Below, piece by piece: positions 1 to 64,000 of a stretch of 64,000 nt of DNA. The DNA comes from Burkholderiales bacterium (GTDB lineage Bacteria; Pseudomonadota; Gammaproteobacteria; Burkholderiales; Casimicrobiaceae). Position 1 is the first letter of the stretch; the number at the start of each line of letters is the position of its first letter. Both the position numbers and the translations under genes were made by a program. The stretch is taken from NCBI GenBank assembly GCA_905339295.1, contig CAJPFI010000044.1:1-64000 (forward strand), given 5' to 3'. Under the pieces are notes generated by a model. It was given only the letters and a program-made list of their open reading frames with translations, ran no database searches and was not told the origin of the DNA.

Positions 1-1
1 C

Positions 2-175
2 CTGCGCTTCATCGCCAACCGGCGGTGTCAGCAGATCGGGCTCGATCCGCTATTCCCCAAGGCGGACAACCCGTTCCCGTGGATGGCCGAGATGATCGAT
101 CTCAAGAAGGAGAAGAACTTCTTCGAGACGCGGGTGATTGAATATCAGACCGGTGGGGCGTTGAGTTGGGACTAG
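2..175 (+). CDS. nrdB: Ribonucleotide reductase class Ia small subunit, C-terminal end (partial)
   Basis: This is the last 57 codons of a gene that begins before the window. The reading frame ends in [16 protein letters not shown], the tail typical of proteobacterial NrdB, which docks on the large subunit. Upstream residues such as [14 protein letters not shown] and [15 protein letters not shown] also fit the family. The protein holds the diiron-tyrosyl radical cofactor used to reduce ribonucleotides, but that part lies outside the window. The stop at 173-175 is in the same frame as, and 30 bases before, the next gene, whose base composition is clearly different. The identification is firm because this C-terminus is highly conserved. 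Confidence 0.9.
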
Positions 176-205
176 TCACTACTGTCCATACTGGCGCCTC
201 CAATA

Positions 206-2824
206 GTGCTGCGGCCGCTCGAAGAACTAAAGAAGTCCGCCGCACAATCGCGCGATGTATCCGATGGCGAGTACTTCTTTGCGCTTATGTATTGGGCAGA
301 AGCGCTGCTCAAATCGGTCGTTCTGGCACTTCATGCATGCCTAGATGAAGATGCCAATCGAACCAAGTATCGAATTGCACATTCGCTCGTTCGTGCTGAT
401 AGCCTTGGACCGTGGGTTGATGCGTTAGATGAAATACTAACCGGTCCGGCCTACCGTGTTGTATGTAGCGCGGCGCAACCACTATGTCGCGAACTCAGCG
501 AGCGCGTCTCCATTGACGACTGGAGACATCAAGCTGTCGGAGCACTCCACCTAGCTGCGATAGCTGCTGATTGTGACCTCGAATCGCTCCCGGCGAAAGT
601 TGAACTCCGGCGGTGGTTCTCAATATTTGTTGTTCTCCGAAATCGCACGCGCGCTCACGGAGCAACGCGTACCGAGAGCTTTCGTAATTCAAGCGCCAAT
701 CTCCACACGGCCCTTGATCTCCTAACAAGTCACCTATCTATCTTCAGTATTCCCTGGGCTTATCTCCACCAGAATCTCTCTGGGAAGTATCGGGTCACCA
801 ACCTTTCCGATGCCGATAGCAAAGAGTTGAACGATCTCCGGCGCAAGGCTCCCGCAGTACCAGTTCCGGAGGGCGTTTACATTGTCGTCGGCTCGTTGCG
901 CCATCTGCCTCTCCTCGTATCAGATGTCGAAGCGCATGATTTCTTCTTTCCAAACGGCGCTTTCACTGGAAAACGATATGAGCTCCTGTCTTACCATTCC
1001 GATGATCGTAAGACGGGTTCAGCCACCGAGTACCTGATTCCGCCGGGGAAGTTACCAGACAGCGATACTCACGGCTTGAAGGAACTGGATGTCCTCGGCC
1101 GAACTCTGACAAATCTTCCGCCAGTCCCTGCCCCATACATACATCGTCCAACAATTCAAGACGAACTAAAACAAGTACTCCTTGACGACCGTTTTCCACT
1201 GGTCACCTTGGTTGGTCGCGGAGGAATTGGAAAGACATCGCTTGCGATTGCGGTATGTCGCGACATCGCCGGCTCCGATCGTTATCTTGCTATTCTGTGG
1301 TTTAGCGCGAGAGACATCGACCTCCTAACCGAGGGTCCCAAACTAGTTAGGCCGGCAGTACTAACCAAGGACGATATATCTAGGCAGTTTTGTGAACTCG
1401 TTGGAACCGACTCCAAAACTGGCGCTCTGCAAGCCAATCACTTCCAACAGTCGTTAGCCAGTCAAGACTTAGGTGGCCCGATACTGTATGTGTTCGATAA
1501 TTTCGAAACGGTTCGCGACCCGATAGATATTTATGAGTATCTCAAGCAGTTCATTCGTCCGCCAAACAAAGTTCTAATTACGACGCGCGCGCGCGACTTC
1601 AAAGGAGACTATGCGATCGAGGTTTCTGGGATGGAACCCACGGAAGCAGAGGAACTTCTCGCCGTGCTGGCTTCGCAATCCGGTTTGGCGGACAAGCTTT
1701 CCAGCTCTGTGCGTCACGAAATCCTTACCACCGCGGACGGGCATCCGTACATCCTGAAGATTCTCGTAGGTGAATTTGCAATCGATCCAAAGCGGAAGGA
1801 ATTGAAGCGTGTCGTTGCAAGTAGGGATCAAGTCCTAGACGCATTGTTCGAGCGATCGTTTGCGGCGCTCTCGGAAGGCGCCCGCAGATTGTTTCTCACT
1901 GTGGGAGTTTGGCAGACCGCCATCTCTGAGTTGGTACTAGAAGCTGTGCTCATATCGAGATCTGCAGAACATTTCGACGTGCAACGTGCCATTGAGGAGC
2001 TTCGACGAAGCAGCCTGCTGGAGCAAACGCGATCGGAGACCGGCGAGTACTTCGTTTCCGCACCTCTTGCTGCCGCTCTGTTTGCGAAGACCAAGCTTTC
2101 CGTTAGCCCCCTTGAGCCAATTGTGCGAGCCGATTTGAACGTCCTACATCTTTTCGGCCCCGTCAACAAATCTGAGATTGCGCGTGGTTACAAACCCAAG
2201 CTTCGTAGATTCTTCACCGAGATAGGGCGTCGTAGTGGCGAGGATCCTGATTTCTTGAATGACCGTATGCGGTCAATGCTTGAGATGTTAGGGGCCAGAT
2301 TCCCGGAAGTTTGGCGATTCCTGGCTCAACTCAAGATTGAACAGAATGCCTTGTACGACGCAACCCACTATCTAACAACGTATCTTCAATCTGCAGATCT
2401 CGATATCGCGTCTCAAATTGAAGGATGGAAGACGCTTGCGACTACATATCGACGTCTTGGGGATTTGCCTGCATATCTGCACGCTCTCGCGAAGCTTGCA
2501 CAGTTTCCTGGCATTCCGCTGTCAGAACTCAGCACCATTGCGAGCGATGTAAATCACATATGTCAAGACGACAAGATTCGCGCGCTGCCGGAAGAGCGAC
2601 AGATGTTGGTTGAATCTGTCGCTGAACACTTTTCGCGACAGCTTAGGACAAGCTCGCACGCTGACGGCCGCGATGTTTCCCGATTGGCCTGGTTACTGTT
2701 GCACCTGCGCAAGGAAGAGGACGCGGCTAAGGTCATTCACGATGGTCTTTTGAAAGAACCCGAGAATCACTATCTGCGCAACCTCGCAGCCAAGGATTTT
2801 TATCTTAGACGCTATACGGAATAA
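206..2824 (+). CDS. HEPN-STAND ATPase with helical repeat C-terminus, putative defence protein
   Basis: An 872-residue protein with GTG start (no ATG until codon 28; no clear Shine-Dalgarno). Seen directly: an N-terminal helical region with RNRTRAH at 145-151, matching the R-N-x4-H signature of HEPN ribonucleases; a P-loop GRGGIGKT at 337-344; a Walker B-like ILYVFDNFE at 426-434; VLITTR at 456-461, as in NB-ARC/STAND ATPases; and a long helical C-terminal half with TPR-like stretches. STAND proteins usually sense a ligand through the C-terminal repeats and release an effector after oligomerising. I infer an RNA-cutting effector and an anti-phage or stress role. The gene is AT-richer than its neighbours, with TTA, ATA and AGG codons, and sits just after nrdB, suggesting transfer. 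No partner gene follows. Family assignment is good; function is inferred. Confidence 0.75.
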   Translation: MLRPLEELKKSAAQSRDVSDGEYFFALMYWAEALLKSVVLALHACLDEDANRTKYRIAHSLVRADSLGPWVDALDEILTGPAYRVVCSAAQPLCRELSERVSIDDWRHQAVGALHLAAIAADCDLESLPAKVELRRWFSIFVVLRNRTRAHGATRTESFRNSSANLHTALDLLTSHLSIFSIPWAYLHQNLSGKYRVTNLSDADSKELNDLRRKAPAVPVPEGVYIVVGSLRHLPLLVSDVEAHDFFFPNGAFTGKRYELLSYHSDDRKTGSATEYLIPPGKLPDSDTHGLKELDVLGRTLTNLPPVPAPYIHRPTIQDELKQVLLDDRFPLVTLVGRGGIGKTSLAIAVCRDIAGSDRYLAILWFSARDIDLLTEGPKLVRPAVLTKDDISRQFCELVGTDSKTGALQANHFQQSLASQDLGGPILYVFDNFETVRDPIDIYEYLKQFIRPPNKVLITTRARDFKGDYAIEVSGMEPTEAEELLAVLASQSGLADKLSSSVRHEILTTADGHPYILKILVGEFAIDPKRKELKRVVASRDQVLDALFERSFAALSEGARRLFLTVGVWQTAISELVLEAVLISRSAEHFDVQRAIEELRRSSLLEQTRSETGEYFVSAPLAAALFAKTKLSVSPLEPIVRADLNVLHLFGPVNKSEIARGYKPKLRRFFTEIGRRSGEDPDFLNDRMRSMLEMLGARFPEVWRFLAQLKIEQNALYDATHYLTTYLQSADLDIASQIEGWKTLATTYRRLGDLPAYLHALAKLAQFPGIPLSELSTIASDVNHICQDDKIRALPEERQMLVESVAEHFSRQLRTSSHADGRDVSRLAWLLLHLRKEEDAAKVIHDGLLKEPENHYLRNLAAKDFYLRRYTE

Positions 2825-3164
2825 TTTTGGTTGCAGTATGGGCAAATGCGCCGGCCCCATGAGTGAGGGGTAACCGCGACCGGCAGCAAGCCTTACATTG
2901 AAAAATGCATAGAGTCGGCTCCGCAGTTATCGGCGGATAGCGTGGAAGCTCCTGTCGCCAACCGTTGAGTGATGCCCGAAGTTCGTCGGGGCCAACTCAG
3001 AACTTTGGGTCGATGCGCGCGTCGCGCCGCACCCGTCGCTCGCTACACTTGGCTAAGTAGGGAGTCGGGTATGCCAAATGGCGCATATGCGCATCGGAAT
3101 GAACCGTCCCCGTTGGTCGACGCCGAGCGAGCTTGCGAACGGTTGGATGCCCCCAAGACGAATG
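2825..3164. other. Intergenic stretch after the STAND gene
   Basis: About 340 bases with no convincing gene. The first part keeps the lower GC of the upstream gene, then composition changes back to the GC-rich host type before the repeat element. Short open frames are present but have neither a ribosome binding site nor family-like sequence. It may mark the right-hand junction of the acquired segment. Confidence 0.5.
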
Positions 3165-3270
3165 AATGGGGTCAGAGCCGTAACAATCGCGCTGGCGGCG
3201 GGCCTATAGGCGCGGCCGCCCGCGCGAGTTCATGGCGGCACCGTACGCGACTGTTACGGCTCTGACCCCA
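3165..3270. repeat. REPIN-like element A (inverted repeat pair)
   Basis: The left end (3165-3188) carries GGGGTCAGAGCCGTAACA and the right end (3249-3270) carries the reverse complement, about 60 bases apart. The interior resembles the reverse complement of the interior of the element at 9039-9141, sharing CGCTGGCGGCGG, GCGGCC, CCCGCG and AGTTCATG blocks in the same order. It is therefore a mobile unit of about 105 bases rather than two chance repeats. The right end overlaps the 3' end of the LysR gene. The family belongs with the RAYT transposase at 11617-12294. Confidence 0.75.
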
Positions 3271-4180
3271 CTACCCACGTCCCCTTCGCCACGAGCGCCG
3301 CGGCGACCGAGCTGATGAGGGCCGCCACCGCCCGCGTGGCGGTCGTGATCGAGTGCTTCGGCCCCGTCGTCATGACGAGCACGCGCGAGATGGTCGGATC
3401 CTTGATCGGCGCCGCCTGCAGGCGACCCATGCCGACGTCGTTCGCCACCGAGTCGTAGCCTGAGATCGTGTAGCCGCAGCCGGCGACCACAGTCTCCTTG
3501 ATTGCCAGCAGCGAATCGATCTCGCACAGCAGGTTGAGCTTGAAGCCGGCGTCGTTGCAGGCGTCCTCGACCATGGTCCGCACCGAGTGCGGCCTGCACG
3601 GCAGCATGATCGCGCAGCGCGAGAGCTGGGCGAACGGGACCGCGCGCTTCGCGGTCAACGGGTCGCCGGCCGGACCGACCAGGTAGAGGCTCGACCGGGC
3701 GAGCGGGATCGCCCCTTTCTTCACGCTGTCCTCGCGGGCGAAGACCAGTCCGATGTCGATCCGCCGCGCGGCCAGCCACTCTTCGACGCCGCCGGAGAGA
3801 CCCTCGACGAAGCGCAGCTGCAGTTCCGGATAGCGCTCGCGCGCGAGCTGGACCAGCGGTCCCACGAGGCGCGCCGCGATCGAGCCGGGCAGCCCGATCG
3901 CGACGGTCCCGGACAGCTTCCCCCGCAGCGCCTTGGCCTCGTTGGTGAACCGTGTCACCTCGAGCGTCGCGCGCTGCGCGAGCGGCGCGAGCCGCCGTCC
4001 GAACTCCGTGGCGTGCATGCCGCGTCCGGTCCGGTGGAACAGCCGGTGCCCGAGCTCCTGCTCGAGCTCCTGGATGCCGCGGCTCAGCATCGAATGCGAC
4101 ACCTGCAGCTGCAGCGCGGCCTTGCTGAGGCTGCCGGTCTCGGCGACGCAAAGGAACCAGGCGAGGCGCTTGACGTCCAT
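3254..4180 (-). CDS. LysR-family transcriptional regulator
   Basis: A 308-residue LysR-type regulator: winged helix-turn-helix in residues 1-60 (AALQLQVSHSMLSRGIQELE is the recognition region), then a periplasmic-binding-protein-like effector domain. Length is normal. It is transcribed away from the cupin/TTT transporter operon that starts 300 bases away, the usual arrangement for a LysR protein controlling its neighbour, so it likely senses the transported carboxylate or a product. The last residues, VVGSEP, and the TAA stop are encoded by the right arm of the repeat at 3249-3270, so the original C-terminus has been replaced by insertion. The ligand is unknown. Confidence 0.85.
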   Translation of the reverse strand: MDVKRLAWFLCVAETGSLSKAALQLQVSHSMLSRGIQELEQELGHRLFHRTGRGMHATEFGRRLAPLAQRATLEVTRFTNEAKALRGKLSGTVAIGLPGSIAARLVGPLVQLARERYPELQLRFVEGLSGGVEEWLAARRIDIGLVFAREDSVKKGAIPLARSSLYLVGPAGDPLTAKRAVPFAQLSRCAIMLPCRPHSVRTMVEDACNDAGFKLNLLCEIDSLLAIKETVVAGCGYTISGYDSVANDVGMGRLQAAPIKDPTISRVLVMTTGPKHSITTATRAVAALISSVAAALVAKGTWVVGSEP

Positions 4181-4192
4181 CGGAGCCTTGCA

Positions 4193-4209
4193 TTCTACGC
4201 AAAGCAGAA
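4193..4209. promoter_or_regulatory. Possible LysR operator, TTCT-N9-AGAA
   Basis: An interrupted palindrome, TTCT then nine bases then AGAA, lies 13 bases upstream of the LysR start codon in the divergent region facing the cupin operon. It fits the general T-N11-A layout of LysR boxes. Support is by position and symmetry only; short palindromes of this size can occur by chance. Confidence 0.3.
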
Positions 4210-4370
4210 ATCCGGGTTCTCACCTAGGTCAAGTCTCGCGGGATGCTTATGCTCGTCGGAGCGAACGGGCACGGCAGCGACGAGGCCCTCGCCGCAGGAG
4301 GATGCGCCGCCCCGCGCGCCACGCGCCGGCCGCCGCGACCCTCCGCGCAGGAGGAGGCGATCGCGACCCG

Positions 4371-4403
4371 GCCCGAGGCACCGGCGCGCACGATGCCTCG
4401 GGC
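4371..4403. promoter_or_regulatory. 10-bp perfect inverted repeat in the cupin operon leader
   Basis: GCCCGAGGCA at 4371-4380 is followed after 13 bases by its perfect complement TGCCTCGGGC at 4394-4403. It ends 75 bases before the cupin start codon. It could form a stable RNA hairpin in the leader or be an operator. No run of T follows, so it is not a simple terminator. Confidence 0.4.
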
Positions 4404-4477
4404 CGATCGCGGCGGCGACCCCCCGCGCGAAAGACCTCGCCGCGAATCGCCCCCGAACACCCACAGCAGGAGGAGCC

Positions 4478-4930
4478 ATGTCACGACTGCCGGTTTACAG
4501 GATCGCCGACATCCCGCGCGAGAAACAGTTGCACGAAGGGCGCATGACGCGCTATTCGATACGCACGAAGAACGCGCAGATCGTGTTCGCCGACATCGTG
4601 CCGCAGCCGATGGGGAGCCAGCGCTACCATCGCAAGCCGCACGACCATCCGCACGACATGCTGCTCATCGTCGTCAAAGGGACGATGCGCATGGAGATCG
4701 CCGGCGAGGAATACGACATCGGCCCCAACGAGGTCATGGACGTCCCGGCCTTCGCGATGCACCGCGGCTACGCGCTCGGCTCGGCGCCCGTCTCGCTGAT
4801 CGAGATCTTCTCGCCGGTGCGCCACGACTACATCCACCTGGTGGCGTGGCAGGAGGAGGCGTTCGGCGACGACGGCGTTCCCTGGATCAGGAAAGAGCAC
4901 AATTCCTGGAACCCGCCGCCCGGGCCGTGA
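4478..4930 (+). CDS. Small cupin-domain protein
   Basis: A 150-residue single-domain cupin. The metal-binding type motif is visible as HRKPHDHPHDMLL, followed by the strand KGTMRMEIAGEEYDIGPNEV and a second histidine in FAMHRGY. The start is set by a strong ribosome binding site, AGGAGGAG, at 4468-4475. It is the first gene of a cluster with a TTT receptor and TctB/TctA membrane proteins. Cupins in this position are often small dioxygenases, isomerases or sensors acting on the transported acid, but the substrate is unknown. The C-terminus is tryptophan- and proline-rich (WIRKEHNSWNPPPGP). Confidence 0.75.
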   Translation: MSRLPVYRIADIPREKQLHEGRMTRYSIRTKNAQIVFADIVPQPMGSQRYHRKPHDHPHDMLLIVVKGTMRMEIAGEEYDIGPNEVMDVPAFAMHRGYALGSAPVSLIEIFSPVRHDYIHLVAWQEEAFGDDGVPWIRKEHNSWNPPPGP

Positions 4931-5059
4931 CCACGGCAACGGAGGCGAACCGCAATGGAGCCCCCCGCGTGCCGGACGAGGCGGAAGCGCCGTCCTGCAG
5001 TCCGGATCGAGGGGATGGGGTCGTCGAAGCCGACCCGCTGTGCCAAACGGGAAAATGAC

Positions 5060-6025
5060 ATGATCGGACACCTCGGTCGATGGATCGTCGCAGCATGCTT
5101 CGCCGTCGCGGCCGTCGCCGCGCAGGCGCAGCCCTATCCCAACCAGAGCATCAAGCTGATCGTTCCGTACGGCCCCGGACAGGCGACGGACGTCATGTGT
5201 CGCGTGTTCGCGGAGCAGTTGAAGGTCGTGCTCAAGCAGAACATCGTGATCGAGAACCGCGTCGGTGCGGCGAGCAACCTCGGCGCCGCGGAAGCCGCCA
5301 AGGCCGCTCCCGACGGCTACACGCTCCTGTGCACGGGCAACGCCACGCACGTCGCGAATCCGCTGCTGTACTCGTCGATGGGCTTCGATCCCGACAAGGA
5401 CCTCCTGCCCATCACCGCGGTCGCGGCCACCGGCTACGTGATGGCCGTGGGGCCCAAGCTCAAGGGCAAGACCGTCACCGAGGTCGTCGCGATGGCGAAG
5501 TCGGCGTCGCCGCCGCTCAAGATGGGACTGGCGAGCACGACGTCGCGGGTCCTGTTCGAGATGCTCCGGCAGGCCGCGAACGTGCAGCTGACCAACGTGC
5601 CGTACATGGCCGGCAACCGCGACCTCTTCCCCGACCTGATGCGCGGCGACACCGACATGGTCATCGAGGCGATGCCCTCGGCGATGGGCTCGGTGACCGG
5701 CGGAACGGTGACGCCGATCGCGGTCACGCTGCCCGAGCGCTCTCCGCTCCTGCCCAACGTGCCGACGTTCAAGGAAGTGGGGCTCGACGTGCAGCTCGTC
5801 GGCTGGAACGCGTTCTACGCGCCGAAGGGAACGTCGCCGGAAATCATCGCGACGCTGAATCGCGCGGCGCTCGAGGCGCTCAGGCATCCCGACGTCGCGA
5901 AGCGCCTCGAGGCCATCGCCTGCGTGCCGAATCCGACCTCGCCGGAACAGCTCGCGAAGATGATCGCCGACGACCGCGCGAAGTGGAAGCCGATCGTCGA
6001 GGAGTACAAGCTGCGGGTGAACTAG
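5060..6025 (+). CDS. tctC: Tripartite tricarboxylate transporter solute receptor (TctC/Bug family)
   Basis: A 321-residue periplasmic binding protein with a signal peptide (residues 1-23, ending AAQAQ) and the family opening YPNQSIKLIVPYGPGQATD. GYTLLCTG and the C-terminal LAKMIADDRAKWKPIV region are typical of Bug receptors. It would deliver a carboxylate to the TctAB membrane complex. The start at 5060 was chosen because the signal peptide begins there; upstream in-frame sequence does not look like protein. It is followed by tctB and tctA, so this is the complete transporter of the window, unlike the receptors at 13317 and 25892. Cys residues in DVMCRVF and LLCTG are slightly unusual. Confidence 0.85.
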   Translation: MIGHLGRWIVAACFAVAAVAAQAQPYPNQSIKLIVPYGPGQATDVMCRVFAEQLKVVLKQNIVIENRVGAASNLGAAEAAKAAPDGYTLLCTGNATHVANPLLYSSMGFDPDKDLLPITAVAATGYVMAVGPKLKGKTVTEVVAMAKSASPPLKMGLASTTSRVLFEMLRQAANVQLTNVPYMAGNRDLFPDLMRGDTDMVIEAMPSAMGSVTGGTVTPIAVTLPERSPLLPNVPTFKEVGLDVQLVGWNAFYAPKGTSPEIIATLNRAALEALRHPDVAKRLEAIACVPNPTSPEQLAKMIADDRAKWKPIVEEYKLRVN

Positions 6026-6118
6026 GCGTCGCATGCCGCCGGCGCGCGCCGGGAGGAGACCGGGCGGCGCGCGTCTGGCGCGTCGCCCTCCCGGCTTCGC
6101 GGATCCGCAGGGAACGAG

Positions 6119-6592
6119 ATGACTCGGCCACGGGGCTTGCGCGCGCTCGCGATCCGCAATCCGCAGGATTTCTACGGCGGGCTGGTCCTGGTGGCGTTCG
6201 CCGCCATCGCGTTCTGGGCGACGCGCGACCTGCCCGGCTCGCGCGGCCTGACGTTCGGCGCGGGGACCGCGCCGCGCCTGTTCGCCGGATTGCTCGCGTT
6301 CGTGGGCGCCATCGTCACGATCCTCGGCGTCGTGACGACGGGCCCGTCCGTGGGTCGCTACCCGATCCGCGGCCCGCTGCTGATCTTCGCGTCCGTCCTG
6401 GTGTTCGCGGGCACGGTGAAGGCCGTCGGGCTCGTCGTCGCGACCTTCGTCACCGTGCTGGTCGCGAGCGCGGCGAGCCGCGAGACGCGGTGGCGCGAGG
6501 CGATCCCGTGGGCGGCGGCGCTGAGTGTCTTCTGCGCACTGCTGTTCTCGTACGCGCTGGGCCTGCCGTTGCCGCTCTGGCCGAAGCTGTAG
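6119..6592 (+). CDS. tctB: TctB-family small membrane subunit of TTT transporter
   Basis: A 157-residue protein with four hydrophobic segments (about residues 20-35, 55-75, 85-118 and 130-150), the size and layout of TctB. The N-terminal DFYGGLVLVAFAAIAFWATRD matches the family's first segment. TctB works with TctA in sodium- or proton-coupled uptake in the inner membrane. It lies between the receptor and the large permease, nine bases before tctA, so the three genes form one operon. TctB sequences are poorly conserved, but context makes the call safe. Confidence 0.8.
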   Translation: MTRPRGLRALAIRNPQDFYGGLVLVAFAAIAFWATRDLPGSRGLTFGAGTAPRLFAGLLAFVGAIVTILGVVTTGPSVGRYPIRGPLLIFASVLVFAGTVKAVGLVVATFVTVLVASAASRETRWREAIPWAAALSVFCALLFSYALGLPLPLWPKL

Positions 6593-6601
6593 CGGCGAGC
6601 G

Positions 6602-8098
6602 ATGGACCTCCTCGCCAACCTCGCGCTCGGCTTCTCCGTCGCCGTGACGGCGACGAACCTGGGGCTGTGCCTGGCGGGCGTGCTGATCGGGACGCTGATC
6701 GGCGTGCTGCCGGGACTCGGGCCGGTCGCCACGATCGCGATGCTGCTGCCGCTGACGTTCGGGCTGCCGCCGACCGGCGCGCTGATCATGCTGGCCGGCA
6801 TCTACTACGGCGCGCAGTACGGCGGGTCGACGACCTCGATCCTCGTCAACATCCCGGGCGAAGCCTCGTCGGTGGTGACGACGCTCGACGGCTTCCAGAT
6901 GGCGCGCCAGGGCCGGGCCGGGGCGGCGCTCGCCATCGCCGCCATCGGCTCGTTCTTCGCCGGCACCGTCGCGACGCTGCTCGTCGCGGCGCTGAGCGCC
7001 CCCCTCACCACCGTCGCGCTGGCATTCGGCGCGCCGGAGTACTTCTCGCTGATGGTCCTCGGACTCGCGTTCGCCGTGGTCCTGTCGCGAGGCTCGGTGC
7101 CCAAGGCGGTCGCGACGGTCCTCGTCGGCCTCGTGCTGTCGATGGTGGGCTCCGACCTGGTGAGCGGCGTGCCCCGCATGGGCTTCGGGCTTCCGGAGCT
7201 TGCCGACGGCATCGGATTCGTGGTCATCGCGATGGGGGTGTTCGGCTTCGCGGAGATCATGCGCAACCTCGAGGCGCCCGAGCAGCGCGGCGTGGTCGCC
7301 GGAAAGATCACCGGGTTGATGCCGACGCTCGCGGATCTCAGGCAGTCCGCGCCCGCCATCGGCCGCGGCTCGCTCATCGGCGCCGTGCTGGGCATCCTGC
7401 CTGGCGGCGGCGCGGTAATCGCCTCGTTCGCCGCGTACACGCTCGAGAAGCGCGTCTCGCGCCATCCCGAGCGGATGGGGACCGGCGTCATCGAAGGCGT
7501 CGCCGCGCCGGAGAGCGCGAACAACGCGGCCGCGCAGACATCGTTCGTGCCGCTGCTCACGCTCGGCATCCCGGCGAACGCCGTGATGGCGCTGATGATC
7601 GGCGCGATGACGATCCAGGGGATCATCCCCGGGCCGCAGGTCATGGTGCGCCAGCCCGACCTCGTCTGGGGCCTCATCGCCTCGATGTGGATCGGCAACC
7701 TGATGCTGCTGGTGATCAACCTGCCGCTCGTCGGCGTGTGGGTCAGCCTGCTGCGCGTGCCCTACCGGCTGCTCTTCCCGGCGATCATCGCGTTCTGCTG
7801 CATCGGCGGCTATTCGGTGAACAACTCGTCGTTCGACGTCATGCTGACCGGCCTGTTCGGCCTGGCCGGCTACTGGCTGGTGAAGCACGACTTCGAGCCG
7901 GCGCCGATGCTCCTCGGCCTCGTCCTCGGCCCGGCGATGGAGGAGAACCTGCGGCGCGCGATGGTGATCTCCAACGGCGACCCGACGGTGTTCGCGACGC
8001 GGCCGATCTCCGCGGGGCTGCTCGCGCTCACCGCGCTGCTGCTCGTCGTGGCGATCCTGCCCAGGATCCGCCGCCGCCGCGAAGAGGTGTTCGTCTAG
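6602..8098 (+). CDS. tctA: TctA-family large permease subunit of TTT transporter
   Basis: A 498-residue integral membrane protein of the normal TctA length. Family landmarks are GTLIGVLPGLGPVATIAMLL near the N-terminus, YYGAQYGGSTTSILVNIPGE, the cytoplasmic EGVAAPESANNAAAQ segment, and FVPLLTLGIPANAVMALMIG. It forms the translocation path with TctB and takes substrate from TctC. It is the last gene of the cupin-tctC-tctB-tctA operon and converges with the hydrolase gene 18 bases away. Substrate cannot be read from sequence. Confidence 0.93.
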   Translation: MDLLANLALGFSVAVTATNLGLCLAGVLIGTLIGVLPGLGPVATIAMLLPLTFGLPPTGALIMLAGIYYGAQYGGSTTSILVNIPGEASSVVTTLDGFQMARQGRAGAALAIAAIGSFFAGTVATLLVAALSAPLTTVALAFGAPEYFSLMVLGLAFAVVLSRGSVPKAVATVLVGLVLSMVGSDLVSGVPRMGFGLPELADGIGFVVIAMGVFGFAEIMRNLEAPEQRGVVAGKITGLMPTLADLRQSAPAIGRGSLIGAVLGILPGGGAVIASFAAYTLEKRVSRHPERMGTGVIEGVAAPESANNAAAQTSFVPLLTLGIPANAVMALMIGAMTIQGIIPGPQVMVRQPDLVWGLIASMWIGNLMLLVINLPLVGVWVSLLRVPYRLLFPAIIAFCCIGGYSVNNSSFDVMLTGLFGLAGYWLVKHDFEPAPMLLGLVLGPAMEENLRRAMVISNGDPTVFATRPISAGLLALTALLLVVAILPRIRRRREEVFV

Positions 8099-8116
8099 GC
8101 GCGCGCAGCGCCGCGG

Positions 8117-8986
8117 TCACGTCCGCGAGGCGTGCGCGGCCAGGAACGCGGTCACGGCAGCGTTGAAGTCGGCCGGACGGTCGCGGTGCATCGCGTGACC
8201 GGCGCCGTCGATGGTCACCAGCGGTGAAACCCCCGGATTGAGGCGGCGCATCGCGTCGAGGATCAGCCGGTAACGCGCCGGGCTGTCCGATCCGGTGATC
8301 GCCAGGATCGGCACGGAGAGCGACGCGATCTGCGCCGGCGTGAACGCCGGCCGCTGCGCGCAGGCTGGTCCCGTGCGGACGTTGTCGAGAAGGATCCGGC
8401 GCTGCTCGGTGGTGCGCCGCTCCCACGCGCCGGGGCCGTTCAGGTCTTCGACGAACTCGCGCGCCGCGGTTTCCGCATCCTTGGTGGCGAGGTTGGCGCG
8501 AAGCCTCGCGAACATCGCGAGCGTCTGCTGCGCCATCGCCCGGCCGTCGGGCGTGTCGGGCAGCAAGGCTTCCAGGCCCCCGGGATCGGCGAGCAGCAGC
8601 GTTCGGACGCGGTCCGGGTGTCGCAGCGCGAGTTCCAGCGCGACCGTGCCGCCGCGCGAGTGACCGAGCAGGTGGACCGGTCCGAGCCGCTGCACGGCGA
8701 TGAATTCGCCGAGGTCGTCGGCATGCCGCTCGACGCTGAAGTCGTCGCCGCGCCCGTCCCAGCGCTCGGGATAGCTGTGCCGCAGGCTGACCGCGATCGT
8801 GCGGGCGTGCGCGGACAGCGGCGCCACCTGCGACTGGAACGAGCGGTAGTCGCTGATCGAGCCGTGGACCAGGAGGAGCGCGGGCAGCTTGGTCCCGGCC
8901 TCGACGTAGGCGAGCCGGCAGTCGTCCACCTCGCAGAACTGCGTGCGCTCCCCGGTCGGCCAGGGCGGTATCGACACGTCGGTCAA
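8117..8986 (-). CDS. Alpha/beta-hydrolase fold protein
   Basis: A 289-residue hydrolase with a complete catalytic set: oxyanion HGS at 41-43, nucleophile Ser110 in GHSRGG, Asp234 in TGSDSP and His264 in GAGHAMHRD. The sequence is close to the general family of esterases, epoxide hydrolases and C-C hydrolases, and does not point to one substrate. There is no signal peptide, so it is cytoplasmic. The gene is convergent with tctA, and its start lies six bases from the outermost repeat of the 8992-9294 cluster, so its promoter must lie within or beyond repeat DNA. Confidence 0.8.
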   Translation of the reverse strand: MTDVSIPPWPTGERTQFCEVDDCRLAYVEAGTKLPALLLVHGSISDYRSFQSQVAPLSAHARTIAVSLRHSYPERWDGRGDDFSVERHADDLGEFIAVQRLGPVHLLGHSRGGTVALELALRHPDRVRTLLLADPGGLEALLPDTPDGRAMAQQTLAMFARLRANLATKDAETAAREFVEDLNGPGAWERRTTEQRRILLDNVRTGPACAQRPAFTPAQIASLSVPILAITGSDSPARYRLILDAMRRLNPGVSPLVTIDGAGHAMHRDRPADFNAAVTAFLAAHASRT

Positions 8987-8991
8987 GAGTG

Positions 8992-9294
8992 AATGGGGTC
9001 AGAGCCGTAACAATCGAGGAATGATACGGGGAAAGTGAATGGGGTCAGAGCCGTAACAATCGAGTCCTGCGGCGACATGAACTCGCGGGTGGCCGCACTT
9101 GCCGCTCCGCCGCCAGCGTGATTGTTACGGCTCTGACCCCAATCAGTTCTCGCTGGCCGCGCCGCTGGCTACGGGCGCGGGTATCCCGCACGATAAAGTC
9201 GGAGGGCACGCTGCGTCGGCGACTCCGACGCGACCTAACGCCGAACCGGGACGCTCTGCGACGAGCGTCGCCCATTGTTACGGCTCTGACCCCA
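8992..9294. repeat. Nested REPIN-like cluster (four arms: forward, forward, reverse, reverse)
   Basis: Forward arms begin at 8992 and 9039; reverse arms lie at 9120-9141 and 9274-9294. The inner pair 9039-9141 is a unit of about 103 bases whose interior resembles, inverted, that of the element at 3165-3270. The outer pair could be an older element into which the inner one inserted. The sequence at 9142-9273 has no gene. Together with flanking bases this fills the 8987-9394 interval between the hydrolase and the lipoprotein gene. Confidence 0.7.
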
Positions 9295-9394
9295 TACACC
9301 ACGGGCGAGAATTCCTCATCCGTGGTGAGGCAGATTCGGCAAACGCCGACCCCTGCCGGTAGCAGAATGGGGCTGCCGACTTGGCGTCATCCCG

Positions 9395-9700
9395 ATGAGG
9401 CAGCCCATGACCGCGATCCGATCCGCTCTGCTCGTCACCGCGTTCGCGCTTCTGCCGGCGTGCGCGACAGACATGACCGGCCCCACGCTCGACGTGTCGG
9501 GAACCGACGCTGTCGCCCGGCAGTTCGATTGCATCGAGACGGCGGCCGACGGCGTCACCTGCAACAAGAAGCAGTGCAAGGCCGGTCCCGGAGGCTTCAC
9601 CTTTTACTGCGACACCTACGCCTACTACTGCGTCAAGGCCGGGCACAAGTGGGAAGGCACGAAGGTGATCGGGACCTGCACACGCACCCATCCCAATTGA
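9395..9700 (+). CDS. Small cysteine-rich lipoprotein, function unknown
   Basis: A 101-residue protein with a lipoprotein signal: hydrophobic residues 8-20 and lipobox LPAC with Cys23 (a second start at codon 5 is possible). The mature part has six more cysteines at 46, 56, 61, 72, 79 and 95, including YCDTYAYYC, so disulfides or metal binding are likely. It should be anchored in the outer or inner membrane facing the periplasm. I do not recognise the family. It is isolated between two repeat clusters; the stop TGA at 9698-9700 falls at the edge of the repeat arm starting there. Confidence 0.6.
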   Translation: MRQPMTAIRSALLVTAFALLPACATDMTGPTLDVSGTDAVARQFDCIETAADGVTCNKKQCKAGPGGFTFYCDTYAYYCVKAGHKWEGTKVIGTCTRTHPN

Positions 9701-9946
9701 ATGGGGTCAGAGCCGTAACAATCGTAGGATGCCCAGAAGGGAAAAGTGAATGGGGTCAGAGCCGTAATAATCGAAGCGTGGTGGAAATTGGAGTCAGACG
9801 CCCCTTTCATCCAACAAGCAATGCTCAATCGCGCAGCGAGCGCACTCGCCGCTCCCAGCCCGCATTGTTCGCCGCGCCGGCAGGTAGCGCGTGGGCGGCG
9901 CCTCTGACGCGACACCACAGCGCAGAATGTTACGGCTCTGACCCCA
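9700..9946. repeat. REPIN-like cluster (two forward arms, one reverse arm)
   Basis: Forward arms at 9700-9723 and 9749-9772 (the second has a C-to-T change, giving GCCGTAATAATC) and a reverse arm at 9927-9946. The 9749-9946 pair encloses about 150 bases that share the block GCACTCGCCGCTCC, with one mismatch, with the interior of the 9039-9141 element. It is a longer, more diverged member of the same family. The cluster ends four bases before the stop codon of the 5'-nucleotidase gene. Confidence 0.65.
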
Positions 9947-9950
9947 TACA

Positions 9951-11438
9951 CTATCGCAGTTCCTCGATCACCACACGCCGGATATCGCGCAGCTCCACCA
10001 CGTCGTGCACCTGCGGATTCGCGCGCGTGAGGTAGCCCAGGTTGATCTCGCCGCCCGACAGCAGGAAATCGGGTAGCGCCACCGTATACCGGCGAGCGGG
10101 GTCGATCGGCCGTCCCTGCACGAGCCATGCGCCGTTCTGCCGTCGCGCGCCCCACGCGTGAAGGAAGCCGCCCAGGCCCTGGTTGTTCATCCCGGTGTCG
10201 AGCACGCGCGCCAGCAGCGCGCCGTCGAAGGCCGCCTTCACCACCTTTCCGCCGAACGGCAGGATCCGGATGACGTCGTATTCGGTGATCGGTCCCGGCG
10301 GCAGCACGTCGTCGATGCGGACCGAACCGCCGTTGAACAGCGCCACGTCGGCCGTCCCGGCTTCGTGCGCGAGCGCCGCCGCGATCAGGTCGGTGAGCCT
10401 TCCTGCACGGTTGCGGACGGTGGACTCGCGGCCGTCCAGCGGTTCGGCGCTGGTGGCCACCACCGCCTCCGGCGTGAAGCCTTCACGGCGGAACGCCTCG
10501 AAGCCCCGCTCGACCCATCGCCGCGCGACGGCGTCGACGGCGGGGGCGGAGGCGATCGTGTCGTCGATCCGCTGCAACCGCACCGACACTTCCGGGCGCG
10601 TGCCGGGCGCCCTGAAGGTCAGCGTCACGATGGCCAGCGACCGGACGTTGGCATCCGCCTTGACGACCGGAACGAATCGCGCCCCCCGGTACATGAGCCA
10701 GTTCTCGTGCTCGTGGCCGCCCAGCACGAGATCGATCCCGGGCACGGCGGTGACGAGCTCGGCATCGTGCTCGAGCGACAGGTGCGTGAGCGCGACGATC
10801 GCGTCGGTATCGCCACGGAGCTTCTCCACTTCCGTCCTGGCGGCTTCGATGCCGTCGCGGTAGCGCACCCAGGCCTTCTTCGTCGCGTCGATCGTCACGC
10901 CGATGAGGCCGATCCTGACGGTTCGTCCGTCGACGGTGACCGGAACGATCACCGACGTCGGCACGCCGGCGAAGGGCTGTCCGCTGGCGTCGGTGACATT
11001 CGTGGAAACGATCCGGAACGTCGCTTGCGCGAGGCGCGCGCGAAACGCGGCCTCCGACACGTCGAACTCGTGGTTGCCGAACGTTGCCAGGTCGACCCCG
11101 GTGGCGTTGAGGACGTCGACCATCTGACGCCCCGCCAGCGGCTGCCCGTCCACGAGAGCGGTCCCGAGCGCCGACGGCGACAGGTAGTCGCCGCCGAGCG
11201 TCGTCAGCAGCGGCGACTGCGTCGCCTTCAACTGCTGGATCACCGTGGCCACGCGCGCCAACCCGCCCGACTTCCCGCCTTCGACCGGCAGGATCTCGTA
11301 GACGTCGTTGAGGTGCACGAAGGTCACCGTGACGGGCCTGGGCGCCGCGTCCGGCGACGTGGTCGGTTGCGCACACGCCTGCAGCCCCGCGACGACGGCG
11401 ATCGTCGACACCAGCGCGCCCCACCAGCTTCGTTGCAT
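9951..11438 (-). CDS. 5'-nucleotidase / metallophosphoesterase lipoprotein
   Basis: A 495-residue exported enzyme of the UshA-type 5'-nucleotidase family. The start was chosen at the lipoprotein signal with lipobox LQAC (Cys22) and a GAGG ribosome binding site. Metallophosphatase motifs are in order: HLNDVYE (Asp45), LGGDYLSPS (Asp84), FGNHEFD (121-126), a metal-ligand His in LTHLSLEHD, and GGHEHE. The C-terminal substrate domain has FNGGSVRIDD. It would remove phosphate from nucleotides in the periplasm for salvage. The first motif has Tyr where most members have His, which may alter metal use. The gene stands alone, bounded by repeats on both sides. Confidence 0.85.
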   Translation of the reverse strand: MQRSWWGALVSTIAVVAGLQACAQPTTSPDAAPRPVTVTFVHLNDVYEILPVEGGKSGGLARVATVIQQLKATQSPLLTTLGGDYLSPSALGTALVDGQPLAGRQMVDVLNATGVDLATFGNHEFDVSEAAFRARLAQATFRIVSTNVTDASGQPFAGVPTSVIVPVTVDGRTVRIGLIGVTIDATKKAWVRYRDGIEAARTEVEKLRGDTDAIVALTHLSLEHDAELVTAVPGIDLVLGGHEHENWLMYRGARFVPVVKADANVRSLAIVTLTFRAPGTRPEVSVRLQRIDDTIASAPAVDAVARRWVERGFEAFRREGFTPEAVVATSAEPLDGRESTVRNRAGRLTDLIAAALAHEAGTADVALFNGGSVRIDDVLPPGPITEYDVIRILPFGGKVVKAAFDGALLARVLDTGMNNQGLGGFLHAWGARRQNGAWLVQGRPIDPARRYTVALPDFLLSGGEINLGYLTRANPQVHDVVELRDIRRVVIEELR

Positions 11439-11462
11439 CGTCACCTCGCCGTTGGAAGAATG

Positions 11463-12391
11463 AATGGGGTCAGAGCCGTAACAATCGAGGCAAGAGACGG
11501 CGCGGCTTCGACCCGAAAAGTGACGGTGACCGCCTTTTGCCGGCGACGCTGCATCATCCGATCGTCCGATGGTCGCTGACCGCATCGCGCGGGACCATGG
11601 GCGCAAGGAGCGCCGCATGCCGCGCAGGCCACGATTCCCGCTCACCGGTTACCCGCTGCACATCGTACAGCGGGGCAACGACCGCCAGCCATGCTTCTTC
11701 TGCGAGGCGGATTTCCGCACCTACCTCGAAGCTCTGGGCGATGCCGCGACGCACTACGGCGTCCGGGTCCACGCCTACGTGCTGATGACCAACCATGTGC
11801 ACCTGCTGGCCACGCCGCTTGAGGCCGGCGCGGTATCGCGCACGATGCAGTCGGTCGGCGCGCGCTACGTCGGCTATGTCAATGCGACCCACGGCCGGAC
11901 AGGGACGCTCTGGGAAGGGCGCTACCGGGCGTGCCTGGTCGGCGAGGATGCATACGTTCTCGCGGCATGCCGTTACATCGACCTCAATCCGGTCCGCGCG
12001 CGGATGGTCTCGCATCCGGTCGCATGGCGGTGGAGCAGCTACGGCGCCCTTTCGGGCCTGCGGCGCGATGCGCTGGTGTCACCGCACCCGACGCTCTCCT
12101 TGCTCGGCGACGCGCCCGGTCCGGGCTATGCGCAATGGTGCGGCATGCCGTCGGACGAGGCGGAGCTGACCGCGCTGCGTGCCGCCACGGCCGGCGAACT
12201 CGCGTTCGGATCCGATGCGTTCAAGACCCGGATCGAGGACACGACGGATCGTGCGACGCGGCCCCGTCGTTCCGCTCCCGCTGCGGCCGCCTAGCGCACA
12301 CGGACAACGGCCCGCCCGTTGCAGCCGCCGCAGGCACAGAGTCCGTTACGAAGGGAGCCGGTTCGACGCAATTGTTACGGCTCTGACCCCA
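11463..12391. mobile_element. RAYT element: transposase gene bounded by an inverted pair of its repeats
   Basis: A forward arm at 11463-11486 and a reverse arm at 12371-12391 face each other across the tyrosine transposase gene. The two arms are the same sequence as those of the REPIN-like elements, and the order (forward left, reverse right) is the same as in every paired copy here. This is the arrangement expected for the autonomous source of the repeat family. Confidence 0.75.
11617..12294 (+). CDS. REP-associated tyrosine transposase (RAYT, IS200/IS605-like Y1 fold)
   Basis: A 225-residue transposase starting at the ATG with AAGGAG six bases upstream (11605-11610). The HUH metal site is seen as MTNHVHLL with His60 and His62, and the family blocks RYVGYVNATHGRTGTLWEGR and CRYIDLNPVRARMV follow; Tyr120 in the last block is the probable catalytic tyrosine. 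The N-terminal GYPLHIVQRGNDRQPCFF is typical of RAYTs. These enzymes cut single-stranded repeat hairpins and are usually single-copy chromosomal genes. The frame is intact and all key residues are present, so it may be active. Confidence 0.92.
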   Translation: MPRRPRFPLTGYPLHIVQRGNDRQPCFFCEADFRTYLEALGDAATHYGVRVHAYVLMTNHVHLLATPLEAGAVSRTMQSVGARYVGYVNATHGRTGTLWEGRYRACLVGEDAYVLAACRYIDLNPVRARMVSHPVAWRWSSYGALSGLRRDALVSPHPTLSLLGDAPGPGYAQWCGMPSDEAELTALRAATAGELAFGSDAFKTRIEDTTDRATRPRRSAPAAAA

Positions 12392-12400
12392 CCCACACGA

Positions 12401-12976
12401 TCAGCGCGCGGCGACGAGCTTGACCTCCACACGCCGATCGCGCTCAAGGCACTCGACCAGTTTCCCGTTCTTCCCGCTGTCCGGACCCATGTCCTTGCAG
12501 GTGTCGCCGGTCGTGGCTTCGCCCTCCCCCTTGGCTTCGGCGCGAATGCGCCCGGCGTCCACGCCTTTGCCGACCAGATAGGCGACGACGGCATCGGCGC
12601 GCTTCCTGGAGAGCGGCAGGTTGTACAGCTCCTCGCCGATCCTGTCGGCGTAGCCGACGGCGTCGAGTCGCTCGAATGTCCGCCCCTGGATCTTCGTGGT
12701 CAGCTCGTCGAGCTTGGGCACCTCCCCGGAGCGCAGCGCCGACCGGTCGAAGTCGAAGAACACCGAGACGGTCACCGGCTCCTCGGCCTTGGGCGCGGCC
12801 GGGGGCTCGACCGGGGCGGGAGCCGGTGCAGGTTCCGGCGCCGCCGCGACCGACTGCTGGGCAATCTCGACCTTGGCGGGCTCCGGCGGCTGAGCGCGCG
12901 GGCTCCAGAACATCCAGAGTGCGCCAGCGACGACCACGGCCAGAAGCCCGATTACCCAGCGAATAGCAGGTGTCAT
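12401..12976 (-). CDS. OmpA-domain protein with single N-terminal membrane anchor
   Basis: A 191-residue protein starting at an ATG with GGAGG upstream. Residues 6-24 form one hydrophobic anchor, residues 27-72 an Ala/Pro-rich linker, and the rest an OmpA/MotB-type peptidoglycan-binding domain (VFFDFDRSALRSGEVPKLDE, LSRKRADAVVAYLVGKGV, RDRRVEVKLV). It should tether the membrane to the cell wall from the periplasm. Two cysteines in the loop GDTCKDMG and LVECLERD are as in many Burkholderiales OmpA proteins. It lies between the RAYT element and a TTT receptor gene with no clear operon partner. Confidence 0.85.
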   Translation of the reverse strand: MTPAIRWVIGLLAVVVAGALWMFWSPRAQPPEPAKVEIAQQSVAAAPEPAPAPAPVEPPAAPKAEEPVTVSVFFDFDRSALRSGEVPKLDELTTKIQGRTFERLDAVGYADRIGEELYNLPLSRKRADAVVAYLVGKGVDAGRIRAEAKGEGEATTGDTCKDMGPDSGKNGKLVECLERDRRVEVKLVAAR

Positions 12977-13295
12977 GGAATCCTCCGATGGAAAGAACGG
13001 GCCGGGTTCGACGGTGCTCCAACGCCGCCGCCGCGAATCCGCAGCGCCCTCGCCATCGGCCCGGTCCCGTCGAATGGAAGATCGAGTCCGGCCCCTCCCC
13101 GTTGCGGCGACCATCCTACTCAAATGCGCGGCGGTCGTGCAATGGCATGAGAATGGACCCTTGCTCCCCATGCTCCCTTCGTCTCGGGGAACACTTGCGG
13201 CGCTACCCAGCGACGGTGCGGGCACAATGGCGACCGCGCGTGCAGCCCGCGTCGATGTGGGACGACGATTTCGGTCCCGACCTCGCCCGATCCAC
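12977..13295. other. Intergenic region between divergent ompA-like and TTT receptor genes
   Basis: About 320 bases holding the 5' regions of two divergently transcribed genes. I see no open frame with coding character and no strong promoter match. A diverged repeat arm borders it on the right. Confidence 0.4.
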
Positions 13296-13316
13296 GATAA
13301 TGACGGCTCTGACCCC
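13296..13316. repeat. Diverged reverse repeat arm next to the TTT receptor start codon
   Basis: GACGGCTCTGACCCCA with the preceding bases altered relative to other reverse arms (TAATGACGG in place of TTGTTACGG). The next base pair begins the ATG of the following gene, so the arm ends exactly at the coding start and the final A is shared with the start codon. Confidence 0.6.
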
Positions 13317-14300
13317 ATGAAAAGTCCACTGCATCGGATCGGCGCATTCGCATGCGCGGCGGTCGCGCTGTCGGCGGGCGTGTCGCGGGACGCCGTCGCC
13401 CAGGGCTATCCGCAGCGCGCGATCACGCTGATCAATCCCGCGGCCGCCGGCGGAAGCAACGAGGCGTTGAAGACCATCATCTTCGATCGCGTCGCCGCCT
13501 CGCTCGGCCAGCCGATCGTGATGGAGTCCCGGGGCGGCGCGGGTGGAACGATCGGCGCCGCGATTGCGGCGAAAGCGGAGCCCAACGGCTATACGCTCCT
13601 GCTGGCGGGTTCCAGCGTCATGGCGACCGGCCCGATTACGCAGAAGGACGTCCCCTACGATCCGGTGCGGGATTTCACGCCGATCGTCCTGCTGATCGAA
13701 GCGCCGTTCCTGCTGGTGACCCACAAGTCCGTTCCCGCGAGCACCGGGCCGGAGCTCGTCGACCTGTTGCGCAGGCAGCCCGGGCGCTTCAACTACGGCT
13801 CCTATGGGCCGGGCGCGACGAACTTCCTCGCCTTCGAGCTGCTCAAGAACGTCACCGGAACGGACGCCGTGCATGTCCCCTATCGCGGCAGCGCGCCGCT
13901 GCTGCTGGCGTTGCTGGCGGGAGAGGTGCAGGCAGCGTTCGAGTTCTACCCCACCATCCGGCATCACGTCGAAGCCGGAACGCTCAGGATTCTCGGCGTC
14001 GCGAGCGCGACACGCTTTCGATTGCTTCCCGACGTGCCGACGCTCGGCGAGCAGGGCATCAACGTCGAAGCCGGGGGGCTCACGATGCTGGTGGCGCCGG
14101 CAGGTCTTACGGCGCCAGTCGCCGATCTGCTCAATACCGAGTTCAACAAGGCGCTGGCCGAGCCCGAGGTCCGCCGGCGCCTCGCCGACATCGGCTACGA
14201 GACCGTGGGCGGGACGCGCGAGCTGGCGGCGAGCAGGATTGCCGAGGGGATCGCCAAGTGGTCACGTCTGGCGCGCGACATCGGCTATCGGCCGCAATGA
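13317..14300 (+). CDS. TTT-family (Bug) solute receptor, orphan
   Basis: A 327-residue periplasmic receptor: signal peptide in residues 1-28 (ending DAVAQ), then YPQRAITLINPAAAGGSNEA, GYTLLLAGSSVMATGP and LLPDVPTLGEQGINVEAGG, all typical family segments. No tctA or tctB lies nearby, so it would rely on a permease elsewhere, as is common for these receptors in Burkholderiales. The ATG is formed at the edge of a repeat arm and has no good ribosome binding site, so the original leader may have been replaced. It is followed by a tandem repeat and an AMP-forming ligase gene. Confidence 0.82.
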   Translation: MKSPLHRIGAFACAAVALSAGVSRDAVAQGYPQRAITLINPAAAGGSNEALKTIIFDRVAASLGQPIVMESRGGAGGTIGAAIAAKAEPNGYTLLLAGSSVMATGPITQKDVPYDPVRDFTPIVLLIEAPFLLVTHKSVPASTGPELVDLLRRQPGRFNYGSYGPGATNFLAFELLKNVTGTDAVHVPYRGSAPLLLALLAGEVQAAFEFYPTIRHHVEAGTLRILGVASATRFRLLPDVPTLGEQGINVEAGGLTMLVAPAGLTAPVADLLNTEFNKALAEPEVRRRLADIGYETVGGTRELAASRIAEGIAKWSRLARDIGYRPQ

Positions 14301-14309
14301 TCGGCCAGG

Positions 14310-14487
14310 GGCGTCGGGCTGAAGCCCAACCCACGAGCGCGCGACGAACCAGGGCGCCATGGCGTCGTGCTGAAGCCCGACCCACGAATGCGCGGCGGAC
14401 CGCGACGCCACGGCGTCGGGCTGAAGACCGACACACGAATGCGCGGCGGACCAAGACGCCACGGCGTCGGGCTGGAACCCGACCCAT
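14310..14487. repeat. 51-bp tandem repeat, about 3.5 copies, with palindromic core
   Basis: Units begin at 14310, 14361, 14412 and 14463, exactly 51 bases apart. Each opens with a version of GTCGGGCTGAAGCCCGAC, which can fold into a hairpin, followed by CCAC and a less conserved stretch containing GCGCGGCGGAC. The same palindrome in the other orientation occurs at 33315-33413. It fills the gap between the TTT receptor and the ligase gene and ends six bases before the ligase ATG. Fifty-one is a multiple of three, but the region is not preceded by a start that would suggest translation. Confidence 0.85.
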
Positions 14488-14493
14488 GACACG

Positions 14494-15996
14494 ATGAACC
14501 GGAACGCCCACGCGCCGGCCGGAACCGTCGTCGATCGCCTGCACCGTCACGCGCGCGAGCGCCCCGATGCCCCGGCCATCGTCGCCGAAGGCCGGACCGT
14601 GACGTATCGCGAGTTCCAGGCGCTGGTCGGGGGGTGCGCGGACTGGCTGCGGACGCAAGGCATCGAGGGTGGCGAATGCGTCGGCGTGACGATCGCCGAC
14701 GACCTGACGCATATCGTCGTCGCCCTCGGCCTTGCCTCGCTCGGCGCCGCGCACGTCACGCTTGCGAGCCACGATCCGGAACGCGCGCGGTCGCGACTTG
14801 CCGCACGCGTCGGCGCGCGGCGCGTCGTTGCCGCGCTCGCCTCGCACCGCCTGCCGGGGCTCGCGTTCGTGCCGATCGGCCCCGGCGCGTTGGCGACATG
14901 GGCGGGCCGGCGCGCGGGTCCGCTGAGGGTCCCCGACGCGTCGGAGCGGCTCACGTTTTTCTCGACGTCCGGCACGACGGGCGAGGCGAAGATCATTCCC
15001 GTGACGCACGGTCAGATCGCGCTGCAGGCGGCGCGCGCGCACGTGGGTCGTGCGTTGCCGTTGTCGTCGATCGAGCACGGCTACGCCAAGCGCCAGTTCC
15101 TCTATGCCGTGCTGGAGGGAGCGACGGTGGCGAGTCGCGGGACCCTCGGCACGCCCGTCGCGCACCTGTGCGCGGCACTGGGGATCGACGTCGTGACGTG
15201 CATGACCATGCAGGCGCAGGAGCTGATCGCAGACGCCGCGCGGTCCGGCAGGCTGCCGGCGGCGACCGTGCTGCGGCCAAGCGGTTCGCGCGGCTCGGCG
15301 CAGTTTCGGCGCGATCTGCTGGCCCACGTCTGCGATGCGATCGAGGTCACCTACTCGATGCAGGAGTGCGGGTCGGTCGCCTGCACCACCGAGCGCAGCG
15401 AGGCTGAAGCGACGGAGGCGGTCGGCCGGCCGCATGCCGGTGTCCGCGTCGAGATCGTCGACGAGCGCGGGACGCCGTTGCCGCAGGGTCAGGTGGGCGA
15501 GATCCGCGTGCGCGCGCCCGGCATGGCGTCGGGCTATCTCGACGACGAGCACGCCACCGCGCGGCATTTCCGCGACGGATGGTTCCATCCCGGCGATCTC
15601 GGCTCCTTCACGCGCGAGGGCGCGCTGATCGTGCACGGCCGCGCCGACGACGTCATGATCCTCAACGGCATCAAGATCGCGCCCGCGGAGATCGAGCGTG
15701 TCCTCGAACAGCATCCCGCCGTCAGGGCGGTCGCGGCATTCCCGCTGCGCTCGCCCGTGCATGGCGAGGTGCCGGTGGCGGCGGTCGAACTGGCGGAGGG
15801 GGCCCGGGCAAGCGAGCAGGAACTGCGGACATTCGCGCGCCAGGCGCTTGGGCTGCGTGCGCCGCGTCGCGTCATGATCGTGACGGCGCTGCCGTCCAAT
15901 CTCCAGGGCAAGGTCGACAGGCAGCGTCTTGCCGAATGGGGTCAGAGCCGTAACATTCGGCCCGGGCCAGTGAAGCCGGATCCGTCGTTGCCGTAA
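14494..15996 (+). CDS. AMP-forming acyl/aryl-CoA ligase (ANL superfamily)
   Basis: A 500-residue adenylating enzyme. Core motifs are in order: phosphate loop FFSTSGTTGEAK (about 154-165), YSMQECGS (A5-like), GWFHPGDLGSF (A7), GRADDVMILNGIKIAPAEIE (A8) and GKVDR with the adenylation lysine near the end (A10). It would activate an organic acid as its AMP derivative and pass it to CoA or a carrier; the acid cannot be named. The repeat arm at 15935 enters the frame right after RQRLAE, so about 20 C-terminal residues (WGQSRNI onward) are repeat-derived and the native stop has been lost. Confidence 0.85.
   Translation: MNRNAHAPAGTVVDRLHRHARERPDAPAIVAEGRTVTYREFQALVGGCADWLRTQGIEGGECVGVTIADDLTHIVVALGLASLGAAHVTLASHDPERARSRLAARVGARRVVAALASHRLPGLAFVPIGPGALATWAGRRAGPLRVPDASERLTFFSTSGTTGEAKIIPVTHGQIALQAARAHVGRALPLSSIEHGYAKRQFLYAVLEGATVASRGTLGTPVAHLCAALGIDVVTCMTMQAQELIADAARSGRLPAATVLRPSGSRGSAQFRRDLLAHVCDAIEVTYSMQECGSVACTTERSEAEATEAVGRPHAGVRVEIVDERGTPLPQGQVGEIRVRAPGMASGYLDDEHATARHFRDGWFHPGDLGSFTREGALIVHGRADDVMILNGIKIAPAEIERVLEQHPAVRAVAAFPLRSPVHGEVPVAAVELAEGARASEQELRTFARQALGLRAPRRVMIVTALPSNLQGKVDRQRLAEWGQSRNIRPGPVKPDPSLP
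15935..15956 (+). repeat. Solitary forward repeat arm inside the 3' end of the ligase gene
   Basis: A copy of GGGGTCAGAGCCGTAACA with a changed end (CATTCGG for CAATCG). It has no reverse partner in the following DNA and is read through in frame, adding a tail to the ligase. Confidence 0.75.
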
Positions 15997-16090
15997 GGGG
16001 AGATCCCGCGAAGTGCGGCGTCGGAGGCGACGCTCGCCCGGTGCCAGGACGCAGAGAAACGATGACGGCTCGGGCTCCGGCGCCGTGGCC

Positions 16091-16119
16091 TTGTCACCTT
16101 TTCCGGCAAGGGCGTCTAT
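16091..16119 (+). promoter_or_regulatory. Candidate ECF sigma promoter P1 (for CCAP protein and sigma gene)
   Basis: TTGTCACC at 16091-16098, 14 bases, then CGTCTAT at 16113-16119, followed by CCGG. The same two elements at the same spacing occur at 17243-17271 before the desaturase gene. TGTCAC with CGTC is a known kind of ECF promoter pair. The start codon of the CCAP gene is 46 bases downstream. A self-regulated sigma operon is the natural reading. Confidence 0.65.
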
Positions 16120-16164
16120 CCGGATGAAGGGTCGCCGCCGGCGGCCGATACCAGGAGCATCGAG

Positions 16165-16359
16165 ATGACCCCGTCCCAGAACAACGCCGGTTCCGCTTCC
16201 GCGGCCTGCTGCGCGCCTTCGGCCGCACCCTGTTGCGCGCCCGCCGCCACGGCGTGCTGCGCTCCCGGCGCGGCCACCGCCTGCTGCGCCCCCGCCAGCG
16301 TCGCGTGCTGCACGCCGGCCGGTTCGGGCGCCTCCGCCGGCTGCTGCGTGCAAGGCTGA
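16165..16359 (+). CDS. CC-repeat miniprotein (CCAP protein), function unknown
   Basis: A 64-residue protein with AGGAG seven bases before its ATG and a candidate sigma promoter upstream. It is made almost entirely of Ala, Cys, Pro, Ser, Thr and Gly, with six Cys-Cys pairs starting at residues 15, 23, 31, 40, 48 and 60; four are followed by Ala-Pro and one by Thr-Pro, giving a repeat of about eight residues. It has no signal peptide or charged residues to speak of. Paired cysteines suggest metal or electrophile binding, or redox chemistry. The sigma factor gene begins 45 bases later and itself ends in a Cys-rich tail. I know no named family for it; the role is unknown. Confidence 0.65.
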   Translation: MTPSQNNAGSASAACCAPSAAPCCAPAATACCAPGAATACCAPASVACCTPAGSGASAGCCVQG

Positions 16360-16403
16360 GCGGTTCGCGGCACACTGGCGCCCGGTGCGCCAGTGACCCG
16401 ACG

Positions 16404-17039
16404 ATGGACCCCTCGCTTCCGCAACCCGCCGATCTCACGCAGGCCTACGCGCAGTTGCGCGGCGGCCTGCTCGCGTTCCTGCGCAAGCAGGTGGGCGACG
16501 CGCAGGCGGCCGAGGACCTGCTCCACGACGTGATGGTCAAGGCGCTGGCCGCCTCCGAGGACGGCCGGCCGGCGCCGCGCAACCTGACCGGCTGGCTGTA
16601 CACCGTCGCGCACAACGCGGCGATGGACCATCACCGCCGGCGCAGGCCGACCGAGCCGTTGCCTGACGAGCTTGCCGATGCGCCGCCGGCGGCACTGGCC
16701 GAGGTCGCCGACGAGACCGAGGCCGCGATGCGGGAACTGGCGCTCTGCCTCGAGCCGCTGGCGAATCGGCTGCCCGAGACCTATCGCGACACGGTGCGCG
16801 CCGCCGAGTTCGAGGGTCGCGCGCTGCGCGACATCGCGCAGGCGCAGGGCATCAGCGTCGCCGCGGCCAAGCAGCGTGCGAGCCGCGGCCGGCGACTGCT
16901 GCACCGGGAGCTGATGCGCTGCTGCAGCGTGGCGTTGTCGCCGACCGGCCGGTTGCTCGACTACGACGCGCGAGCCGCGACACGCTGCGCCACCGATCCC
17001 GGAGCCTGCGCGGGGCCGACGGCGTGCGCGACGCGCTGA
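16404..17039 (+). CDS. sigZ: SigZ-like ECF RNA polymerase sigma factor with Cys-rich C-terminus
   Basis: A 211-residue sigma-70-family factor. Region 2 is seen in LLAFLRKQVGDAQAAEDLLH through GWLYTVAHNAAMDHHRRRR, and region 4 in LPETYRDTVRAAEFEGRALR and GISVAAAKQRASRGRRLL. The C-terminus continues LMRCCSVALSPTGRLLDYD and ends with three further cysteines, as in SigZ-type factors. No anti-sigma gene is adjacent, so the Cys tail or the CCAP protein may sense the signal. The start gives the normal length. Matching promoters before the CCAP gene and before the desaturase gene suggest it drives both; this is inferred from sequence similarity of the two sites. Confidence 0.82.
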   Translation: MDPSLPQPADLTQAYAQLRGGLLAFLRKQVGDAQAAEDLLHDVMVKALAASEDGRPAPRNLTGWLYTVAHNAAMDHHRRRRPTEPLPDELADAPPAALAEVADETEAAMRELALCLEPLANRLPETYRDTVRAAEFEGRALRDIAQAQGISVAAAKQRASRGRRLLHRELMRCCSVALSPTGRLLDYDARAATRCATDPGACAGPTACATR

Positions 17040-17242
17040 GCGCGCCGGCACCGCACCTCCGGCACGAACGAGCGACGGCGCGGCGGCCGGCAGGGCGCGG
17101 CGGTCCCGTCATGGCTGCTTCGCCGCGCGCGGAGTCGCCGCACGCGCGCTCGCACGCGCGCTCGAGCACCGCTCGTCTTCGCGGTTCCCGGTCGCCGCGC
17201 CGACGGCGGATGAGGCGGCGCGCGACCGGCGCGCAATCGGCG

Positions 17243-17271
17243 TTGTCACCTTCGGCACGTCTCGCGTCTAT
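17243..17271 (+). promoter_or_regulatory. Candidate ECF sigma promoter P2 (for desaturase gene)
   Basis: TTGTCACC at 17243-17250, 14 bases, then CGTCTAT at 17265-17271, followed by GCGG. Identity with P1 in both boxes and in spacing, while the 14 bases between differ, argues for selection on the boxes. The desaturase ATG is 33 bases downstream. Confidence 0.65.
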
Positions 17272-17303
17272 GCGGTACCACCACCGCGACCGCAAGGCGT
17301 TCC

Positions 17304-18254
17304 ATGACAGCCTCGACTTCCGCCTCCGTTTCTCCCGAACGCGCTCGCCGCGCGTCCTTCCCGGACACCCTGATCCGCTGGGGCGCGTTCCCTGCCGGGC
17401 TGGCCGTGGCGGCGCTGGCCGCGCTGGCGCTGCACCACCGGTGGATGCCTGCGATGGCCGTGCAGATGGCGGCGATGGTTGCGGCGGTGCTGCTCGTCGT
17501 GATCGCCGAGCGGCGGTTGCCGTTTCGCGCCGCCTGGCGCGTCGCCCCGTCGGCGGAACGGCGAGTCGACATCACGTCGATGGCGGTGCTGATGCTGCTC
17601 GCCGATCCGCTGTCCAAGATGACGCTCCTTCCCCTCGTGGCTTCGCTCGCGGCCACCGCCGCGGCGGCGATCGCCGAGGCCGGCGGGCGTCCGCTCGGGC
17701 TCGGACTCTTTCCCGCCGCGCTGCCGCTGCCGCTGCAACTGCTGCTGGCCGCCGCGGTGGCCGAGCTCGGGCAGTACGGGACGCACCGCGCCGCGCACGG
17801 CGTGCGCTGGATGTGGGCGATGCACGGCTTTCACCACAACCCGGCGCGCGTGAACTGGCTCAACGGATTTCGCGTCAACCCGCTCAACCTGCTGTGGCAT
17901 CAGCTTGCCGGACTGGGGCTGCTCGTCGCGCTGGGCGCGCCGGAGCCCGTGATCCAGATGCTCATCGCCTTCGGCACCGTGGTGGCCGTCTTCCAGCACG
18001 CCAACGCCGACCTTCGACTCGACGGCTGGAATCGGCTTCTCAGCACCGCCGACCTGCACCGCTGGCACCACGCGGCCGGGCACGCGCAAGGGCAATGCAA
18101 TTTCGGCGCGGTGCTGATGCTGTGGGACCACGTGTTCGGCACTTACCGCCGCCACGACGCCGCGCCGGCGGTGGTGGGCGTCGCCGGCTTCGAGCCGAAG
18201 GCGGCGGGATACCTCGCCGGGCTGCGCGAGGCGGCGCGGATGGCCTGGCGCTAG
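17304..18254 (+). CDS. Sterol desaturase / fatty-acid hydroxylase family membrane enzyme
   Basis: A 316-residue integral membrane protein with four to five hydrophobic segments (about 25-45, 50-68, 92-125, 138-155, 200-232). The diiron histidine clusters of the superfamily are present: HRAAH (161-165), HGFHH (174-178) and HRWHH (252-256), plus QHAN at 231-234. Such enzymes hydroxylate or desaturate lipids, carotenoids or sterol-like molecules using oxygen. It lies after the sigma gene with its own matching promoter, so it may be part of a membrane-lipid response controlled by that sigma factor. The substrate is unknown. Histidine spacing and length are normal. Confidence 0.82.
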   Translation: MTASTSASVSPERARRASFPDTLIRWGAFPAGLAVAALAALALHHRWMPAMAVQMAAMVAAVLLVVIAERRLPFRAAWRVAPSAERRVDITSMAVLMLLADPLSKMTLLPLVASLAATAAAAIAEAGGRPLGLGLFPAALPLPLQLLLAAAVAELGQYGTHRAAHGVRWMWAMHGFHHNPARVNWLNGFRVNPLNLLWHQLAGLGLLVALGAPEPVIQMLIAFGTVVAVFQHANADLRLDGWNRLLSTADLHRWHHAAGHAQGQCNFGAVLMLWDHVFGTYRRHDAAPAVVGVAGFEPKAAGYLAGLREAARMAWR

Positions 18255-18622
18255 GCGGCGCGCTCCACGGCATCGCGGGGCGCCCGTCACCGCGGTCGCG
18301 CAGCACGCGGCGAAGCGCTCGCTGACGCCCTGCACCGCCGTCGCGCCGTCGATCCCGCGGCGCGCCCCGTCGTTGCGCGCGGGCTGCAGCAACCCATGCA
18401 CCGCTCAGTCCTCGGCGTGGCAGGACCCGTCGGCTTCGTTGCCGGCCATGGAGGTGCGCGGCCGGAGGCGACGCTCGCGCGATGGCGATGGCGCACGCGG
18501 AGCGAAGGAGTCCTCGAACAGGTTTCCGCCGGGCCGCGATGCGGACGCCGGGATGGCGCCACGATGTCGCGCAACGCCGGCTCCCGGCAATCGGGCGTTC
18601 GGGCCCGATCCCCTGACTCACG
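18255..18622. other. Intergenic region, nothing recognised
   Basis: About 370 bases between a convergent gene pair (desaturase forward, metallo-hydrolase reverse). Open frames exist only because of high GC. No hairpin with a T-run, repeat or gene was recognised. Confidence 0.4.
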
Positions 18623-19657
18623 CTACGAGCATCCGGCCACGCACCTGCCGCTGCCGTCGAACTCCATCGTCCTGCCCGACAGCGCCGCAACGACCGGCCT
18701 CCCCTTCACCAGCGTCATGAACGACGCGGTCCGCGACGAGGGTCTCACCTTCCCTCCCGTGGTCGCGCCCTCGTTGACGTGCGTGACGATCACCGTCGCC
18801 GGACGGACCAGCTCATCGGCGATGTGCGCTCCCGACGCCGCCGTCAGCGCGCTGAAGCCGAGGTTCAGGACCATCAGGTTCGCCTTGTGGAAGTCGTGGA
18901 CGATGGTCCTCATGTCCGCATGGAGGCCGGTGTCGCCGGTCAGGTAGGCCACCAGGCCGTTGGTGAAGCGGATCACGTAGCCGCTCGGGGGCCCGAGCGA
19001 GAGGCTGACGTTGTCGGCCTCGAGGTTCCTGCGTTCCGGATCGGTCAGCAGGCCGCGCGGCACCGTGCTGTCGTGCGACGCGGGAACGATCGTGATCTCG
19101 ACGCCTTTCGCGGCGTTGCCTGTCCTGAACGTGCGCGCGCCGCCCAGGTTGTTGCCGGCGAGGCACGACGTCGCGAACGGGACGACGTGATCGTCGCCCG
19201 TCGCCGGGCACGGGGGCGTGGGCCGGCCCTTGATGGTCTCGACCCGGCGGCCGACGAACTGCGCCATCGGGTTGACCATGACGATGCCGGCGTTCTTCGC
19301 CGCGGCGATCTCGCCCGACGTCGTGCCGGGCGCGGCGCTGGCGAGCTCGGGGCTCGCGCAGGTGCCGCCCTCCAGCGCCTTGAGCCTCTGGTCGCCGATG
19401 TGGTCGCCATGGGCGTGGCTCAGCAGCACCACGTGCACGGTGCCCAGGCGCGGGTCGTCGCCGCCGGTGACCGACTGGCCGGCGTCGTAGAGGATGCGCA
19501 CGCCGGTCGGATCCTCGAGGATCGTCGCTCGGTCGCGCGAGCAGAGCTCGCCCGCATGCGAGCCCAGCGGCGTGATCCTGACCGTCTGTGCCGCCGCCGA
19601 CGTCGCGCCCAGCGTGATCGCCAGCAGGATGCCGCCGCGAAACATCGTCGTTCTCAT
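18623..19657 (-). CDS. Exported metallo-beta-lactamase-fold hydrolase
   Basis: A 344-residue protein with a signal peptide (residues 1-23, ending SAAAQ) and a GGAGG-type ribosome binding site just before the ATG. The fold's zinc motif HxHxDH is complete: HAHGDH at 81-86. Later candidate ligands are SHDST and THVNEG. It should act in the periplasm. The family covers lactonases, phosphodiesterases and others, and the substrate cannot be told. Several cysteines (GELCSRD, GTCASPE, PPCPAT, SCLAGN, GRCVAGC) suggest disulfides. No operon partner. Confidence 0.78.
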   Translation of the reverse strand: MRTTMFRGGILLAITLGATSAAAQTVRITPLGSHAGELCSRDRATILEDPTGVRILYDAGQSVTGGDDPRLGTVHVVLLSHAHGDHIGDQRLKALEGGTCASPELASAAPGTTSGEIAAAKNAGIVMVNPMAQFVGRRVETIKGRPTPPCPATGDDHVVPFATSCLAGNNLGGARTFRTGNAAKGVEITIVPASHDSTVPRGLLTDPERRNLEADNVSLSLGPPSGYVIRFTNGLVAYLTGDTGLHADMRTIVHDFHKANLMVLNLGFSALTAASGAHIADELVRPATVIVTHVNEGATTGGKVRPSSRTASFMTLVKGRPVVAALSGRTMEFDGSGRCVAGCS

Positions 19658-20080
19658 CGTTCCTCCGCGAGTCGATCGGGACCGGCGCGTTCGGAAGGCT
19701 GGCTCGGCATCGCGGCCTGCGCCCGCCGTTTCCGTCACGCCGCCGCCCGCAGCGCGAACAGTCGACCTGCCGGCATTGTTCCGCCCGTCGCGCGGCCCGG
19801 ACGCTCGCGCCCGCGCGAGCCGCGCGACGTCCGGCCCGGCATTGGCTTCGGATTCGTGGAATCCGGAGGCGCGTCCACCGGGACGTTTCGGCGCGCTGCG
19901 TTCGCCGCCTGCGACGGCAAGCTCGTCGACCCGACGCGCTCCGCGCGACCATCGCGCGCCCTCGTCGTCGATAGGCCGGGCCGACGTAGCCGCCGCACGA
20001 ACGATCGCGACCGGCGTTTGCCGTTCGTGCGACGTGCCCGGACCGAGGCAGGCGCTCGACAGCGTGCTCGCGAAACCGGC
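19658..20080. other. Intergenic region, nothing recognised
   Basis: About 420 bases upstream of the metallo-hydrolase and downstream of the HD-GYP gene, both on the minus strand. It probably holds the hydrolase promoter. No gene, repeat or terminator with a clear stem and T-run was found. Confidence 0.4.
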
Positions 20081-21739
20081 TCAGGAACCTTCGTGAGGAC
20101 GCCGGTCGAGACCGACATCCGGGGGTGCCGCACTGCTCGGCGACCGGACAACGGGGTTGGGCGCGTGGGGCCTCGGCATGGCGAAGCCCTTCCCGAACAG
20201 CCGCACGCAAGCGGCGGCCGCCTCGCGATCGTAGAGCCGGCCGGCAGCGCCTTCGATCTCGGCGAGCGCCGCGTCGAGACCGGGGTTCTCACGGTACGGC
20301 CGCGGCGAGGACATCGACTCGACGACGTCGGCGATGGCGACGATGCGCGCCTCGACGATGATCTCGTCGCCCCTGAGACCGCGCGGGTAGCCGCTGCCGT
20401 CCATCCGCTCGTGGTGCTGGCGCGCGACTTCCGCGACCGGCCACGCGAGCTCGCAGTCCTTCAGGATGTCGAAGCCCATCTGCGCGTGCAGCTCGATCAT
20501 CCCGAACTCGGCGGCGAGGAGCTTGCCGGGCTTCGCCAGGATCTCCGACGGCACGCCGATCTTGCCGACGTCGTGCAGGTAGCCGGACAGGCGCAGCGCC
20601 TGGCACTTCTCGGGCGTCATCCCCATCTCGGCGCCGATGGCGGCCGCCAGTTCGCCGACGCGCCGCTGATGGCCCGCCGTGTACGGGTCGCGCAGCTCGA
20701 CCATCCGTAACGCGGCATCGATGGTGCCGAGCATCGCGCGCTCCGAGCGCTCGAGGGCTTCGCGCACCTGCTTCTCGGCGTGCAGCCGCTCGGTCACGTC
20801 GAGGGCCAGCGCCAGGACGCCGCGTGCGCCGTCGAACTCGTCCGCGTGCGAGGTGACCTCCACGTCGATGACGGTGCCGTCCTTGCGCAGGTGGCGCGCG
20901 AGCGTGGGCTGGCCGAGGCCGTCCATCCTGCGCGCCAGGTGGTCGAGCAGCCACGGGACGTCCTCGGCCGGCCGGATGTCCCTGATCGTCATCGCCAGGA
21001 ATTCGTCGCGCGAGTAGCCGTACTGCCGCAAGGCGGCGTCGTTGACGGCGAGGATGCCGAGCGAGTCGCGGTCATAGACGAACATCGGGTGCGGATTGGA
21101 CACGAACAGCTTGCGGTACCGGTCCTCGCCCTTCGCGCGCGCCTCCTCGGCGGCCTTGAGGTCGGTGATGTCCTGCAGCGTGCCGTAACCCCGTACCGGC
21201 CTGCCCCCGTCGTCGCGCTCGGTCTCGAGCTTCGTGCGCGCCCACTTGATCCGGCCGTCGTCCATCCGCAGCCGGCCGATCAGTTCGATCGGCGAATAGT
21301 CCCTCAACCGCCGCGCATAGGCTGATGTCAGCGCCTCGCGGTCGTCCGGGTGGATGCGCGCCACCACCGCCTCCATCGACGGCGGCGTGGCGGGATCGAT
21401 CTCGAGGATCGACCAGATCTCGTCCGACCAGACCATGCTTCCCGTCGCGAGGTCGGTTTCCCAGTTGCCGACGCGCGCGACACGCTGAGCCTCGCGCAGG
21501 CGACGCTCGCTCGCGGCAAGCGCCGTGTCGACCGCCCTGGCCCGGCGCTCGTCGCGCGTGAGAATCGCGAAAAGGATCGCCGCGGTGACGCCGACGAACA
21601 CCAGGCCCTTGGCGATGTCTTGCCAGACATCGTCGAATTCGCCCGGGGCCCACGCGACGAAGAGGTCCGACGCGACGATCCACGCCGCCGCGGCCAGCGC
21701 GTAGGTCAGCGTGACGCGCAGCGCTCTGGAACGTCGCAT
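20081..21739 (-). CDS. PAS-PAS-HD-GYP cyclic-di-GMP phosphodiesterase
   Basis: A 552-residue signalling protein. Two membrane segments (about 8-30 and 43-62) are followed by two PAS/PAC sensor domains (about 75-195 and 205-325) and an HD-GYP domain (about 335-500). The phosphodiesterase signature is complete: LHDVGKIGVP with His389-Asp390, the downstream metal His in ARQHHERMDGSGYP, and GYP at 450-452. It should hydrolyse cyclic-di-GMP in response to a signal sensed by the PAS domains, affecting motility or biofilm. It is monocistronic here; a GGDEF enzyme with opposite activity lies at 58983-60464. Confidence 0.9.
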   Translation of the reverse strand: MRRSRALRVTLTYALAAAAWIVASDLFVAWAPGEFDDVWQDIAKGLVFVGVTAAILFAILTRDERRARAVDTALAASERRLREAQRVARVGNWETDLATGSMVWSDEIWSILEIDPATPPSMEAVVARIHPDDREALTSAYARRLRDYSPIELIGRLRMDDGRIKWARTKLETERDDGGRPVRGYGTLQDITDLKAAEEARAKGEDRYRKLFVSNPHPMFVYDRDSLGILAVNDAALRQYGYSRDEFLAMTIRDIRPAEDVPWLLDHLARRMDGLGQPTLARHLRKDGTVIDVEVTSHADEFDGARGVLALALDVTERLHAEKQVREALERSERAMLGTIDAALRMVELRDPYTAGHQRRVGELAAAIGAEMGMTPEKCQALRLSGYLHDVGKIGVPSEILAKPGKLLAAEFGMIELHAQMGFDILKDCELAWPVAEVARQHHERMDGSGYPRGLRGDEIIVEARIVAIADVVESMSSPRPYRENPGLDAALAEIEGAAGRLYDREAAAACVRLFGKGFAMPRPHAPNPVVRSPSSAAPPDVGLDRRPHEGS

Positions 21740-22600
21740 GAACTCCCGTGGCGGGTGCCGTGGCAGCGGTGGAGCCGTCCCGCCATCGCGTGGATCGAAT
21801 GGAAAACAACTCTGCGGCAAGAAGCGTACCGAGCGGTCGCGCGATCCGCAACCTGGAACGTCTCCGCCATTGACGGCGGAGGGCGCCTTGCAGGACGCAT
21901 CGCACGCGGGCGTCATCCCCGTGCGAGGTCCGGGACGATCCTTGCGCTGTGAGCAAGACGCGTGCCCGCGACGCCATTCCGCCGACAGCGACCGAGCGCC
22001 CCGGAGGTATCGTCGGCCGAAGCCCCGCCGGTCGCGCGCCCGGTCACGCGAGGTCGCGGCACGCCACTGCGTGCTGGCCGCCCGGCAGGAGTCGGAGGCC
22101 GTGGCGCCCCGGAGATCGGCGGCGACGGGCGCCTGCACATGGGCGACGCGTGCGGCGACGGACGCTCCGCGGGTGGTGCGGCATTCCAGGGCGCCTGCGC
22201 GGGCGCTGATTGACACGCGTCAATGACCGACCGGCGATTCGGGAGTAACCGGTGAGTGGCCGGAACCGGGGAAAGCGAGGAACGCGATGAGCTGCCTGCC
22301 TCTCGTGGTCGCCGCCCGCGGCTCGCCACGACCGGGGGGTTCGGCCTCCGGCGTTTCGGCGATGGCGCGTGACGGCGAGGTCGGTCACGCGGACTGCGAG
22401 CACCGGATAGCGATCCGGGTCGCGCCGCAGTGGATGGCCGTGGTCGTGCTCGCGGCGAGGGTCACTCCTCGCCCCGCGATCGATGCACGTGGATCCGTTC
22501 GATCGACGTGCGATGAGTGGGAGCCCGGGGCCCTCCGGGCGATGCGTGGTGGCGCGCGTGCGACGTCCTTCAACCCGGGACACCTGAAGGAGCAGGACTC
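21740..22600. other. Long intergenic region with one weak open frame
   Basis: About 860 bases. An open frame at 22287-22604 has GAGG before its ATG and its TGA overlaps the next gene's ATG (ATGA), which could mean translational coupling, but its amino-acid content (Arg, Ala, Gly, Pro) looks like translated GC-rich noncoding DNA. A TTGAC-ACGC-GTCAA inverted repeat lies at 22210-22223 without a matching -10 box. I see nothing else. Confidence 0.35.
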
Positions 22601-22876
22601 ATGAAGCATCACATCACGAAGCAGGGCGACAGGCTCCTCGTCCGGATCGACGACGTCTCGGGCCAGGAACCGGCACTCCTGCTGCGGATCCGCCAATGCA
22701 GGCAAAGCGCCTGGTCCTGTCCCTCCGGCGAGTGCATGAAGATCGGATCGATCGACGAGCACGTCGACGGCGGCGGGATCGAGCTGACGCTGACTCCCCG
22801 GCCCGGCGTGCAGCTCGACGTCTCCGGCATCGACGAGTGCCTGGGCTACATGCTGCGCGAAGTCGACAGCAGGTGA
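22601..22876 (+). CDS. Small conserved-looking protein of unknown function
   Basis: A 91-residue protein with GAAGGAG about eight bases before the ATG. The sequence has balanced composition and alternating strands (QGDRLLVRIDDVSG, GGIELTLTPRPGVQLDVSG), suggesting a small beta domain. Four cysteines (RQCRQSAWSCPSGEC and DECLGY) could bind a metal. No signal peptide or membrane segment. I do not recognise a family; codon use and the ribosome binding site support a real gene. Confidence 0.6.
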   Translation: MKHHITKQGDRLLVRIDDVSGQEPALLLRIRQCRQSAWSCPSGECMKIGSIDEHVDGGGIELTLTPRPGVQLDVSGIDECLGYMLREVDSR

Positions 22877-23182
22877 GTCGGCCGCCGGCGCGAGTGCCGC
22901 CGGAGCCGGTCGGGACGGCACGGAAACGTTCGCGTCCCGCATCGGGGCACTGACCGCGCGGGCGGCGCCGCCTCGGCCCCGGTGTCGACGAAGCCGCTCG
23001 TCCACCCTGCCCGTCCGGTCGCGCCCCGGGCCCCGTCGGCGGCGCCGGGCTGCGGCGCCCGGCGAGCACCGGCCTTCCCCGCGCGGCCGCGCGCGTGAGC
23101 TCGACGGCCGTGCGCACGTGCCGCTACGCGTCGGCGGCGGTGCCGCCTCGCCGCGCGTTCGCGCGCTGCGCGCGCGACCCGG
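22877..23182. other. Intergenic region, nothing recognised
   Basis: About 300 GC-rich bases between convergent genes. Several short GC-rich inverted repeats are possible but none has a T-run. No gene seen. Confidence 0.35.
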
Positions 23183-23698
23183 TCAGCGCCCCGTCGTGTT
23201 GCCGAGGTAGTCGCGCTTCCCGATCTCCAGCCCGCAATGGCGCAGGAGGTCGTACGCGGTCGTGACGTGGAAGTAGAAGTTGGGGATCGCGCGCGCGAGC
23301 AGGAACTGCATGCCGGTGAAGGCGGTGTCATTGCCGCCGACCTTGACGACGACCTCCCTGTTCTCGGTCCCGTCGATCTCGGCGGCCGTCACGGTCTGCA
23401 GGAAGGCGATCGTCTTCTCGACGCGCGCCTTGAGTTCGGGAAGCGTCGTCTCGCTGTCCTCGAACACCGGGTTCGCGACGCCGGAGAGCAGCGCCGCCGC
23501 GCGCTTGGCCGTGTCGCACGCGATCCGGACCTGGCTCGCCAGCGGCAGCATGTCGGGGTAGAGGCGTGCCGACGGCAGCACGGACGCGTCGATCTTCTTC
23601 GCCTCCGCGTGCGCCTGCGCCTTGTCGAGGATCGCCGCGAGGTTGCCCAGCATGTGCACGAAACGCGGAACGCTCACCTGATACATCGAGATGGTCAC
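23183..23698 (-). CDS. DUF1993 family protein
   Basis: A 171-residue protein matching the DUF1993 family along its whole length: SMYQVSVPRFVHMLGNLAAI at the start, ARLYPDMLPLASQVRIACD, and NFYFHVTTAYDLLRHCGLEIGKRDYLG at the end. The fold resembles DinB-like four-helix bundles; no catalytic role is established. It is cytoplasmic and alone, with the IclR gene upstream on the same strand about 170 bases away. Confidence 0.85.
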   Translation of the reverse strand: MTISMYQVSVPRFVHMLGNLAAILDKAQAHAEAKKIDASVLPSARLYPDMLPLASQVRIACDTAKRAAALLSGVANPVFEDSETTLPELKARVEKTIAFLQTVTAAEIDGTENREVVVKVGGNDTAFTGMQFLLARAIPNFYFHVTTAYDLLRHCGLEIGKRDYLGNTTGR

Positions 23699-23866
23699 CG
23701 GCAGCTCCTTGGGTTGTGCGCGCGATCGACGCGGGGCGCGAGCGGACAGGCGTGGCCCGTGGCGCCCCGGTCGCTCGAGCGCGAACGCGCATCGTACCCG
23801 ACGCGCGCGGAGCGCCGCGCGGTCGGCGCGACGCGATCGCGCCGGCCCGCCGCTCCACCGACGCGG

Positions 23867-24676
23867 CTAGAGCACGCCCAGGCTCCTCGACACCTCCGCC
23901 GCCGTCCTCGCCAGGCTCGGCGCGAGCTTCCGCTGCAACTCCGCGAGCGACCAGCGCGGCGAGGGCACCGCGACGTTGATCGCGCCGGCCACCTGCCCGG
24001 ACTGGTCGACGAGCGCGGCGGCGATCGAGACGTCGCCGACGAAGGTCTCCTGGTTGTTCACCGCGTAGCCGCGCTTGCGCGTCTCGGCGAGGATCGCCAG
24101 CAGCTTCGTGAGGTCGGTGACCGTATGCGGCGTAAGCGCCTCGCGCGGCGAGCGCTCCAGCACGCTCCTCGCCTCGGCCTCCGGCATGCGTGCGAGCATG
24201 GCGCGGCCGGGCGACGTGCACCATGCCGGCAGGCGCGAACCGACGCGCAGGTCTACGCTGACCGCGTGGATGCTCGGGAAGCGCGCGATGAACACGACCT
24301 CGGTGTCCTCGAGGCGGGTCAGGTTCACCGTCTCGCCGCACTCGCGGTTGAGCGCCCCCAGCAGCGGCAGCGCGACCTCGCGCATTCGGTCCTGCGCGAG
24401 CACGCTGTCGGTGAACGCGAGCATCTTCGACGACAGCGACCAGGCGCGCGTCTCGGGATGCTGGCGCAGGTAGCCCAGGACGCGCAGCGTGTGGGTCGTG
24501 CGCTGCACGGCGCTCTTGTCGAGATCGACCCGGCGGACGAGCTCGGTGAGCGCGAGAGGCCGGTCCGCGGCGCTCAGCGCCTCCAGCACGCGGAAGCACC
24601 GGGCCACGGAGCCGATGAACAGGCGATCGCCTTCCGGGGCGTCCGCCTCGGGGACCTTGCCGCGACTCCGGGCCAT
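23867..24676 (-). CDS. IclR-family transcriptional regulator
   Basis: A 269-residue IclR regulator: N-terminal winged helix (ALTELVRRVDLDKSAVQRTT, LRVLGYLRQHPETRAWSL) and C-terminal effector domain (LEDTEVVFIARFPSIHAV, LPAWCTSPGRAMLA, ETFVGDVSIAAALVDQSGQV). It starts 20 bases after the stop of the M19 dipeptidase-like gene on the same strand, so the two form an operon. It most likely controls that operon and the divergent TTT-oxidase-nitrilase operon through the AT-rich region at 25751-25802. Its ligand is probably a substrate or product of these enzymes. Confidence 0.88.
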   Translation of the reverse strand: MARSRGKVPEADAPEGDRLFIGSVARCFRVLEALSAADRPLALTELVRRVDLDKSAVQRTTHTLRVLGYLRQHPETRAWSLSSKMLAFTDSVLAQDRMREVALPLLGALNRECGETVNLTRLEDTEVVFIARFPSIHAVSVDLRVGSRLPAWCTSPGRAMLARMPEAEARSVLERSPREALTPHTVTDLTKLLAILAETRKRGYAVNNQETFVGDVSIAAALVDQSGQVAGAINVAVPSPRWSLAELQRKLAPSLARTAAEVSRSLGVL

Positions 24677-24696
24677 CGCCGCCGCCGCGCTCCGTC

Positions 24697-25698
24697 CTAG
24701 CCCCAGATCTCGCCGAACGCGCGCAGCAGGTTGCCGCCGACGATCCGGTCGACCTCGGAGGCGGCGAAGCCGCCCTGCTCCAGCGCCTCGACGATGCGCT
24801 GCCAGTGGTGCGCGGAGGGCGTCTCCGTCGGGAAGCGGCCGGCGAGCGTGTTGCCGAACGCGGCGACGTAGCTGCCGGTCGCCGACGAGTACCGGTTCGC
24901 CGTCATGTCGAGGATGTGGCGCACCTTCTCGTCGTCGCTGACCACCGCGAAGTCGGTCCCGACGCCGACGTGCTCGACGCCGACGAGGTTCGCGATGTGC
25001 CGCACGTGCCGCACGAAGTTCCCGAGCGTCGGCGGATGCGCCGGGTCGTTGTCCCAGTTCATCAGGCCGTGGATGCTCGCACCGACGACGCCTCCGGTCG
25101 CCGCGACGGCCTTGAGCGTGTCGTCGGTCTTGTTGCGCGGGCGCATGTCCACCGCCTTGGCGTTCGCGTGCGTCAACAGCACCGGCCGCGACGAAAGGCG
25201 CGAGGCCTCGGTCGCCGTCGCGTCCCCGCAGTGCGACAGGTCGATTGCGACGCCCACGCGGTTCAGCTCGCCGACGAGATCGCGCCCGAACAGGCTCAGA
25301 CCTCCGTTGCGCGGCTCCGAGCAGCCGTCGCCCGCGGCATTGGCCTCGTTGTAGGTGAGCTGCATCACGCGCATCCCGAGCGCGTGGAAGGCCCGCACGC
25401 GCCTGAGGTTCTGGCCGATCGCCAGCGTGTTCTGCCAGCCCATGATCAGCCCGGTCCTGCCGCTCGCCTTCGCGCGGGCGATGTCGTCCGCCGTGCGCAC
25501 GAGCAGCCATGGCGAATCCGGCGCGGCGAGGCGGTCGAGCCACTCGGCGAGGCCGTCGAACGTCGGCTCCAGGCCGTCGCGCATGTCGGTCACGGTCACG
25601 TTGGCGGCGGTCACGCCCCCCGAGCGAAGCGGCGCGGGGTCGCCGTCGCAGAAGTACACGAGGCCGTCGATCACGATGCGTTCCTGCGCGCGGGACAT
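24697..25698 (-). CDS. Peptidase M19 (membrane dipeptidase)-like protein
   Basis: A 333-residue member of the renal/membrane dipeptidase family, starting after a GGAGG site. Conserved parts include LTYNEANAAGDG (glutamate ligand), VAIDLSHCGD and VLLTHANAKAVDMRPRN (histidine ligands), GVEHVGVGTDF, and IVGGNLLRAFGEIW. The N-terminal zinc motif DGHxD, however, is replaced by IDGLVYFCDGD, so a His-Asp pair is missing and the metal centre may be mononuclear or the activity different. No signal peptide is seen. It shares an operon with the IclR regulator and faces a TTT receptor, oxidase and amidohydrolase, suggesting a role in breaking down an amino-acid or peptide-like compound. Confidence 0.8.
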   Translation of the reverse strand: MSRAQERIVIDGLVYFCDGDPAPLRSGGVTAANVTVTDMRDGLEPTFDGLAEWLDRLAAPDSPWLLVRTADDIARAKASGRTGLIMGWQNTLAIGQNLRRVRAFHALGMRVMQLTYNEANAAGDGCSEPRNGGLSLFGRDLVGELNRVGVAIDLSHCGDATATEASRLSSRPVLLTHANAKAVDMRPRNKTDDTLKAVAATGGVVGASIHGLMNWDNDPAHPPTLGNFVRHVRHIANLVGVEHVGVGTDFAVVSDDEKVRHILDMTANRYSSATGSYVAAFGNTLAGRFPTETPSAHHWQRIVEALEQGGFAASEVDRIVGGNLLRAFGEIWG

Positions 25699-25750
25699 CG
25701 GTGGGTCCTCCGGAGGGGGCCGCGCCCCGGGAAGGGGGCCGTCGCAGCGA

Positions 25751-25802
25751 ATATTGCTACGCGATATCGAGTATTGCAAGTCTCGCTCCCGCTCCCTACG
25801 AT
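25751..25802. promoter_or_regulatory. Divergent promoter region with shared TTGCAA box and phased direct repeats
   Basis: An AT-rich island between divergent operons. TTGCAA at 25774-25779 is its own complement and has TACGAT 17 bases away on the plus strand (25797-25802) and CAATAT 17 bases away on the minus strand (25751-25756), so one -35 box could serve both directions. ATATTGC at 25751 and GTATTGC at 25771 form direct repeats 20 bases apart, with CGATATCG between them; these could be an IclR-type operator. All of this is from sequence pattern only. Confidence 0.45.
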
Positions 25803-25891
25803 GGCCGTCGAGCGCCTCCCGCGCCGCCGTCGTCGCCACGACCGACGCGCGCGCAGCGTGCGAACCACATCCGCCCCGAGGAGATCGAGCG

Positions 25892-26866
25892 ATGGTCGAC
25901 AAGCTCCTGACGTGCTGTCTCGTGCTGGCATGCCTCGTCCCGCTGCAGGCGGCCGCCCAATCGGCCGCGTATCCGACGCGAGCGATCCGGATCATCGTCG
26001 CGTACCCGCCGGGCGGCAGCACCGACGTCGCCGCGCGGCTCGTCGCGGAGCCGCTGTCGCGGGCGTTGGGGCAGCCGGTCGTCATCGAGAACAGGCCGGG
26101 CGCCGGCGGCACGATCGGCGCGAGCCTCGTCGCGAAGTCGGATGCCGACGGCTACACGCTGCTGTTCGGCTCGGCCGCCGAGACCAGCATCGCGCGCGTG
26201 ACGATGAAGAACGTCCCGTTCGAGACGCTGAAGGACTTCGCGCCGGTGACCCTCGTCGGCCGCGTGCCGTTCCTGCTCGTGACGAACGCCGCGTTGCCGC
26301 CCACCAACCTGCGCGAGCTGATCGCCTGGATCCGGTCCAGCCCGGGCAAGGTCAACTACTCGTCGTTCGGCAACAACACGACCAATCACCTGGTCGGAGA
26401 GGCGTTCAAGGTCGCTGCGGGCGTCGACGTGGCGCACATCCCGTACAAGGGCAGCGCGCCGTCGGTCGCGGACCTGCTAGGCGGCCAGGTCCAGTACACG
26501 TTCGACACGATCACCGCGGTGCTGCCGCATGTGCGGGGCGGCAGGCTCAGGGCGATCGCGGTCGCCACGGCGCAGCGCTCGGCGCTGGTTCCCGACGTGC
26601 CGACGCTGTCCGAGAGCGGGCTGCCCGGCTTCACGGGCGGCACGTGGTTCGGCCTGCTCGCGCCGGTCGCCACGCCGGCGCCGGTCGTCGAGAGGCTCAA
26701 CCGCGAGCTCGCCGCGATCCTGCACTCGGACGCGATGCGCAAGGAGTTCGAGAGCCGCGGCATCGAGCCGGTCGGCGACTCGCCGCAGGAGTACGCGCAG
26801 TTCATCCGCTCGGAGACGGAGCGCTGGACCCAGCTCGCCGCGAAGATCGGCCTCAAGCCCGAATGA
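25892..26866 (+). CDS. TTT-family (Bug) solute receptor
   Basis: A 324-residue periplasmic receptor with a signal peptide (residues 1-23, ending QAAAQ) and family segments YPTRAIRIIVAYPPGGSTDV, GYTLLFGSAAET and ALVPDVPTLSESGLPGF. GAGGA upstream supports the start. Its stop overlaps the ATG of the FAD oxidase gene by the ATGA pattern, so the receptor, oxidase and amidohydrolase are translationally coupled and likely act on one compound. No TctAB genes are near, so it must share a permease, or have a sensing role. Confidence 0.85.
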   Translation: MVDKLLTCCLVLACLVPLQAAAQSAAYPTRAIRIIVAYPPGGSTDVAARLVAEPLSRALGQPVVIENRPGAGGTIGASLVAKSDADGYTLLFGSAAETSIARVTMKNVPFETLKDFAPVTLVGRVPFLLVTNAALPPTNLRELIAWIRSSPGKVNYSSFGNNTTNHLVGEAFKVAAGVDVAHIPYKGSAPSVADLLGGQVQYTFDTITAVLPHVRGGRLRAIAVATAQRSALVPDVPTLSESGLPGFTGGTWFGLLAPVATPAPVVERLNRELAAILHSDAMRKEFESRGIEPVGDSPQEYAQFIRSETERWTQLAAKIGLKPE

Positions 26867-28098
26867 CGTCCGCCGTGCCCGCGGCCCGCGGCACGGACGG
26901 CACGGGTCCCACCGCGATCGTCGTCGGCGCGGGAATCATCGGCGCGACGGCCGCCTACGAGCTGCAGAAGGCGGGCGTCGCGACGACGCTGATCGACGCC
27001 GACGCGCCGGGGATGGGGTGCAGCTACGGCAATGCCGGCGCGATCAGCCCGGGCTCGGTCGCGCCGCTCGCGATGCCCGGCGTGCTGAGAAGCGTGTTCG
27101 ACATGCTGCGCGATCCCGAGGGACCGCTGCACGTGCGCCCGATGTACCTGCCGCGCGCGCTGCCGTGGCTGCTGCGCTTCGCCGCCGCCGCGCGCCCCGC
27201 GCGCGTCGAGCGAATCGCGGCCGAGCTCCACGACCTGCACCGCGGCGCGATCGAGGCGCACGAGGCGCTCGCACGGGAGATCGGCGCGCCGGAGCTCGTC
27301 CAGCGCCGTGGCCACCTGCACCTGTATCCCGACGAGCGCGCGCTCGCGAAGGACGCAGGCTCGTGGGCGTTGCGCAGGCGCTTCGGCGTGACCGTCGCAA
27401 GACTCGACCGTGCCCGGATCCTCGAGCTGGAACCGGCGGTCGGACCGCGCTACGCGATCGGGATGCACCTGCCGGACCACGCGATGGTCGTGAGCCCTCA
27501 CCGCTACGTCGAATGCATCGTCGCCGCGTACCGCCGCCGCGGCGGGCGCCTGGCCACGAATCGCGTGACGCGCGTCGATGCGCGCGGCGGCGGCTGGACG
27601 TGCACGGGCGTGAACGACGCGTGGCACGCCGACCATCTCGTCGTGGCGGCCGGCGTCGGGTCGGGCGCGCTGCTCGCGCCGCTGGGCATCCGCCCGCCGA
27701 TCGAGTCGCAGCGCGGCTACCACGTGACGTTCATCGGTGTGCCCCGCCCGACCACGCGCGTCGTCGTGCTGGCGGACCGCAAGGCGTTCACGACGCCGAT
27801 GGAGGAAGGCTTCCGCATCGCCGGCACCGTCGAGATCGCGGGACTCGAGCCGCCCCCGAATCCGCGCCGTATCGCGGTCCTCGAGCGGATCGCGCGAGAG
27901 ACGTTTCGCGCGCTCGACGGCGCGACGGCGCGCTCGTGGATGGGCCACCGGCCCTGCATGCCCGACACGCTTCCGTGGATCGGACCCGCGCCGAAGCATC
28001 CCGGCCTGTGGTTCGCGTTCGGCCACGGCCACACCGGCGTCACCGACGCGCCCGGCACGGCGCGCCGCCTCCGGGATGCCATCACCGGGAGTCGATGA
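26863..28098 (+). CDS. FAD-dependent oxidoreductase, D-amino-acid dehydrogenase type
   Basis: A 411-residue DAO-family flavoenzyme. The dinucleotide-binding motif VVGAGIIGATAAYELQKAG is at about 20-38, with D46 of TLIDAD as ribose-binding acid. CSYGNAGAISPG, LWFAFGHGHTGVT and the closing GTARRLRDAI resemble DadA-type dehydrogenases, which oxidise D-amino acids (or N-substituted glycines) to keto acids. It is cytoplasmic or membrane-associated. Overlap with the receptor gene and a one-base gap to the next gene put it in a three-gene operon. The exact amine is unknown. Confidence 0.83.
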   Translation: MTSAVPAARGTDGTGPTAIVVGAGIIGATAAYELQKAGVATTLIDADAPGMGCSYGNAGAISPGSVAPLAMPGVLRSVFDMLRDPEGPLHVRPMYLPRALPWLLRFAAAARPARVERIAAELHDLHRGAIEAHEALAREIGAPELVQRRGHLHLYPDERALAKDAGSWALRRRFGVTVARLDRARILELEPAVGPRYAIGMHLPDHAMVVSPHRYVECIVAAYRRRGGRLATNRVTRVDARGGGWTCTGVNDAWHADHLVVAAGVGSGALLAPLGIRPPIESQRGYHVTFIGVPRPTTRVVVLADRKAFTTPMEEGFRIAGTVEIAGLEPPPNPRRIAVLERIARETFRALDGATARSWMGHRPCMPDTLPWIGPAPKHPGLWFAFGHGHTGVTDAPGTARRLRDAITGSR

Positions 28099-28099
28099 G

Positions 28100-28960
28100 A
28101 TGCCCAGAACCCTCACCGTCGCCGCCGCGCAGACCGGCCCCGTCCTCTCGGAGGACATGCACTCGATGGTCCCGACGGCCATCCGGATGATCGACGAGGC
28201 GGCCGAGCGCGGCGTCGACATCCTCGCGTTCTGCGAACTGTTCCTGTCGCCGTTCTTCCCGAACCGGCTGCGCGAGGACGTCGACCACTTCTTCGTCGCG
28301 CCCGACTGCGACGTGATCCGCACGATCGTCGACGCGGCGCGGCGCCGCCATGTCGCGCTGGTGCTGCCCTTCGGCGAGCGCGCCGCCGCCGGGCGGTTCA
28401 ACGCGGCGCTGGTGGTCGACGCCGACGGGCGCACGGTCGGCACCTACCGCAAGGTCCACATCCCGGCCTACTTCCCGAACGAGCGGCCCGGCGGCACGGG
28501 CAGCTACGAGCGCATGTACTTCACGCCGGGCGACGATCTGCCGGTGTTCGACGTGGCGGGCTCGAGGATCGGCGTGCAGATCTGCTACGACCGCCAGTTC
28601 CCCGAGGGGTCGCGCGCGCTCGTCCTCAAGGGCGCCGAGATCCTGTTCATGCCGATCTGCTACTCGGTCTACGGCGATCCCGAGCATCGCGCCGAGGCGT
28701 GGGAGATCCCGCTGCGCGCCCGGGCATTCGAGAATGGCGTGTTCGTCGTCGCGGCGAACAAGGTCGGCAGCGAAGGCGTCCGCCGCCACCTTGGCAAGTC
28801 GATGATCGTGAGCCCCGAGGGCCGCATCCTCGCCTCGGCCGGCACGACCGGCGAGGAGCTCGTCGTGCAGGCGATCGACCTCGACGAGGCGTCGATCCCG
28901 CGCAAGCGTATGCCGTGGTGGCGCGACCGGCGGCCCGACCTGTACCGATCGCTCGCCTGA
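28100..28960 (+). CDS. Nitrilase-superfamily carbon-nitrogen hydrolase
   Basis: A 286-residue amidohydrolase with the complete Glu-Lys-Cys triad: Glu46 in FCELFLSP, Lys118 in YRKVHIP and Cys162 in QICYDRQFPE. KVHIPAYFPNERPGG and DRQFPEGSRALVLKGAEI resemble N-carbamoyl-amino-acid or beta-ureidopropionase-like members. With a D-amino-acid dehydrogenase and an M19-like protein it suggests stepwise use of an N-acyl or N-carbamoyl amino acid, which is an inference. Start is one base after the previous stop. Confidence 0.85.
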   Translation: MPRTLTVAAAQTGPVLSEDMHSMVPTAIRMIDEAAERGVDILAFCELFLSPFFPNRLREDVDHFFVAPDCDVIRTIVDAARRRHVALVLPFGERAAAGRFNAALVVDADGRTVGTYRKVHIPAYFPNERPGGTGSYERMYFTPGDDLPVFDVAGSRIGVQICYDRQFPEGSRALVLKGAEILFMPICYSVYGDPEHRAEAWEIPLRARAFENGVFVVAANKVGSEGVRRHLGKSMIVSPEGRILASAGTTGEELVVQAIDLDEASIPRKRMPWWRDRRPDLYRSLA

Positions 28961-29392
28961 ACCCGGGATGGGCCCGGGCATCGCCGCGAACCCCGTTCGC
29001 CCCGACGCCCCCGGAGTGCGATCCTGTCGCGTGGCGGGATGTGCTCGCCGCCGCAAGGGTGCGAGCCCCCGGGCCACTCGCGATGCCGTCGATCGCGCGC
29101 GATCCCCTCACCGACCCGTCGCGCTCGCCCCCGTGCCGGCACGCTGCCGGCACGTTTCGCCGTGACGTGCCGTCGGCCTGCGCCCACGCGCGACGGACAT
29201 CGGGGTCGACCCCGCGTCGCGGGCCGGCGGGAATGCCGCGCCGCTTCCGGCTGTTTGCGCCCGCAACGGCGGAGTTCCTGCATCCGGTGGCCGCCCGACG
29301 ACGTACCTGAACGCGGAACGCCAGGCGGCGCATCGACACGATGCGCCCCGCCTGCGGATCGCCGCACCCGGACAACCCAGAGGAGAATCTCG
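28961..29392. other. Intergenic region, nothing recognised
   Basis: About 430 bases. A GCCGGCACGCTGCCGGCACG motif near 29140 gives short direct and inverted repeats, but there is no gene or terminator-like T-run. It must hold the promoter of the CHRD lipoprotein. Confidence 0.35.
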
Positions 29393-29845
29393 ATGAAGGC
29401 AGCAGTTCCGTGCAAACGCCGCACCGTCCGCGCCCTGGCGGCGGCCGGCGCCCTGGCCGTCCTTGGCGCCTGTTCGTCGATGCCCGGCATGATGTCGATG
29501 TATTCGCAGAGCGTCGCGCTCGCCGGCAGCAACGAGGTTCCGCCGGTGTCGACGCCGGCCTCGGGCTCGGGGACCGTCACGATCCGGCCGGACATGACCG
29601 TCAGCGCGAAGATCACCGTCACCGGCATGACCGCCACCGCCGCGCACATCCACCAGGCCGCGGCGGGCGCGAACGGACCGGTGGTCGTTCCGTTCACGAA
29701 GACCGCGGACAACACGTTCGAGGCGCCCTCCGGCGCGAAGCTGACCGAGGCGCAGTACGCCGCGTACAAGGCGGGCAACCTGTACGTCAACGTGCACAGC
29801 GCCGCGCATCCCGGCGGCGAGGTCCGCGCGCAACTCAGGCCCTAG
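29393..29845 (+). CDS. CHRD-domain lipoprotein
   Basis: A 150-residue lipoprotein with AGAGGAG upstream. A basic N-terminus and hydrophobic stretch end in the lipobox LGAC (Cys27). The rest is a CHRD domain: VALAGSNEVPPVSTPASGSG, TGMTATAAHIHQAAAGANGP, LTEAQYAAYKAGNLYVNVHS and HPGGEVRAQL. CHRD domains were first described in chordin and are common in bacterial secreted proteins; the function in bacteria is not established. It is monocistronic. Confidence 0.88.
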   Translation: MKAAVPCKRRTVRALAAAGALAVLGACSSMPGMMSMYSQSVALAGSNEVPPVSTPASGSGTVTIRPDMTVSAKITVTGMTATAAHIHQAAAGANGPVVVPFTKTADNTFEAPSGAKLTEAQYAAYKAGNLYVNVHSAAHPGGEVRAQLRP

Positions 29846-30137
29846 GGTCGCAGGCGGCGGGGCGCGTCGCCGGCGTCCTTGCCGCGCCACAGGCCGACCT
29901 CGGCGGGGAGGGAGCCGGCACGCTCACCGGGAAGGGCGCGATCGACTTCGCGCTCTTCTCCGGCGACGCGGTCTTCGTGGCTTGCGAGGCCTGCGCGTCG
30001 GGAACTGCCGCGCCGCTGCCCTCCCGCACGGGGACCGGACTGATCGTGGTCGCGCCGCGGGTCCTCGCCATCGCGATGCGGACATTGCGCGGGAAGCGGC
30101 GGTGCGCCTTTTCGGCCCGCCGCGTGGTGGCGTGGCG

Positions 30138-31286
30138 CTAGAGCTTCGCGTCGAACAGTCCGGCCACCTTCCGGAACCCCATTTGCGTCGGGTGCAGCTC
30201 GTTGCCCCACCACGCCTTGTACCGCGCGCCCGCCAGCTCGGTCGACAGCGCGTTGCGCAGGTCCACCACCCGCACATGCGCGAACGCCGGCGTCGCGACG
30301 AGCGCGCCCAGCATCGCGTAGAAGCGGTCGATGAGGTCGCGCGCGATGTCGACGCGCTCGGCCAGGTCGTCGTAGCCCTTCTCGCGGAAGCCGGGCTCGA
30401 GCCATGGGCCCGGCAGCCAACCCCAGCCGCCCAGCACCCCGCGCCCGTCCGGCACCGGGTAGTCGTAGCCGTGCAGCAGGATCGGCACGCGCGTGCCCAG
30501 CAGGCTCTCGCAGGCGACGGTGACCGCCTGCAGGACGGTCGCGTACGCGACGCGGATGCGTGTCTCGAGCAGCCCCTGGAGAATCGCCGGATTGAGCCCG
30601 AACACCGGCGACGAGCGATGGTTGACCAGCATCGCGAATGCGTCGCCCGCCACGTCGTTGCCGCCCCCGGAGACGAGGATCGCGCGAGGCGTGTCGCCCC
30701 GCCGCGCGACGCGCTCGACCACGCGCACGAAGTCGTCGAGCTGGCCGCCGTCGTAGGCCATGCTCTCGACCGAGTCGCCGCGGTGGGCGACCTGTTCGAC
30801 GTCCCAGCCGAATTCATCGTCGAGCTCCCGCAGCACGTCGTGGAACGGGTAGTCGAACCACGAGTCGCCCTCGGCGACGAGAACTCCGCGGCCCGAAGGT
30901 CCCGGCTTCGCGCCCGCGGGGCCGGTCGCCGCCGCCTTGGCAACGGCCTTGCGCGCGGGCTTGCGCGCTCCCGCACGCGCGTCCCGGCGTGACGCCGTGG
31001 CGGCCTTCGCGACCGCCTTCGCGCGACGCGCGCGCCTCTCCGCGCGCTGCGCGACCGTCCACTCGGCCTGCGCGCGACCGAGCTTCAGCGCCTGCGCGAT
31101 CGCTTGGTCGAGGCTTTGCGTACCCCTGACGGCCGCTCGCTTGCGCGCGCCCTTCGCCGGCCGCCGGCGCACCGACTTCGCCGGGCGACGGCCTGCCGCC
31201 TTCACCGCATTGCGCGACATCGATGCGAACTGCTCCCACGCGGAGGGAGCGCTCGCCGCCCTCGTCCTGCGCTTCGTCCCGGCCAT
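30138..31286 (-). CDS. SGNH hydrolase with histone-like basic N-terminal region
   Basis: A 382-residue protein with AAGGAGGAG before the ATG. Residues 1-120 are rich in Arg, Lys and Ala (ARKPARKAVAKAAA), like histone H1 or DNA-binding tails. From about 135 an SGNH-like catalytic domain follows: VAEGDSWFDYP with Ser142, GGGND at 207-211 and NELHPTQ with His365. These match blocks I, III and V of SGNH esterases. No signal peptide is seen, so it is probably cytoplasmic, perhaps bound to nucleic acid or another polyanion. It is the last gene of an operon with an 87-residue protein and a C25-like protease. Substrate unknown. Confidence 0.78.
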   Translation of the reverse strand: MAGTKRRTRAASAPSAWEQFASMSRNAVKAAGRRPAKSVRRRPAKGARKRAAVRGTQSLDQAIAQALKLGRAQAEWTVAQRAERRARRAKAVAKAATASRRDARAGARKPARKAVAKAAATGPAGAKPGPSGRGVLVAEGDSWFDYPFHDVLRELDDEFGWDVEQVAHRGDSVESMAYDGGQLDDFVRVVERVARRGDTPRAILVSGGGNDVAGDAFAMLVNHRSSPVFGLNPAILQGLLETRIRVAYATVLQAVTVACESLLGTRVPILLHGYDYPVPDGRGVLGGWGWLPGPWLEPGFREKGYDDLAERVDIARDLIDRFYAMLGALVATPAFAHVRVVDLRNALSTELAGARYKAWWGNELHPTQMGFRKVAGLFDAKL

Positions 31287-31344
31287 TGCCCTCCTCCTTC
31301 CCGGCACGTGCGATCCGCTTCGGGCAAGCCCCGCCGGCCGCGCG

Positions 31345-31608
31345 TCAGCCGATGATCTCGATCTCGTCGGCCAGCAGCGTGTGCGCGAGCAACGTTCCGC
31401 TGCAGCGGACGTCGTGTCCGACATAGCGAGCCAGGGTCCTGTCGCCCATCGCCGGCCCGTGCCTGCGGCGCAACACCCAGCGCTCGCTGCCCGTGTCGAT
31501 CCACAACGCCACGTGGCGGCTCTTGCTCGCGCCGCCGAACGGACCGCGCGACACGCGTCCGGTCACGCCGGACACGCGCCTTGGCTCGTCGCCGACGGGG
31601 CCGGCCAC
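31345..31608 (-). CDS. 87-residue protein between protease and SGNH genes, unknown function
   Basis: Begins at a GTG six bases after the upstream protease stop codon, and ends 58 bases before the SGNH gene. The sequence has good protein character: VTGRVSRGPFGGASKSRHVA, LWIDTGSERWVLRRRHGPAM, and DRTLARYVGHDVRCSGTLLA, suggesting a small beta-barrel, perhaps OB-like. A single Cys is present. Tight spacing supports co-translation with the protease. I do not know a named family; a partner or adaptor role is only a guess from context. Confidence 0.65.
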   Translation of the reverse strand: MAGPVGDEPRRVSGVTGRVSRGPFGGASKSRHVALWIDTGSERWVLRRRHGPAMGDRTLARYVGHDVRCSGTLLAHTLLADEIEIIG

Positions 31609-31613
31609 GGCCT

Positions 31614-33203
31614 CTAGCGCTGCTCGTAGGTGCGCACGTCGACGATGCGCTCGCCGACCTGCTTGACGACGACCGCGACCGCGCGCGGGCCGCCGGGTGC
31701 GCCGCGCGGCTTCTGGATCGCGACGAAGTAGCGGCGCCCGCCGAACGCGGTGCGCACGGGCCGCCGCGCCTTGGCCGCGCCGCGCTTCGTGCCCGGCGCG
31801 GCGCGCGCGTCCGCCGGTCGCGGCGCATGGACGGCGAACTCGCGGAACGGGCGCGTCGGCTTGATGCCGGCGTCCTTCGCGATGGCGCGCAACGTGCGCT
31901 CGAGCTTGCGCGGAAGCGCGCGCTTCTTCGCGACCACCGACGCGGTCGCTCGCGTCGATTGCAGGAACCGCCCCTCGGTCACGAGCCTGGCGCGGCGCTC
32001 GCGGCGACGGTCGCGGCGCGCGGCACCGGTCGTCCCGGCGCGCTTCGCGCCACGGGCGGCGTGCGGCTCGGCGGACCGGACCGGGTGGATCGCGGGGTCT
32101 CCGAGCAGCGTGAACTGCGCGAGCGTCTTCAGGTCGGTCGGATCGAGGTCGACGATCTCGCGCACGTAGCGCTGGCGCGCGCGCAGCGCGGCGCGGCCGA
32201 GCGAGGCGCCGTCGAGCGCCTCGAGCAGGAAGTACTGGACCATCAGGTCGGCCGCGGCGTTGGCGCGCGACTCGCCGTAGGCGATCGTCGTGCTGCCGAA
32301 GTAGCCGTACGCGCCCTGCTCGAGGTAGCTCTGGCAGATCGGAATGTCGACGCCGATCAGCCCCGCCGCGTAGAGCTGCGCGCCGTAGCAGCACTCGACC
32401 GCGGCCACGGTGCCGGGCGCGATGCGGCCATGGATCGATCGCGTCGTCAGCGCGATCGGGTAGCGCTTGCCGGCCTGCCCCTGGAACTCCGGCGAGCCTT
32501 CGCCGCCGTGGCAGTTGATGAAGTGCGCGAGCGCGCGAAGCGCCGCGTCGCCGAACCGCGGACCCGACGGCGGCGACGTGCGCAGCGCGTCGCGGCGGCC
32601 GAAGATCGCGAACAGGTTCCGGCCGCTCGACACGGTCCAGGTCTTCGCCGAGAGCGCGAAGTGCGCGGCATAGTCGTCGGCCGCGCGGCTGCGGTAACCG
32701 GCGGCGGTGTCGAGCAGTCCGACGAGGTAACCCGCCTCGGCCGCGCTCGTCGCGCCGCGCAGGTCGGGCAGCCGGCCGACGACGCGAGTGGGCCCGGTGA
32801 ACGACGCGATGTCGTCGTCGCAGCGCCCCTCGCATGCGTACGGCAGGTCGCTCCACGCGTAGCGGTCGGGCTCGTCCGGCGGGTCGTGGAGCGGATTGAC
32901 GAGCGGCTGGTGCGGGACGACGTCGGGCGCGCCGAGAATCATCAGGTAGTCGGGCGACTCGGCACGGTACGCCGCGTCGATCGCGGCCTTCGCGGCCGGG
33001 TAGTCGCCCGGGTCGGCCAGCGGCGTGCCGCGCCGCGCCCGCATCGCGAGAGCATCGTCGAGCAGCACGAGCCTGGTGGCGAGGCCGCGCCGGCGGTCGG
33101 CGGCGACCAGGCGGCGGACGGCGGCCCCGATGCGTCGCCATCCGCCGGCGCCGTACTTGCGGCGCAGCGCGCCGCCGTGCGTCACGATCAGCTTGTCGGT
33201 CAT
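31614..33203 (-). CDS. C25 (gingipain)/caspase-fold cysteine protease-like protein
   Basis: A 529-residue protein. The first 350 residues look like a clan CD protease: YLMILGAPDVVPHQPL and VVGRLPD as in C25 peptidases, then INCHGG with His232 and VECCYGA with Cys272, matching the His-Gly ... Cys-x-Gly dyad of gingipains and caspases. FGSTTIAYG follows. The C-terminal 150 residues are Arg/Lys/Ala-rich and end in a small domain (GGRRYFVAIQKPRG). No signal peptide is evident, unlike secreted gingipains, so it is likely intracellular. It heads a three-gene operon with the 87-residue protein and the basic SGNH hydrolase. Protease activity and targets are inferred. Confidence 0.72.
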   Translation of the reverse strand: MTDKLIVTHGGALRRKYGAGGWRRIGAAVRRLVAADRRRGLATRLVLLDDALAMRARRGTPLADPGDYPAAKAAIDAAYRAESPDYLMILGAPDVVPHQPLVNPLHDPPDEPDRYAWSDLPYACEGRCDDDIASFTGPTRVVGRLPDLRGATSAAEAGYLVGLLDTAAGYRSRAADDYAAHFALSAKTWTVSSGRNLFAIFGRRDALRTSPPSGPRFGDAALRALAHFINCHGGEGSPEFQGQAGKRYPIALTTRSIHGRIAPGTVAAVECCYGAQLYAAGLIGVDIPICQSYLEQGAYGYFGSTTIAYGESRANAAADLMVQYFLLEALDGASLGRAALRARQRYVREIVDLDPTDLKTLAQFTLLGDPAIHPVRSAEPHAARGAKRAGTTGAARRDRRRERRARLVTEGRFLQSTRATASVVAKKRALPRKLERTLRAIAKDAGIKPTRPFREFAVHAPRPADARAAPGTKRGAAKARRPVRTAFGGRRYFVAIQKPRGAPGGPRAVAVVVKQVGERIVDVRTYEQR

Positions 33204-33293
33204 GGCGACCTCGCCAGGGTGTCGAGCCGAGTGTCAGGCGGCATTGTGCGCCGGCGGCGGGCGGAGGGGGTCTTGCGCGCCCTTCGAATCCCC

Positions 33294-33413
33294 GTGGGTC
33301 GCGCTTCGCCTTCCGTGGGTCGGGCTTCAGCCCGACATCCTCGAAGAGCGTCCGGCCGAAGCCGGACCCACAACCGCATCGAATCCCCTGTGGGTCGGGC
33401 TTCAGCCCGACAC
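33294..33413. repeat. Cluster of hairpin repeats with GTGGGTCGGGCTTCAGCCCG core
   Basis: Full copies at 33315-33336 and 33390-33413, a variant in the opposite orientation at 33350-33371 (GTCCGGCCGAAGCCGGAC) and a partial copy at 33294-33310. GAATCCCC precedes the first and last copies. Each core forms a hairpin. It is the same palindrome as in the tandem repeat at 14310-14487, in reverse orientation. The last copy directly abuts the apt stop codon and may act as a transcription end or mRNA-stabilising structure. Confidence 0.8.
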
Positions 33414-33949
33414 TACCCCCCGAACTCGCACAGCGCGACGACCCGGTGCCCCTGCCGCTCCAGCTTCGCGCGTCCGCCGAGATCCGGAAGCGCGATCACG
33501 AACGCGCAGCCGACGACGTCGCCGCCGCCCATCGCGATCAGCCTGAGCGAAGCCTCGGCCGTGCCGCCGGTCGCGACGAGGTCGTCGACGAGCAGCACGC
33601 GCTCGCCTCGCGCGATGCCGTCGCGATGCACTTCGAGGCGATCCGTCCCGTACTCGAGCTGGTAGTCCTGGCCGAAATTCTCGGCGGGGAGCTTTCCCGC
33701 CTTGCGGATCGGCACGAATCCGACCCCGAGCTCGCCCGCCAGCGCCGCGCCCACGATGAAGCCGCGCGATTCGACGCCGGCGATCTTGTCGATCGGCTTG
33801 TCGCGCCAGGCGTCGGTGAGCCGGTCGATCACCGCGCGAAATCCCGCGGCGTCCTTGAGCAGCGTCGTGATGTCGCGGAACCGGACGCCCGGTCTCGGGA
33901 AGTCGGGAACGGTGCGGATGAGCGTGCGCAGGTCGAGCGGAAGGGACAT
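33413..33949 (-). CDS. apt: Adenine phosphoribosyltransferase
   Basis: A 178-residue enzyme of normal length for Apt. PRPP-binding motif [14 protein letters not shown] is complete; [20 protein letters not shown] at the start, [15 protein letters not shown], and [20 protein letters not shown] with the flexible loop are all hallmarks. It converts adenine and PRPP to AMP in the cytoplasm for salvage. Its start is 16 bases after the stop of the small gene upstream on the same strand, so they may be cotranscribed. The TAG stop lies against a hairpin repeat. Confidence 0.95.
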
Positions 33950-33965
33950 GGCGGGAGCGGACGGA

Positions 33966-34361
33966 TCAGTGGTCGCGGAACCGGAAGGCCGCGGGCATCG
34001 CCGCCGAATCGACGAGATGGAACGTCGGCGTCGGCGCCACGTCGAACGCGACCTCGCCATCCTTCGAGAGGACCCAGTGGTCGGGCAGGCAGTCGTCCAC
34101 GAAGTGCAGGTCGGGCGACTCGTCGTCCTGCAGGTAGACGACCGGGATGCGGCGGGATTTCGCGACGCGGACCGCCTCGTCGATGCCGCGCTTGCTCGCG
34201 TATCGGGCATCGTGGAACGACGTCGCATGGGCGACGATCAGCACCGCGTCGCCCGTGAGGCGCACGTCCTCGGGCGCGGTGAACGCGTGCGGAGGACATG
34301 CGCCTCCGGCGGCGGCGCCGGAGATCATGGCGAACGGTAAACCGGTCAGGTGTCGCCGCAT
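33966..34361 (-). CDS. Hypothetical protein, possibly isochorismatase-like remnant
   Basis: A 131-residue protein upstream of apt. [43 protein letters not shown] and [19 protein letters not shown] recall the central sheet of cysteine-hydrolase folds, but a catalytic Asp-Lys-Cys set is not clear. The start could also be at codon 12. A hydrophobic N-terminal stretch is too weak to call a signal peptide. Function unknown; family link is tentative. Confidence 0.55.
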
Positions 34362-34538
34362 GCTTGTCAGCCTCGCGCTGAAGGAGGAGTCGTGATGGAC
34401 GGTGGCGTCGTGATGTCAGTCGTCGTGACGCAACGCGAACCGCAGGTCCGGCGACGACATGGGGAGGGTCGGGGCGCCGGCATTGGCGACGCCACGGCTC
34501 CAGGACCCCGCTCGCCTCCGGGAGACGAGCCTCCGTCG

Positions 34539-35705
34539 CTAGTGCAGCCGGCCAAGTCGGTCGAGCTTGGCGGCGTAGAGGTCGTGGTCGCGGCGCGTCG
34601 TGCTGTTCCGCATCGCGAGCTCGAGATGCCTGCGCGCGGACCCGGTCTCGCCGAGGGTCAGGCTCGCGATGGCGAGCCAGAAGTGGAATTCGTGGTATTC
34701 CGGCGCGCGCGCGATCTCCCGCTCGAACGCCTCCTTCGCCGCCTTCGCGTCACCCGCGCGCAGCGCCGCCATGCCGCGCCGGAAGTGCATGAACGGTGGC
34801 TCCGGCTCGATCCGCTCGAGGGTGGCGGCCAGCCGCCGCGCGTCGTCGGCCCGCCCCAGCGCGGTCAGCACCGGGATCAGGTTCGACATCGCCTCGGTGT
34901 TCCACGGCTCCTGGTCGAGGACGTGGCTCAGCACCCTCTCGGCCTCGAGCGGATGGCCGTGGCGCCGATAGACGACGCCGAGCGTGCTGTACGGCGCCAG
35001 GAAGTGCGGCGCCTGCACGATCGCCTCGCGCGCCCACCAGTACGCGTCGTCGATGCGGCCGCCGACGAGCGCCTCGACCGCGCGGTTGTTCATGAACATC
35101 GCGACGACGACGTCCTCGCCGATCGCCACCGTGCGCGCCGAGCGCAGGTCCTGCGGCGGCAGGAAGTCGATCGTCATCGCCTCGCTCTCGCGCGGCTTCA
35201 GCCCGGCGCGGTGCCCGATGCCGATGCCCTCGATCTTCGTGCGGCCGAGCGTCAGGTTGACGTGGCCGATCGACAGGTAGAGGTCGCCGGTGCGCGCCCA
35301 GATGTCGTCGACGAACACTTTCTGGTAGGTGACGGTGAGGCCGAGCTCCTTCGCGAACGCCGCGGTCATGATGACCAGCGACAGGCAGTTGCCGGAGCGC
35401 GCGGCGAACGCCTGCGCGGCGTTGCGCGTGAACTCGGTGTCGTACTCGAGCCTGAGCTGGCCCTTGCCGTACAGCGCGTCGAGCAGCGCATTCTGGCGGC
35501 CCTTGTCGCGCGCCTGCCCGGCGATCTCGGCGTCGGCGTAGCGTCTCATCTCGTCGCTCATCGCGAACACGTCGGCGGCGCTGACGCGCTCCGACGGTGC
35601 GGCGAACAGGCCGTCGCTGAAGAAGCGCCCGTCCGGACGCGCCACCGGCGCGCCGGCGCATGCGGCGAGCAGCAAGGAAAGCAGCAGCACCACGCCACGG
35701 GTCAT
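34539..35705 (-). CDS. Lipoprotein with transglutaminase-like domain and TPR repeats
   Basis: A 388-residue protein with GAGGAGGGG before the ATG and a lipobox LAAC (Cys16). The middle has a transglutaminase-like core, SGNCLSLVIMTAAFAKELGL, with a candidate Cys and a later His in IGHVNLTLG. The C-terminal half is TPR: LAPYSTLGVVYRRHGHPLEA, NLIPVLTALGRADDARRLAA, and FHFWLAIASLTLGETGSA. It is membrane-anchored and periplasmic, perhaps modifying or scaffolding envelope proteins. It is monocistronic. Confidence 0.78.
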   Translation of the reverse strand: MTRGVVLLLSLLLAACAGAPVARPDGRFFSDGLFAAPSERVSAADVFAMSDEMRRYADAEIAGQARDKGRQNALLDALYGKGQLRLEYDTEFTRNAAQAFAARSGNCLSLVIMTAAFAKELGLTVTYQKVFVDDIWARTGDLYLSIGHVNLTLGRTKIEGIGIGHRAGLKPRESEAMTIDFLPPQDLRSARTVAIGEDVVVAMFMNNRAVEALVGGRIDDAYWWAREAIVQAPHFLAPYSTLGVVYRRHGHPLEAERVLSHVLDQEPWNTEAMSNLIPVLTALGRADDARRLAATLERIEPEPPFMHFRRGMAALRAGDAKAAKEAFEREIARAPEYHEFHFWLAIASLTLGETGSARRHLELAMRNSTTRRDHDLYAAKLDRLGRLH

Positions 35706-35966
35706 ACGGCGCCCCTCCTCGGCCGAGCCTGCCGGCGATTCTAGCGCCGGGACGCCCGGGCGTGCCACGACCGCCGGGCATGGCCGGGGAACTCCCTCCG
35801 TCGGCCATCGGAGCGGGGGTTCGCGCGGGAAGTGCATCCGGTGCCCGCGCGGGAGCGGCACGGCACGAGGCGGTCGCGCCGCCTGCGTGGCGGGAACCGG
35901 TCCCCGGCACTTCGCGGCCGGCGCGACGCAGCTGACGGTGTATCGTTGCCTGCCGCGAGTGCGACG

Positions 35967-36380
35967 ATGGGCGAACGAGCACACCTTCCGCCGATCACCG
36001 GCGACGACGTCGTCTGGACGGCCGTGCGCGCGCAGGGCGCGGGCGGGCAGAACGTCAACAAGGTCGCGTCCGCCGTGCACCTGCGCTTCGACGTGCGCGG
36101 ATCGTCGCTGCCGGAAGCGGTCAAGGCGCGGCTGCTCGCGAGCGGCGACCAGCGCATCACGCCCGCGGGCGTCGTCGTCATCAAGGCGCAGCGCCACCGC
36201 ACGCAGGAGCGCAATCTCGCCGACGCGCTCGAGCGGCTGCAGGCGCTCGTCGAGGCCGCCGCGCACGTCCCGCGTGCGCGCCGGCCGACGCGGCCCACCA
36301 AGGGATCGCAACGCCGCCGTGTCGACAGCAAGGTGGAGCGCGGTCGGACCAAGGCGGCGCGGGGCCGGGTCGTCGAGTGA
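35967..36380 (+). CDS. arfB: Peptidyl-tRNA hydrolase ArfB (ribosome rescue)
   Basis: A 137-residue release-factor-like protein with the catalytic GGQ at residues 26-28 (AQGAGGQNVNKVAS) and the basic C-terminal tail that enters the mRNA channel (RRPTRPTKGSQRRRVDSK). Length matches ArfB/YaeJ. It frees peptides from ribosomes stalled without a stop codon. The yaeQ gene starts one base after its stop, so the two are an operon, a common pairing. Confidence 0.93.
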   Translation: MGERAHLPPITGDDVVWTAVRAQGAGGQNVNKVASAVHLRFDVRGSSLPEAVKARLLASGDQRITPAGVVVIKAQRHRTQERNLADALERLQALVEAAAHVPRARRPTRPTKGSQRRRVDSKVERGRTKAARGRVVE

Positions 36381-36381
36381 G

Positions 36382-36945
36382 ATGGCCCTCAAGTCGACCA
36401 TCTTCCGGGCCGGGCTCGCGGTCGCCGACATCGACCGCGGCTACTACCGCGACCACGCGCTGACGCTCGCGCGCCATCCGTCCGAGACGGACGAGCGCAT
36501 GATGATCCGGCTGCTGGCGTTCGCGCTCAACGCCGACGACCGGCTCGAGTTCGGCCGCGGACTGAGCGCCGAGGGCGAGCCGGACCTGTGGCGCCGCGAC
36601 CGGACCGGCGCGGTCGAGCAGTGGATCGACGTGGGACTCCCCGACGAGCGCGACGTGCGCAAGGCGTGCGGGCGCTCGCGCGAGGTGCTCGTCTACGCGT
36701 ACGGCGGCCGCGCCGCCGCACTGTGGTGGGCGAAGGCCGGGCCGGCGCTCGCGCGGCAGGACTCGCTCACCGTGCGCGAAGTGCCGGCGGAGGCGAGCCG
36801 CGCGCTCGCCGGACTGGCCGCGCGGACGCTGACGCTGCAGTGCACGGTGCAGGACGGGCACGTGTTCGTCGCCGACGGCGAGCGCTCGGTCGCCGTCGAA
36901 CTGCGGACGCTCAAGGAATCGCAGCGTCAGCGTCGACTCCCGTGA
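36382..36945 (+). CDS. yaeQ: YaeQ family protein
   Basis: A 187-residue YaeQ protein. MALKSTIFRAGLAVADIDRG, HPSETDERMMIRLLAFALNA, GLSAEGEPDLW and VEQWIDVGLPDERDVRKACG are family-defining. The fold is related to PD-(D/E)xK nucleases and the E-x-D pair in EGEPDLW with downstream Gln/Lys fits, though no clear cellular role is known. It is cotranscribed with arfB. Confidence 0.93.
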   Translation: MALKSTIFRAGLAVADIDRGYYRDHALTLARHPSETDERMMIRLLAFALNADDRLEFGRGLSAEGEPDLWRRDRTGAVEQWIDVGLPDERDVRKACGRSREVLVYAYGGRAAALWWAKAGPALARQDSLTVREVPAEASRALAGLAARTLTLQCTVQDGHVFVADGERSVAVELRTLKESQRQRRLP

Positions 36946-37010
36946 CGCCCGCGGGCCGGAACGCCGGGGCGCGCAATCCCGAAAGTCGACGCCGGTCGTG
37001 CTTTGCGCCC

Positions 37011-37775
37011 TCACCTCCCCGGCAGGTCTCCGAACCCCGGCACCTTCACCGCCGGCCGCGAGAAGTCGACACCCGCGACGAGTCCCAGCACGTTCAGCTC
37101 GAAGCCCTCCTCGCCGCCGACGATCACGCCCAGCAACCCGTTGAGCGAGAGCTGATAGCCGGCGCCGGAGGGCGAGCGCGCGAACACCTGCCCGGGCGAA
37201 AGATAGTCCTTGCCGACCGCGTGCGCCGGCAGCGCGAGCCTGAGCCCGGGAATCTCGCGCGCGACGTGCGCGACGAACGTGTTGCTGTTGGGCCCCGGCC
37301 ACGCGCTGTAGGTCGAAGCGTAGGGATACGACGCCGCGGCGGCGGGCAGCTTCGCGATGACCGGTTCGGCGTCCGCGCCGCGCAGGTCGCGGATGACCGA
37401 AGGCTTCGCGCCGTACCACTCCGCGTCCGGGGCGCGCACGTCCGAGACCGACAGCGCCGACCCGCCGCCACGCGCGTACCAGCCGATCACCTCGTAGCGC
37501 GTGTAGCGCTCCGCTCCGGCCGGCTTCGCTGCGATCCAGGTGTGCACGGCGAACGCGCCTCGCCAGCCGAATGTGCGCGCGGCGTAGACCTGCACGATCG
37601 CCTCGCGATGGGACGCCGGCGACGGCGCGAGCCCGGTGGGGCGGTGCGTCGCCCGCGACCAGTCGCCACCGAGCGAGGCCATGCCGAACGCGAGCGCGAT
37701 CACGGGCCCGAGCAGCAGGACGCCGATCAGCAGGATCGGCCAGGTCACGACGCGGGGCGGCTTTCTGCGGATCAC
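37011..37775 (-). CDS. DUF3750 family membrane-anchored protein
   Basis: A 254-residue protein with one N-terminal membrane segment (about residues 11-32) and a periplasmic domain with AFAVHTWIAAKPAGAERYTR, YSAWPGPNSNTFVAHVAREI and LGVIVGGEEGFELNVLGLV, diagnostic of DUF3750. The His and Asn-rich motifs suggest an enzyme but none is established. It lies 65 bases before the next gene's stop on the same strand (crystallin-like gene is upstream). Confidence 0.88.
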   Translation of the reverse strand: MIRRKPPRVVTWPILLIGVLLLGPVIALAFGMASLGGDWSRATHRPTGLAPSPASHREAIVQVYAARTFGWRGAFAVHTWIAAKPAGAERYTRYEVIGWYARGGGSALSVSDVRAPDAEWYGAKPSVIRDLRGADAEPVIAKLPAAAASYPYASTYSAWPGPNSNTFVAHVAREIPGLRLALPAHAVGKDYLSPGQVFARSPSGAGYQLSLNGLLGVIVGGEEGFELNVLGLVAGVDFSRPAVKVPGFGDLPGR

Positions 37776-37846
37776 GAGCAGTACGACCGTCGTGGCGTGA
37801 CTGCGTTCCGCGGGCGGCGCGCGCGGAGGCGAGCGGGCGGGCGGCG

Positions 37847-38617
37847 TCAGACGCGCGGCTCGCCGCGCCCGTTCACGGTGATCGTCGGTCCCGGCGGGAA
37901 CGCGAGCTGCGCATGGTATTCGCGGCCGCGGAAGCGGTAGGTGACGTCCCAGTACGCTGGCTGGCCCGAGTAGCCGGTCGTGCAGCGCTCGACCGTTCCC
38001 CGGCGGCCGCCGGCGGCCTGCGAGCCGATCGCCGCGCCGCCGACCGCGCCGATCGCGGTCGCGACGTCGCGCCCGCGCCCGCCACCAATCTGGTGGCCCA
38101 GCACGCCGCCCAGGATGCCCCCGAGGATCGCTCCCCCGACGTTGCGGTCGGTGTAGCGCTCGCGCTCGACCCAGCAGCGCTGCTCGGGCGGCCCGCCGAC
38201 CTCGCGCACGGCGATCACATCCGCCTGGTACAGCTGCTCGCCGTAGCGCGGGTAGTAGTTGTACGCGGGCGGCGGTGCGGGCGGATAGTCGCCGGCGACG
38301 TTCGCGCCGACGCGCCGCACCGACGAGATGCTGCCGGAGAGGCCCATCGCGCCGAGCGACGGATACTGGCCCGGCGTGAGCACCGTGCAGCGGCCGCCGT
38401 AGTACGCATCGGCGCAGAACTCCCAGCGGCCGCGATCGACGATCGCCGACTCGGTGCGGTCGTTGAAGCCGTACGGGTCGAGGTTCGGCGAATCCCAGTT
38501 GAGGGCGTGGCTCTGGCCGCGGAAGCCCTGCTGCGAATACAGCGTGACCTGCGCGGAAGCGGCGGCGGCGAAGGCGAGCGCGGCGGCGGCCGAAACGAGT
38601 GCGAGGATGCGCGACAT
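37847..38617 (-). CDS. Beta/gamma-crystallin-like and glycine-zipper secreted protein (paralogue 1)
   Basis: A 256-residue exported protein: signal peptide (1-22, ASAQ), a crystallin-like domain (VTLYSQQGFRGQSHALNWDS and WEFCADAYYGGRCTVLTPGQ), a Pro/Tyr-rich linker, then a glycine-zipper 2TM segment (GGAILGGILGGVLGHQIGGG and IGAVGGAAIGS), and a C-terminal beta segment ending PGPTITVNGRGEPRV. Crystallin motifs often bind calcium; the zipper suggests outer-membrane insertion. It is closely similar in all parts to the protein at 42363-43154, so a gene duplication occurred. Confidence 0.82.
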   Translation of the reverse strand: MSRILALVSAAAALAFAAAASAQVTLYSQQGFRGQSHALNWDSPNLDPYGFNDRTESAIVDRGRWEFCADAYYGGRCTVLTPGQYPSLGAMGLSGSISSVRRVGANVAGDYPPAPPPAYNYYPRYGEQLYQADVIAVREVGGPPEQRCWVERERYTDRNVGGAILGGILGGVLGHQIGGGRGRDVATAIGAVGGAAIGSQAAGGRRGTVERCTTGYSGQPAYWDVTYRFRGREYHAQLAFPPGPTITVNGRGEPRV

Positions 38618-39183
38618 GGCGGTTGATCTATTGACGGGTCGGGACGGGGCCCCATCGTACTGCTTTCGCGCACGGACGTCGCGTGCGCGCAGGCGTGGCG
38701 GGCGTGCGCGCGCCGTGGCGTTCGGGGCGTCCCCCGGTTGCGGCACGCATGCGCTGCGTGGATGCCCGCCATGCGAAACGACCGGTCGAGCGGCGCCGCG
38801 CGTACGTCGACGCGCTCGAGTACGCGTTCGGCGTACGGCTGCGCCGCGCGACGCGGAGCTGCGTGACGCGAGGAGGCGCTTCCCTGCACGCGATGCCGAC
38901 CCGCATCGGCGGTCCGGCCGCCCTGATCGCGTTCGCGGGCTAGCGTCTGCCGACCGATCCGGCGTTCGATTCGGCGGGCAGCGCCTGTCCCGCCGCCGCG
39001 ATCGTCGCGCCCCGCGAGGGCCGCGGCATCGCGAACGTCGTGCCGGACGTCAGGCGCCTGCCGCCGCGCCCCGGAGGCGTCGCCGGGACGCCGGCGCCCG
39101 CGCGCGACGCACGCGCCGCGCGCGACGGCGAGCGAGGGGGCGATAATCCGCCGACCTCCAGTCAACGCAACGCCGGAAACCGG
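38618..39183. other. Intergenic region, nothing recognised
   Basis: About 565 bases between divergent genes (crystallin-like reverse, ABC exporter forward). It has GC-rich open frames without ribosome binding sites. A GATAAT at 39142-39147 could be a -10 box for the exporter gene, but no matching -35 box is visible. Confidence 0.35.
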
Positions 39184-41094
39184 ATGCCCAAGACCTACAC
39201 CGCAGGCGGTCGCGACTCGACTCCGCGCGGCGGCGCGACCGGCGCCGCGCAGGGACCCGTGCCGGACTCATGGCGCGAACGCTTCGGCGCGCTGCGCAAC
39301 CTGCCGCCGTTCCTGAAGCTCGTCTGGCAGACGAGCCCCGTCCTCACGATCGGCCAGATCGCGCTGCGCGCGGTGCGCGCACTCCTGCCCGTCGCCTCGC
39401 TCTACGTCGGCAAGCTGATCATCGACGAGGTCGTGGCGATCGCGGGCTCGGTGCCGACGGCCGACTCGCTGCAGCAGTGGCTGGCGAGCGGGTCGCTCGA
39501 CCGCATCGGCATCCTGCTCGCCGTCGAGTTCGGGCTCGCGGTGCTGTCCGACGTGCTGGGCCGCACGGTGTCGCTGCTCGACTCGCTGCTGTCCGAGCAG
39601 TTCTCCAACGCCACCAGCCTGCGCCTGATGGAGCACTCGGCGACGCTCGACCTCGAGGACTTCGAGGACAGCGAGCTGCAGGACCGGCTGGAGCGCGCGC
39701 GACGCCAGACCCTCGGCCGCAGCACGCTGCTGGGCCAGGTGTTCGGCCAGGCGCAGGACGTCATCACGATCCTGAGCTTCGGCGCGACGCTGGTCGTCTA
39801 CGCGCCGTGGCTCATCGTGCTGCTGGCGCTGGCGCTGGTGCCGGCCTTCCTCGGCGAGGCGCACTTCAACGCGCAGAGCTACACGCTCAACTACCAGCGC
39901 GCGCCCGAGCGGCGAGAGCTCGACTACGTGCGCCAGACCGGCGCCAGCGTCGAGACGGCGAAGGAAGTGAAGGTGTTCGGGCTGCACGGCTTCCTGATCG
40001 AGCGCTACCGACGGCTCGCCGCCGACTTCTACGAGGCCAACCGCGCGCTCGCGATCCGGCGCGCCGGCTGGGGCAGCGTGCTCACCGCGATCGGCACCGT
40101 GGGCTACTACGTCGCCTACGCCTACATCGTCTGGCGCACGCTGCACGGCGACTTCACGATCGGCGACCTCACGTTCCTCGCCGGGTCGTTCCGGCGGCTG
40201 CGCAACCTGCTCGAGGGGCTCCTGATCGGCTTCTCGCAGATGGCCGGACAGGCGCTCTACCTCGACGATCTCTTCTCGTTCTTCGAGATCGACGCGGAGA
40301 TCGTCTCGCCGAAGGATCCGCGGCCGTTCCCCGACCCGATCCGCGACGGATTCCGCTTCGAGGACGCGGGCTTCCGCTATCCCGGCGCCGAGCGCTGGGC
40401 CGTGCGCCACCTCACCTTCGACCTGCGCGCCGGCGAGGTGCTGGCGCTGGTCGGCGAGAACGGCGCCGGCAAGACCACCGTCGTGAAGCTGCTGGCGCGG
40501 CTCTACGACCCCGACGAAGGCCGCATCCTGCTCGACGGGCACGACCTGCGCGACTACGACCTCGCGGCGCTGCGCGCCAACATCGGCGTCATCTTCCAGG
40601 ATTTCGTGCGCTACCACCTTTCCGCGGCGGACAACATCGCGGTCGGCCGGATCGAGTCGCGCGACGACCGCCCCCGCATCGTCGCCGCGGCCCGGCGCAG
40701 CCTCGCCGACGAGGTCATCGACAGGCTTCCGAACGGCTACGACCAGATCATCGGCAAGCGATTCCGCACCGGCGTCGACCTCTCCGGCGGCGAATGGCAG
40801 AAGATCGCCATCGCGCGCGCGTACATGCGCGACGCGCAGGTGCTGATCCTCGACGAGCCGACCGCCGCGCTCGACGCGCGCGCCGAATTCGGGGTCTTCC
40901 AGCGCTTCAAGGAACTGAGCGAGGGCAAGACCGCGGTGCTGATCTCGCACCGCTTCTCCAGCGTGCGCATGGCCGACCGCATCCTGGTGCTCGTCGACGG
41001 GAGCGTCGAGGCCGCCGGCACGCACGACGAGCTGCTGCGCGCGGGTGGCCGCTACAGCGAACTGTTCGAACTGCAGGCGGCCGGCTATCGCTGA
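39184..41094 (+). CDS. ABC exporter, fused permease and ATPase
   Basis: A 636-residue half-transporter. Residues about 40-340 form a six-helix exporter membrane domain, and about 375-630 the ATPase with Walker A VGENGAGKTTVVKLL (near 424), signature LSGGEWQKIAIAR (near 533), Walker B VLILDEPTAALD (near 555) and switch His in SHRF. It would work as a homodimer exporting a lipid, peptide or drug. The cytoplasmic VKVFGLHGFLIERYR loop is typical of this subfamily. The start at 39184 was chosen because upstream in-frame sequence is Pro/Arg-rich and not protein-like. Confidence 0.88.
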   Translation: MPKTYTAGGRDSTPRGGATGAAQGPVPDSWRERFGALRNLPPFLKLVWQTSPVLTIGQIALRAVRALLPVASLYVGKLIIDEVVAIAGSVPTADSLQQWLASGSLDRIGILLAVEFGLAVLSDVLGRTVSLLDSLLSEQFSNATSLRLMEHSATLDLEDFEDSELQDRLERARRQTLGRSTLLGQVFGQAQDVITILSFGATLVVYAPWLIVLLALALVPAFLGEAHFNAQSYTLNYQRAPERRELDYVRQTGASVETAKEVKVFGLHGFLIERYRRLAADFYEANRALAIRRAGWGSVLTAIGTVGYYVAYAYIVWRTLHGDFTIGDLTFLAGSFRRLRNLLEGLLIGFSQMAGQALYLDDLFSFFEIDAEIVSPKDPRPFPDPIRDGFRFEDAGFRYPGAERWAVRHLTFDLRAGEVLALVGENGAGKTTVVKLLARLYDPDEGRILLDGHDLRDYDLAALRANIGVIFQDFVRYHLSAADNIAVGRIESRDDRPRIVAAARRSLADEVIDRLPNGYDQIIGKRFRTGVDLSGGEWQKIAIARAYMRDAQVLILDEPTAALDARAEFGVFQRFKELSEGKTAVLISHRFSSVRMADRILVLVDGSVEAAGTHDELLRAGGRYSELFELQAAGYR

Positions 41095-41286
41095 ACGGGA
41101 GCGCGGTCAGCGCCCCCCCGACCCGGCTCCCGGGCCTGCCTCGTGATCGGGTCGCCGATCACGCCGCCGCATGCATGCGAATGCAGGCGCGGCGGCGACA
41201 CGCCGCAGGTTGCCGGGCGACCAACGCCGTCGGAAGGCGCGCCCACGGTCCGACGGCACGGGATCGGGCCGCCGGACAAATAAAGT

Positions 41287-41315
41287 TTGACTATGGTAGA
41301 GGAACCCTGTATAAA
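41287..41315 (+). promoter_or_regulatory. Strong sigma-70 promoter of the cold-shock gene
   Basis: TTGACT at 41287-41292, a 17-base spacer and TATAAA at 41310-41315, one of the best consensus matches in the window, in an AT-rich island. Transcription would start near 41322, giving a leader of about 130 bases before the cold-shock ATG. Confidence 0.75.
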
Positions 41316-41321
41316 TTCGCG

Positions 41322-41454
41322 TGCAGGTTCTTCAAGTGAATTCGTCAGTCCTTCGCGTCCGCTCCCGCGGCGCCCAGCTGGTCTTCGTTCCCTCCCTTGA
41401 TGTTCCCGCGCCACGGGCACTTGCCCGTGTTCATACATGATAGGAACAGAAGAC
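41322..41454 (+). promoter_or_regulatory. Long 5' leader of cold-shock mRNA
   Basis: About 130 transcribed but untranslated bases lie between the promoter and the ATG. Long leaders in csp mRNAs act as temperature-responsive RNA structures. GGGCACTTGCCCGTG at about 41415-41429 can form a hairpin just before the ribosome binding site AGGA at 41442-41445. Structure and thermosensing are inferred. Confidence 0.45.
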
Positions 41455-41664
41455 ATGAGCAATACAGGAAGCGTCAAATGGTTCAACGACGGCAAGGGTT
41501 TCGGATTCATCACGCCTGACGGCGGCGGCAAGGACCTGTTCGCGCACTTCTCGGCGATCCAGGGCGAGGGACACAAGTCCCTGCGCGAGAACCAGAAGGT
41601 CTCGTTCGACGTCACCAGCGGTCCCAAGGGTGACCAGGCCTCGAACATCAAGCCGCTCGACTGA
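41455..41664 (+). CDS. cspA: Cold-shock protein (CspA family)
   Basis: A 69-residue cold-shock domain protein. RNA-binding motifs KGFGFITP (RNP1) and DLFAHFSAI (RNP2) are complete, with the N-terminal [13 protein letters not shown]. It binds single-stranded RNA and DNA and melts secondary structure. An in-frame ATG at 41437 would add six residues, but AGGA at 41442 and family length favour 41455. It has its own promoter and terminator, so it is a single-gene unit. Confidence 0.95.
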
Positions 41665-41688
41665 TCCGTCGTCGACACGCTGCAACGA

Positions 41689-41712
41689 AGGCCCGGGCAA
41701 CCGGGCCTTTTT
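41689..41712 (+). terminator. Rho-independent terminator after the cold-shock gene
   Basis: Perfect 8-bp stem AGGCCCGG / CCGGGCCT with loop GCAA, followed by TTTTT. It lies 24 bases after the csp stop codon and is the clearest intrinsic terminator in the window. Confidence 0.92.
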
Positions 41713-41831
41713 GCTGGGGCCGGCCGCGGGGATTCGCCGGCCGGACATCCGGTCAGGTTCGCGGCGCCTGGCGCGACGCGGCACGGGCCCGTGGCGACGC
41801 GTCGCGCTTCGCGGACCCGTCGGGAGTATCC

Positions 41832-42203
41832 CTACGCGTCCACCGCGAGTTCCTTCAGCGCCGAGAGCGGGACGACCGCGAGCGTCTCCTCGTGCGTGGC
41901 CCGGAGCACGACCGGCGGCGCGACGCCCGCCTCGTACGCCTGCCGCCACGTCGCCGCGCACACGCACCACCGGTCGCCGGGCTTCAATCCCGGAAAGCCG
42001 TATTCGGGCACCGGCGTGACGAGATCGTTGCCCTGCCCGCGCGCGAACGCGAGGAATTCGCGCGTCACCTTCACGCACACGACGTGCAGGCCCACGTCCT
42101 CGGGGCCGGTATTGCAGCAGCCGTCGCGGTAGAAGCCGGTGCGCGGCGACGTCGAGCACGGCGCGAGTGCGCTGCCCAGCACGTTGCGGTCGTCGTTCGG
42201 CAT
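41832..42203 (-). CDS. DUF2237 family protein
   Basis: A 123-residue protein with the family signature NVLGSALAPCSTSPRTGFYR, DGCCNTGPEDVGLHVVC, GNDLVTPVPEYGFPGLKPGD and WCVCAATWRQAYEAG. Six conserved cysteines suggest metal or redox chemistry, but the role is unknown. It is cytoplasmic and monocistronic, converging with the csp unit. Confidence 0.9.
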   Translation of the reverse strand: MPNDDRNVLGSALAPCSTSPRTGFYRDGCCNTGPEDVGLHVVCVKVTREFLAFARGQGNDLVTPVPEYGFPGLKPGDRWCVCAATWRQAYEAGVAPPVVLRATHEETLAVVPLSALKELAVDA

Positions 42204-42362
42204 CGCGGTCCTCGCGTCGGATTGGCAAAGCGCACCAGTCTAACGGTCGCGGCGGCGTCCGGCCCTGCGCCCGGATGCGCGACATGCCGCCGGCGGCGGC
42301 GGGACCGCACGCCGGCCGCCCGCGCCGGACCGGCCGGCACGACGTCGTCGAGCCGCTGCGGG

Positions 42363-43154
42363 CTAGACCCGCGGCTCTCCCTTACCGTTCACCGTGATCG
42401 TCGGGCCCGGCGCGTAGGAGAGCTGCGCACGGTACAGGCGGCCGCGGAAGTCGTAGGTGACGTCCCAGTACGCGGGCTGTCCGGATCCGGGCACCGTCGA
42501 GCAGCGCCGCACGTCCTGCCTGTAGCCCGGCCGGTTCACGTTCGCGCCCACTGCCGCGCCGCCGACCGCGCCCAGCGCGGTGGCGACATCGTTGCCGCGC
42601 CCGTTGCCGATCTGGTGGCCCAGCACGCCGCCGATGATGCCGCCGATGATCGCGCCGGGCACGTTGGGCTGCTGGTGGCCCGGCACGTACTGCTGCTCGA
42701 CCCAGCAGCGCTGCTGCGGCGGTCCCATCACCGCGCGCACCGCGACGACGTTGGCCGTGTAAAGCGTCTCGCCGTAGCGCGGGTAGTAGCTGTAGGCCGG
42801 GCGCCGCTGCGGCGGGCGAACGGCGCCCCGGCTCGGAGCGCCGCGGGCCGGGCGGACCGACGACGCGCGGTCGGCCATGCCGAGCGACGCGAGCGACGGA
42901 TATTGCCCGGGCCGCAGCACGATGCAGCGGCCGTGGAAATTGGCGTCGTCGCAGACCTCCCAGTTGCCGCGCTCGACCACCGCCGACGACGCGCGGTCGT
43001 TGAAGCCGTAGGGATCGAGATTCGGCGTAGCCCAGTTCACGGAGAACGAGCGGCCGCGGAACCCTTCCTGCGAATAGAAGACGACCTGCGCGGCGGCCAG
43101 TTGCGCGGCCAGCGCGGCCGCGACTCCGAGGGCGATGCCCAGCGTTCTCTTCAT
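42363..43154 (-). CDS. Beta/gamma-crystallin-like and glycine-zipper secreted protein (paralogue 2)
   Basis: A 263-residue exported protein with the same order of parts as the one at 37847-38617: signal peptide (1-22), crystallin-like motifs (VVFYSQEGFRGRSFSVNWAT and WEVCDDANFHGRCIVLRPGQ), Pro/Arg-rich linker, glycine zipper (GAIIGGIIGGVLGHQIGNG) and the ending PGPTITVNGKGEPRV. LDPYGFNDR and YYPRYGE are shared word for word. The two genes are 3.7 kb apart on the same strand, separated by the ABC exporter, csp and DUF2237 genes. Confidence 0.82.
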   Translation of the reverse strand: MKRTLGIALGVAAALAAQLAAAQVVFYSQEGFRGRSFSVNWATPNLDPYGFNDRASSAVVERGNWEVCDDANFHGRCIVLRPGQYPSLASLGMADRASSVRPARGAPSRGAVRPPQRRPAYSYYPRYGETLYTANVVAVRAVMGPPQQRCWVEQQYVPGHQQPNVPGAIIGGIIGGVLGHQIGNGRGNDVATALGAVGGAAVGANVNRPGYRQDVRRCSTVPGSGQPAYWDVTYDFRGRLYRAQLSYAPGPTITVNGKGEPRV

Positions 43155-43357
43155 GGTGCCTCCGATCGTGAATCCGGGGATGGGCGCGACTGCCACGACA
43201 ACGAACGCCGGCGACCGGGCGGGCGTTGACGCGGCCGCGGCGGCCGATGGGGTCAAGTGTAACGAGCCGTGACCCGGGCCAGACTGCGGCGAGGGCCGCG
43301 CGCGACCGTCGGAGGCGTCCTACATTCGGCGCGCGATCGCGGCGCCGGTGCGGTTCG

Positions 43358-44038
43358 CTACTTGAGATTCTGCGTGATCGACGAGGCGGTGTCGGACACC
43401 TTCTTCAGCAGGTTCGACAGCGTCGACATCATCCTGGACAGCCGGTCCATCGCCATCTGCAGGCGCAGCGACTCCATCTCGCCCATCTCGCTCAACGAAT
43501 CGAGGTCGTTCTTCGCCTTGTCGATCATCGAGTCGATCTGCCCCCTGGGCAGCGGCCTGGGCTCGATCCTGACTCGCGTCGTGCCGCTCGCGGGCCGCGG
43601 CGCGGGCGTCACGCTCGCGCGATCGCCCGCGCCGGCGATCGACGCCCGAGGCTGCGCGGAGCGCCGCGCCGACGCGCTCGCCTTGGCGTCGTTGATCCGC
43701 TTGACGCCGTCCATGATCGCCTTCAGGTCCTCGCGCGCCGATTTCGCCGCTTCCATCAGGACGAGGAACGCCAGCGCCTCGATGTCCTGGCCGCCGGCGG
43801 CGCCCAGCGCGCGGCCACGCTCGGTCGCCGAACGCATCGCGGCCTCGCGCGATACCGCGTCGGCGGCGTTGCGCTGCGCGCCTTCCTGACGGACCCATGC
43901 GCGCGTCTGCGGACCGGCGCGTGCCAGGAGCCGCGCTTCCAGCTCGATCGCGCCGGGCGGAAACGCCGGCACCGGCTGGGCCGCCGCGGCCTGCGCCAGC
44001 GCGGAGATCGCGAACCCCATGCACCAGCACCAACGCAT
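43358..44038 (-). CDS. Exported helical protein of unknown function
   Basis: A 226-residue protein with a likely signal peptide (residues 1-20, AQAAAAQ; the start could be codon 7). The mature protein is mostly helical with heptad-like patterns: EALAFLVLMEAAKSAREDLK and the C-terminal MESLRLQMAMDRLSRMMSTL with LSNLLKKVSDTASSI, suggesting coiled coils. An Ala/Pro/Arg-rich linker divides it. No family was recognised. Confidence 0.65.
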   Translation of the reverse strand: MRWCWCMGFAISALAQAAAAQPVPAFPPGAIELEARLLARAGPQTRAWVRQEGAQRNAADAVSREAAMRSATERGRALGAAGGQDIEALAFLVLMEAAKSAREDLKAIMDGVKRINDAKASASARRSAQPRASIAGAGDRASVTPAPRPASGTTRVRIEPRPLPRGQIDSMIDKAKNDLDSLSEMGEMESLRLQMAMDRLSRMMSTLSNLLKKVSDTASSITQNLK

Positions 44039-44171
44039 CGGGCCTCCCGGAGCGGACGACGGCGCTCAACCAGCGTTCGGGTGGAACCGGTCGCCGCGTC
44101 GCAGTGCCGATGCTACCCGCGATTCGCGCCGTCGTGCCTCCCCGGATCGCGCCGACAGGAGGTGGCTCGGC

Positions 44172-44489
44172 CTATGCGGCGTGCGCGCGCACGTACCGAG
44201 GCGCGGCGGCGGGCGTACGCGTCGCCGCCGCGGCCGCCGTCTCGGGCTTCGTGTCGCGCTTGCCGACCAGCAGGAAGTTCATGCGGCGCCACGACAGCAC
44301 CGCCACCGCGCCGCTCGCGACGGACATCGCCGCACCGGCGAGCGGGGAGGTGTCGCCCGTGACGACGAGGACCGGCCCCAGGATGGCGACGATCGCGCCC
44401 GAGATGGCCAGGCGCAACCACAACCCGCTCTCGAAGACCGGCCACGGGATCCTTCCGTAGGCCGTCCCGAGGTCTGTTCGATTCGACAT
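44172..44489 (-). CDS. Small two-segment membrane protein
   Basis: A 105-residue protein with AAAGGA before the ATG. Two hydrophobic segments, about 25-45 (LRLAISGAIVAILGPVLVVT) and 50-66 (LAGAAMSVASGAVAVLS), then a basic cytoplasmic tail. No enzyme motif is visible. Good ribosome binding site and composition make the gene likely; the function is unknown. Confidence 0.6.
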   Translation of the reverse strand: MSNRTDLGTAYGRIPWPVFESGLWLRLAISGAIVAILGPVLVVTGDTSPLAGAAMSVASGAVAVLSWRRMNFLLVGKRDTKPETAAAAATRTPAAAPRYVRAHAA

Positions 44490-44733
44490 GTTCGCGTCCT
44501 TTCGAGGAATGGCGCGGCGTTGTGCACCGCACCATAAGCATGGACGCGCCTGGCAATCCTTTCAAATCAATCCTTTGGATCAGGTCGATCGACCCGGCTG
44601 ATGGCCGGCGCGGGATCCCGGAGCGCCGGCGGAGGCCGGGAGGGCTCCCTGCGCCCATGCGTCTGCGGAAAAGGCGAGGCGGACAGGCGCCGTCGACCGC
44701 CCGCGACCCGGTCCTCGGGGTTGGTCGGCGCGC

Positions 44734-45741
44734 TCACTCCCACAGGTCGACCTTCTGGCCGGCCGCACGCAGCCGCTCGGCGCGCGCCTGCAGCCAGCGC
44801 TGGAACGACGGCTCGGCGCGGTAGCTTGCGTCGGCGACGTAGGCGAACGACGACGCGAGGTGGAAGGGCCGCAGGTACGCCCCGATGCGGAACACCTCGC
44901 GTCCGTCCGGCGCGAAGAACACGATCGACGGCGTGTACGCGACGCCCAGTTCGCGCGCCCACGCCGACGCGGTCGTCGCGCGGCCGTCGGGCGTGACGAG
45001 CGGCGCCGGCGATGCGAGCGAGTAGCGCACCACGTCGAAGCGCCGCACTTCGGCGAGCACGTCGGCGCGCCGGAACCCTTCGCGGTGCAGTTCGTCGCAG
45101 CCCGGGCAGTCGACCGTCTCGAAGATCACCGCGAGCGGACGCCCGCCCGCGCGCCGGGCGAGGTCGTACGGCGGCGGCAGGAAGAACGGCTCGTCGTGCA
45201 GCGTCGGACTCGCCTTTTCCGTGACGTGCCGGGCGAGCCAGTCCGCGAGCGGTTCCTCGTGCTCGCGCTTGCCCGCCACGTAGTCGAGCGCCGCGCCGAA
45301 GCGCTGCGGGGGCCAGTAGCCGTCGAGACGCACGACGACCTTGCCCGCCTCGTCCAGGAACAGCATCGTCGGCGTGAACTGCACGCCGAGCTCGACCGCG
45401 AGCGCCTTCTCGCTCATCGTGCGCCCGTCGATCCACGTCGTCTCGCGATCGCCCCACAGGTTGAGCGCGATCGCGACGAAGCTGCGGCGCGCCGTCTCGA
45501 CGATCGCGCGTTGCGAGAAGTTGGCGGTCATCAGCTTCCTGCAGTACGGGCAGCCGTCCTGCCCGACGTAGACCATCAGCCGCTTGCCCTCGCGCGCGGC
45601 GTCAGCGACATCCTCGCGGAAGTCGAGGAACGTGTTCGCGAACCACGGCGGGATGTCGATCGCGTGCGGCGTGACGTCCTGCGCGAGGGACGCGCCGGCG
45701 AACGACGCGAGCAGGGATGCGACGGCGATCCAGGTCTTCAT
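44734..45741 (-). CDS. Exported protein with two thioredoxin-like domains
   Basis: A 335-residue protein with a signal peptide (1-20, ASLAQ). The first thioredoxin-like domain (about 35-165) has GQDGCPYCRKL with Cys64 and Cys67; the second (about 185-320) has VDCPGCDEL with Cys212 and Cys215. Both have a cis-proline segment: FTPTMLFLD and YTPSIVFFAPDG. The first resembles SoxW/DsbE-type reductants. It should reduce or rearrange disulfides in the periplasm, perhaps in cytochrome or sulfur-oxidation maturation, which is an inference. It is monocistronic. Confidence 0.83.
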   Translation of the reverse strand: MKTWIAVASLLASFAGASLAQDVTPHAIDIPPWFANTFLDFREDVADAAREGKRLMVYVGQDGCPYCRKLMTANFSQRAIVETARRSFVAIALNLWGDRETTWIDGRTMSEKALAVELGVQFTPTMLFLDEAGKVVVRLDGYWPPQRFGAALDYVAGKREHEEPLADWLARHVTEKASPTLHDEPFFLPPPYDLARRAGGRPLAVIFETVDCPGCDELHREGFRRADVLAEVRRFDVVRYSLASPAPLVTPDGRATTASAWARELGVAYTPSIVFFAPDGREVFRIGAYLRPFHLASSFAYVADASYRAEPSFQRWLQARAERLRAAGQKVDLWE

Positions 45742-46143
45742 CGGTGCCTCGTCAGCGGCGGGCGCGACGGCTGGCGCGCCCCCGGGTGACGCCCAGTGTG
45801 ACGCAGATTTCGATGATTCTACCCATGCCGTCCATGGGTGCGTCGTTGGCGGCATCACCGGCGACACCGGCCTCCCGTTGCGCGGGCGTCGTACGCTCGA
45901 TGTCCCGGGAGCGGCGATCGCGTCGCTGCGGGCCGCAGCGCGTCGCCGTGCCGAGCATCGAATCCGCGCAGGAGCGCCCACTCCTTCGCTGCGTGCACGT
46001 GGACTCATCTCCGAGGATCGGGCCACGGCGATCGCGTCGCCCCTCCCGATCCGCGCGGTCGCTGCCATCGCGGCACGCCTCGCCGCGACGTGCGCGCCCG
46101 CCTCCGCGGCGACGATCGCCGTCACCCGCGTCAGAGGCGCCGA

Positions 46144-46510
46144 TGCGGGTCACCGCGCCAGGCGATCGAGAACGCCGACCCGGGCGACGCGATCGCGTAC
46201 TCCGTCACCGGCTCGATCACGCTCACGACCGGGGCGCCGTCGATGGCGGACTCGCCGGTCGGCGCCAAGTCGTCGGCCGGCGGCGGACGTGGCCTCCGGT
46301 CCAACGGGCCCGGCGTGACGCTCGTCGGCGTGATCGACTGCGGCAACACGGCCGACGACGGCGGAGGCCTCGGCAGCACGGGGGGCCGGCGCCCTGTCGA
46401 TCACCGATCCCGCGATCGGCGGAAACGGCGCGGTCGCAATCGGCGGCGCCACGCCGACGCGCGCCAACGCGTTCCTGCTGCCCGGCTACGCCGTCCCGGC
46501 GTTCCCCGGA
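46144..46510 (+). pseudogene. Decayed fragment of a beta-helix (CSLREA/choice-of-anchor Q type) protein
   Basis: A plus-strand frame reads SPRQAIENADPGDAIAYSVT and GSITLTTG, the start of a large repetitive secreted protein family. After about 80 residues (NGPGVTLVGVIDCGNTADDG) the sense is lost at a GGGGGG run near 46380, and a second frame resumes with ALSITDPAIGGNGAVAIGG. There is no normal start or signal peptide, and the end overlaps the TerB gene on the other strand. The preceding 45742-46143 holds no recognisable gene. It reads as a frameshifted, truncated remnant. Confidence 0.5.
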
Positions 46511-46968
46511 TCGCGTGACGGCGCTGCCTCGCGCGCGGCGAGCTTCGCGATCACGGTGTCGCGATGCGACACGTACAGGAGGTCCGCGAGCTTGCGGATC
46601 AGGTGGTCCTCGTAGACCGACAGCGCCGCGTCCGCGTGGGCGACTTCCCACAGCAGCGCGACGACGCGCACCTTCTCCTCGTAGCTGAAGCGGCGGTTGA
46701 CGACCGACGTGAACTGCCAGTAGTCGTTGGCGTTGCGCGCCTCTTCCTCGGCGAGCGCGATCAGGCGTTCTGCCTCGTCGGGCGCGAGACCGAACTTGCC
46801 GCGCACGGCCTCGAGGACGATCGCGCGCTCCGCGGCGTCCGCCGTGCTGTCCATGCGCATCACCTCGACGAGCAGCGCGGCGGTCGCGAGCTCGATGCCG
46901 TGGGCGCGCCGACCGGCGTCGGCGTCACCGAGCTGCCGGTCGAAGAAGTCCCTGATCGCCTTGAGCAT
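46486..46968 (-). CDS. TerB-family protein
   Basis: A 160-residue helical protein matching the TerB/TerB-like fold: AHGIELATAALLVEVMRMDS, DAAERAIVLEAVRGKFGLAP, EKVRVVALLWEVAHADAALS, and YEDHLIRKLADLLYVSHRDT with acidic metal-binding positions (Asp and Glu pairs). TerB binds metal and is linked to tellurite and phage stress systems, but isolated copies like this are widespread and of unknown role. No other ter genes are present here. Confidence 0.85.
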   Translation of the reverse strand: MLKAIRDFFDRQLGDADAGRRAHGIELATAALLVEVMRMDSTADAAERAIVLEAVRGKFGLAPDEAERLIALAEEEARNANDYWQFTSVVNRRFSYEEKVRVVALLWEVAHADAALSVYEDHLIRKLADLLYVSHRDTVIAKLAAREAAPSRDPGNAGTA

Positions 46969-47107
46969 GGAACGCCTGCGCCGTTGCGGGGTCGATATTC
47001 TCGCATCGTGCCGTCGGGTCGGCTCCGTGCCCTGCGCGACAGTGCGCCGGCAGGGATGCGAAGCCCCGCGCGAACGGCGACAATGCGCTGCCCCGTCCCG
47101 CGCGCCG

Positions 47108-48088
47108 ATGGCCGGAGCCGGACGGCGCGCGGCATGCCCGCGCGAGCGCGCGCCGTCCGCCTCCGTACACGAGCCTGCCCCGTTGTTCCCGTACCTTTCC
47201 CCTCCCGACATCGCGCGACCCGGCCTGCCTGCCTGGGCGCTCGCGCTCTCGCTCGTCCTCCATGCGATCGTGCTGTGGACGTGGGCACCGGACATGCGTC
47301 CGCTGGAACTGATCGCGCCGGGCGCGGCATCGCCGGAGGCACCGCTGGTCGCGCGGCTCGAGCCCCCCGCGCTGGCGCGCCCCCCCGAGCGCAGCGAGCC
47401 GGTTCCCGCCCGCGAGCCCCGGCCGGAGCGGCAGCGCCCGCCGCCGCCCGCGGTCCGGCCGCTCGCTCCGGCACCGCTCATCGCGGTCGCGCCGCGCCTC
47501 GAGGTGGCCCCGCTGACCGTCCCGCCCCCGCCGCCGCCCCAGCGCCTCGCCGAGCGGGCGCCGCTGCCGCCGGCGGAGTCCGACCTCTCCGCGTACATCG
47601 ACGCGCGCCGGCGCGAGCGCGGCGGGTCGCAGCCGTCCGAGTCGTCCGGCACCACGCGCGGACCTCCGAGCGCAGACGAGGAGAACGCGCGTCGGGACCG
47701 GGCGATCGCTGCCAACATCGCGAGCGTCAACAGCGCGGTCCGCGGCGACGCGCCGAAGAACAGCGGCGGCGTGTTCCAGGTCCGGCGGCTGGGCTACGAC
47801 GACGCCGAGTTCACGTTCTTCGGCTGGTACCGCGACGCCAACCGTCGCATGACGCAGAAGGTCGAGGTGCGGCGCGGCGCCGCTCCGGATATCCGCATCG
47901 CCGTCGTGCGCAGGATGATCGAAATCATCCGCCGCTACGAGCAGGAGGACTTCACGTGGCGGTCGATCCGGCTCGCGCGCGACCTCACGCTCTCGGCGCG
48001 CGCCTCCGACACCGCGATGCTCGAGGCGTTCCTGCTGCGCGAGTTCTTCGGGATCGACGCGCCGCAGCTCGCGCCGGCGCCCCTTTGA
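47108..48088 (+). CDS. TonB-like single-pass protein of unknown function
   Basis: About 326 residues from ATG 47108; a TTG at 47183 would give 301 residues beginning FPYLSPPDIARPGLPAWALA and may be the true start. One membrane segment (LPAWALALSLVLHAIVLWTW) is followed by a long Pro-rich stretch (PPPPPPQRL) and a globular C-terminal domain (VFQVRRLGYDDAEFTFFGWY and VRRMIEIIRRYEQEDFTWRS). The layout is like TonB or other proteins spanning the periplasm. No ExbB/ExbD genes are near. The family is not recognised. Confidence 0.62.
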   Translation: MAGAGRRAACPRERAPSASVHEPAPLFPYLSPPDIARPGLPAWALALSLVLHAIVLWTWAPDMRPLELIAPGAASPEAPLVARLEPPALARPPERSEPVPAREPRPERQRPPPPAVRPLAPAPLIAVAPRLEVAPLTVPPPPPPQRLAERAPLPPAESDLSAYIDARRRERGGSQPSESSGTTRGPPSADEENARRDRAIAANIASVNSAVRGDAPKNSGGVFQVRRLGYDDAEFTFFGWYRDANRRMTQKVEVRRGAAPDIRIAVVRRMIEIIRRYEQEDFTWRSIRLARDLTLSARASDTAMLEAFLLREFFGIDAPQLAPAPL

Positions 48089-48284
48089 CGGCGCGCGCCG
48101 AGGCGCGCGCGAGAACGCCCCCGGGTGTGCTGGTCGGCGAGCTCGCCCGACGGTTCACGGCGACATCGGCATCGATGCCGCATCGAGCGCCCTCGCCGCG
48201 CCACGGGTGCCGGTTGCGCCTTCCCGCCCTGACGGACAGCCCGGCTCGTCCGCTCGTCGATGTCGAAGCCCGCGGGACCGCATG

Positions 48285-48611
48285 CTAGCGCGGATCGTCG
48301 GGAATGCTGACCGCCTCGCCTTCGATCACGCGCCCGCCGGCCGGCTCGCGACGCAGCGGGCCGCGCGCCGGTTCCTGCCTCTGCTCGCGCATCCGGCGTG
48401 CAAGACCGCGCGTCCTCCACGCGAGATAGCCCCAGGCGATCGCGCCGACGATCGCGGCCGCCGCGACGAGCACCGCGGAGACGACGAGGCCGACGCCGAG
48501 CATCACGACGCCGGCGGCGACCATGGCGATCTTGCGCAGCAGCCCCGGCGCGCCGGCACGCGCAGCGCCACCGGCGATGCCTCGGAATCGTTCATCGGGG
48601 GAAGCGGGCAT
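48285..48611 (-). CDS. Small membrane protein of unknown function
   Basis: About 108 residues if it starts at MPASPDERF (48611); an upstream start is possible. Two close hydrophobic segments, KIAMVAAGVVMLGVGLVVSA and VLVAAAAIVGAIAWGYLAW, then a basic tail RRMREQRQEPARGP. It resembles small inner-membrane proteins with no known role. Confidence 0.55.
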   Translation of the reverse strand: MPASPDERFRGIAGGAARAGAPGLLRKIAMVAAGVVMLGVGLVVSAVLVAAAAIVGAIAWGYLAWRTRGLARRMREQRQEPARGPLRREPAGGRVIEGEAVSIPDDPR

Positions 48612-48726
48612 GGAGGTCGTCGGTATCGTCGGTCGGGTGGGGCCGGCGGCAAGGTGCCCGGACGTCCCCATCTGGTGGCGCGCGCTGCCGATTTCCAGTC
48701 CCGCGCGCACGGTGTCGGCGTTCGTC

Positions 48727-49095
48727 CTACTTCGGCGGCTTGCCGCGCGCGAGCATCGACTTCAGGTCGGCGAACGGCGAATGCGTGGCGCGGCCGGACG
48801 CGTCCGCACCGCCGCCGCCACCCGACAGGGCTTCGAGCTGTCGCTGGTGCTCGTTGTCGTGGCAATACAGGCAGAGGAGCTCCCAGTTGCTGCCGTCGGG
48901 CGGGTTGTTGTCGTGGTCGTGGTCGCGGTGATGAACCGTCAGCTCGCGCAGGTTCGCGCGCGTGAACTCGCGTCCGCAGCGTCCGCAGACCCACGGGTAG
49001 ATCTTGAGCGCCTGCTCGCGGTAGCCCTGCCCGCGCTCCAGCGCCGCGCGGCGCGCGTCGGCGACGATCCGGTCGAGCTTGTCGGAATCGGCCAT
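48727..49095 (-). CDS. yajD: HNH nuclease family protein YajD
   Basis: A 122-residue HNH-family protein. YPWVCGRCGREFTRANLREL gives the first zinc knuckle, TVHHRDHDHDNNPPDGSNWE the catalytic HNH core, and LLCLYCHDNEHQ the second knuckle. This matches YajD, a small putative endonuclease. Intracellular; its true substrate is not known. The neighbour at 49123 is also nuclease-like on the same strand. Confidence 0.88.
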   Translation of the reverse strand: MADSDKLDRIVADARRAALERGQGYREQALKIYPWVCGRCGREFTRANLRELTVHHRDHDHDNNPPDGSNWELLCLYCHDNEHQRQLEALSGGGGGADASGRATHSPFADLKSMLARGKPPK

Positions 49096-49122
49096 CGGAC
49101 GAGCGTGCCCGCCCCGCGCAGG

Positions 49123-49698
49123 TCAGGCGCGCCTGGCGCGCCCCGCGTCGGGCAGGAGCCGCGCGAGCTCGGGACCGGCGATGAGCCGGATGCGCTTCTC
49201 GACGGCGAAGCGCTGCGCGTGGTCGGTGAGCTCGCCCGCCACCACGTAGACGCACTCGTGCGCGTCGCGCGCGTCCTTCGCGCCGGCGAGTTCGCGCAGC
49301 GGCTCGACGCCGCCGCGAGCGACCTTCCAGCGCTTGCCGCTCACCACGGCGCGGCGCCCCGCCTTCGAGATCTCGAAGTCGGCCGCGGCGCCCGACAGCC
49401 TGCTCACGTCGTAGCCGTCGCGGCGGAACCCCTGCTCGAGCGCCTCCGAGAACTCGGCCCACGACATCGCGCGCACCGCCTCGAGGGTCGAGGCGACGCG
49501 CCGGCCGGACGGCGACTTCAACCGGCGCCAAAGCGCGATGGCGGCGATCACGGCGAACGGCAGCGACGTGAACAGGCCGTAGATGCGCCATTCCTCGCGC
49601 ACCATCGCGGTCACCAGCACGGCGATCGCGGCCGCGATCGCGGCACTGATCCACCACGGCGAGCGCAGCAGGATCGCGAACAACGAGTTCTCGGACAT
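49123..49698 (-). CDS. Membrane-anchored restriction-endonuclease-like (Mrr-type) protein
   Basis: A 191-residue protein with two N-terminal membrane segments (about 12-32 and 40-57) and a cytoplasmic domain of the restriction-endonuclease/Mrr-cat type: AMSWAEFSEALEQGFRRDGY, DFEISKAGRRAVVSGKRWKV (D-x(n)-x-x-K-like core) and RIRLIAGPELARLL. The usual catalytic D-QxK is shifted (VVSGKRW where many have VVQCKRW), so activity is uncertain. It is 27 bases upstream of the yajD start on the same strand, so the two may be one unit. Confidence 0.72.
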   Translation of the reverse strand: MSENSLFAILLRSPWWISAAIAAAIAVLVTAMVREEWRIYGLFTSLPFAVIAAIALWRRLKSPSGRRVASTLEAVRAMSWAEFSEALEQGFRRDGYDVSRLSGAAADFEISKAGRRAVVSGKRWKVARGGVEPLRELAGAKDARDAHECVYVVAGELTDHAQRFAVEKRIRLIAGPELARLLPDAGRARRA

Positions 49699-49766
49699 CT
49701 TCCACTGCACGCGGGGGCCTCGCCTTCGAATCGGACGCGTGCGCCAAGTATAGCGGCACGCGCCGC

Positions 49767-50738
49767 TCAGCGCCCCGGGACGAGCAGCGCGACGGCCGCC
49801 GAGAAGGTCAGGAACGCGAGCGCCGTCGACACGAGGATGATGCGCGCGATGCGGCCGTTGTCGGCGCCGAAGCGCTCGGCCAGCATCGCCACGTTGCTCG
49901 CGCTCGGCAGCGCCGCGACCAGCACGATCACGGTGAGCGCGAAGCGGTCGAGCGGCACGCCCAGGTCGATCGCGCTCCAGCCCATCGCAAGGACGAGCAG
50001 CGGATGCACGACGAGCTTCTTCAGCGCCACCGGCACCACTTCGACGAGCGGCGTCCGGTCGGTGCTGATCATCCGCGAGCGCGCGAGCACCGCGCCGATC
50101 GTGAACAGTGCGGTCGGCGACGCCGCGTCCGCCAGCAACCCCACGGTGTCGAGGATCGGCTTCGGCAGCACGACGCCGGACTCGAACGTCGCGATGCCGA
50201 GCAGGATCGCCCACGGCAACGGGTTGACGACGATGCCCCTGAGCGCGTTCCTCGCCGCCCGGCCCGCGCCGCGCCGGTCGGCACCGCCGAGCTGCGAGAG
50301 CGCGATGCACAGCGAGCTCGTGAACACGAGGTCGATCAGGATCGTCGCGATCGCGGGCCCCGCGGCCGCGCTGCCGAGCAGCGCGACCAGCAGCGGCACG
50401 CCCATGTAGCCGGTGTTCGGGAATGCGGCGACCAGCGCGCCGAACGCGGCATCGGTCCAGTCGATGCGGCGCGAAAGCGTCACCGCCACGGTGAACGCGA
50501 CCATCACCAGCGCGCAGCCCAGGTAGACCCCGACCAGCCCGACGCTCAGCGTCTGCGTGATCGACGCCGTCGCGCCGAAGCGCCAGAGCATGCAGGGCAG
50601 CGCGAAGTACAGCACGAACGCGTTGAGCCCCGGGATCGCCGGCTGAGGCAGCATGCCGCGCCGCGTGGCGACGTAGCCGCACAGCACCAGCGCGAAGAAC
50701 GGGAACGTGACGAGGAGGATGGCCAGCACGGGCGCCAT
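49767..50738 (-). CDS. AEC family transporter
   Basis: A 323-residue membrane protein with about ten hydrophobic segments. LPQPAIPGLNAFVLYFALPC, AAFPNTGYMGVPLLVALLGS and VLVAALPSASNVAMLAERFG are typical of the auxin-efflux-carrier family, bacterial members of which move malonate, malate or other organic acids. ATG at 50738 was preferred to an upstream start because the first helix begins there. Monocistronic; substrate unknown. Confidence 0.87.
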   Translation of the reverse strand: MAPVLAILLVTFPFFALVLCGYVATRRGMLPQPAIPGLNAFVLYFALPCMLWRFGATASITQTLSVGLVGVYLGCALVMVAFTVAVTLSRRIDWTDAAFGALVAAFPNTGYMGVPLLVALLGSAAAGPAIATILIDLVFTSSLCIALSQLGGADRRGAGRAARNALRGIVVNPLPWAILLGIATFESGVVLPKPILDTVGLLADAASPTALFTIGAVLARSRMISTDRTPLVEVVPVALKKLVVHPLLVLAMGWSAIDLGVPLDRFALTVIVLVAALPSASNVAMLAERFGADNGRIARIILVSTALAFLTFSAAVALLVPGR

Positions 50739-50984
50739 TGTCGCAAATGCCGCCCGCGCCACCGACCGACCCGTCATCCGCCGCGGGCGCGTTGCCGACC
50801 GGAGACGCCGACGGCGGCCGTCGGCGCGGCGCCGGTTCCCCTACACGCCGATCGGCCCGCGTCCGCTCCCGCCGGCAGGCGCGCCGGCGGACGATGTTCC
50901 CGTCATGGAAGGCTCGACCACGACGGCGTCCTTCCGCCAGGCCGGCGCGATGCGCCGGTTCGTCCACCCCAGGAGAGACACGAC

Positions 50985-51413
50985 ATGAACGCACGACCTC
51001 GCATGACCCTGCTGGCCGCCGCGCTGGCAGGCGCGGCCATCCTCGCGGGTTGCGGTGAACCGAACCCCGAGCGGGTCGGCTCGCTTCCCGAGCGCACGAC
51101 CGGCCCGGCCGCCTCGGCGACCGAACGGATCGAGCAGGGCGTCGACCGCACGACGAGCATGGCCGCGGCGGCCGTCGACATGGGTGCGGCCGCGATCGAC
51201 GACGCGGCGATCACCGGCAAGGTGAAGGCCGCGATCATCGTCGAGCCGGGACTGAAGGCGCTGGCGATCGACGTCGACACGAAGGACGGCGTCGTCACGC
51301 TGACCGGCACGGTCGATTCGGTGCTCGACAAGGAGCGCGCGGTGCACGTCGCGCAGAACGTGAGCGGCGTGGTCACGGTCGTCGACCGCCTCTCGCTCAA
51401 GTCGACGGGCTGA
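50985..51413 (+). CDS. BON-domain lipoprotein
   Basis: A 142-residue lipoprotein with AGGAGA before the ATG, lipobox LAGC (Cys23), an Ala-rich helical stretch, and one BON domain (ITGKVKAAIIVEPGLKALAI, DVDTKDGVVTLTGTVDS, VAQNVSGVVTVVDRL). BON domains bind phospholipid or help stabilise the envelope under stress (OsmY type). Start and family are secure; the detailed role is not. Confidence 0.88.
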   Translation: MNARPRMTLLAAALAGAAILAGCGEPNPERVGSLPERTTGPAASATERIEQGVDRTTSMAAAAVDMGAAAIDDAAITGKVKAAIIVEPGLKALAIDVDTKDGVVTLTGTVDSVLDKERAVHVAQNVSGVVTVVDRLSLKSTG

Positions 51414-51509
51414 CCGTCGGTCGGGTCAGGAGTCCGTCGTCCGCGTTCGCGCGCCGGGGCCGCCGCCGTGGCATGATCGCCGCTCGGCCCCGGAGCACGG
51501 ACGCGAACG

Positions 51510-51935
51510 ATGGACATCGACACCTTCATGGAGCGCTACAAGCGCGCATGGGAGACGAGCGACGAGCACCTGCTCGCCTCGCTGTTCGCCGCGGACGGCG
51601 TCTACCGCAACACGCCGTTCGCCGAGCAGCGCGGACACGAGGCGATCAGGGCGTACTGGCAGCGCACCAAGCTGCAGGACGACATCCACCTCGACTTCGA
51701 GGTGCTCGAGCGCCACGAGCACGGCGGCATCGCGCACTGGCGCACGACCTACCAGGTGACCTCCGAGGAGCTGTTCCGCATCTGGGCCGCCTCGACCGGC
51801 ACCAACCTGATCGCGCGGCAGAAGGGCGAGGCGCTCCCCCGCCTCGCGCTCGACGGCATCGCGTCGGCGACGTTCGACCTCGACGGACTGTGTCGCGAGC
51901 TGCGCCTCTGGTGGCACAGCAAGGTCGCCGGCTGA
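51510..51935 (+). CDS. SnoaL/NTF2-like protein
   Basis: A 141-residue protein of the NTF2-like alpha+beta barrel type: FMERYKRAWETSDEHLLASL, FAADGVYRNTPFAEQRGHEA and HWRTTYQVTSEELFRIW are characteristic. Members include isomerases, dehydratases and proteins without known function. It is cytoplasmic and sits alone before a convergent hydrolase gene. Confidence 0.8.
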   Translation: MDIDTFMERYKRAWETSDEHLLASLFAADGVYRNTPFAEQRGHEAIRAYWQRTKLQDDIHLDFEVLERHEHGGIAHWRTTYQVTSEELFRIWAASTGTNLIARQKGEALPRLALDGIASATFDLDGLCRELRLWWHSKVAG

Positions 51936-51964
51936 CCGGCACGGAGCACGGCCCCGGCCGCGGA

Positions 51965-52789
51965 TCAACGCGCCGAAGCGCAGAAATCGAGCAGCATCCG
52001 GTCGAACGCGGCCGGCTGCTCGAGGTTCGGCAGGTGCGCGGCGCCGTGCATCACGTGCGTGCGCGCGCCGGGAATGCGCGACGCGAGGTGGCGGCAATTC
52101 GCGTCGACCTGCGGGAAATCGCGGTCACCCCACGCGACGAGCGCGGGACAGGCGATCTCGTGCAGGCGATCCCAGGCGTCGGGCGGCTCGGTCTCGACGC
52201 CGCGCGCCTCGGCGCGCAGCGCGATCTCGTTCATCGCCAGGAACAGCTCGCGGACCGGGCCGCCCACGCGGCCCTCCGGCTCGAGCGGCCCGTCGAGCCA
52301 CGCGTGCGCCTCGAGCGCGTTCAGGCGGTCGATGTCGCTCGCCTGCTCGGCATCGTCGACGCGCTCGACCCAGGCCTGGATCGCCGGCGGCAGCGACGTC
52401 GGCTCGGGCGCCCCACTGATCGCGGGCGCGACCAGCAGGAGCGCGCGCACTCGCGCCGGGTGCGCGAGCTCGGTGTCGATCGCGATGCGTCCCCCCTGCG
52501 AGCAGCCGACGAGGATCGCGGGCGTCCGTGGCGCGAGCGCGTTCAGCACCGCGAGCAGGTCGCCCACGTGCGAATAGCGCTCGTCCGCGTGCAGCGTATC
52601 GCCGAAGCCGCGGCGGTCGTACGCGATCGCACGGCAGCCGGTGCGCCCGCGCGCGAGCGCATCCAGCTGTCCGCGCCACATTCGCCGGTCGGCGACGCCC
52701 GCGTGCAGGAAGACCACGGGCGACCCTTCCCCCGCGGCCTCGGCCACGAGCGTGGCGCGCCCCGAACGGATCGCGATCTCGGTCGGCAC
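51965..52789 (-). CDS. Alpha/beta-hydrolase fold protein
   Basis: A 274-residue hydrolase starting at GTG 52789 (first residues PTEIAIRSG). Catalytic parts are seen: oxyanion FLHAG, nucleophile Ser in VGCSQGGRIA, Asp in WGDRDFP and His in GAAHLPNLEQP. It resembles 3-oxoadipate enol-lactonase and related esterases, but no aromatic catabolic genes are near. No signal peptide. Only about 30 bases separate its stop from the SnoaL-like gene end. Confidence 0.8.
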   Translation of the reverse strand: MPTEIAIRSGRATLVAEAAGEGSPVVFLHAGVADRRMWRGQLDALARGRTGCRAIAYDRRGFGDTLHADERYSHVGDLLAVLNALAPRTPAILVGCSQGGRIAIDTELAHPARVRALLLVAPAISGAPEPTSLPPAIQAWVERVDDAEQASDIDRLNALEAHAWLDGPLEPEGRVGGPVRELFLAMNEIALRAEARGVETEPPDAWDRLHEIACPALVAWGDRDFPQVDANCRHLASRIPGARTHVMHGAAHLPNLEQPAAFDRMLLDFCASAR

Positions 52790-53073
52790 AGGTGTCACCG
52801 GAAATGCCGCCCCGGGCCCGGCGGCCCGGGGTTCCGGCGATGATACGCGCCGCGTGCCGCCTCGGCGGCACCGCCGTGCGCGGTTCCCGCGTCGCACGAC
52901 GCCGCCCGCCGGGGCGGTTGACCGGGACCCGCCGGTGCCCCCGCTCGCGCCTCCCGCAATCGCACTCGCGCGTCCGCGTCGCCGCCGGTCGAGCGGCCCG
53001 CGGCGCAGGGGAAAATCCATGCCGGCCCATCGGTCTCGCATCGCGCGACGCCGGCCGCGCCGGCCACCTGTTC

Positions 53074-53385
53074 ATGCCGCCGGGAACCGGCAGGGTGGCG
53101 GCCGTCGCGCTCGTGCCGGACTCGGGCGGCGTCTGCGGCACGTTGCTCGACCACTGGCCGAAGCGACTCGATGCGGCGGGCATCGCGGCGCTCGCGCTCG
53201 CCATGTTCGGCCCGCACGGCGTGTAGAGCACCGCCGCCGACCCGTCGCAGGCGCCGTTCGCGGCCGACGGCGTCGACGCGTTCGCCGCGCCCGGCGCGAC
53301 GATCGGGGGCTATTCGAGTCGCGCGACCGGGTCGCGCAGTCGGCGGTCGGGTTCCTCGAGCGGACGCTGGCGCGCTGACGGAGGC
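53074..53385 (+). pseudogene. Dienelactone-hydrolase-like gene fragment
   Basis: MPPGTGRVAAVALVPDSGGV, then LLDHWPKRLDAAGIAALALA and MFGPHGV, matches the first part of the dienelactone hydrolase family (strand, oxyanion loop, helix and the FGPRG turn). A TAG at 53224 interrupts it, after which the same frame continues weakly (PFAADGVDAFAAPGA). The catalytic Cys/Ser part is absent. It is a broken remnant in the otherwise empty 52790-53410 interval. Confidence 0.45.
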
Positions 53386-53410
53386 CCGGCGAACCGCCGG
53401 TCGCGCGCCG

Positions 53411-54022
53411 TTACGCCGACGGCGGCCGCGTCGCCACCATCGAGTCGCGTCCGCCGAACCACTCGAACCACGCCGCCGCATTCGGGTGCCGGTCGCGCCA
53501 GGCGAGCGACGCGAAGCGGAAGTCGAGATAGCCGAGCGCGCAGGCGAACGCGATGGTGCCGACGTCGACGCGGTCGCCGAACGCGGGCGCGCGCCGCTCG
53601 AGGTCCGCGAGGCCGCATGCCACCTTGTCGAGCTGGCCCGCGATCCATTCCGCCCAGCGCAGCGCCTCGGGCCGCACCGCGGTCTCGTAGCGCGTCAGCA
53701 GCGCGGCGTCGGTGATGCCGTCGGCGAGCGACTGCTCGACCAGCACGCCCCAGCGCGCGTCGCCGTCCGCCGGAATCAGTTCGCCGTCGGCCAGCGCGTT
53801 CAGGTACTCGCAGATCACGCGGCTGTCGTGGATCACCGCGCCCTCGTCGGTGACGAGCGCCGGCACCTGTCCGAGCGGATTCACCGCCACGAGATTGCGG
53901 TCGCGGTCGACCGGATGCGCGGCGGCGGGCACGAGGTCGATGCGGTCGCGCAATCCCAGCTCGTGGGCGGCGACAAGGCACTTGCGCACGAACGGCGACG
54001 TGGCGGAATGGTAGATCTTCAA
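53411..54022 (-). CDS. Glutathione S-transferase family protein
   Basis: A 203-residue GST starting at a TTG with GGGAG upstream. The N-terminal thioredoxin-fold domain has [20 protein letters not shown] with the active-site Ser region and the glutathione-binding [20 protein letters not shown] (cis-Pro and the E/S-R motif). The C-terminal helical domain follows. It would conjugate or reduce electrophiles with glutathione in the cytoplasm. The first codon reads as Met-Lys-Ile after TTG. Confidence 0.88.
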
Positions 54023-54233
54023 GGAACGCTCCCTCGTTGGCGGTTGGCGGCGGCGGGCCGCGTGGTCCGCGCGCCCGTGGCGCCGAACCGTCGCCCGCCG
54101 CGACGCGGGCCGCCGGACGCCCGCGCACTTGTGCCCGGGAACGGAATCGCGCAGAGTGGGAGGGGACCGGCCCGGCGCAATCTTCTCATGGCACGCGCCG
54201 CGCCGGAACGTGCCGCCGAACCGATCCGCGCGG

Positions 54234-54860
54234 ATGCGCCCGATGACCGCGACCTCCACCCCCGAGCACCACGTTCCGGCCGACCTGTCCGACCGGATCG
54301 CGTACGGACTGACGCGCCTGCTGCGCTTCTTCGCCGACGCGTTCTTCGCGCGGCGCTACGGCCATCGCGCGGTGGTCCTCGAGACCGTCGCCGCCGTGCC
54401 CGGCATGGTCGGCGGCGCACTGCAGCACCTGCGGTCGCTGCGCCGGCTCGAATCCGACCGCGGCTGGATCCACATACTGATCGAGGAAGCCGAGAACGAG
54501 CGCATGCACCTGATGACGTTCCTCGAGATCGCGCGCCCGTCGTGGATCGAGCGCGTGATCGTCCTGGTCGCGCAGGGCGTGTTCTGGAACTTCTATTTCG
54601 TCCTCTACCTGCTCTCGTCACGGACCGCGCACCGCCTGGTCGGGTACTTCGAGGAGGAAGCGGTCCTCAGCTATACCGAGTACCTCGCGGGCGTGGACGA
54701 CGGAACCTACCGGAACGTTCCGGCGCCGCGGATCGCGATCGACTACTGGAAGCTCGCGCCCGACGCGACGCTGCGCGACGTGATCCTGGCGGTGCGCGCC
54801 GACGAAGCGGGCCACCGGGACGTCAATCACCGGCTCTCGGACGAGATCGCCGCGCGCTGA
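54234..54860 (+). CDS. aox: Alternative oxidase (cyanide-insensitive ubiquinol oxidase)
   Basis: A 208-residue diiron oxidase. All four family boxes are present: [10 protein letters not shown] with Glu50, [11 protein letters not shown] with Glu89 and His92, [13 protein letters not shown] with Glu140 region, and [12 protein letters not shown] with Glu191 and His194. Two membrane-facing helices lie between them ([18 protein letters not shown]). It passes electrons from ubiquinol straight to oxygen without proton pumping, helping during oxidative, nitric oxide or cyanide stress. It starts at either ATG 54234 or 54243. It is monocistronic; no NorM or regulator gene is next to it. Confidence 0.92.
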
Positions 54861-54901
54861 GGCTGCGGGATCGCCCTCGCGGCGCATCCCCGCAGGCGTC
54901 G

Positions 54902-56080
54902 TCAGGCGGCGGGGATCGCCCGCACCGACAGCACGCCGCCGATCCCGGCGATCGCGCGGACCACCGCGTCGCCGACCGGGCTTTCGACGTCGACCAGCGT
55001 GTAGGCCATCTCGCCCCTCGAACGGTTGACCATGTTGTGGATGTTGAGCCCGGCCTTCGCCATCGCCGAGCTGATCTGGCCCAGCATGTTCGGGACGTTC
55101 GCGTTGGCGATGGCGACGCGGTGCGGCGATTCCCGCTCCATCTCGACGTTCGGGAAGTTGACCGAGTTCGCGATCGTGCCGTGCTCGAGGAACTCGCGCA
55201 CCTGGTCGACCACCATCACCGCGCTGTTGTCCTCCGCCTCGGCGGTCGAGGCGCCGAGATGCGGGAGCGCGACGACGTTCGGCTGGCCGATGAGCGCCGG
55301 GCCGGGGAAGTCGGTGAGGTAGTAGCGCAGCCGTCCCGCGCCGAGCGCCGCGACGACGGCGGCGTCGTCCACGATCGCGTCACGCGAGAAGTTGAGCAGC
55401 ACCGTGCCGGGTCTGGCGAGCGCGAGGCGCCGCGCGTCGATCAGGTGCCGCGTGACCGGCAGGAGGGGAACGTGCAGCGTGACGAAGTCGGCGTGCTTCA
55501 TCACCTCGTCGATCGAGTGCGCCTTGCGTACCGACGACGGCAGCCGCCACGCGGCGTCGACGGTGATCTCCGGGTCGAAGCCGATCGCCTTCATCCCCAG
55601 CTTGATCGCGATGTCGGCGACGAGCCCGCCGATCGCCCCCAGCCCGATGATGCCGAGCGTGCGGCCGGGCAGCTCGACGCCGGCGAACTGCTTCTTGCCC
55701 TCCTCGATCCGCGCCTCGAGGTCCGCGGCCTCCGGGTCGAGTCCCTCGACGTAGCGCAGCGCGGGCACGACGTTGCGCGCCCCGATCAGGAGCGCCGTGA
55801 GCACGAGCTCCTTGACGGCGTTGGCGTTCGCGCCCGGCGCGTTGAACACGGGGACGCCGCGCGCCGACAGCGCCGCGATCGGGATGTTGTTGGTGCCCGC
55901 GCCGGCCCGCCCGATCGCCCTGACCGAGGCCGGGATCGCCATCGCGTGCATGTCGTGCGAGCGCACGAGGATCGCGTCGGGCCGGTCGACCGACTTGCCG
56001 ACCGTGTAGCGGGCGGCCGGGAAGCGGTGCAGCCCGTGCGCCGAGATCTGGTTGAGCGTCAGGATGCGGAAGGAGGCCAT
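54902..56080 (-). CDS. serA: D-3-phosphoglycerate dehydrogenase
   Basis: A 392-residue 2-hydroxyacid dehydrogenase of the short SerA type. NAD-binding LGIIGLGAIGGLVADIAI, catalytic Arg in FSRDAIV, Glu in the following region and His in LPHLGASTAEAED are present; the C-terminal ACT domain (NVPNMLGQISSAMAKAGLNI) provides serine feedback control. It oxidises 3-phosphoglycerate as the first step of serine synthesis. It is six bases after serC on the same strand, so the two first steps are one operon. Confidence 0.93.
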   Translation of the reverse strand: MASFRILTLNQISAHGLHRFPAARYTVGKSVDRPDAILVRSHDMHAMAIPASVRAIGRAGAGTNNIPIAALSARGVPVFNAPGANANAVKELVLTALLIGARNVVPALRYVEGLDPEAADLEARIEEGKKQFAGVELPGRTLGIIGLGAIGGLVADIAIKLGMKAIGFDPEITVDAAWRLPSSVRKAHSIDEVMKHADFVTLHVPLLPVTRHLIDARRLALARPGTVLLNFSRDAIVDDAAVVAALGAGRLRYYLTDFPGPALIGQPNVVALPHLGASTAEAEDNSAVMVVDQVREFLEHGTIANSVNFPNVEMERESPHRVAIANANVPNMLGQISSAMAKAGLNIHNMVNRSRGEMAYTLVDVESPVGDAVVRAIAGIGGVLSVRAIPAA

Positions 56081-56086
56081 CGCGGG

Positions 56087-57166
56087 TCAGCCGTGGCGGC
56101 GCTCGAAGTCGCGCAGGTAATCGACGAGCGCCTGCACGCCCTCGACCGGCATCGCGTTGTAGATCGACGCGCGCATGCCGCCGACCGAGCGATGTCCCTT
56201 GAGCTGGACCATCCCCCGTTCCTCCGCGCCCTTCAGGAACGCGCCGTCGAGCCTGTCGTCGCGCAGCCTGAACGGCACGTTCATGCGCGAGCGGTCCTCC
56301 CTGCGGACCGGCGAGACGTAGAACGCGCTCGCGTCGAGCGCGTCGTAGAGGAGCTTCGCCTTCGCCACGTTCCTCTTCTCGATCGCGGGCACGCCGCCCT
56401 GCGCGAGCAGCCACTCGAACACGAGCCCGGCGACGTAGATTGCGTAGGTCGGCGGCGTGTTGAGCATCGAGTCGGCCTCCGCCTGCTCCTTCCAGTGGAA
56501 CGCCGACGGGCAGATCGGCAGCGCGCGGTCGAGCAGGTCGTCGCGCACGATGACGATCGTGAGGCCGGCGGGACCGATGTTCTTCTGCGCGCCGCCGTAG
56601 ATCACGCCGAACTTCGCGACGTCGACGGCGCGCGACAGCAGGTGCGACGACATGTCGGCCACCAGCGGCACGTCGCCCACGTCCGGCGTCCACTGGTATT
56701 CGACGCCGCCGATCGTCTCGTTGGTGCAGACGTGCACGTACGCGGCCTCCGGGTCGAGCTTCCAGCGGTCGCGCGGCGGCACGTACGTGAATCCCTCGTC
56801 CTCCGACGACGCGGCGACGCTGACGGCGGCGTACTTCCGCGCCTCCTTGATCGTCTTTTTCGACCATTCCCCGGTGTTGACGACGTCGATGCGCTGGCGC
56901 GTCCCCAGCAGGTTCATCGGGACGATCGCGTTCTCGCCGATCGCGCCGCCTTGCAGGAACAGCACCCTGTGGTTCGCCGGGATCGCGAGCAGCGCGCGGA
57001 GATCGGCCTCGGCCTTGGCGTGGATGGCGATGAACTCCTTGCCGCGGTGGCTCATCTCCATCACCGACATGCCGCTGCCGTGCCAGTCGAGCATCTCGGC
57101 GGCGGCCTGCCGCAGGACCGGTTCGGGGAGCACGGCCGGGCCGGCGCTGAAGTTGAAGGCTCTCAT
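56087..57166 (-). CDS. serC: Phosphoserine aminotransferase
   Basis: A 359-residue PLP enzyme of normal length. [20 protein letters not shown] and [16 protein letters not shown] open the protein, the PLP lysine is in [18 protein letters not shown], and [17 protein letters not shown] closes the active site. It transaminates 3-phosphohydroxypyruvate from SerA to phosphoserine. The start at 57166 gives the family N-terminus. It is first in the serC-serA operon. Confidence 0.96.
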
Positions 57167-57268
57167 GGGGTCGCGATGCGTGCCGGGGAGTGGGGAACCC
57201 GCCATTGTAGCGTCCGCGCAGTCCGCGTCCGCAGCGGCCCGCCGCGGAGGGCGTCGGGGCCGCGGCCC

Positions 57269-58198
57269 CTACCTGCCCCAGGTCAGCGCCAGCGGCATGC
57301 GCTCCCTCGCGAGCTCGAGCAGGCCGGCGCGCGTGGCCGGATGCAGCGCCTCGAGCGGATGGCGCACCGCGTCGCTGCGGATCACGCCGCCCTCCTTCAT
57401 CACCGCCTTGGCCGCGCGCAGCCCGCATTGGCGGTTCTCGTAGTTGATCAGCGGCAGGATCCGCGCGTAGGCCGCCGCGGCCTCGGCGCGCCGCCCCGCG
57501 AGGTGCTGCTCGACCACCGGCTTGATCAGGTCGGGCAGCAGGGCCGAGCACATCGTCCCGGTCGCGCCCGCGTCGAGGTCCGCCATCAGCGTGATCGACT
57601 CCTCCCCGTCGAACGGGCCCGCGATCGCCGCGCCTCCCGCGTCGATCAGCGCGCGCAGCTTCGCGGCAGCCTGCGGCACCTCGATCTTGAAATAGCGCAC
57701 CAGCGGGATCTCGCGCGCGAGGCGCACCAGCAGCGGAACCGTGAGCGTCACGCCGGAGAGCGGGGCGTCCTGCACCATCAGCGGCAGGCGGGACGCGTCG
57801 GCCACGCGCGCGAAGTGCGCGACGATGCCGGCCTCGTCCGCGCGAAGCCCCGTGCCGTGGTAGGGCGGCATCAGCATCAGCATCCGCGCGCCGGCCGACG
57901 CGGCGGCGCGCGCCCGCTCGCCGGCGATGCGCGTGCTGAAATGGCTGCAGGTCACGATCACCGGCACGCGCCCCGCCACGTGCGTCATGCACGTGTCGAG
58001 CAGCGCCGCGCGCTCGTCGTCGGACAGCAGGAACTGCTCCGAGTAGTTGGCGAGGATGCAGATGCCGTCGACCCCCTGCTCGACCATGCAGTCGAGCACG
58101 CGCCGCATTCCCGGGAGGTCGAGATCGCCCGAGTCGGTGAACGGCGTCGGCGCGATCGGGTAGATGCCGGTCCAGGGCGCGGTCGTCGATGCGGGCAT
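57269..58198 (-). CDS. Dihydrodipicolinate synthase family aldolase/lyase (DapA-like)
   Basis: A 309-residue class I aldolase of the DHDPS/NAL superfamily. The Schiff-base lysine is Lys171 in RYFKIEVP. IYPIAPTPFTDSGDLDLPGM and SRLPLMVQDAPLSG are in the right places, but the usual GTTGE turn is NYSEQ here and the conserved Tyr of the YN-P motif is replaced (VQDAP). It is therefore not true DapA; a pyruvate- or keto-acid-dependent aldolase or dehydratase of the superfamily is more likely. It is monocistronic, upstream of serC on the same strand but about 100 bases apart. Confidence 0.82.
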   Translation of the reverse strand: MPASTTAPWTGIYPIAPTPFTDSGDLDLPGMRRVLDCMVEQGVDGICILANYSEQFLLSDDERAALLDTCMTHVAGRVPVIVTCSHFSTRIAGERARAAASAGARMLMLMPPYHGTGLRADEAGIVAHFARVADASRLPLMVQDAPLSGVTLTVPLLVRLAREIPLVRYFKIEVPQAAAKLRALIDAGGAAIAGPFDGEESITLMADLDAGATGTMCSALLPDLIKPVVEQHLAGRRAEAAAAYARILPLINYENRQCGLRAAKAVMKEGGVIRSDAVRHPLEALHPATRAGLLELARERMPLALTWGR

Positions 58199-58353
58199 GG
58201 CGGGTCCTCGTGGCAGGCCGGGGCGCGGGCGGCTGACTTCCCGTCCCGCGGCGCCGGGGCGCGTGGCGCGGGGAAGGCGATCCTGCGCCCTTCGCCGCGA
58301 CTGTACCAAGCCGCGGTCTGGCGCGGAGCGCTCCGGTATAGTGGTCCGCGACG

Positions 58354-58986
58354 ATGGTCACGCCCGCCCGTCCGCCGCCGATGTCCGGGTCGCACAGCCG
58401 CGCGCCGGCGAGGCTCGACCGGCGCCGCAGTGTGCTGGTCGTCGTCGACGTGCAGGAGCGGCTCGCGCCGCACGTCCACGGCAGTGCCGGCATCGTCGCG
58501 CGCATCGGGACGCTGATGCGCGCCGCGGAGCGGTTCGCCATCCCCGGCGTCGCGACCGAGCACGTTCCCGACCGCATCGGTCCGATGATCGCGGGACTGC
58601 GCGAACGTCTCGCCGCCGACGCGATCTTCGTCAAGACGCGCTTCTGCGCGGTCGACCACCCGGCATTCGCGTCGATGCTCGCCACGACCGGCCGCACGCA
58701 GGCGGTCGTCTGCGGCATGGAGACGCACGTGTGCGTGATGCAGACCGCGCTCGGGCTCGCGGCCGCGGGCTACGACGTGTTCGTCGTCGGCGACGCGGTG
58801 GGATCGCGTCCCGGCCGGCAGGACGACCGCCGCTACGCGCTCGAGCGCCTGCAACGCGCGGGATGCGTGGTCGCCGGCGCCGAGACCGTGCTGTTCGAAT
58901 GGGCGGAGCGCGGCGACGACGACGCGTTTCGCGCGATCCTCGCGCTGGTCAAGGGGTTGCCGGACGAGCGGCGTTCGCGCCGCTAG
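58354..58986 (+). CDS. Isochorismatase-family hydrolase
   Basis: A 210-residue cysteine hydrolase (a start at codon 10 is possible). Catalytic triad: Asp in VVVDVQERLAP, Lys in FVKTRFCAVDHP and Cys in METHVCVMQTALGL, with a cis-peptide at CGMETH. Members include nicotinamidase and isochorismatase-like enzymes; this one resembles the YcaC/hydrolase branch. Its stop overlaps that of the convergent GGDEF gene by four bases (58983-58986). Confidence 0.85.
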   Translation: MVTPARPPPMSGSHSRAPARLDRRRSVLVVVDVQERLAPHVHGSAGIVARIGTLMRAAERFAIPGVATEHVPDRIGPMIAGLRERLAADAIFVKTRFCAVDHPAFASMLATTGRTQAVVCGMETHVCVMQTALGLAAAGYDVFVVGDAVGSRPGRQDDRRYALERLQRAGCVVAGAETVLFEWAERGDDDAFRAILALVKGLPDERRSRR

Positions 58987-60464
58987 TACCTGCGCCGGTC
59001 CCGTCCCTCCCTCACGTAGCAGGCCTTCTTCGAGGCGTACATGCGCTCGTCGGCCGCCGACATCGCCTGCTCGATGCGCTCGCCCTGGCGGCACGCCGCA
59101 GCCCCGAGCGCGAACGAGAGCCGCGCGCCCTGGTAGTACTGGTTGTTGAGCTCGACGAGCGTCTCGATGCGCGCGATCACGGTCTCGCCGTCGCGTTCGT
59201 CTCCGCCGGGGATGAGGATCCCGAACTCGTCGCCGCCGAGCCGCGCCGCGACCATCGGCTCGGAGATCGCCTTCGCGAGCACCTCGCCCGCGCGGCGCAG
59301 GAGCGCGTCGCCCGCGGCGTGCCCCGACCGGTCGTTGACCTCCTTGAGCCCGTTCAGGTCGCCCATCACGACGCAGACCGGCCACTGCCCGCCGCGCTCG
59401 AGCCGCGCCATCTCGCTCTCGAACCACGAGCGGTTCGCGAGCTTCGTCATCACGTCGTGCGTGCCCAGGTACTCGAGGTACGCCTCGGCCTTCTTGCGCG
59501 CGGTGATGTCGGTGAGCGAGACGAGCACGAGTTCCCAGTCGTCCTCGTGTCCCGGCATCACGGAGAACTGCATGTGGACGTTGACGCGCTCGCCGTCGAG
59601 CGAGTAGTTGACCACCTCGCGCGCATGCGCGAGCCGCCCGTCCCACAGGTCGACGAGCTGCGCGGCGAAATGCACGTGCATGTCGTCGCGGAAGACTTCG
59701 TCGAGCCTGAGGAGCAGCGCCTCGGTGCTGTCCGCGCGGAACATCGCGAGCGTCTGGCGATTGACGTCCAGCACGCGGATCTCGCGCATGCACTGCGTGA
59801 CGAAGTCCGGGTGCACCGACAGGAAGGTGCGGAAATCGGTGATGCCGCGTTCGCGCAGGTCGGCGAGACGCTTGCGGATCGCGCCGAAATCCTCGACCCA
59901 GAGCGACACCGGCGAGTCCTCGAACAGCCCGCGCGCGTACGCCTCGCTTCGCGCGAGGTCGCGCTCGGCGCGCGCCCTCTCGGTGACATCCTTGACCGCC
60001 ACCAGCACGCGATCCCAGCGGTCCTCGTGCCCCGGCAGCACCGTGCCGTTCAGGACGATGTCGAGACGGCGGCCGGCGAGCGTGTAGTTGACCGTCTCGC
60101 TGCCGAAGCGGTTGCCGCCGTCCCACAGCTGGCCCAGCTCCTCGATGTGCTGGTCGAACATGTCGTCGCGAAACACGTGGTCGAGGTTTTCGACCAGGTG
60201 CGCCTCGTCGCGCGCCCCGTAGAGCTCCAGCGTGCGCCGGTTGACGCGCAGCAGGCGGATCGCGCGCGAGCACTCCTCGACGCGCGTCCGGTCGGCCCGC
60301 AGGTACGCCCTCAGGTCGTCCATGCCCGATGCGCGCCAGCGCTCGAAAAGCGCCTTGAGCGCGCTGTAGTCCTCGAGCCAGAGCGACACCGGCGCGAGGT
60401 CGAACATCGTCTCGTAGTCGTTGCCGGCGGCGGCGGCCCTCGCGAGATCGGTCAGGGTGGTCAT
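58983..60464 (-). CDS. Diguanylate cyclase with duplicated PAS-like sensor (GGDEF)
   Basis: A 493-residue protein. Residues about 22-165 and 182-325 are two copies of one sensor module, sharing PVSLW(L/V)ED, (V/L)FRDDM, LWDG and PGHED blocks, so it arose by internal duplication. The GGDEF domain (about 330-493) has the intact catalytic motif at 410-414 and NGLKEVND, so it should make cyclic-di-GMP; the upstream inhibitory RxxD site is not evident. There is no membrane segment, so sensing is cytoplasmic. It may balance the HD-GYP enzyme at 20081-21739. Confidence 0.9.
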   Translation of the reverse strand: MTTLTDLARAAAAGNDYETMFDLAPVSLWLEDYSALKALFERWRASGMDDLRAYLRADRTRVEECSRAIRLLRVNRRTLELYGARDEAHLVENLDHVFRDDMFDQHIEELGQLWDGGNRFGSETVNYTLAGRRLDIVLNGTVLPGHEDRWDRVLVAVKDVTERARAERDLARSEAYARGLFEDSPVSLWVEDFGAIRKRLADLRERGITDFRTFLSVHPDFVTQCMREIRVLDVNRQTLAMFRADSTEALLLRLDEVFRDDMHVHFAAQLVDLWDGRLAHAREVVNYSLDGERVNVHMQFSVMPGHEDDWELVLVSLTDITARKKAEAYLEYLGTHDVMTKLANRSWFESEMARLERGGQWPVCVVMGDLNGLKEVNDRSGHAAGDALLRRAGEVLAKAISEPMVAARLGGDEFGILIPGGDERDGETVIARIETLVELNNQYYQGARLSFALGAAACRQGERIEQAMSAADERMYASKKACYVREGRDRRRY

Positions 60465-60596
60465 CGTCCAGGGTTCCGGTGGGATGGCGCCGGGCGGCAG
60501 AATGCGACGCGGCGCGCGCTTGCGTGCGCCCGCGGCGCCGCCGGCCTGCGCGCCTGCGCAGGCGTGCAATCGGCGTGCCCGCCGCCGTCGCGCGGG

Positions 60597-61514
60597 TCAG
60601 GCCTCGAGAAGGTAGGCGCGGCTGTCCTCGAGGAAGTGGGGCCCGTCGTCCGAGCGCACAGCGGTGCCGACGCCGTCCGCCGTCAGGACCTCGAGCAAGA
60701 GCGCGCTCGGGACGCCGCCGTCGACGATGTGCACCGAGCGCACGCCCTCGCGGACCGCGTCGAGCGCCGCCGCGACGCGCGCGACCCTGTCCTCGCTCAC
60801 CCTGCCCTCGGCGAGCAGGCGCTCGACCTCGCTCGCGGTCAGGATGTAGGCGAGATGGCCGCGCCGGTCGGCGATGCCCTCGGTATTGGTCATCAGAACG
60901 AGCTTCTCGGCCCCGAGCGCGCGGGCGAGGCGCCCGGCCAGCCGGTCCGAGTCGATGTGGTAGGCGGTGCCGTCCGCCGCGACGCCCAGCGGCATGATCA
61001 CCGGCACGAACTCGCGCGACAGCAGCAGGTGGATGAGTTCGGTGTCGATGCCGACGATGTCGCCGACGTAGCCGAGGTCGACGGCCTCCTCGCCGGGCGC
61101 CGCGTCGACGCGCATGCGCGCGGCCTGGATGAAACGCCCGTCCTGTCCGTTGATGCCGACCGCGCGACCGCCGTGCTGGTTGATGAGCCCGGTCAGCTCC
61201 TGGTTCAGCTCGTCCAACGCCATCTCGACGACCGTCAGCGTCTTCTCGTCGGTTACGCGGAGCCCGCGGTGGCGTCGCGGCGTCATGCCCATCTTCGCGA
61301 GCAGGCCGTCGATGTGCCAACCGCCGCCGTGCACGACGATCGGATTCATGCCGACCAGGCGCAGCAGCGCGACGTCGCGCGCGAACGTCGCCTTGAGCGC
61401 GGGATCGGCCATCGCGCGGCCGCCGAAGCGCACGACGATGATCTTGCCGTGGTAGGCGCGCAGGTAGGGCAGCGCTTCGGCGAGCGTGCGTGCAGTGGTG
61501 GCGGCGCTGGGCAT
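60597..61514 (-). CDS. Acetylglutamate-kinase-like protein (ArgB family), catalytic lysines replaced
   Basis: A 305-residue amino-acid-kinase fold protein similar to ArgB along its length (LAEALPYLRAYHGKIIVVRF, GMNPIVVHGGG, VKxLT-like VLMTNTEGIADRRG, VHIVDGGVPSALLLEVLTAD). The N-terminal catalytic Lys of KYGG is Arg29 in VVRFGG, GGGPQI is GGGWHI, and the second Lys region (normally GGMxPK) reads VSEDRVARV. It probably does not act as an ordinary acetylglutamate kinase, and may be a regulatory or divergent paralogue. It is separated from the upstream divergent nucleotidyltransferase gene by about 190 bases and is not in an arg operon. Confidence 0.78.
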   Translation of the reverse strand: MPSAATTARTLAEALPYLRAYHGKIIVVRFGGRAMADPALKATFARDVALLRLVGMNPIVVHGGGWHIDGLLAKMGMTPRRHRGLRVTDEKTLTVVEMALDELNQELTGLINQHGGRAVGINGQDGRFIQAARMRVDAAPGEEAVDLGYVGDIVGIDTELIHLLLSREFVPVIMPLGVAADGTAYHIDSDRLAGRLARALGAEKLVLMTNTEGIADRRGHLAYILTASEVERLLAEGRVSEDRVARVAAALDAVREGVRSVHIVDGGVPSALLLEVLTADGVGTAVRSDDGPHFLEDSRAYLLEA

Positions 61515-61706
61515 CGTAGGTCGGGCGTGCCGTGGCGAACGTCCATCGGGCCGTCCTGGGCGAATGGTACCGAATTCCGCACGTCCGGCGCTGCCGCCGC
61601 GTCGACGCTCGCGCCGCGGCGGGCCGTCGATCGTGCCACGGTGCGTCGCGTAAGATGCGCCACCGGCCGCCCGGAGAGCCGCTCGGCCGTGCATGCGCCG
61701 CCACCG

Positions 61707-62477
61707 ATGCCCGAATCGTCGCTCGACCACGTCGTCGTCCTCGCCGCCGGCATGGGCCTTCGCCTGGGCCCGGCCGCCGGGGGACGCCCGAAGGCGCTCG
61801 TCGAGGTCGCCGGCCGGACGCTGCTCGAGCACGCGCTCCGGTTCGCCGCCGCGCTGGGGGCGCGCGAGATCATAGTGGTCGCCGGGTACCGCGGCGATCT
61901 CGTCGGCGAGCACCTCGCCGCGCTGGCGATCCCCGGCGCGCGCCTCGTCGACAATCCGCGCTATCGCGACGGCAACCTGTACTCGGTCGAGGCCGCGCTC
62001 GCGCGCGTTCGCGGGGCGTTCCTGCTCGCGAACTGCGATCACGTCTTCCCCGACGAGGCCGCGCGGCGCGTCACCGGGGGATTCGGCGGCGACGTGACCG
62101 CCTGGTGCGAGTTCGAGCGCCCGCTCGCGCCCGACGAGATGAAGGTGGTGCTCGACGCGTCGGGCGCCATCGTCCGCATCGCGAAGACGCTCACCGACTA
62201 CGATGGCGGCTACATCGGTCTGACGCACGTTCCGGCCGTGGCGCTCGCGAGCTACCGCCGCGCCGTGGATCGCGCGCGGGCGCGCCACGGCGACGGTGCC
62301 GTCGCCGAGCAGGCGCTGCAGGCGCTCGCCGACAACGCCGAGCGCGTCCTGGCCGCGAGCCTCGACGGCATCTCGTGGTCGGAGGTCGACACGCCGGCCG
62401 ACCTCGCGCTCGCGAACGAGCGCGTGCGCGCGACGCCGCTCGACTGGCCGACGTCCCCGGCCGGCCGCGATGGCTGA
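61707..62477 (+). CDS. Sugar/choline-phosphate nucleotidyltransferase
   Basis: A 256-residue enzyme of the NTP-transferase family. The signature VVLAAGMGLRLGPAAGGRPK binds the nucleotide, ANCDHVF carries the metal Asp, and VDTPADLALANE closes the fold. It resembles phosphocholine or glycerol-phosphate cytidylyltransferases (LicC type). The next gene starts within its last eight bases, and that protein uses CDP-activated alcohols, so CTP is the likely nucleotide. Probably makes a CDP-polyol or CDP-choline for a surface polymer. Confidence 0.8.
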   Translation: MPESSLDHVVVLAAGMGLRLGPAAGGRPKALVEVAGRTLLEHALRFAAALGAREIIVVAGYRGDLVGEHLAALAIPGARLVDNPRYRDGNLYSVEAALARVRGAFLLANCDHVFPDEAARRVTGGFGGDVTAWCEFERPLAPDEMKVVLDASGAIVRIAKTLTDYDGGYIGLTHVPAVALASYRRAVDRARARHGDGAVAEQALQALADNAERVLAASLDGISWSEVDTPADLALANERVRATPLDWPTSPAGRDG

Positions 62478-63624
62478 GGCCGCATCCACCGGCGCCGGCG
62501 GGTGCCTGGCGCTCGCCTGGCACCCCCACCATGTCGAGCATCTCGCACCCTGGTGCGGGATCGTGGGCATGCCGATGCTCCTGGCCGACAGCCCCGGCCT
62601 CTACGCGGCGTCGCGCTGCTATCCCGGCCTCGACACCGCCTGGGCGCATGGCGTGAGGATGCCCGCCGCCGTCGACGCGTTCGCCGGCGCGATTCGCGAG
62701 CGTGCGCCGCGTGTCGTGTTCTACTCCGACCTGTTCGGGCGCGACTCGCTGCGCAGGCTGCTCGGCGGCCGCGCGGACGCGCCGCGCGTCGTCTACGTGC
62801 CTCACGGCTTCTCCGAGAAGCGCCAGGACTGGGCGCGCGGAACCGCGTTCCAGGACGTCGCCGTGGTCTACGGACAGCATGCGCTCGACCAGCTCGCCGC
62901 GCTCGGCGTCGCCGGCCACCTCGAGCGTTGCGTCGTCTCCGGCAACGTCCGCCGGCGCTGGCATCGCCTGCACGCGGCGCACTTCCGCGCGCAGCTCGCG
63001 GCCCTCGGCCTCGGCGATCCGCCCGCGGGCCGCACGCTGCTCTACGCGCCCACGTGGCAGGACGCGATCGGCTCATCGTCGTATTTCGCGGCGATCGCGC
63101 CCCTCGCCCTGCGCCTGCCCGCCGGCTGGCGGCTGGTCGTGAAGCTGCATCCGCATTCCGAACGCTACGCGCCGATGCTGGACGAGATCGAGGCGCGGTG
63201 CGGGAACCGCAACGTGCACTTCGTGCGCAACAGCCCGCTCACTTTCCCGTTCCTCGAGATCGCCGACGCCTATCTCGGCGACATGTCCTCGCTCGCCTAC
63301 GACTACCTCGCCAGCGGGCGTCCGATGTTCTTCGCCAATCCGACCGCGGGCGCGCCTGCGGACGCCGCGCATTCGCGGCTGTTCACGTGCGGAACGGTGA
63401 TTCCGCCGGACCGCTACGACGATGCCTACCGGCTGATCGACGCAGCGTGGGACTCGGACGCGGAGCGCTTCGGCGAGGCGCGCGCCGCGCTCGAGCGATA
63501 CACGCACGCCCCGGAACGCGGCTTCGACGAGCTCGCGGCCGAGATTGCGGATGCGACCGCGGGGCCCGCCCCGGCGTGGATGACCGGCGAATCCGCGCTG
63601 TCGCGGCACGCGGCGGACGACTAG
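62470..63624 (+). CDS. CDP-glycerol glycerophosphotransferase-like protein
   Basis: A 384-residue glycosyltransferase-B-fold protein. LLYAPTWQD, LVVKLHPHSERY and IADAYLGDMSSLAYDYLASG with FFANPT are the hallmarks of the TagB/TagF-type family, which transfers glycerol or ribitol phosphate from CDP donors. It overlaps the nucleotidyltransferase by eight bases, so the pair is translationally coupled and likely makes and then attaches a polyol phosphate on a surface glycan. Gram-negative members occur in capsule loci. No other capsule gene is in the window. Confidence 0.82.
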   Translation: MAEAASTGAGGCLALAWHPHHVEHLAPWCGIVGMPMLLADSPGLYAASRCYPGLDTAWAHGVRMPAAVDAFAGAIRERAPRVVFYSDLFGRDSLRRLLGGRADAPRVVYVPHGFSEKRQDWARGTAFQDVAVVYGQHALDQLAALGVAGHLERCVVSGNVRRRWHRLHAAHFRAQLAALGLGDPPAGRTLLYAPTWQDAIGSSSYFAAIAPLALRLPAGWRLVVKLHPHSERYAPMLDEIEARCGNRNVHFVRNSPLTFPFLEIADAYLGDMSSLAYDYLASGRPMFFANPTAGAPADAAHSRLFTCGTVIPPDRYDDAYRLIDAAWDSDAERFGEARAALERYTHAPERGFDELAAEIADATAGPAPAWMTGESALSRHAADD

Positions 63625-63814
63625 CGTCCGTCGGCGCGACGGGAGAGTCCGACGACCTGGGAAAGGATGAAACCGATTGTCCGGGCGAGCCGTGTCGCCG
63701 ATGCCGTGCCCCGGGGCACGGCAAGACCGCGCGATGCGGCATGGCGGCCCACTTCGCCGTGACCTGTCGAGCGGGCCTGCCGGACGACGCACCCGCGACC
63801 AGGATCCATCGGCG

Positions 63815-64000
63815 CTACTCGCGCGCCTCCTCCCGCTGCTCGAGGTCCCAGCGCAGCTCGACCAGGTCGTCGTCGAGCGCGTCGCGCACCGACACGATCC
63901 CGATCGGCCGGCCGAACTCGACCACCGGGAGGTGGCGGAACTTGCCCTCGTGCATCACGCGCAGCGCGCGGATGAACGGCTCGTCGGCGTGCATCGTCTG
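63815..64000 (-). CDS. CBS-domain protein, C-terminal end (partial)
   Basis: The final 61 residues of a gene that continues beyond the window. HADEPFIRALRVMHEGKFRH, LPVVEFGRPIGIVSVRDALD is the second half of a CBS pair, which binds adenine nucleotides and often regulates an attached or partner enzyme. The tail is short and acidic, so this may be a stand-alone two-CBS protein. About 190 bases with no gene separate it from the glycerophosphotransferase end. Confidence 0.85.
   Translation of the reverse strand, partial: QTMHADEPFIRALRVMHEGKFRHLPVVEFGRPIGIVSVRDALDDDLVELRWDLEQREEARE

Follow-up and report, generated by a model that had tools for sequence, protein, structure and literature searches.

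Cysteine-bearing ECF sigma factors and the factor at this locus

The closest described counterparts of the sigma factor studied here are CorE and CorE2 of Myxococcus xanthus, members of ECF238 (former ECF44). They are described in PMC8999054 and PMC3107203 as ECF factors with no linked anti-sigma gene and with cysteines in both the region 2-4 linker and a C-terminal extension; both respond to toxic metal, and CorE acts on copper genes. ECF287 and ECF288 are considered possibly CorE-like because of their Cys-rich C-terminal extensions (PMC8999054), a description that the Cys-bearing tail of our factor may fit. For SigZ-type sigma factors, no assigned signal was found in the literature searched.

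The window, by which we mean the whole 64,000-nucleotide stretch of DNA that was analysed, encodes on its + strand a Cys-type (SigZ-like) ECF sigma factor of 211 amino acids (16404..17039), the start at ATG 16404 being our choice, as the list of open reading frames gives the frame from TTG 16233. Its cysteines are, in full, Cys115 in the region 2-4 linker, Cys173 and Cys174 after region 4, and Cys195, Cys202 and Cys208 in the tail. In an alignment of 49 sigma proteins, 32 have both Cys115 and Cys174 and the remaining 17 have neither, a split into Cys-type and other proteins that is defined by the cysteines themselves. By its linker Cys and post-region-4 Cys the factor falls into the working class that we call the SigZ-like Cys-type ECF clade. 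In spite of the general likeness to CorE, membership in CorE/former ECF44 was ruled out, as the single Cys115 replaces the CXC described for the CorE linker (PMC8999054) and Cys173, 174, 195, 202 and 208 are spaced differently from the invariant Cys181/184/192/194 (PMC3107203). A further difference is that relatives of the window factor often adjoin ArsI, ArsM or other ars genes, while the targets of CorE are copper genes.

The description of this protein as SigZ-like in an earlier note on the same DNA holds insofar as SigZ is the best-scoring named NCBIfam family, and both Cys115 and Cys174 are likewise found in the products of plasmid genes that carry the annotation sigZ in Priestia and E. 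coli. However, the scores stay well under both curated SigZ equivalog cut-offs (NF007215, 127.9 vs 212 bits; TIGR02959, 122.3 vs 168.65 bits), and the Priestia protein lacks any Cys beyond Cys174. In agreement with the same note, a scan of six window proteins, those about the sigma gene, brought up no anti-sigma family.

A two-box motif in promoter position

Two + strand sites, at 16091-16119 and 17243-17271, share a -35-like box TTGTCACC (16091..16098 and 17243..17250) and a -10-like box CGTCTAT (16113..16119 and 17265..17271) with an exact N14 spacing. The first site ends 45 bp before the ATG of a CC-repeat miniprotein of 64 amino acids (16165..16359, +), which precedes the sigma gene, and the second ends 32 bp before the ATG of a fatty-acid-hydroxylase/sterol-desaturase-family protein of 316 amino acids (17304..18254, +). 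Identical boxes and spacing with differing intervening sequence, as first reported in the earlier note, were confirmed exactly; since the spacers are 29% identical and the flanks agree at 33% over 60 bp on the upstream side and at 35% over 80 bp on the downstream side, the two copies are not a duplication, and a tandem origin was ruled out by the flanks. Between the miniprotein and sigma genes lies a stem-loop (16373..16395, +) with a 9-bp perfect stem and no T-run; its z-score is only -1.73, and it is possibly an RNA processing or stabilising stem. No sigma-70 promoter or intrinsic terminator was found in 15900-18400.

Repetition alone is not significant, because such repeats are common: at least two matches with up to 3 mismatches arose in 16 of 100 shuffles of the window, and the window holds 413 gapped pairs of the 8+7 type that have this spacing and spacers unlike each other, the studied pair included, 18 of them on one strand within 2.5 kb. 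The 413 pairs argue for regarding the two boxes as a chance gapped repeat, an explanation that we consider highly improbable and that is already largely contradicted by the motif being unique in the genome and by the promoter-position match in nine clade relatives. What is above chance is the promoter position (for each of the two upstream regions, 300 shuffles gave nothing as good), the genome uniqueness and the conservation in relatives. The 4.03 Mb genome contains two exact copies of TGTCACC-N14-CGTCTAT, at 16091 and 17243 only, and the motif is therefore not frequent genome-wide, a possibility that the earlier note had raised against itself. When two mismatches at most were allowed, TTGTCACC-N14-CGTCTAT gave five sites (the two exact ones and three with 2 mismatches) vs one for a reversed-pattern control; the N15 version gave two 2-mismatch sites and none better. 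Among 300 genomes of the order, the exact motif occurs in four, namely this one (two sites) and three others (L037-L039, one each). Two of the latter sites lie within long open frames and the third has no open reading frame longer than 47 aa starting within 250 bp downstream; from this context all three were taken as chance matches.

Conservation of the motif in relatives

The window sigma factor and nine relatives (L025, L040-L044, L088, L089, L131) form a clade of ten with a support of 0.96. The sigma unit is preceded by a motif match with 0-4 mismatches in all nine, mostly in the form TTGC[CG]ACC-N15-CGTCTAT; this is the opposite of the absence of the boxes from such relatives that the earlier note had set as its refuting test. 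Shuffle tests covered nine units, those of eight relatives and of this genome, and in each of them no more than 1% of 300 shuffles were as good. L131, which fits both the motif and the ArsI association described below, was found only after both ideas were formed. Eleven N15 sites with 0-1 mismatches were counted in the genomes of five relatives, seven of them at the sigma locus. An eighth precedes by 69 bp a gene that is orthologous, at 73% identity, to the one that follows sigma in L044. In some runs of the large genome searches, only the top candidates from an initial pass were scored, and the counts from those runs are lower bounds. Beyond the clade, none of nine distant Cys-type sigma factors (L026-L031, L035, L036, L093, the last being the one plasmid sigma gene in the set, which excluded L032-L034) had a match with 3 mismatches or fewer, L028 being borderline with 4 mismatches (P 0.07). 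A stricter pattern run over L025-L036, L088-L090, L093 and L094 matched only L088, where one of the two sites precedes ArsI and the other does not.

The sister of the window factor (support 0.936) is found in Rubrivivax L043, where both a Cys-rich miniprotein and a hydroxylase ortholog (61% identical, L043:2666-3604) recur. The latter is preceded, 24 bp before its ATG, by TTGTCACT-N14-CGTCATC (shuffle P 0.017), and this site and the one before sigma have 4 mismatches each. A close hydroxylase ortholog was detected in one of seven relatives' genomes searched. The proposal that sigma factor, miniprotein and desaturase constitute one regulon is supported by comparison: the promoter of the sigma unit is kept in nine relatives, and the link to the hydroxylase recurs in L043, at a weaker site. 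Overall, the promoter and the regulon are well supported by comparison as predictions, and the assignment of the two boxes as putative promoters of the window sigma factor is supported.

In L040 and L041, box matches are also present before an ArsR-flavoprotein unit, a cytochrome-c-like unit (L040 P 0.000; L041 P 0.037) and a gene for a GST, for which the match is weak in L040 (P 0.163) but not in L041 (P 0.000). Thiol or electrophile stress would account equally for the GST, the flavoprotein and the cytochrome-c-like protein as targets. The window hydroxylase belongs to a family with di-iron chemistry, and this, together with the L040/L041 targets, is consistent with the same promoter and regulon serving a sigma factor whose cysteines respond to oxidation or electrophiles by disulfide or adduct formation, the arsenic genes being one branch of a broader, general response to thiol stress. 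The Fe(II)- and O2-dependence of ArsI (PMC12607644) points in the same direction; however, the ArsI/ArsM links and the positions in plasmid ars operons, both presented below, are arsenic-specific, and this explanation appears unlikely.

Arsenic genes beside Cys-type sigma factors

In five of the nine relatives, the gene immediately before sigma encodes ArsI/CadI, with NF041414 scores of 121.5 (L025), 133.9 (L044), 116 (L088), 126.3 (L089) and 114.2 bits (L131) at a cut-off of 116. Among the fetched loci, ArsI or ArsM was identified in 7 of 12 Cys-type class-sample matches, the other 5 having neither, vs 0 of 17 other ECF loci, a comparison in which kinship is ignored. The 17 controls are the 21 loci L004-L024 minus L004, L009 and L017, which have cysteines, and L005, which has similar cysteines by eye and ArsI about 1.8 kb away in its genome. 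Some plasmid Cys-type sigma genes, retrieved with the L029 and L093 sigma proteins as queries, are located in or beside ars operons; no annotated ars genes were seen near the plasmid homologs in Rhodococcus (two) and Priestia (one), and the window factor itself had no plasmid match at 1e-20. As for the present genome, no ars genes occur among the six window proteins scanned, ArsI gave no match at 1e-12, and Acr3 is encoded on another contig. ArsI is likewise absent from L040-L042. Partial methyltransferase matches (34-36%) in L040, L041 and L043 were taken as general methyltransferases and left uncounted.

ArsR-type genes were found in L040 and L041 alone among L040-L042 (NF033788, 64.9 vs a cut-off of 55 in L040; the L041 ortholog is 85% identical) and also beside some plasmid loci. 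These genes are what one would expect if the sigma factor were no sensor at all and were constitutive or made on demand, with structural zinc on its cysteines and the signal received by a separate ArsR/SmtB-type regulator. No ArsR gene is present among the window proteins scanned, though, and the Cys tail differs between relatives in length and in its number of Cys, as would hardly be expected of a fixed zinc site; such a division of labour is accordingly given a low probability, slightly below that of oxidation sensing. The gene neighbours of the relatives suggest that the signal may be arsenic or a similar thiol-binding poison. The earlier note named no signal; arsenicals or soft metals are what these neighbours indicate.

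The CC-repeat miniprotein and the hydroxylase

The miniprotein has 12 Cys in six CC pairs, five of which are CC-x-P, and is encoded by a 24-27 bp tandem repeat. It matched no family in Pfam or NCBIfam at E <= 0.1, bacterial metallothionein models included, and a search of 94 genomes including this one returned one other match, a weak one (E 8e-4). Many ArsI/CadI proteins (NF041414) carry CC-x-P motifs in C-terminal CC-repeat tails, and in five relatives ArsI/CadI occupies the operon position of the miniprotein before sigma; unlike these enzymes, the miniprotein has no VOC metalloenzyme domain (Pfam, NCBIfam scan). Four of the five sigma-upstream ArsI/CadI proteins have CC tails similar to it, that of L025 having no CC. 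Shuffled tails were as good in 1, 2 and 0 of 1000 cases for L093, L088 and L131, the similarity being weak for L044 and L107 (52 and 98 of 1000). Of 19 ArsI loci fetched, 16 were read (L110, L122 and L124 were left out), and their tails have at least one CC in 16/16 and at least two in 14/16. As the miniprotein is a tandem-repeat, Ala-rich sequence, its likeness to ArsI tails could be due to convergence.

The hydroxylase scores 88.7 against PF04116 (cut-off 31). Its nearest NCBIfam model is the OlsE ornithine lipid hydroxylase, far under cut-off (117.8 vs 475 bits).

Proposed mechanism and significance

We consider it reasonably probable that the locus comprises an anti-sigma-free, CorE-like ECF factor that itself senses As(III) or another soft, thiol-seeking toxicant and controls a local regulon of two promoters. 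The locus would then be a self-contained stress module in which the sigma factor recognises TTG[TC][CG]ACC-N14/15-CGTCTAT, drives its own operon (miniprotein and sigma) in positive feedback and, in this genome, drives one further unit, the membrane hydroxylase. By analogy to CorE, the factor would be its own sensor: a soft, thiol-seeking ligand may bridge the conserved Cys115 of the linker and either the Cys pair that follows region 4 or the tail, and so switch the sigma factor on. The most likely ligand would be trivalent arsenic in inorganic or methylated form, with Cd as a further possibility. The miniprotein would act as a thiol buffer, in effect an ArsI/CadI CC-repeat tail without the enzyme, and the hydroxylase may remodel or repair membrane lipid. 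More tentatively, and with rather less than even confidence, Cys-type SigZ-like ECF factors at large may be widespread one-component arsenical sensors that bind As(III) or methylarsenite with the Cys of the linker together with either the pair after region 4 or the tail. The miniprotein of this locus would then be the CC-repeat tail of ArsI/CadI freed as an arsenic-buffering peptide, possibly damping sigma by competing for arsenic.

Control of arsenic genes is usually credited to ArsR repressors, and an arsenical-sensing sigma factor would, if real, constitute a second, positive layer beside them, with RNA polymerase itself as the arsenic responder. For one sigma clade, the evidence yields a promoter that is conserved, a regulon of small size and a candidate ligand class; in other bacteria, and in some ars operons on plasmids, it associates sigma factors of the Cys type with arsenic genes. 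Two possible outputs of the response are also encoded at the locus, a thiol-rich peptide of natural origin and a hydroxylase of a lipid family.

Architecture of the sigma factor locus

On the forward strand, a promoter-like box pair (16091-16119, a sequence match) precedes the genes for a 64-residue CC-repeat miniprotein (16165-16359) and an ECF sigma factor (16404-17039), and a second copy (17243-17271, also a sequence match) precedes the gene for a fatty-acid-hydroxylase-family protein (17304-18254). An AMP-binding enzyme is encoded upstream, and a beta-lactamase-fold protein downstream on the opposite strand. None of the six window proteins scanned was an anti-sigma factor, in agreement with the earlier note, which had seen none nearby. 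A perfect 9-bp stem-loop without a T-run (16373-16395) lies in the gap that separates the miniprotein stop codon from the start of sigma and could set unequal levels of the two products. Elsewhere in the window, a 51-bp tandem repeat of 3.5 copies (14310-14486) lies about 2 kb from an ORF (11569-12294) that, we assume, resembles a REP-associated tyrosine transposase.

The earlier description of identical boxes and spacing around differing spacers was accurate: both boxes and the 14-base distance are the same in the two copies, and spacers (29% identity) and flanks (33% and 35%) are unrelated. Repetition alone is not beyond chance; the window, at 71% GC, holds 413 gapped 8+7 pairs whose spacers are dissimilar, 18 of them on one strand within 2.5 kb. 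The genome-wide search proposed earlier found no copy in the 4.03 Mb genome besides the two window sites, no further site at one mismatch, and three at two mismatches versus one for a reversed control. A survey of 300 genomes from the order gave single exact matches in three genomes besides this one, and no match among these lay at a convincing gene start.

Conservation of the motif in a narrow sigma factor clade

The sigma factor is rare, with matches at 1e-20 in at least 13 of 369 class genomes, its own included, in a search that scored the best candidates only. A species-genome collection yielded five close relatives (53-61%) from Hydrogenophaga (L040), a betaproteobacterial MAG (L041), Rubrivivax (L042, L043) and Rhizobacter (L044), two far matches (L045, L046) being left out. 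Four of 399 genomes in the family of L043 matched, two of them new (L086/L088 and L087/L089), as did three of 67 in the genus of L040, one of them new (L131); these three additions stand at 43-46%. Together with L025 from the class search, the eight relatives and the window protein form an exclusive clade with support of 0.96 in a midpoint-rooted FastTree phylogeny of 49 sigma sequences, L131 included.

In the 300 bp preceding the sigma transcription unit, the best N14/N15 match had 0-4 mismatches in each of nine units (this genome, L025, L040-L044, L088 and L089), and at most 1% of 300 shuffled regions matched equally well in every case. L131, examined later, carries TTGCGACC-N15-CGTCTAT before its ArsI-sigma unit, so that a match to the boxes, whose conservation the earlier note had asked to be compared, precedes the sigma unit in all nine clade relatives. 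The majority form is TTG[TC][CG]ACC-N14/15-CGTCTAT; variants are a -10-like box ending CGTCTTT in L040, a -35-like box starting CTGCGACC in L025, GTGTCACC...CGTCATA in L043 and TTGCAACC...CGTCTAA in L089.

The best NCBIfam matches of the window protein are two SigZ models, both below cut-off. A linker Cys115 and a Cys174 are both present in 32 of the 49 aligned proteins (24 of these with Cys173, 29 with at least one later cysteine) and both missing from the other 17, and it is this split that defines the Cys-type here. One locus, L036, has two differing Cys-type ECF genes, apparently in tandem. At up to three mismatches, the motif was found at none of nine more distant Cys-type factors. This genome and L043 combine the region-4 recognition segment [KR]QRASRG with the -35 box TGTCAC; the other eight relatives combine K[TS]R with TGCCAC or TGCGAC (TGCAAC in L089). 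This covariation of Gln versus Thr/Ser with T versus C (TGTCAC versus TGC.AC) is a single evolutionary event, yet it is as expected if the sigma factor reads the box.

Predicted regulon

In the genomes of L040-L044, seven of 11 N15 sites with 0-1 mismatch lie at the sigma locus; the genome of L043 has no such site. One further site, in the genome of L040 (locus L071, about 280 kb from sigma), is 69 bp ahead of a beta-lactamase-fold-like gene whose 73% identical ortholog follows sigma in L044 (4667-5392; named by eye, without an NCBIfam match). Because this distant site precedes the ortholog of a gene that follows sigma in L044, it argues that the motif marks true targets. Of the remaining three sites, two are internal to long open reading frames, and the third is not followed by any long ORF. 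Sites with two mismatches were about as numerous for the control as for the forward motif, and weaker sites therefore carry little meaning.

The units preceded by the motif vary by genome. The putative target is the hydroxylase in this genome and in L043 (where the site has P 0.017, the share of shuffled regions matching equally well), and an ArsI-sigma unit in L025, L044, L088, L089 and L131. Up to four units surround sigma in L040 and L041 (about 1676-6333), including an ArsR/SmtB-flavoprotein unit, a cytochrome-c-like and DAPG-hydrolase-like unit (site weak in L041, P 0.037; the cytochrome-c-like protein named by eye, without a family match), and a GST unit (site weak in L040, P 0.163) accompanied by EthD, to which L041 adds a glyoxalase-like gene. 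In L043, a flavoprotein gene has a site merely 5 bp from its ATG. Comparison with relatives supports a putative shared promoter, an autoregulation layout and a local regulon, as in the earlier proposal of one sigma-run response.

Association with arsenic resistance

Seven of the 12 Cys-type factors in the class sample lie beside ArsI (L025, L030, L033) or ArsM (L028, L029, L031, L032), versus none of 17 ECF loci without the cysteines, within the fetched loci (Fisher P 5e-4, uncorrected for kinship). Family models gave 121.5, 133.6 and 167.5 bits for ArsI (cut-off 116) and 285, 369 and 367.5 for ArsM (cut-off 263); the L028 ArsM, truncated by the locus edge, scored 139.1.

Plasmid records matching the L029 and L093 factors numbered 1368 and 1111 (overlapping, mostly Klebsiella), and eight of their neighbourhoods were inspected. 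Cys-type factors occur in Ideonella (L093) as ArsR-type HTH-ArsI-ArsC-ArsC-Acr3-sigma-permease-thioredoxin-ArsA, the first gene being annotated as helix-turn-helix only, in Klebsiella (L127) as ArsR-ArsH-sigma-ArsD, in E. coli (L094) as arsR2-(IS)-sigZ-arsD2, in Citrobacter (L126) as sigma-permease-thioredoxin, and in Hymenobacter about 2 kb from ArsC/Acr3. No annotated ars genes lay near sigma on two Rhodococcus plasmids and one Priestia plasmid.

The 12 cysteines of the miniprotein form six CC pairs, and five of these pairs belong to CC-x-P motifs. In five relatives its place is occupied by ArsI/CadI (L044 133.9 bits, L025 121.5, L088 116, L089 126.3 and L131 114.2, the last slightly below the cut-off of 116), and four of these five have CC motifs in their tails, such as GACCIP, ACCIP, GACCAP and ACCG; that of L025 has CGC only. 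The ArsI tail of the Ideonella operon has SACCAPSAAP and ACCTP, and among 19 loci from related genomes CC was present in all 16 tails read, twice or more in 14. Aligned locally with three ArsI tails, the miniprotein was equalled or bettered by just 1, 2 and 0 of 1000 shuffles; with two others the count rose to 52 and 98 of 1000. The miniprotein may have descended from an ArsI tail or, since its gene consists of tandem repeats of 24-27 bp, have converged through repeat growth; either is plausible. Between its hydroxylase and sigma genes, L043 encodes a Cys-rich miniprotein of its own, with two CC and one CGC. Of 21 further genomes from the genus, 11 have an ArsI match at 1e-12; this one has none and carries Acr3 on a different contig.

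The available portions of PMC12607644, PMC3022917, PMC12563154, PMC4138018, PMC11647585 and PMC13055313 describe no arsenic-linked SigZ-type sigma factor. Among the titles and abstract openings listed in the literature searches there was likewise none; an earlier description is possible.

Proposed mode of action

Trivalent arsenic favours two or three thiolates, which the linker cysteine and the Cys pair could provide. The sigma factor may sense its ligand directly through its own cysteines, by analogy with CorE, which, according to the parts of its reports available (PMC8999054, PMC3107203), has no linked anti-sigma factor and requires a C-terminal Cys domain and linker cysteines for activity. 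The hydroxylase might, as a guess, act in lipid repair or remodelling. By binding the same ligand as the sigma factor, the miniprotein would protect the cell and bring the response to a close.
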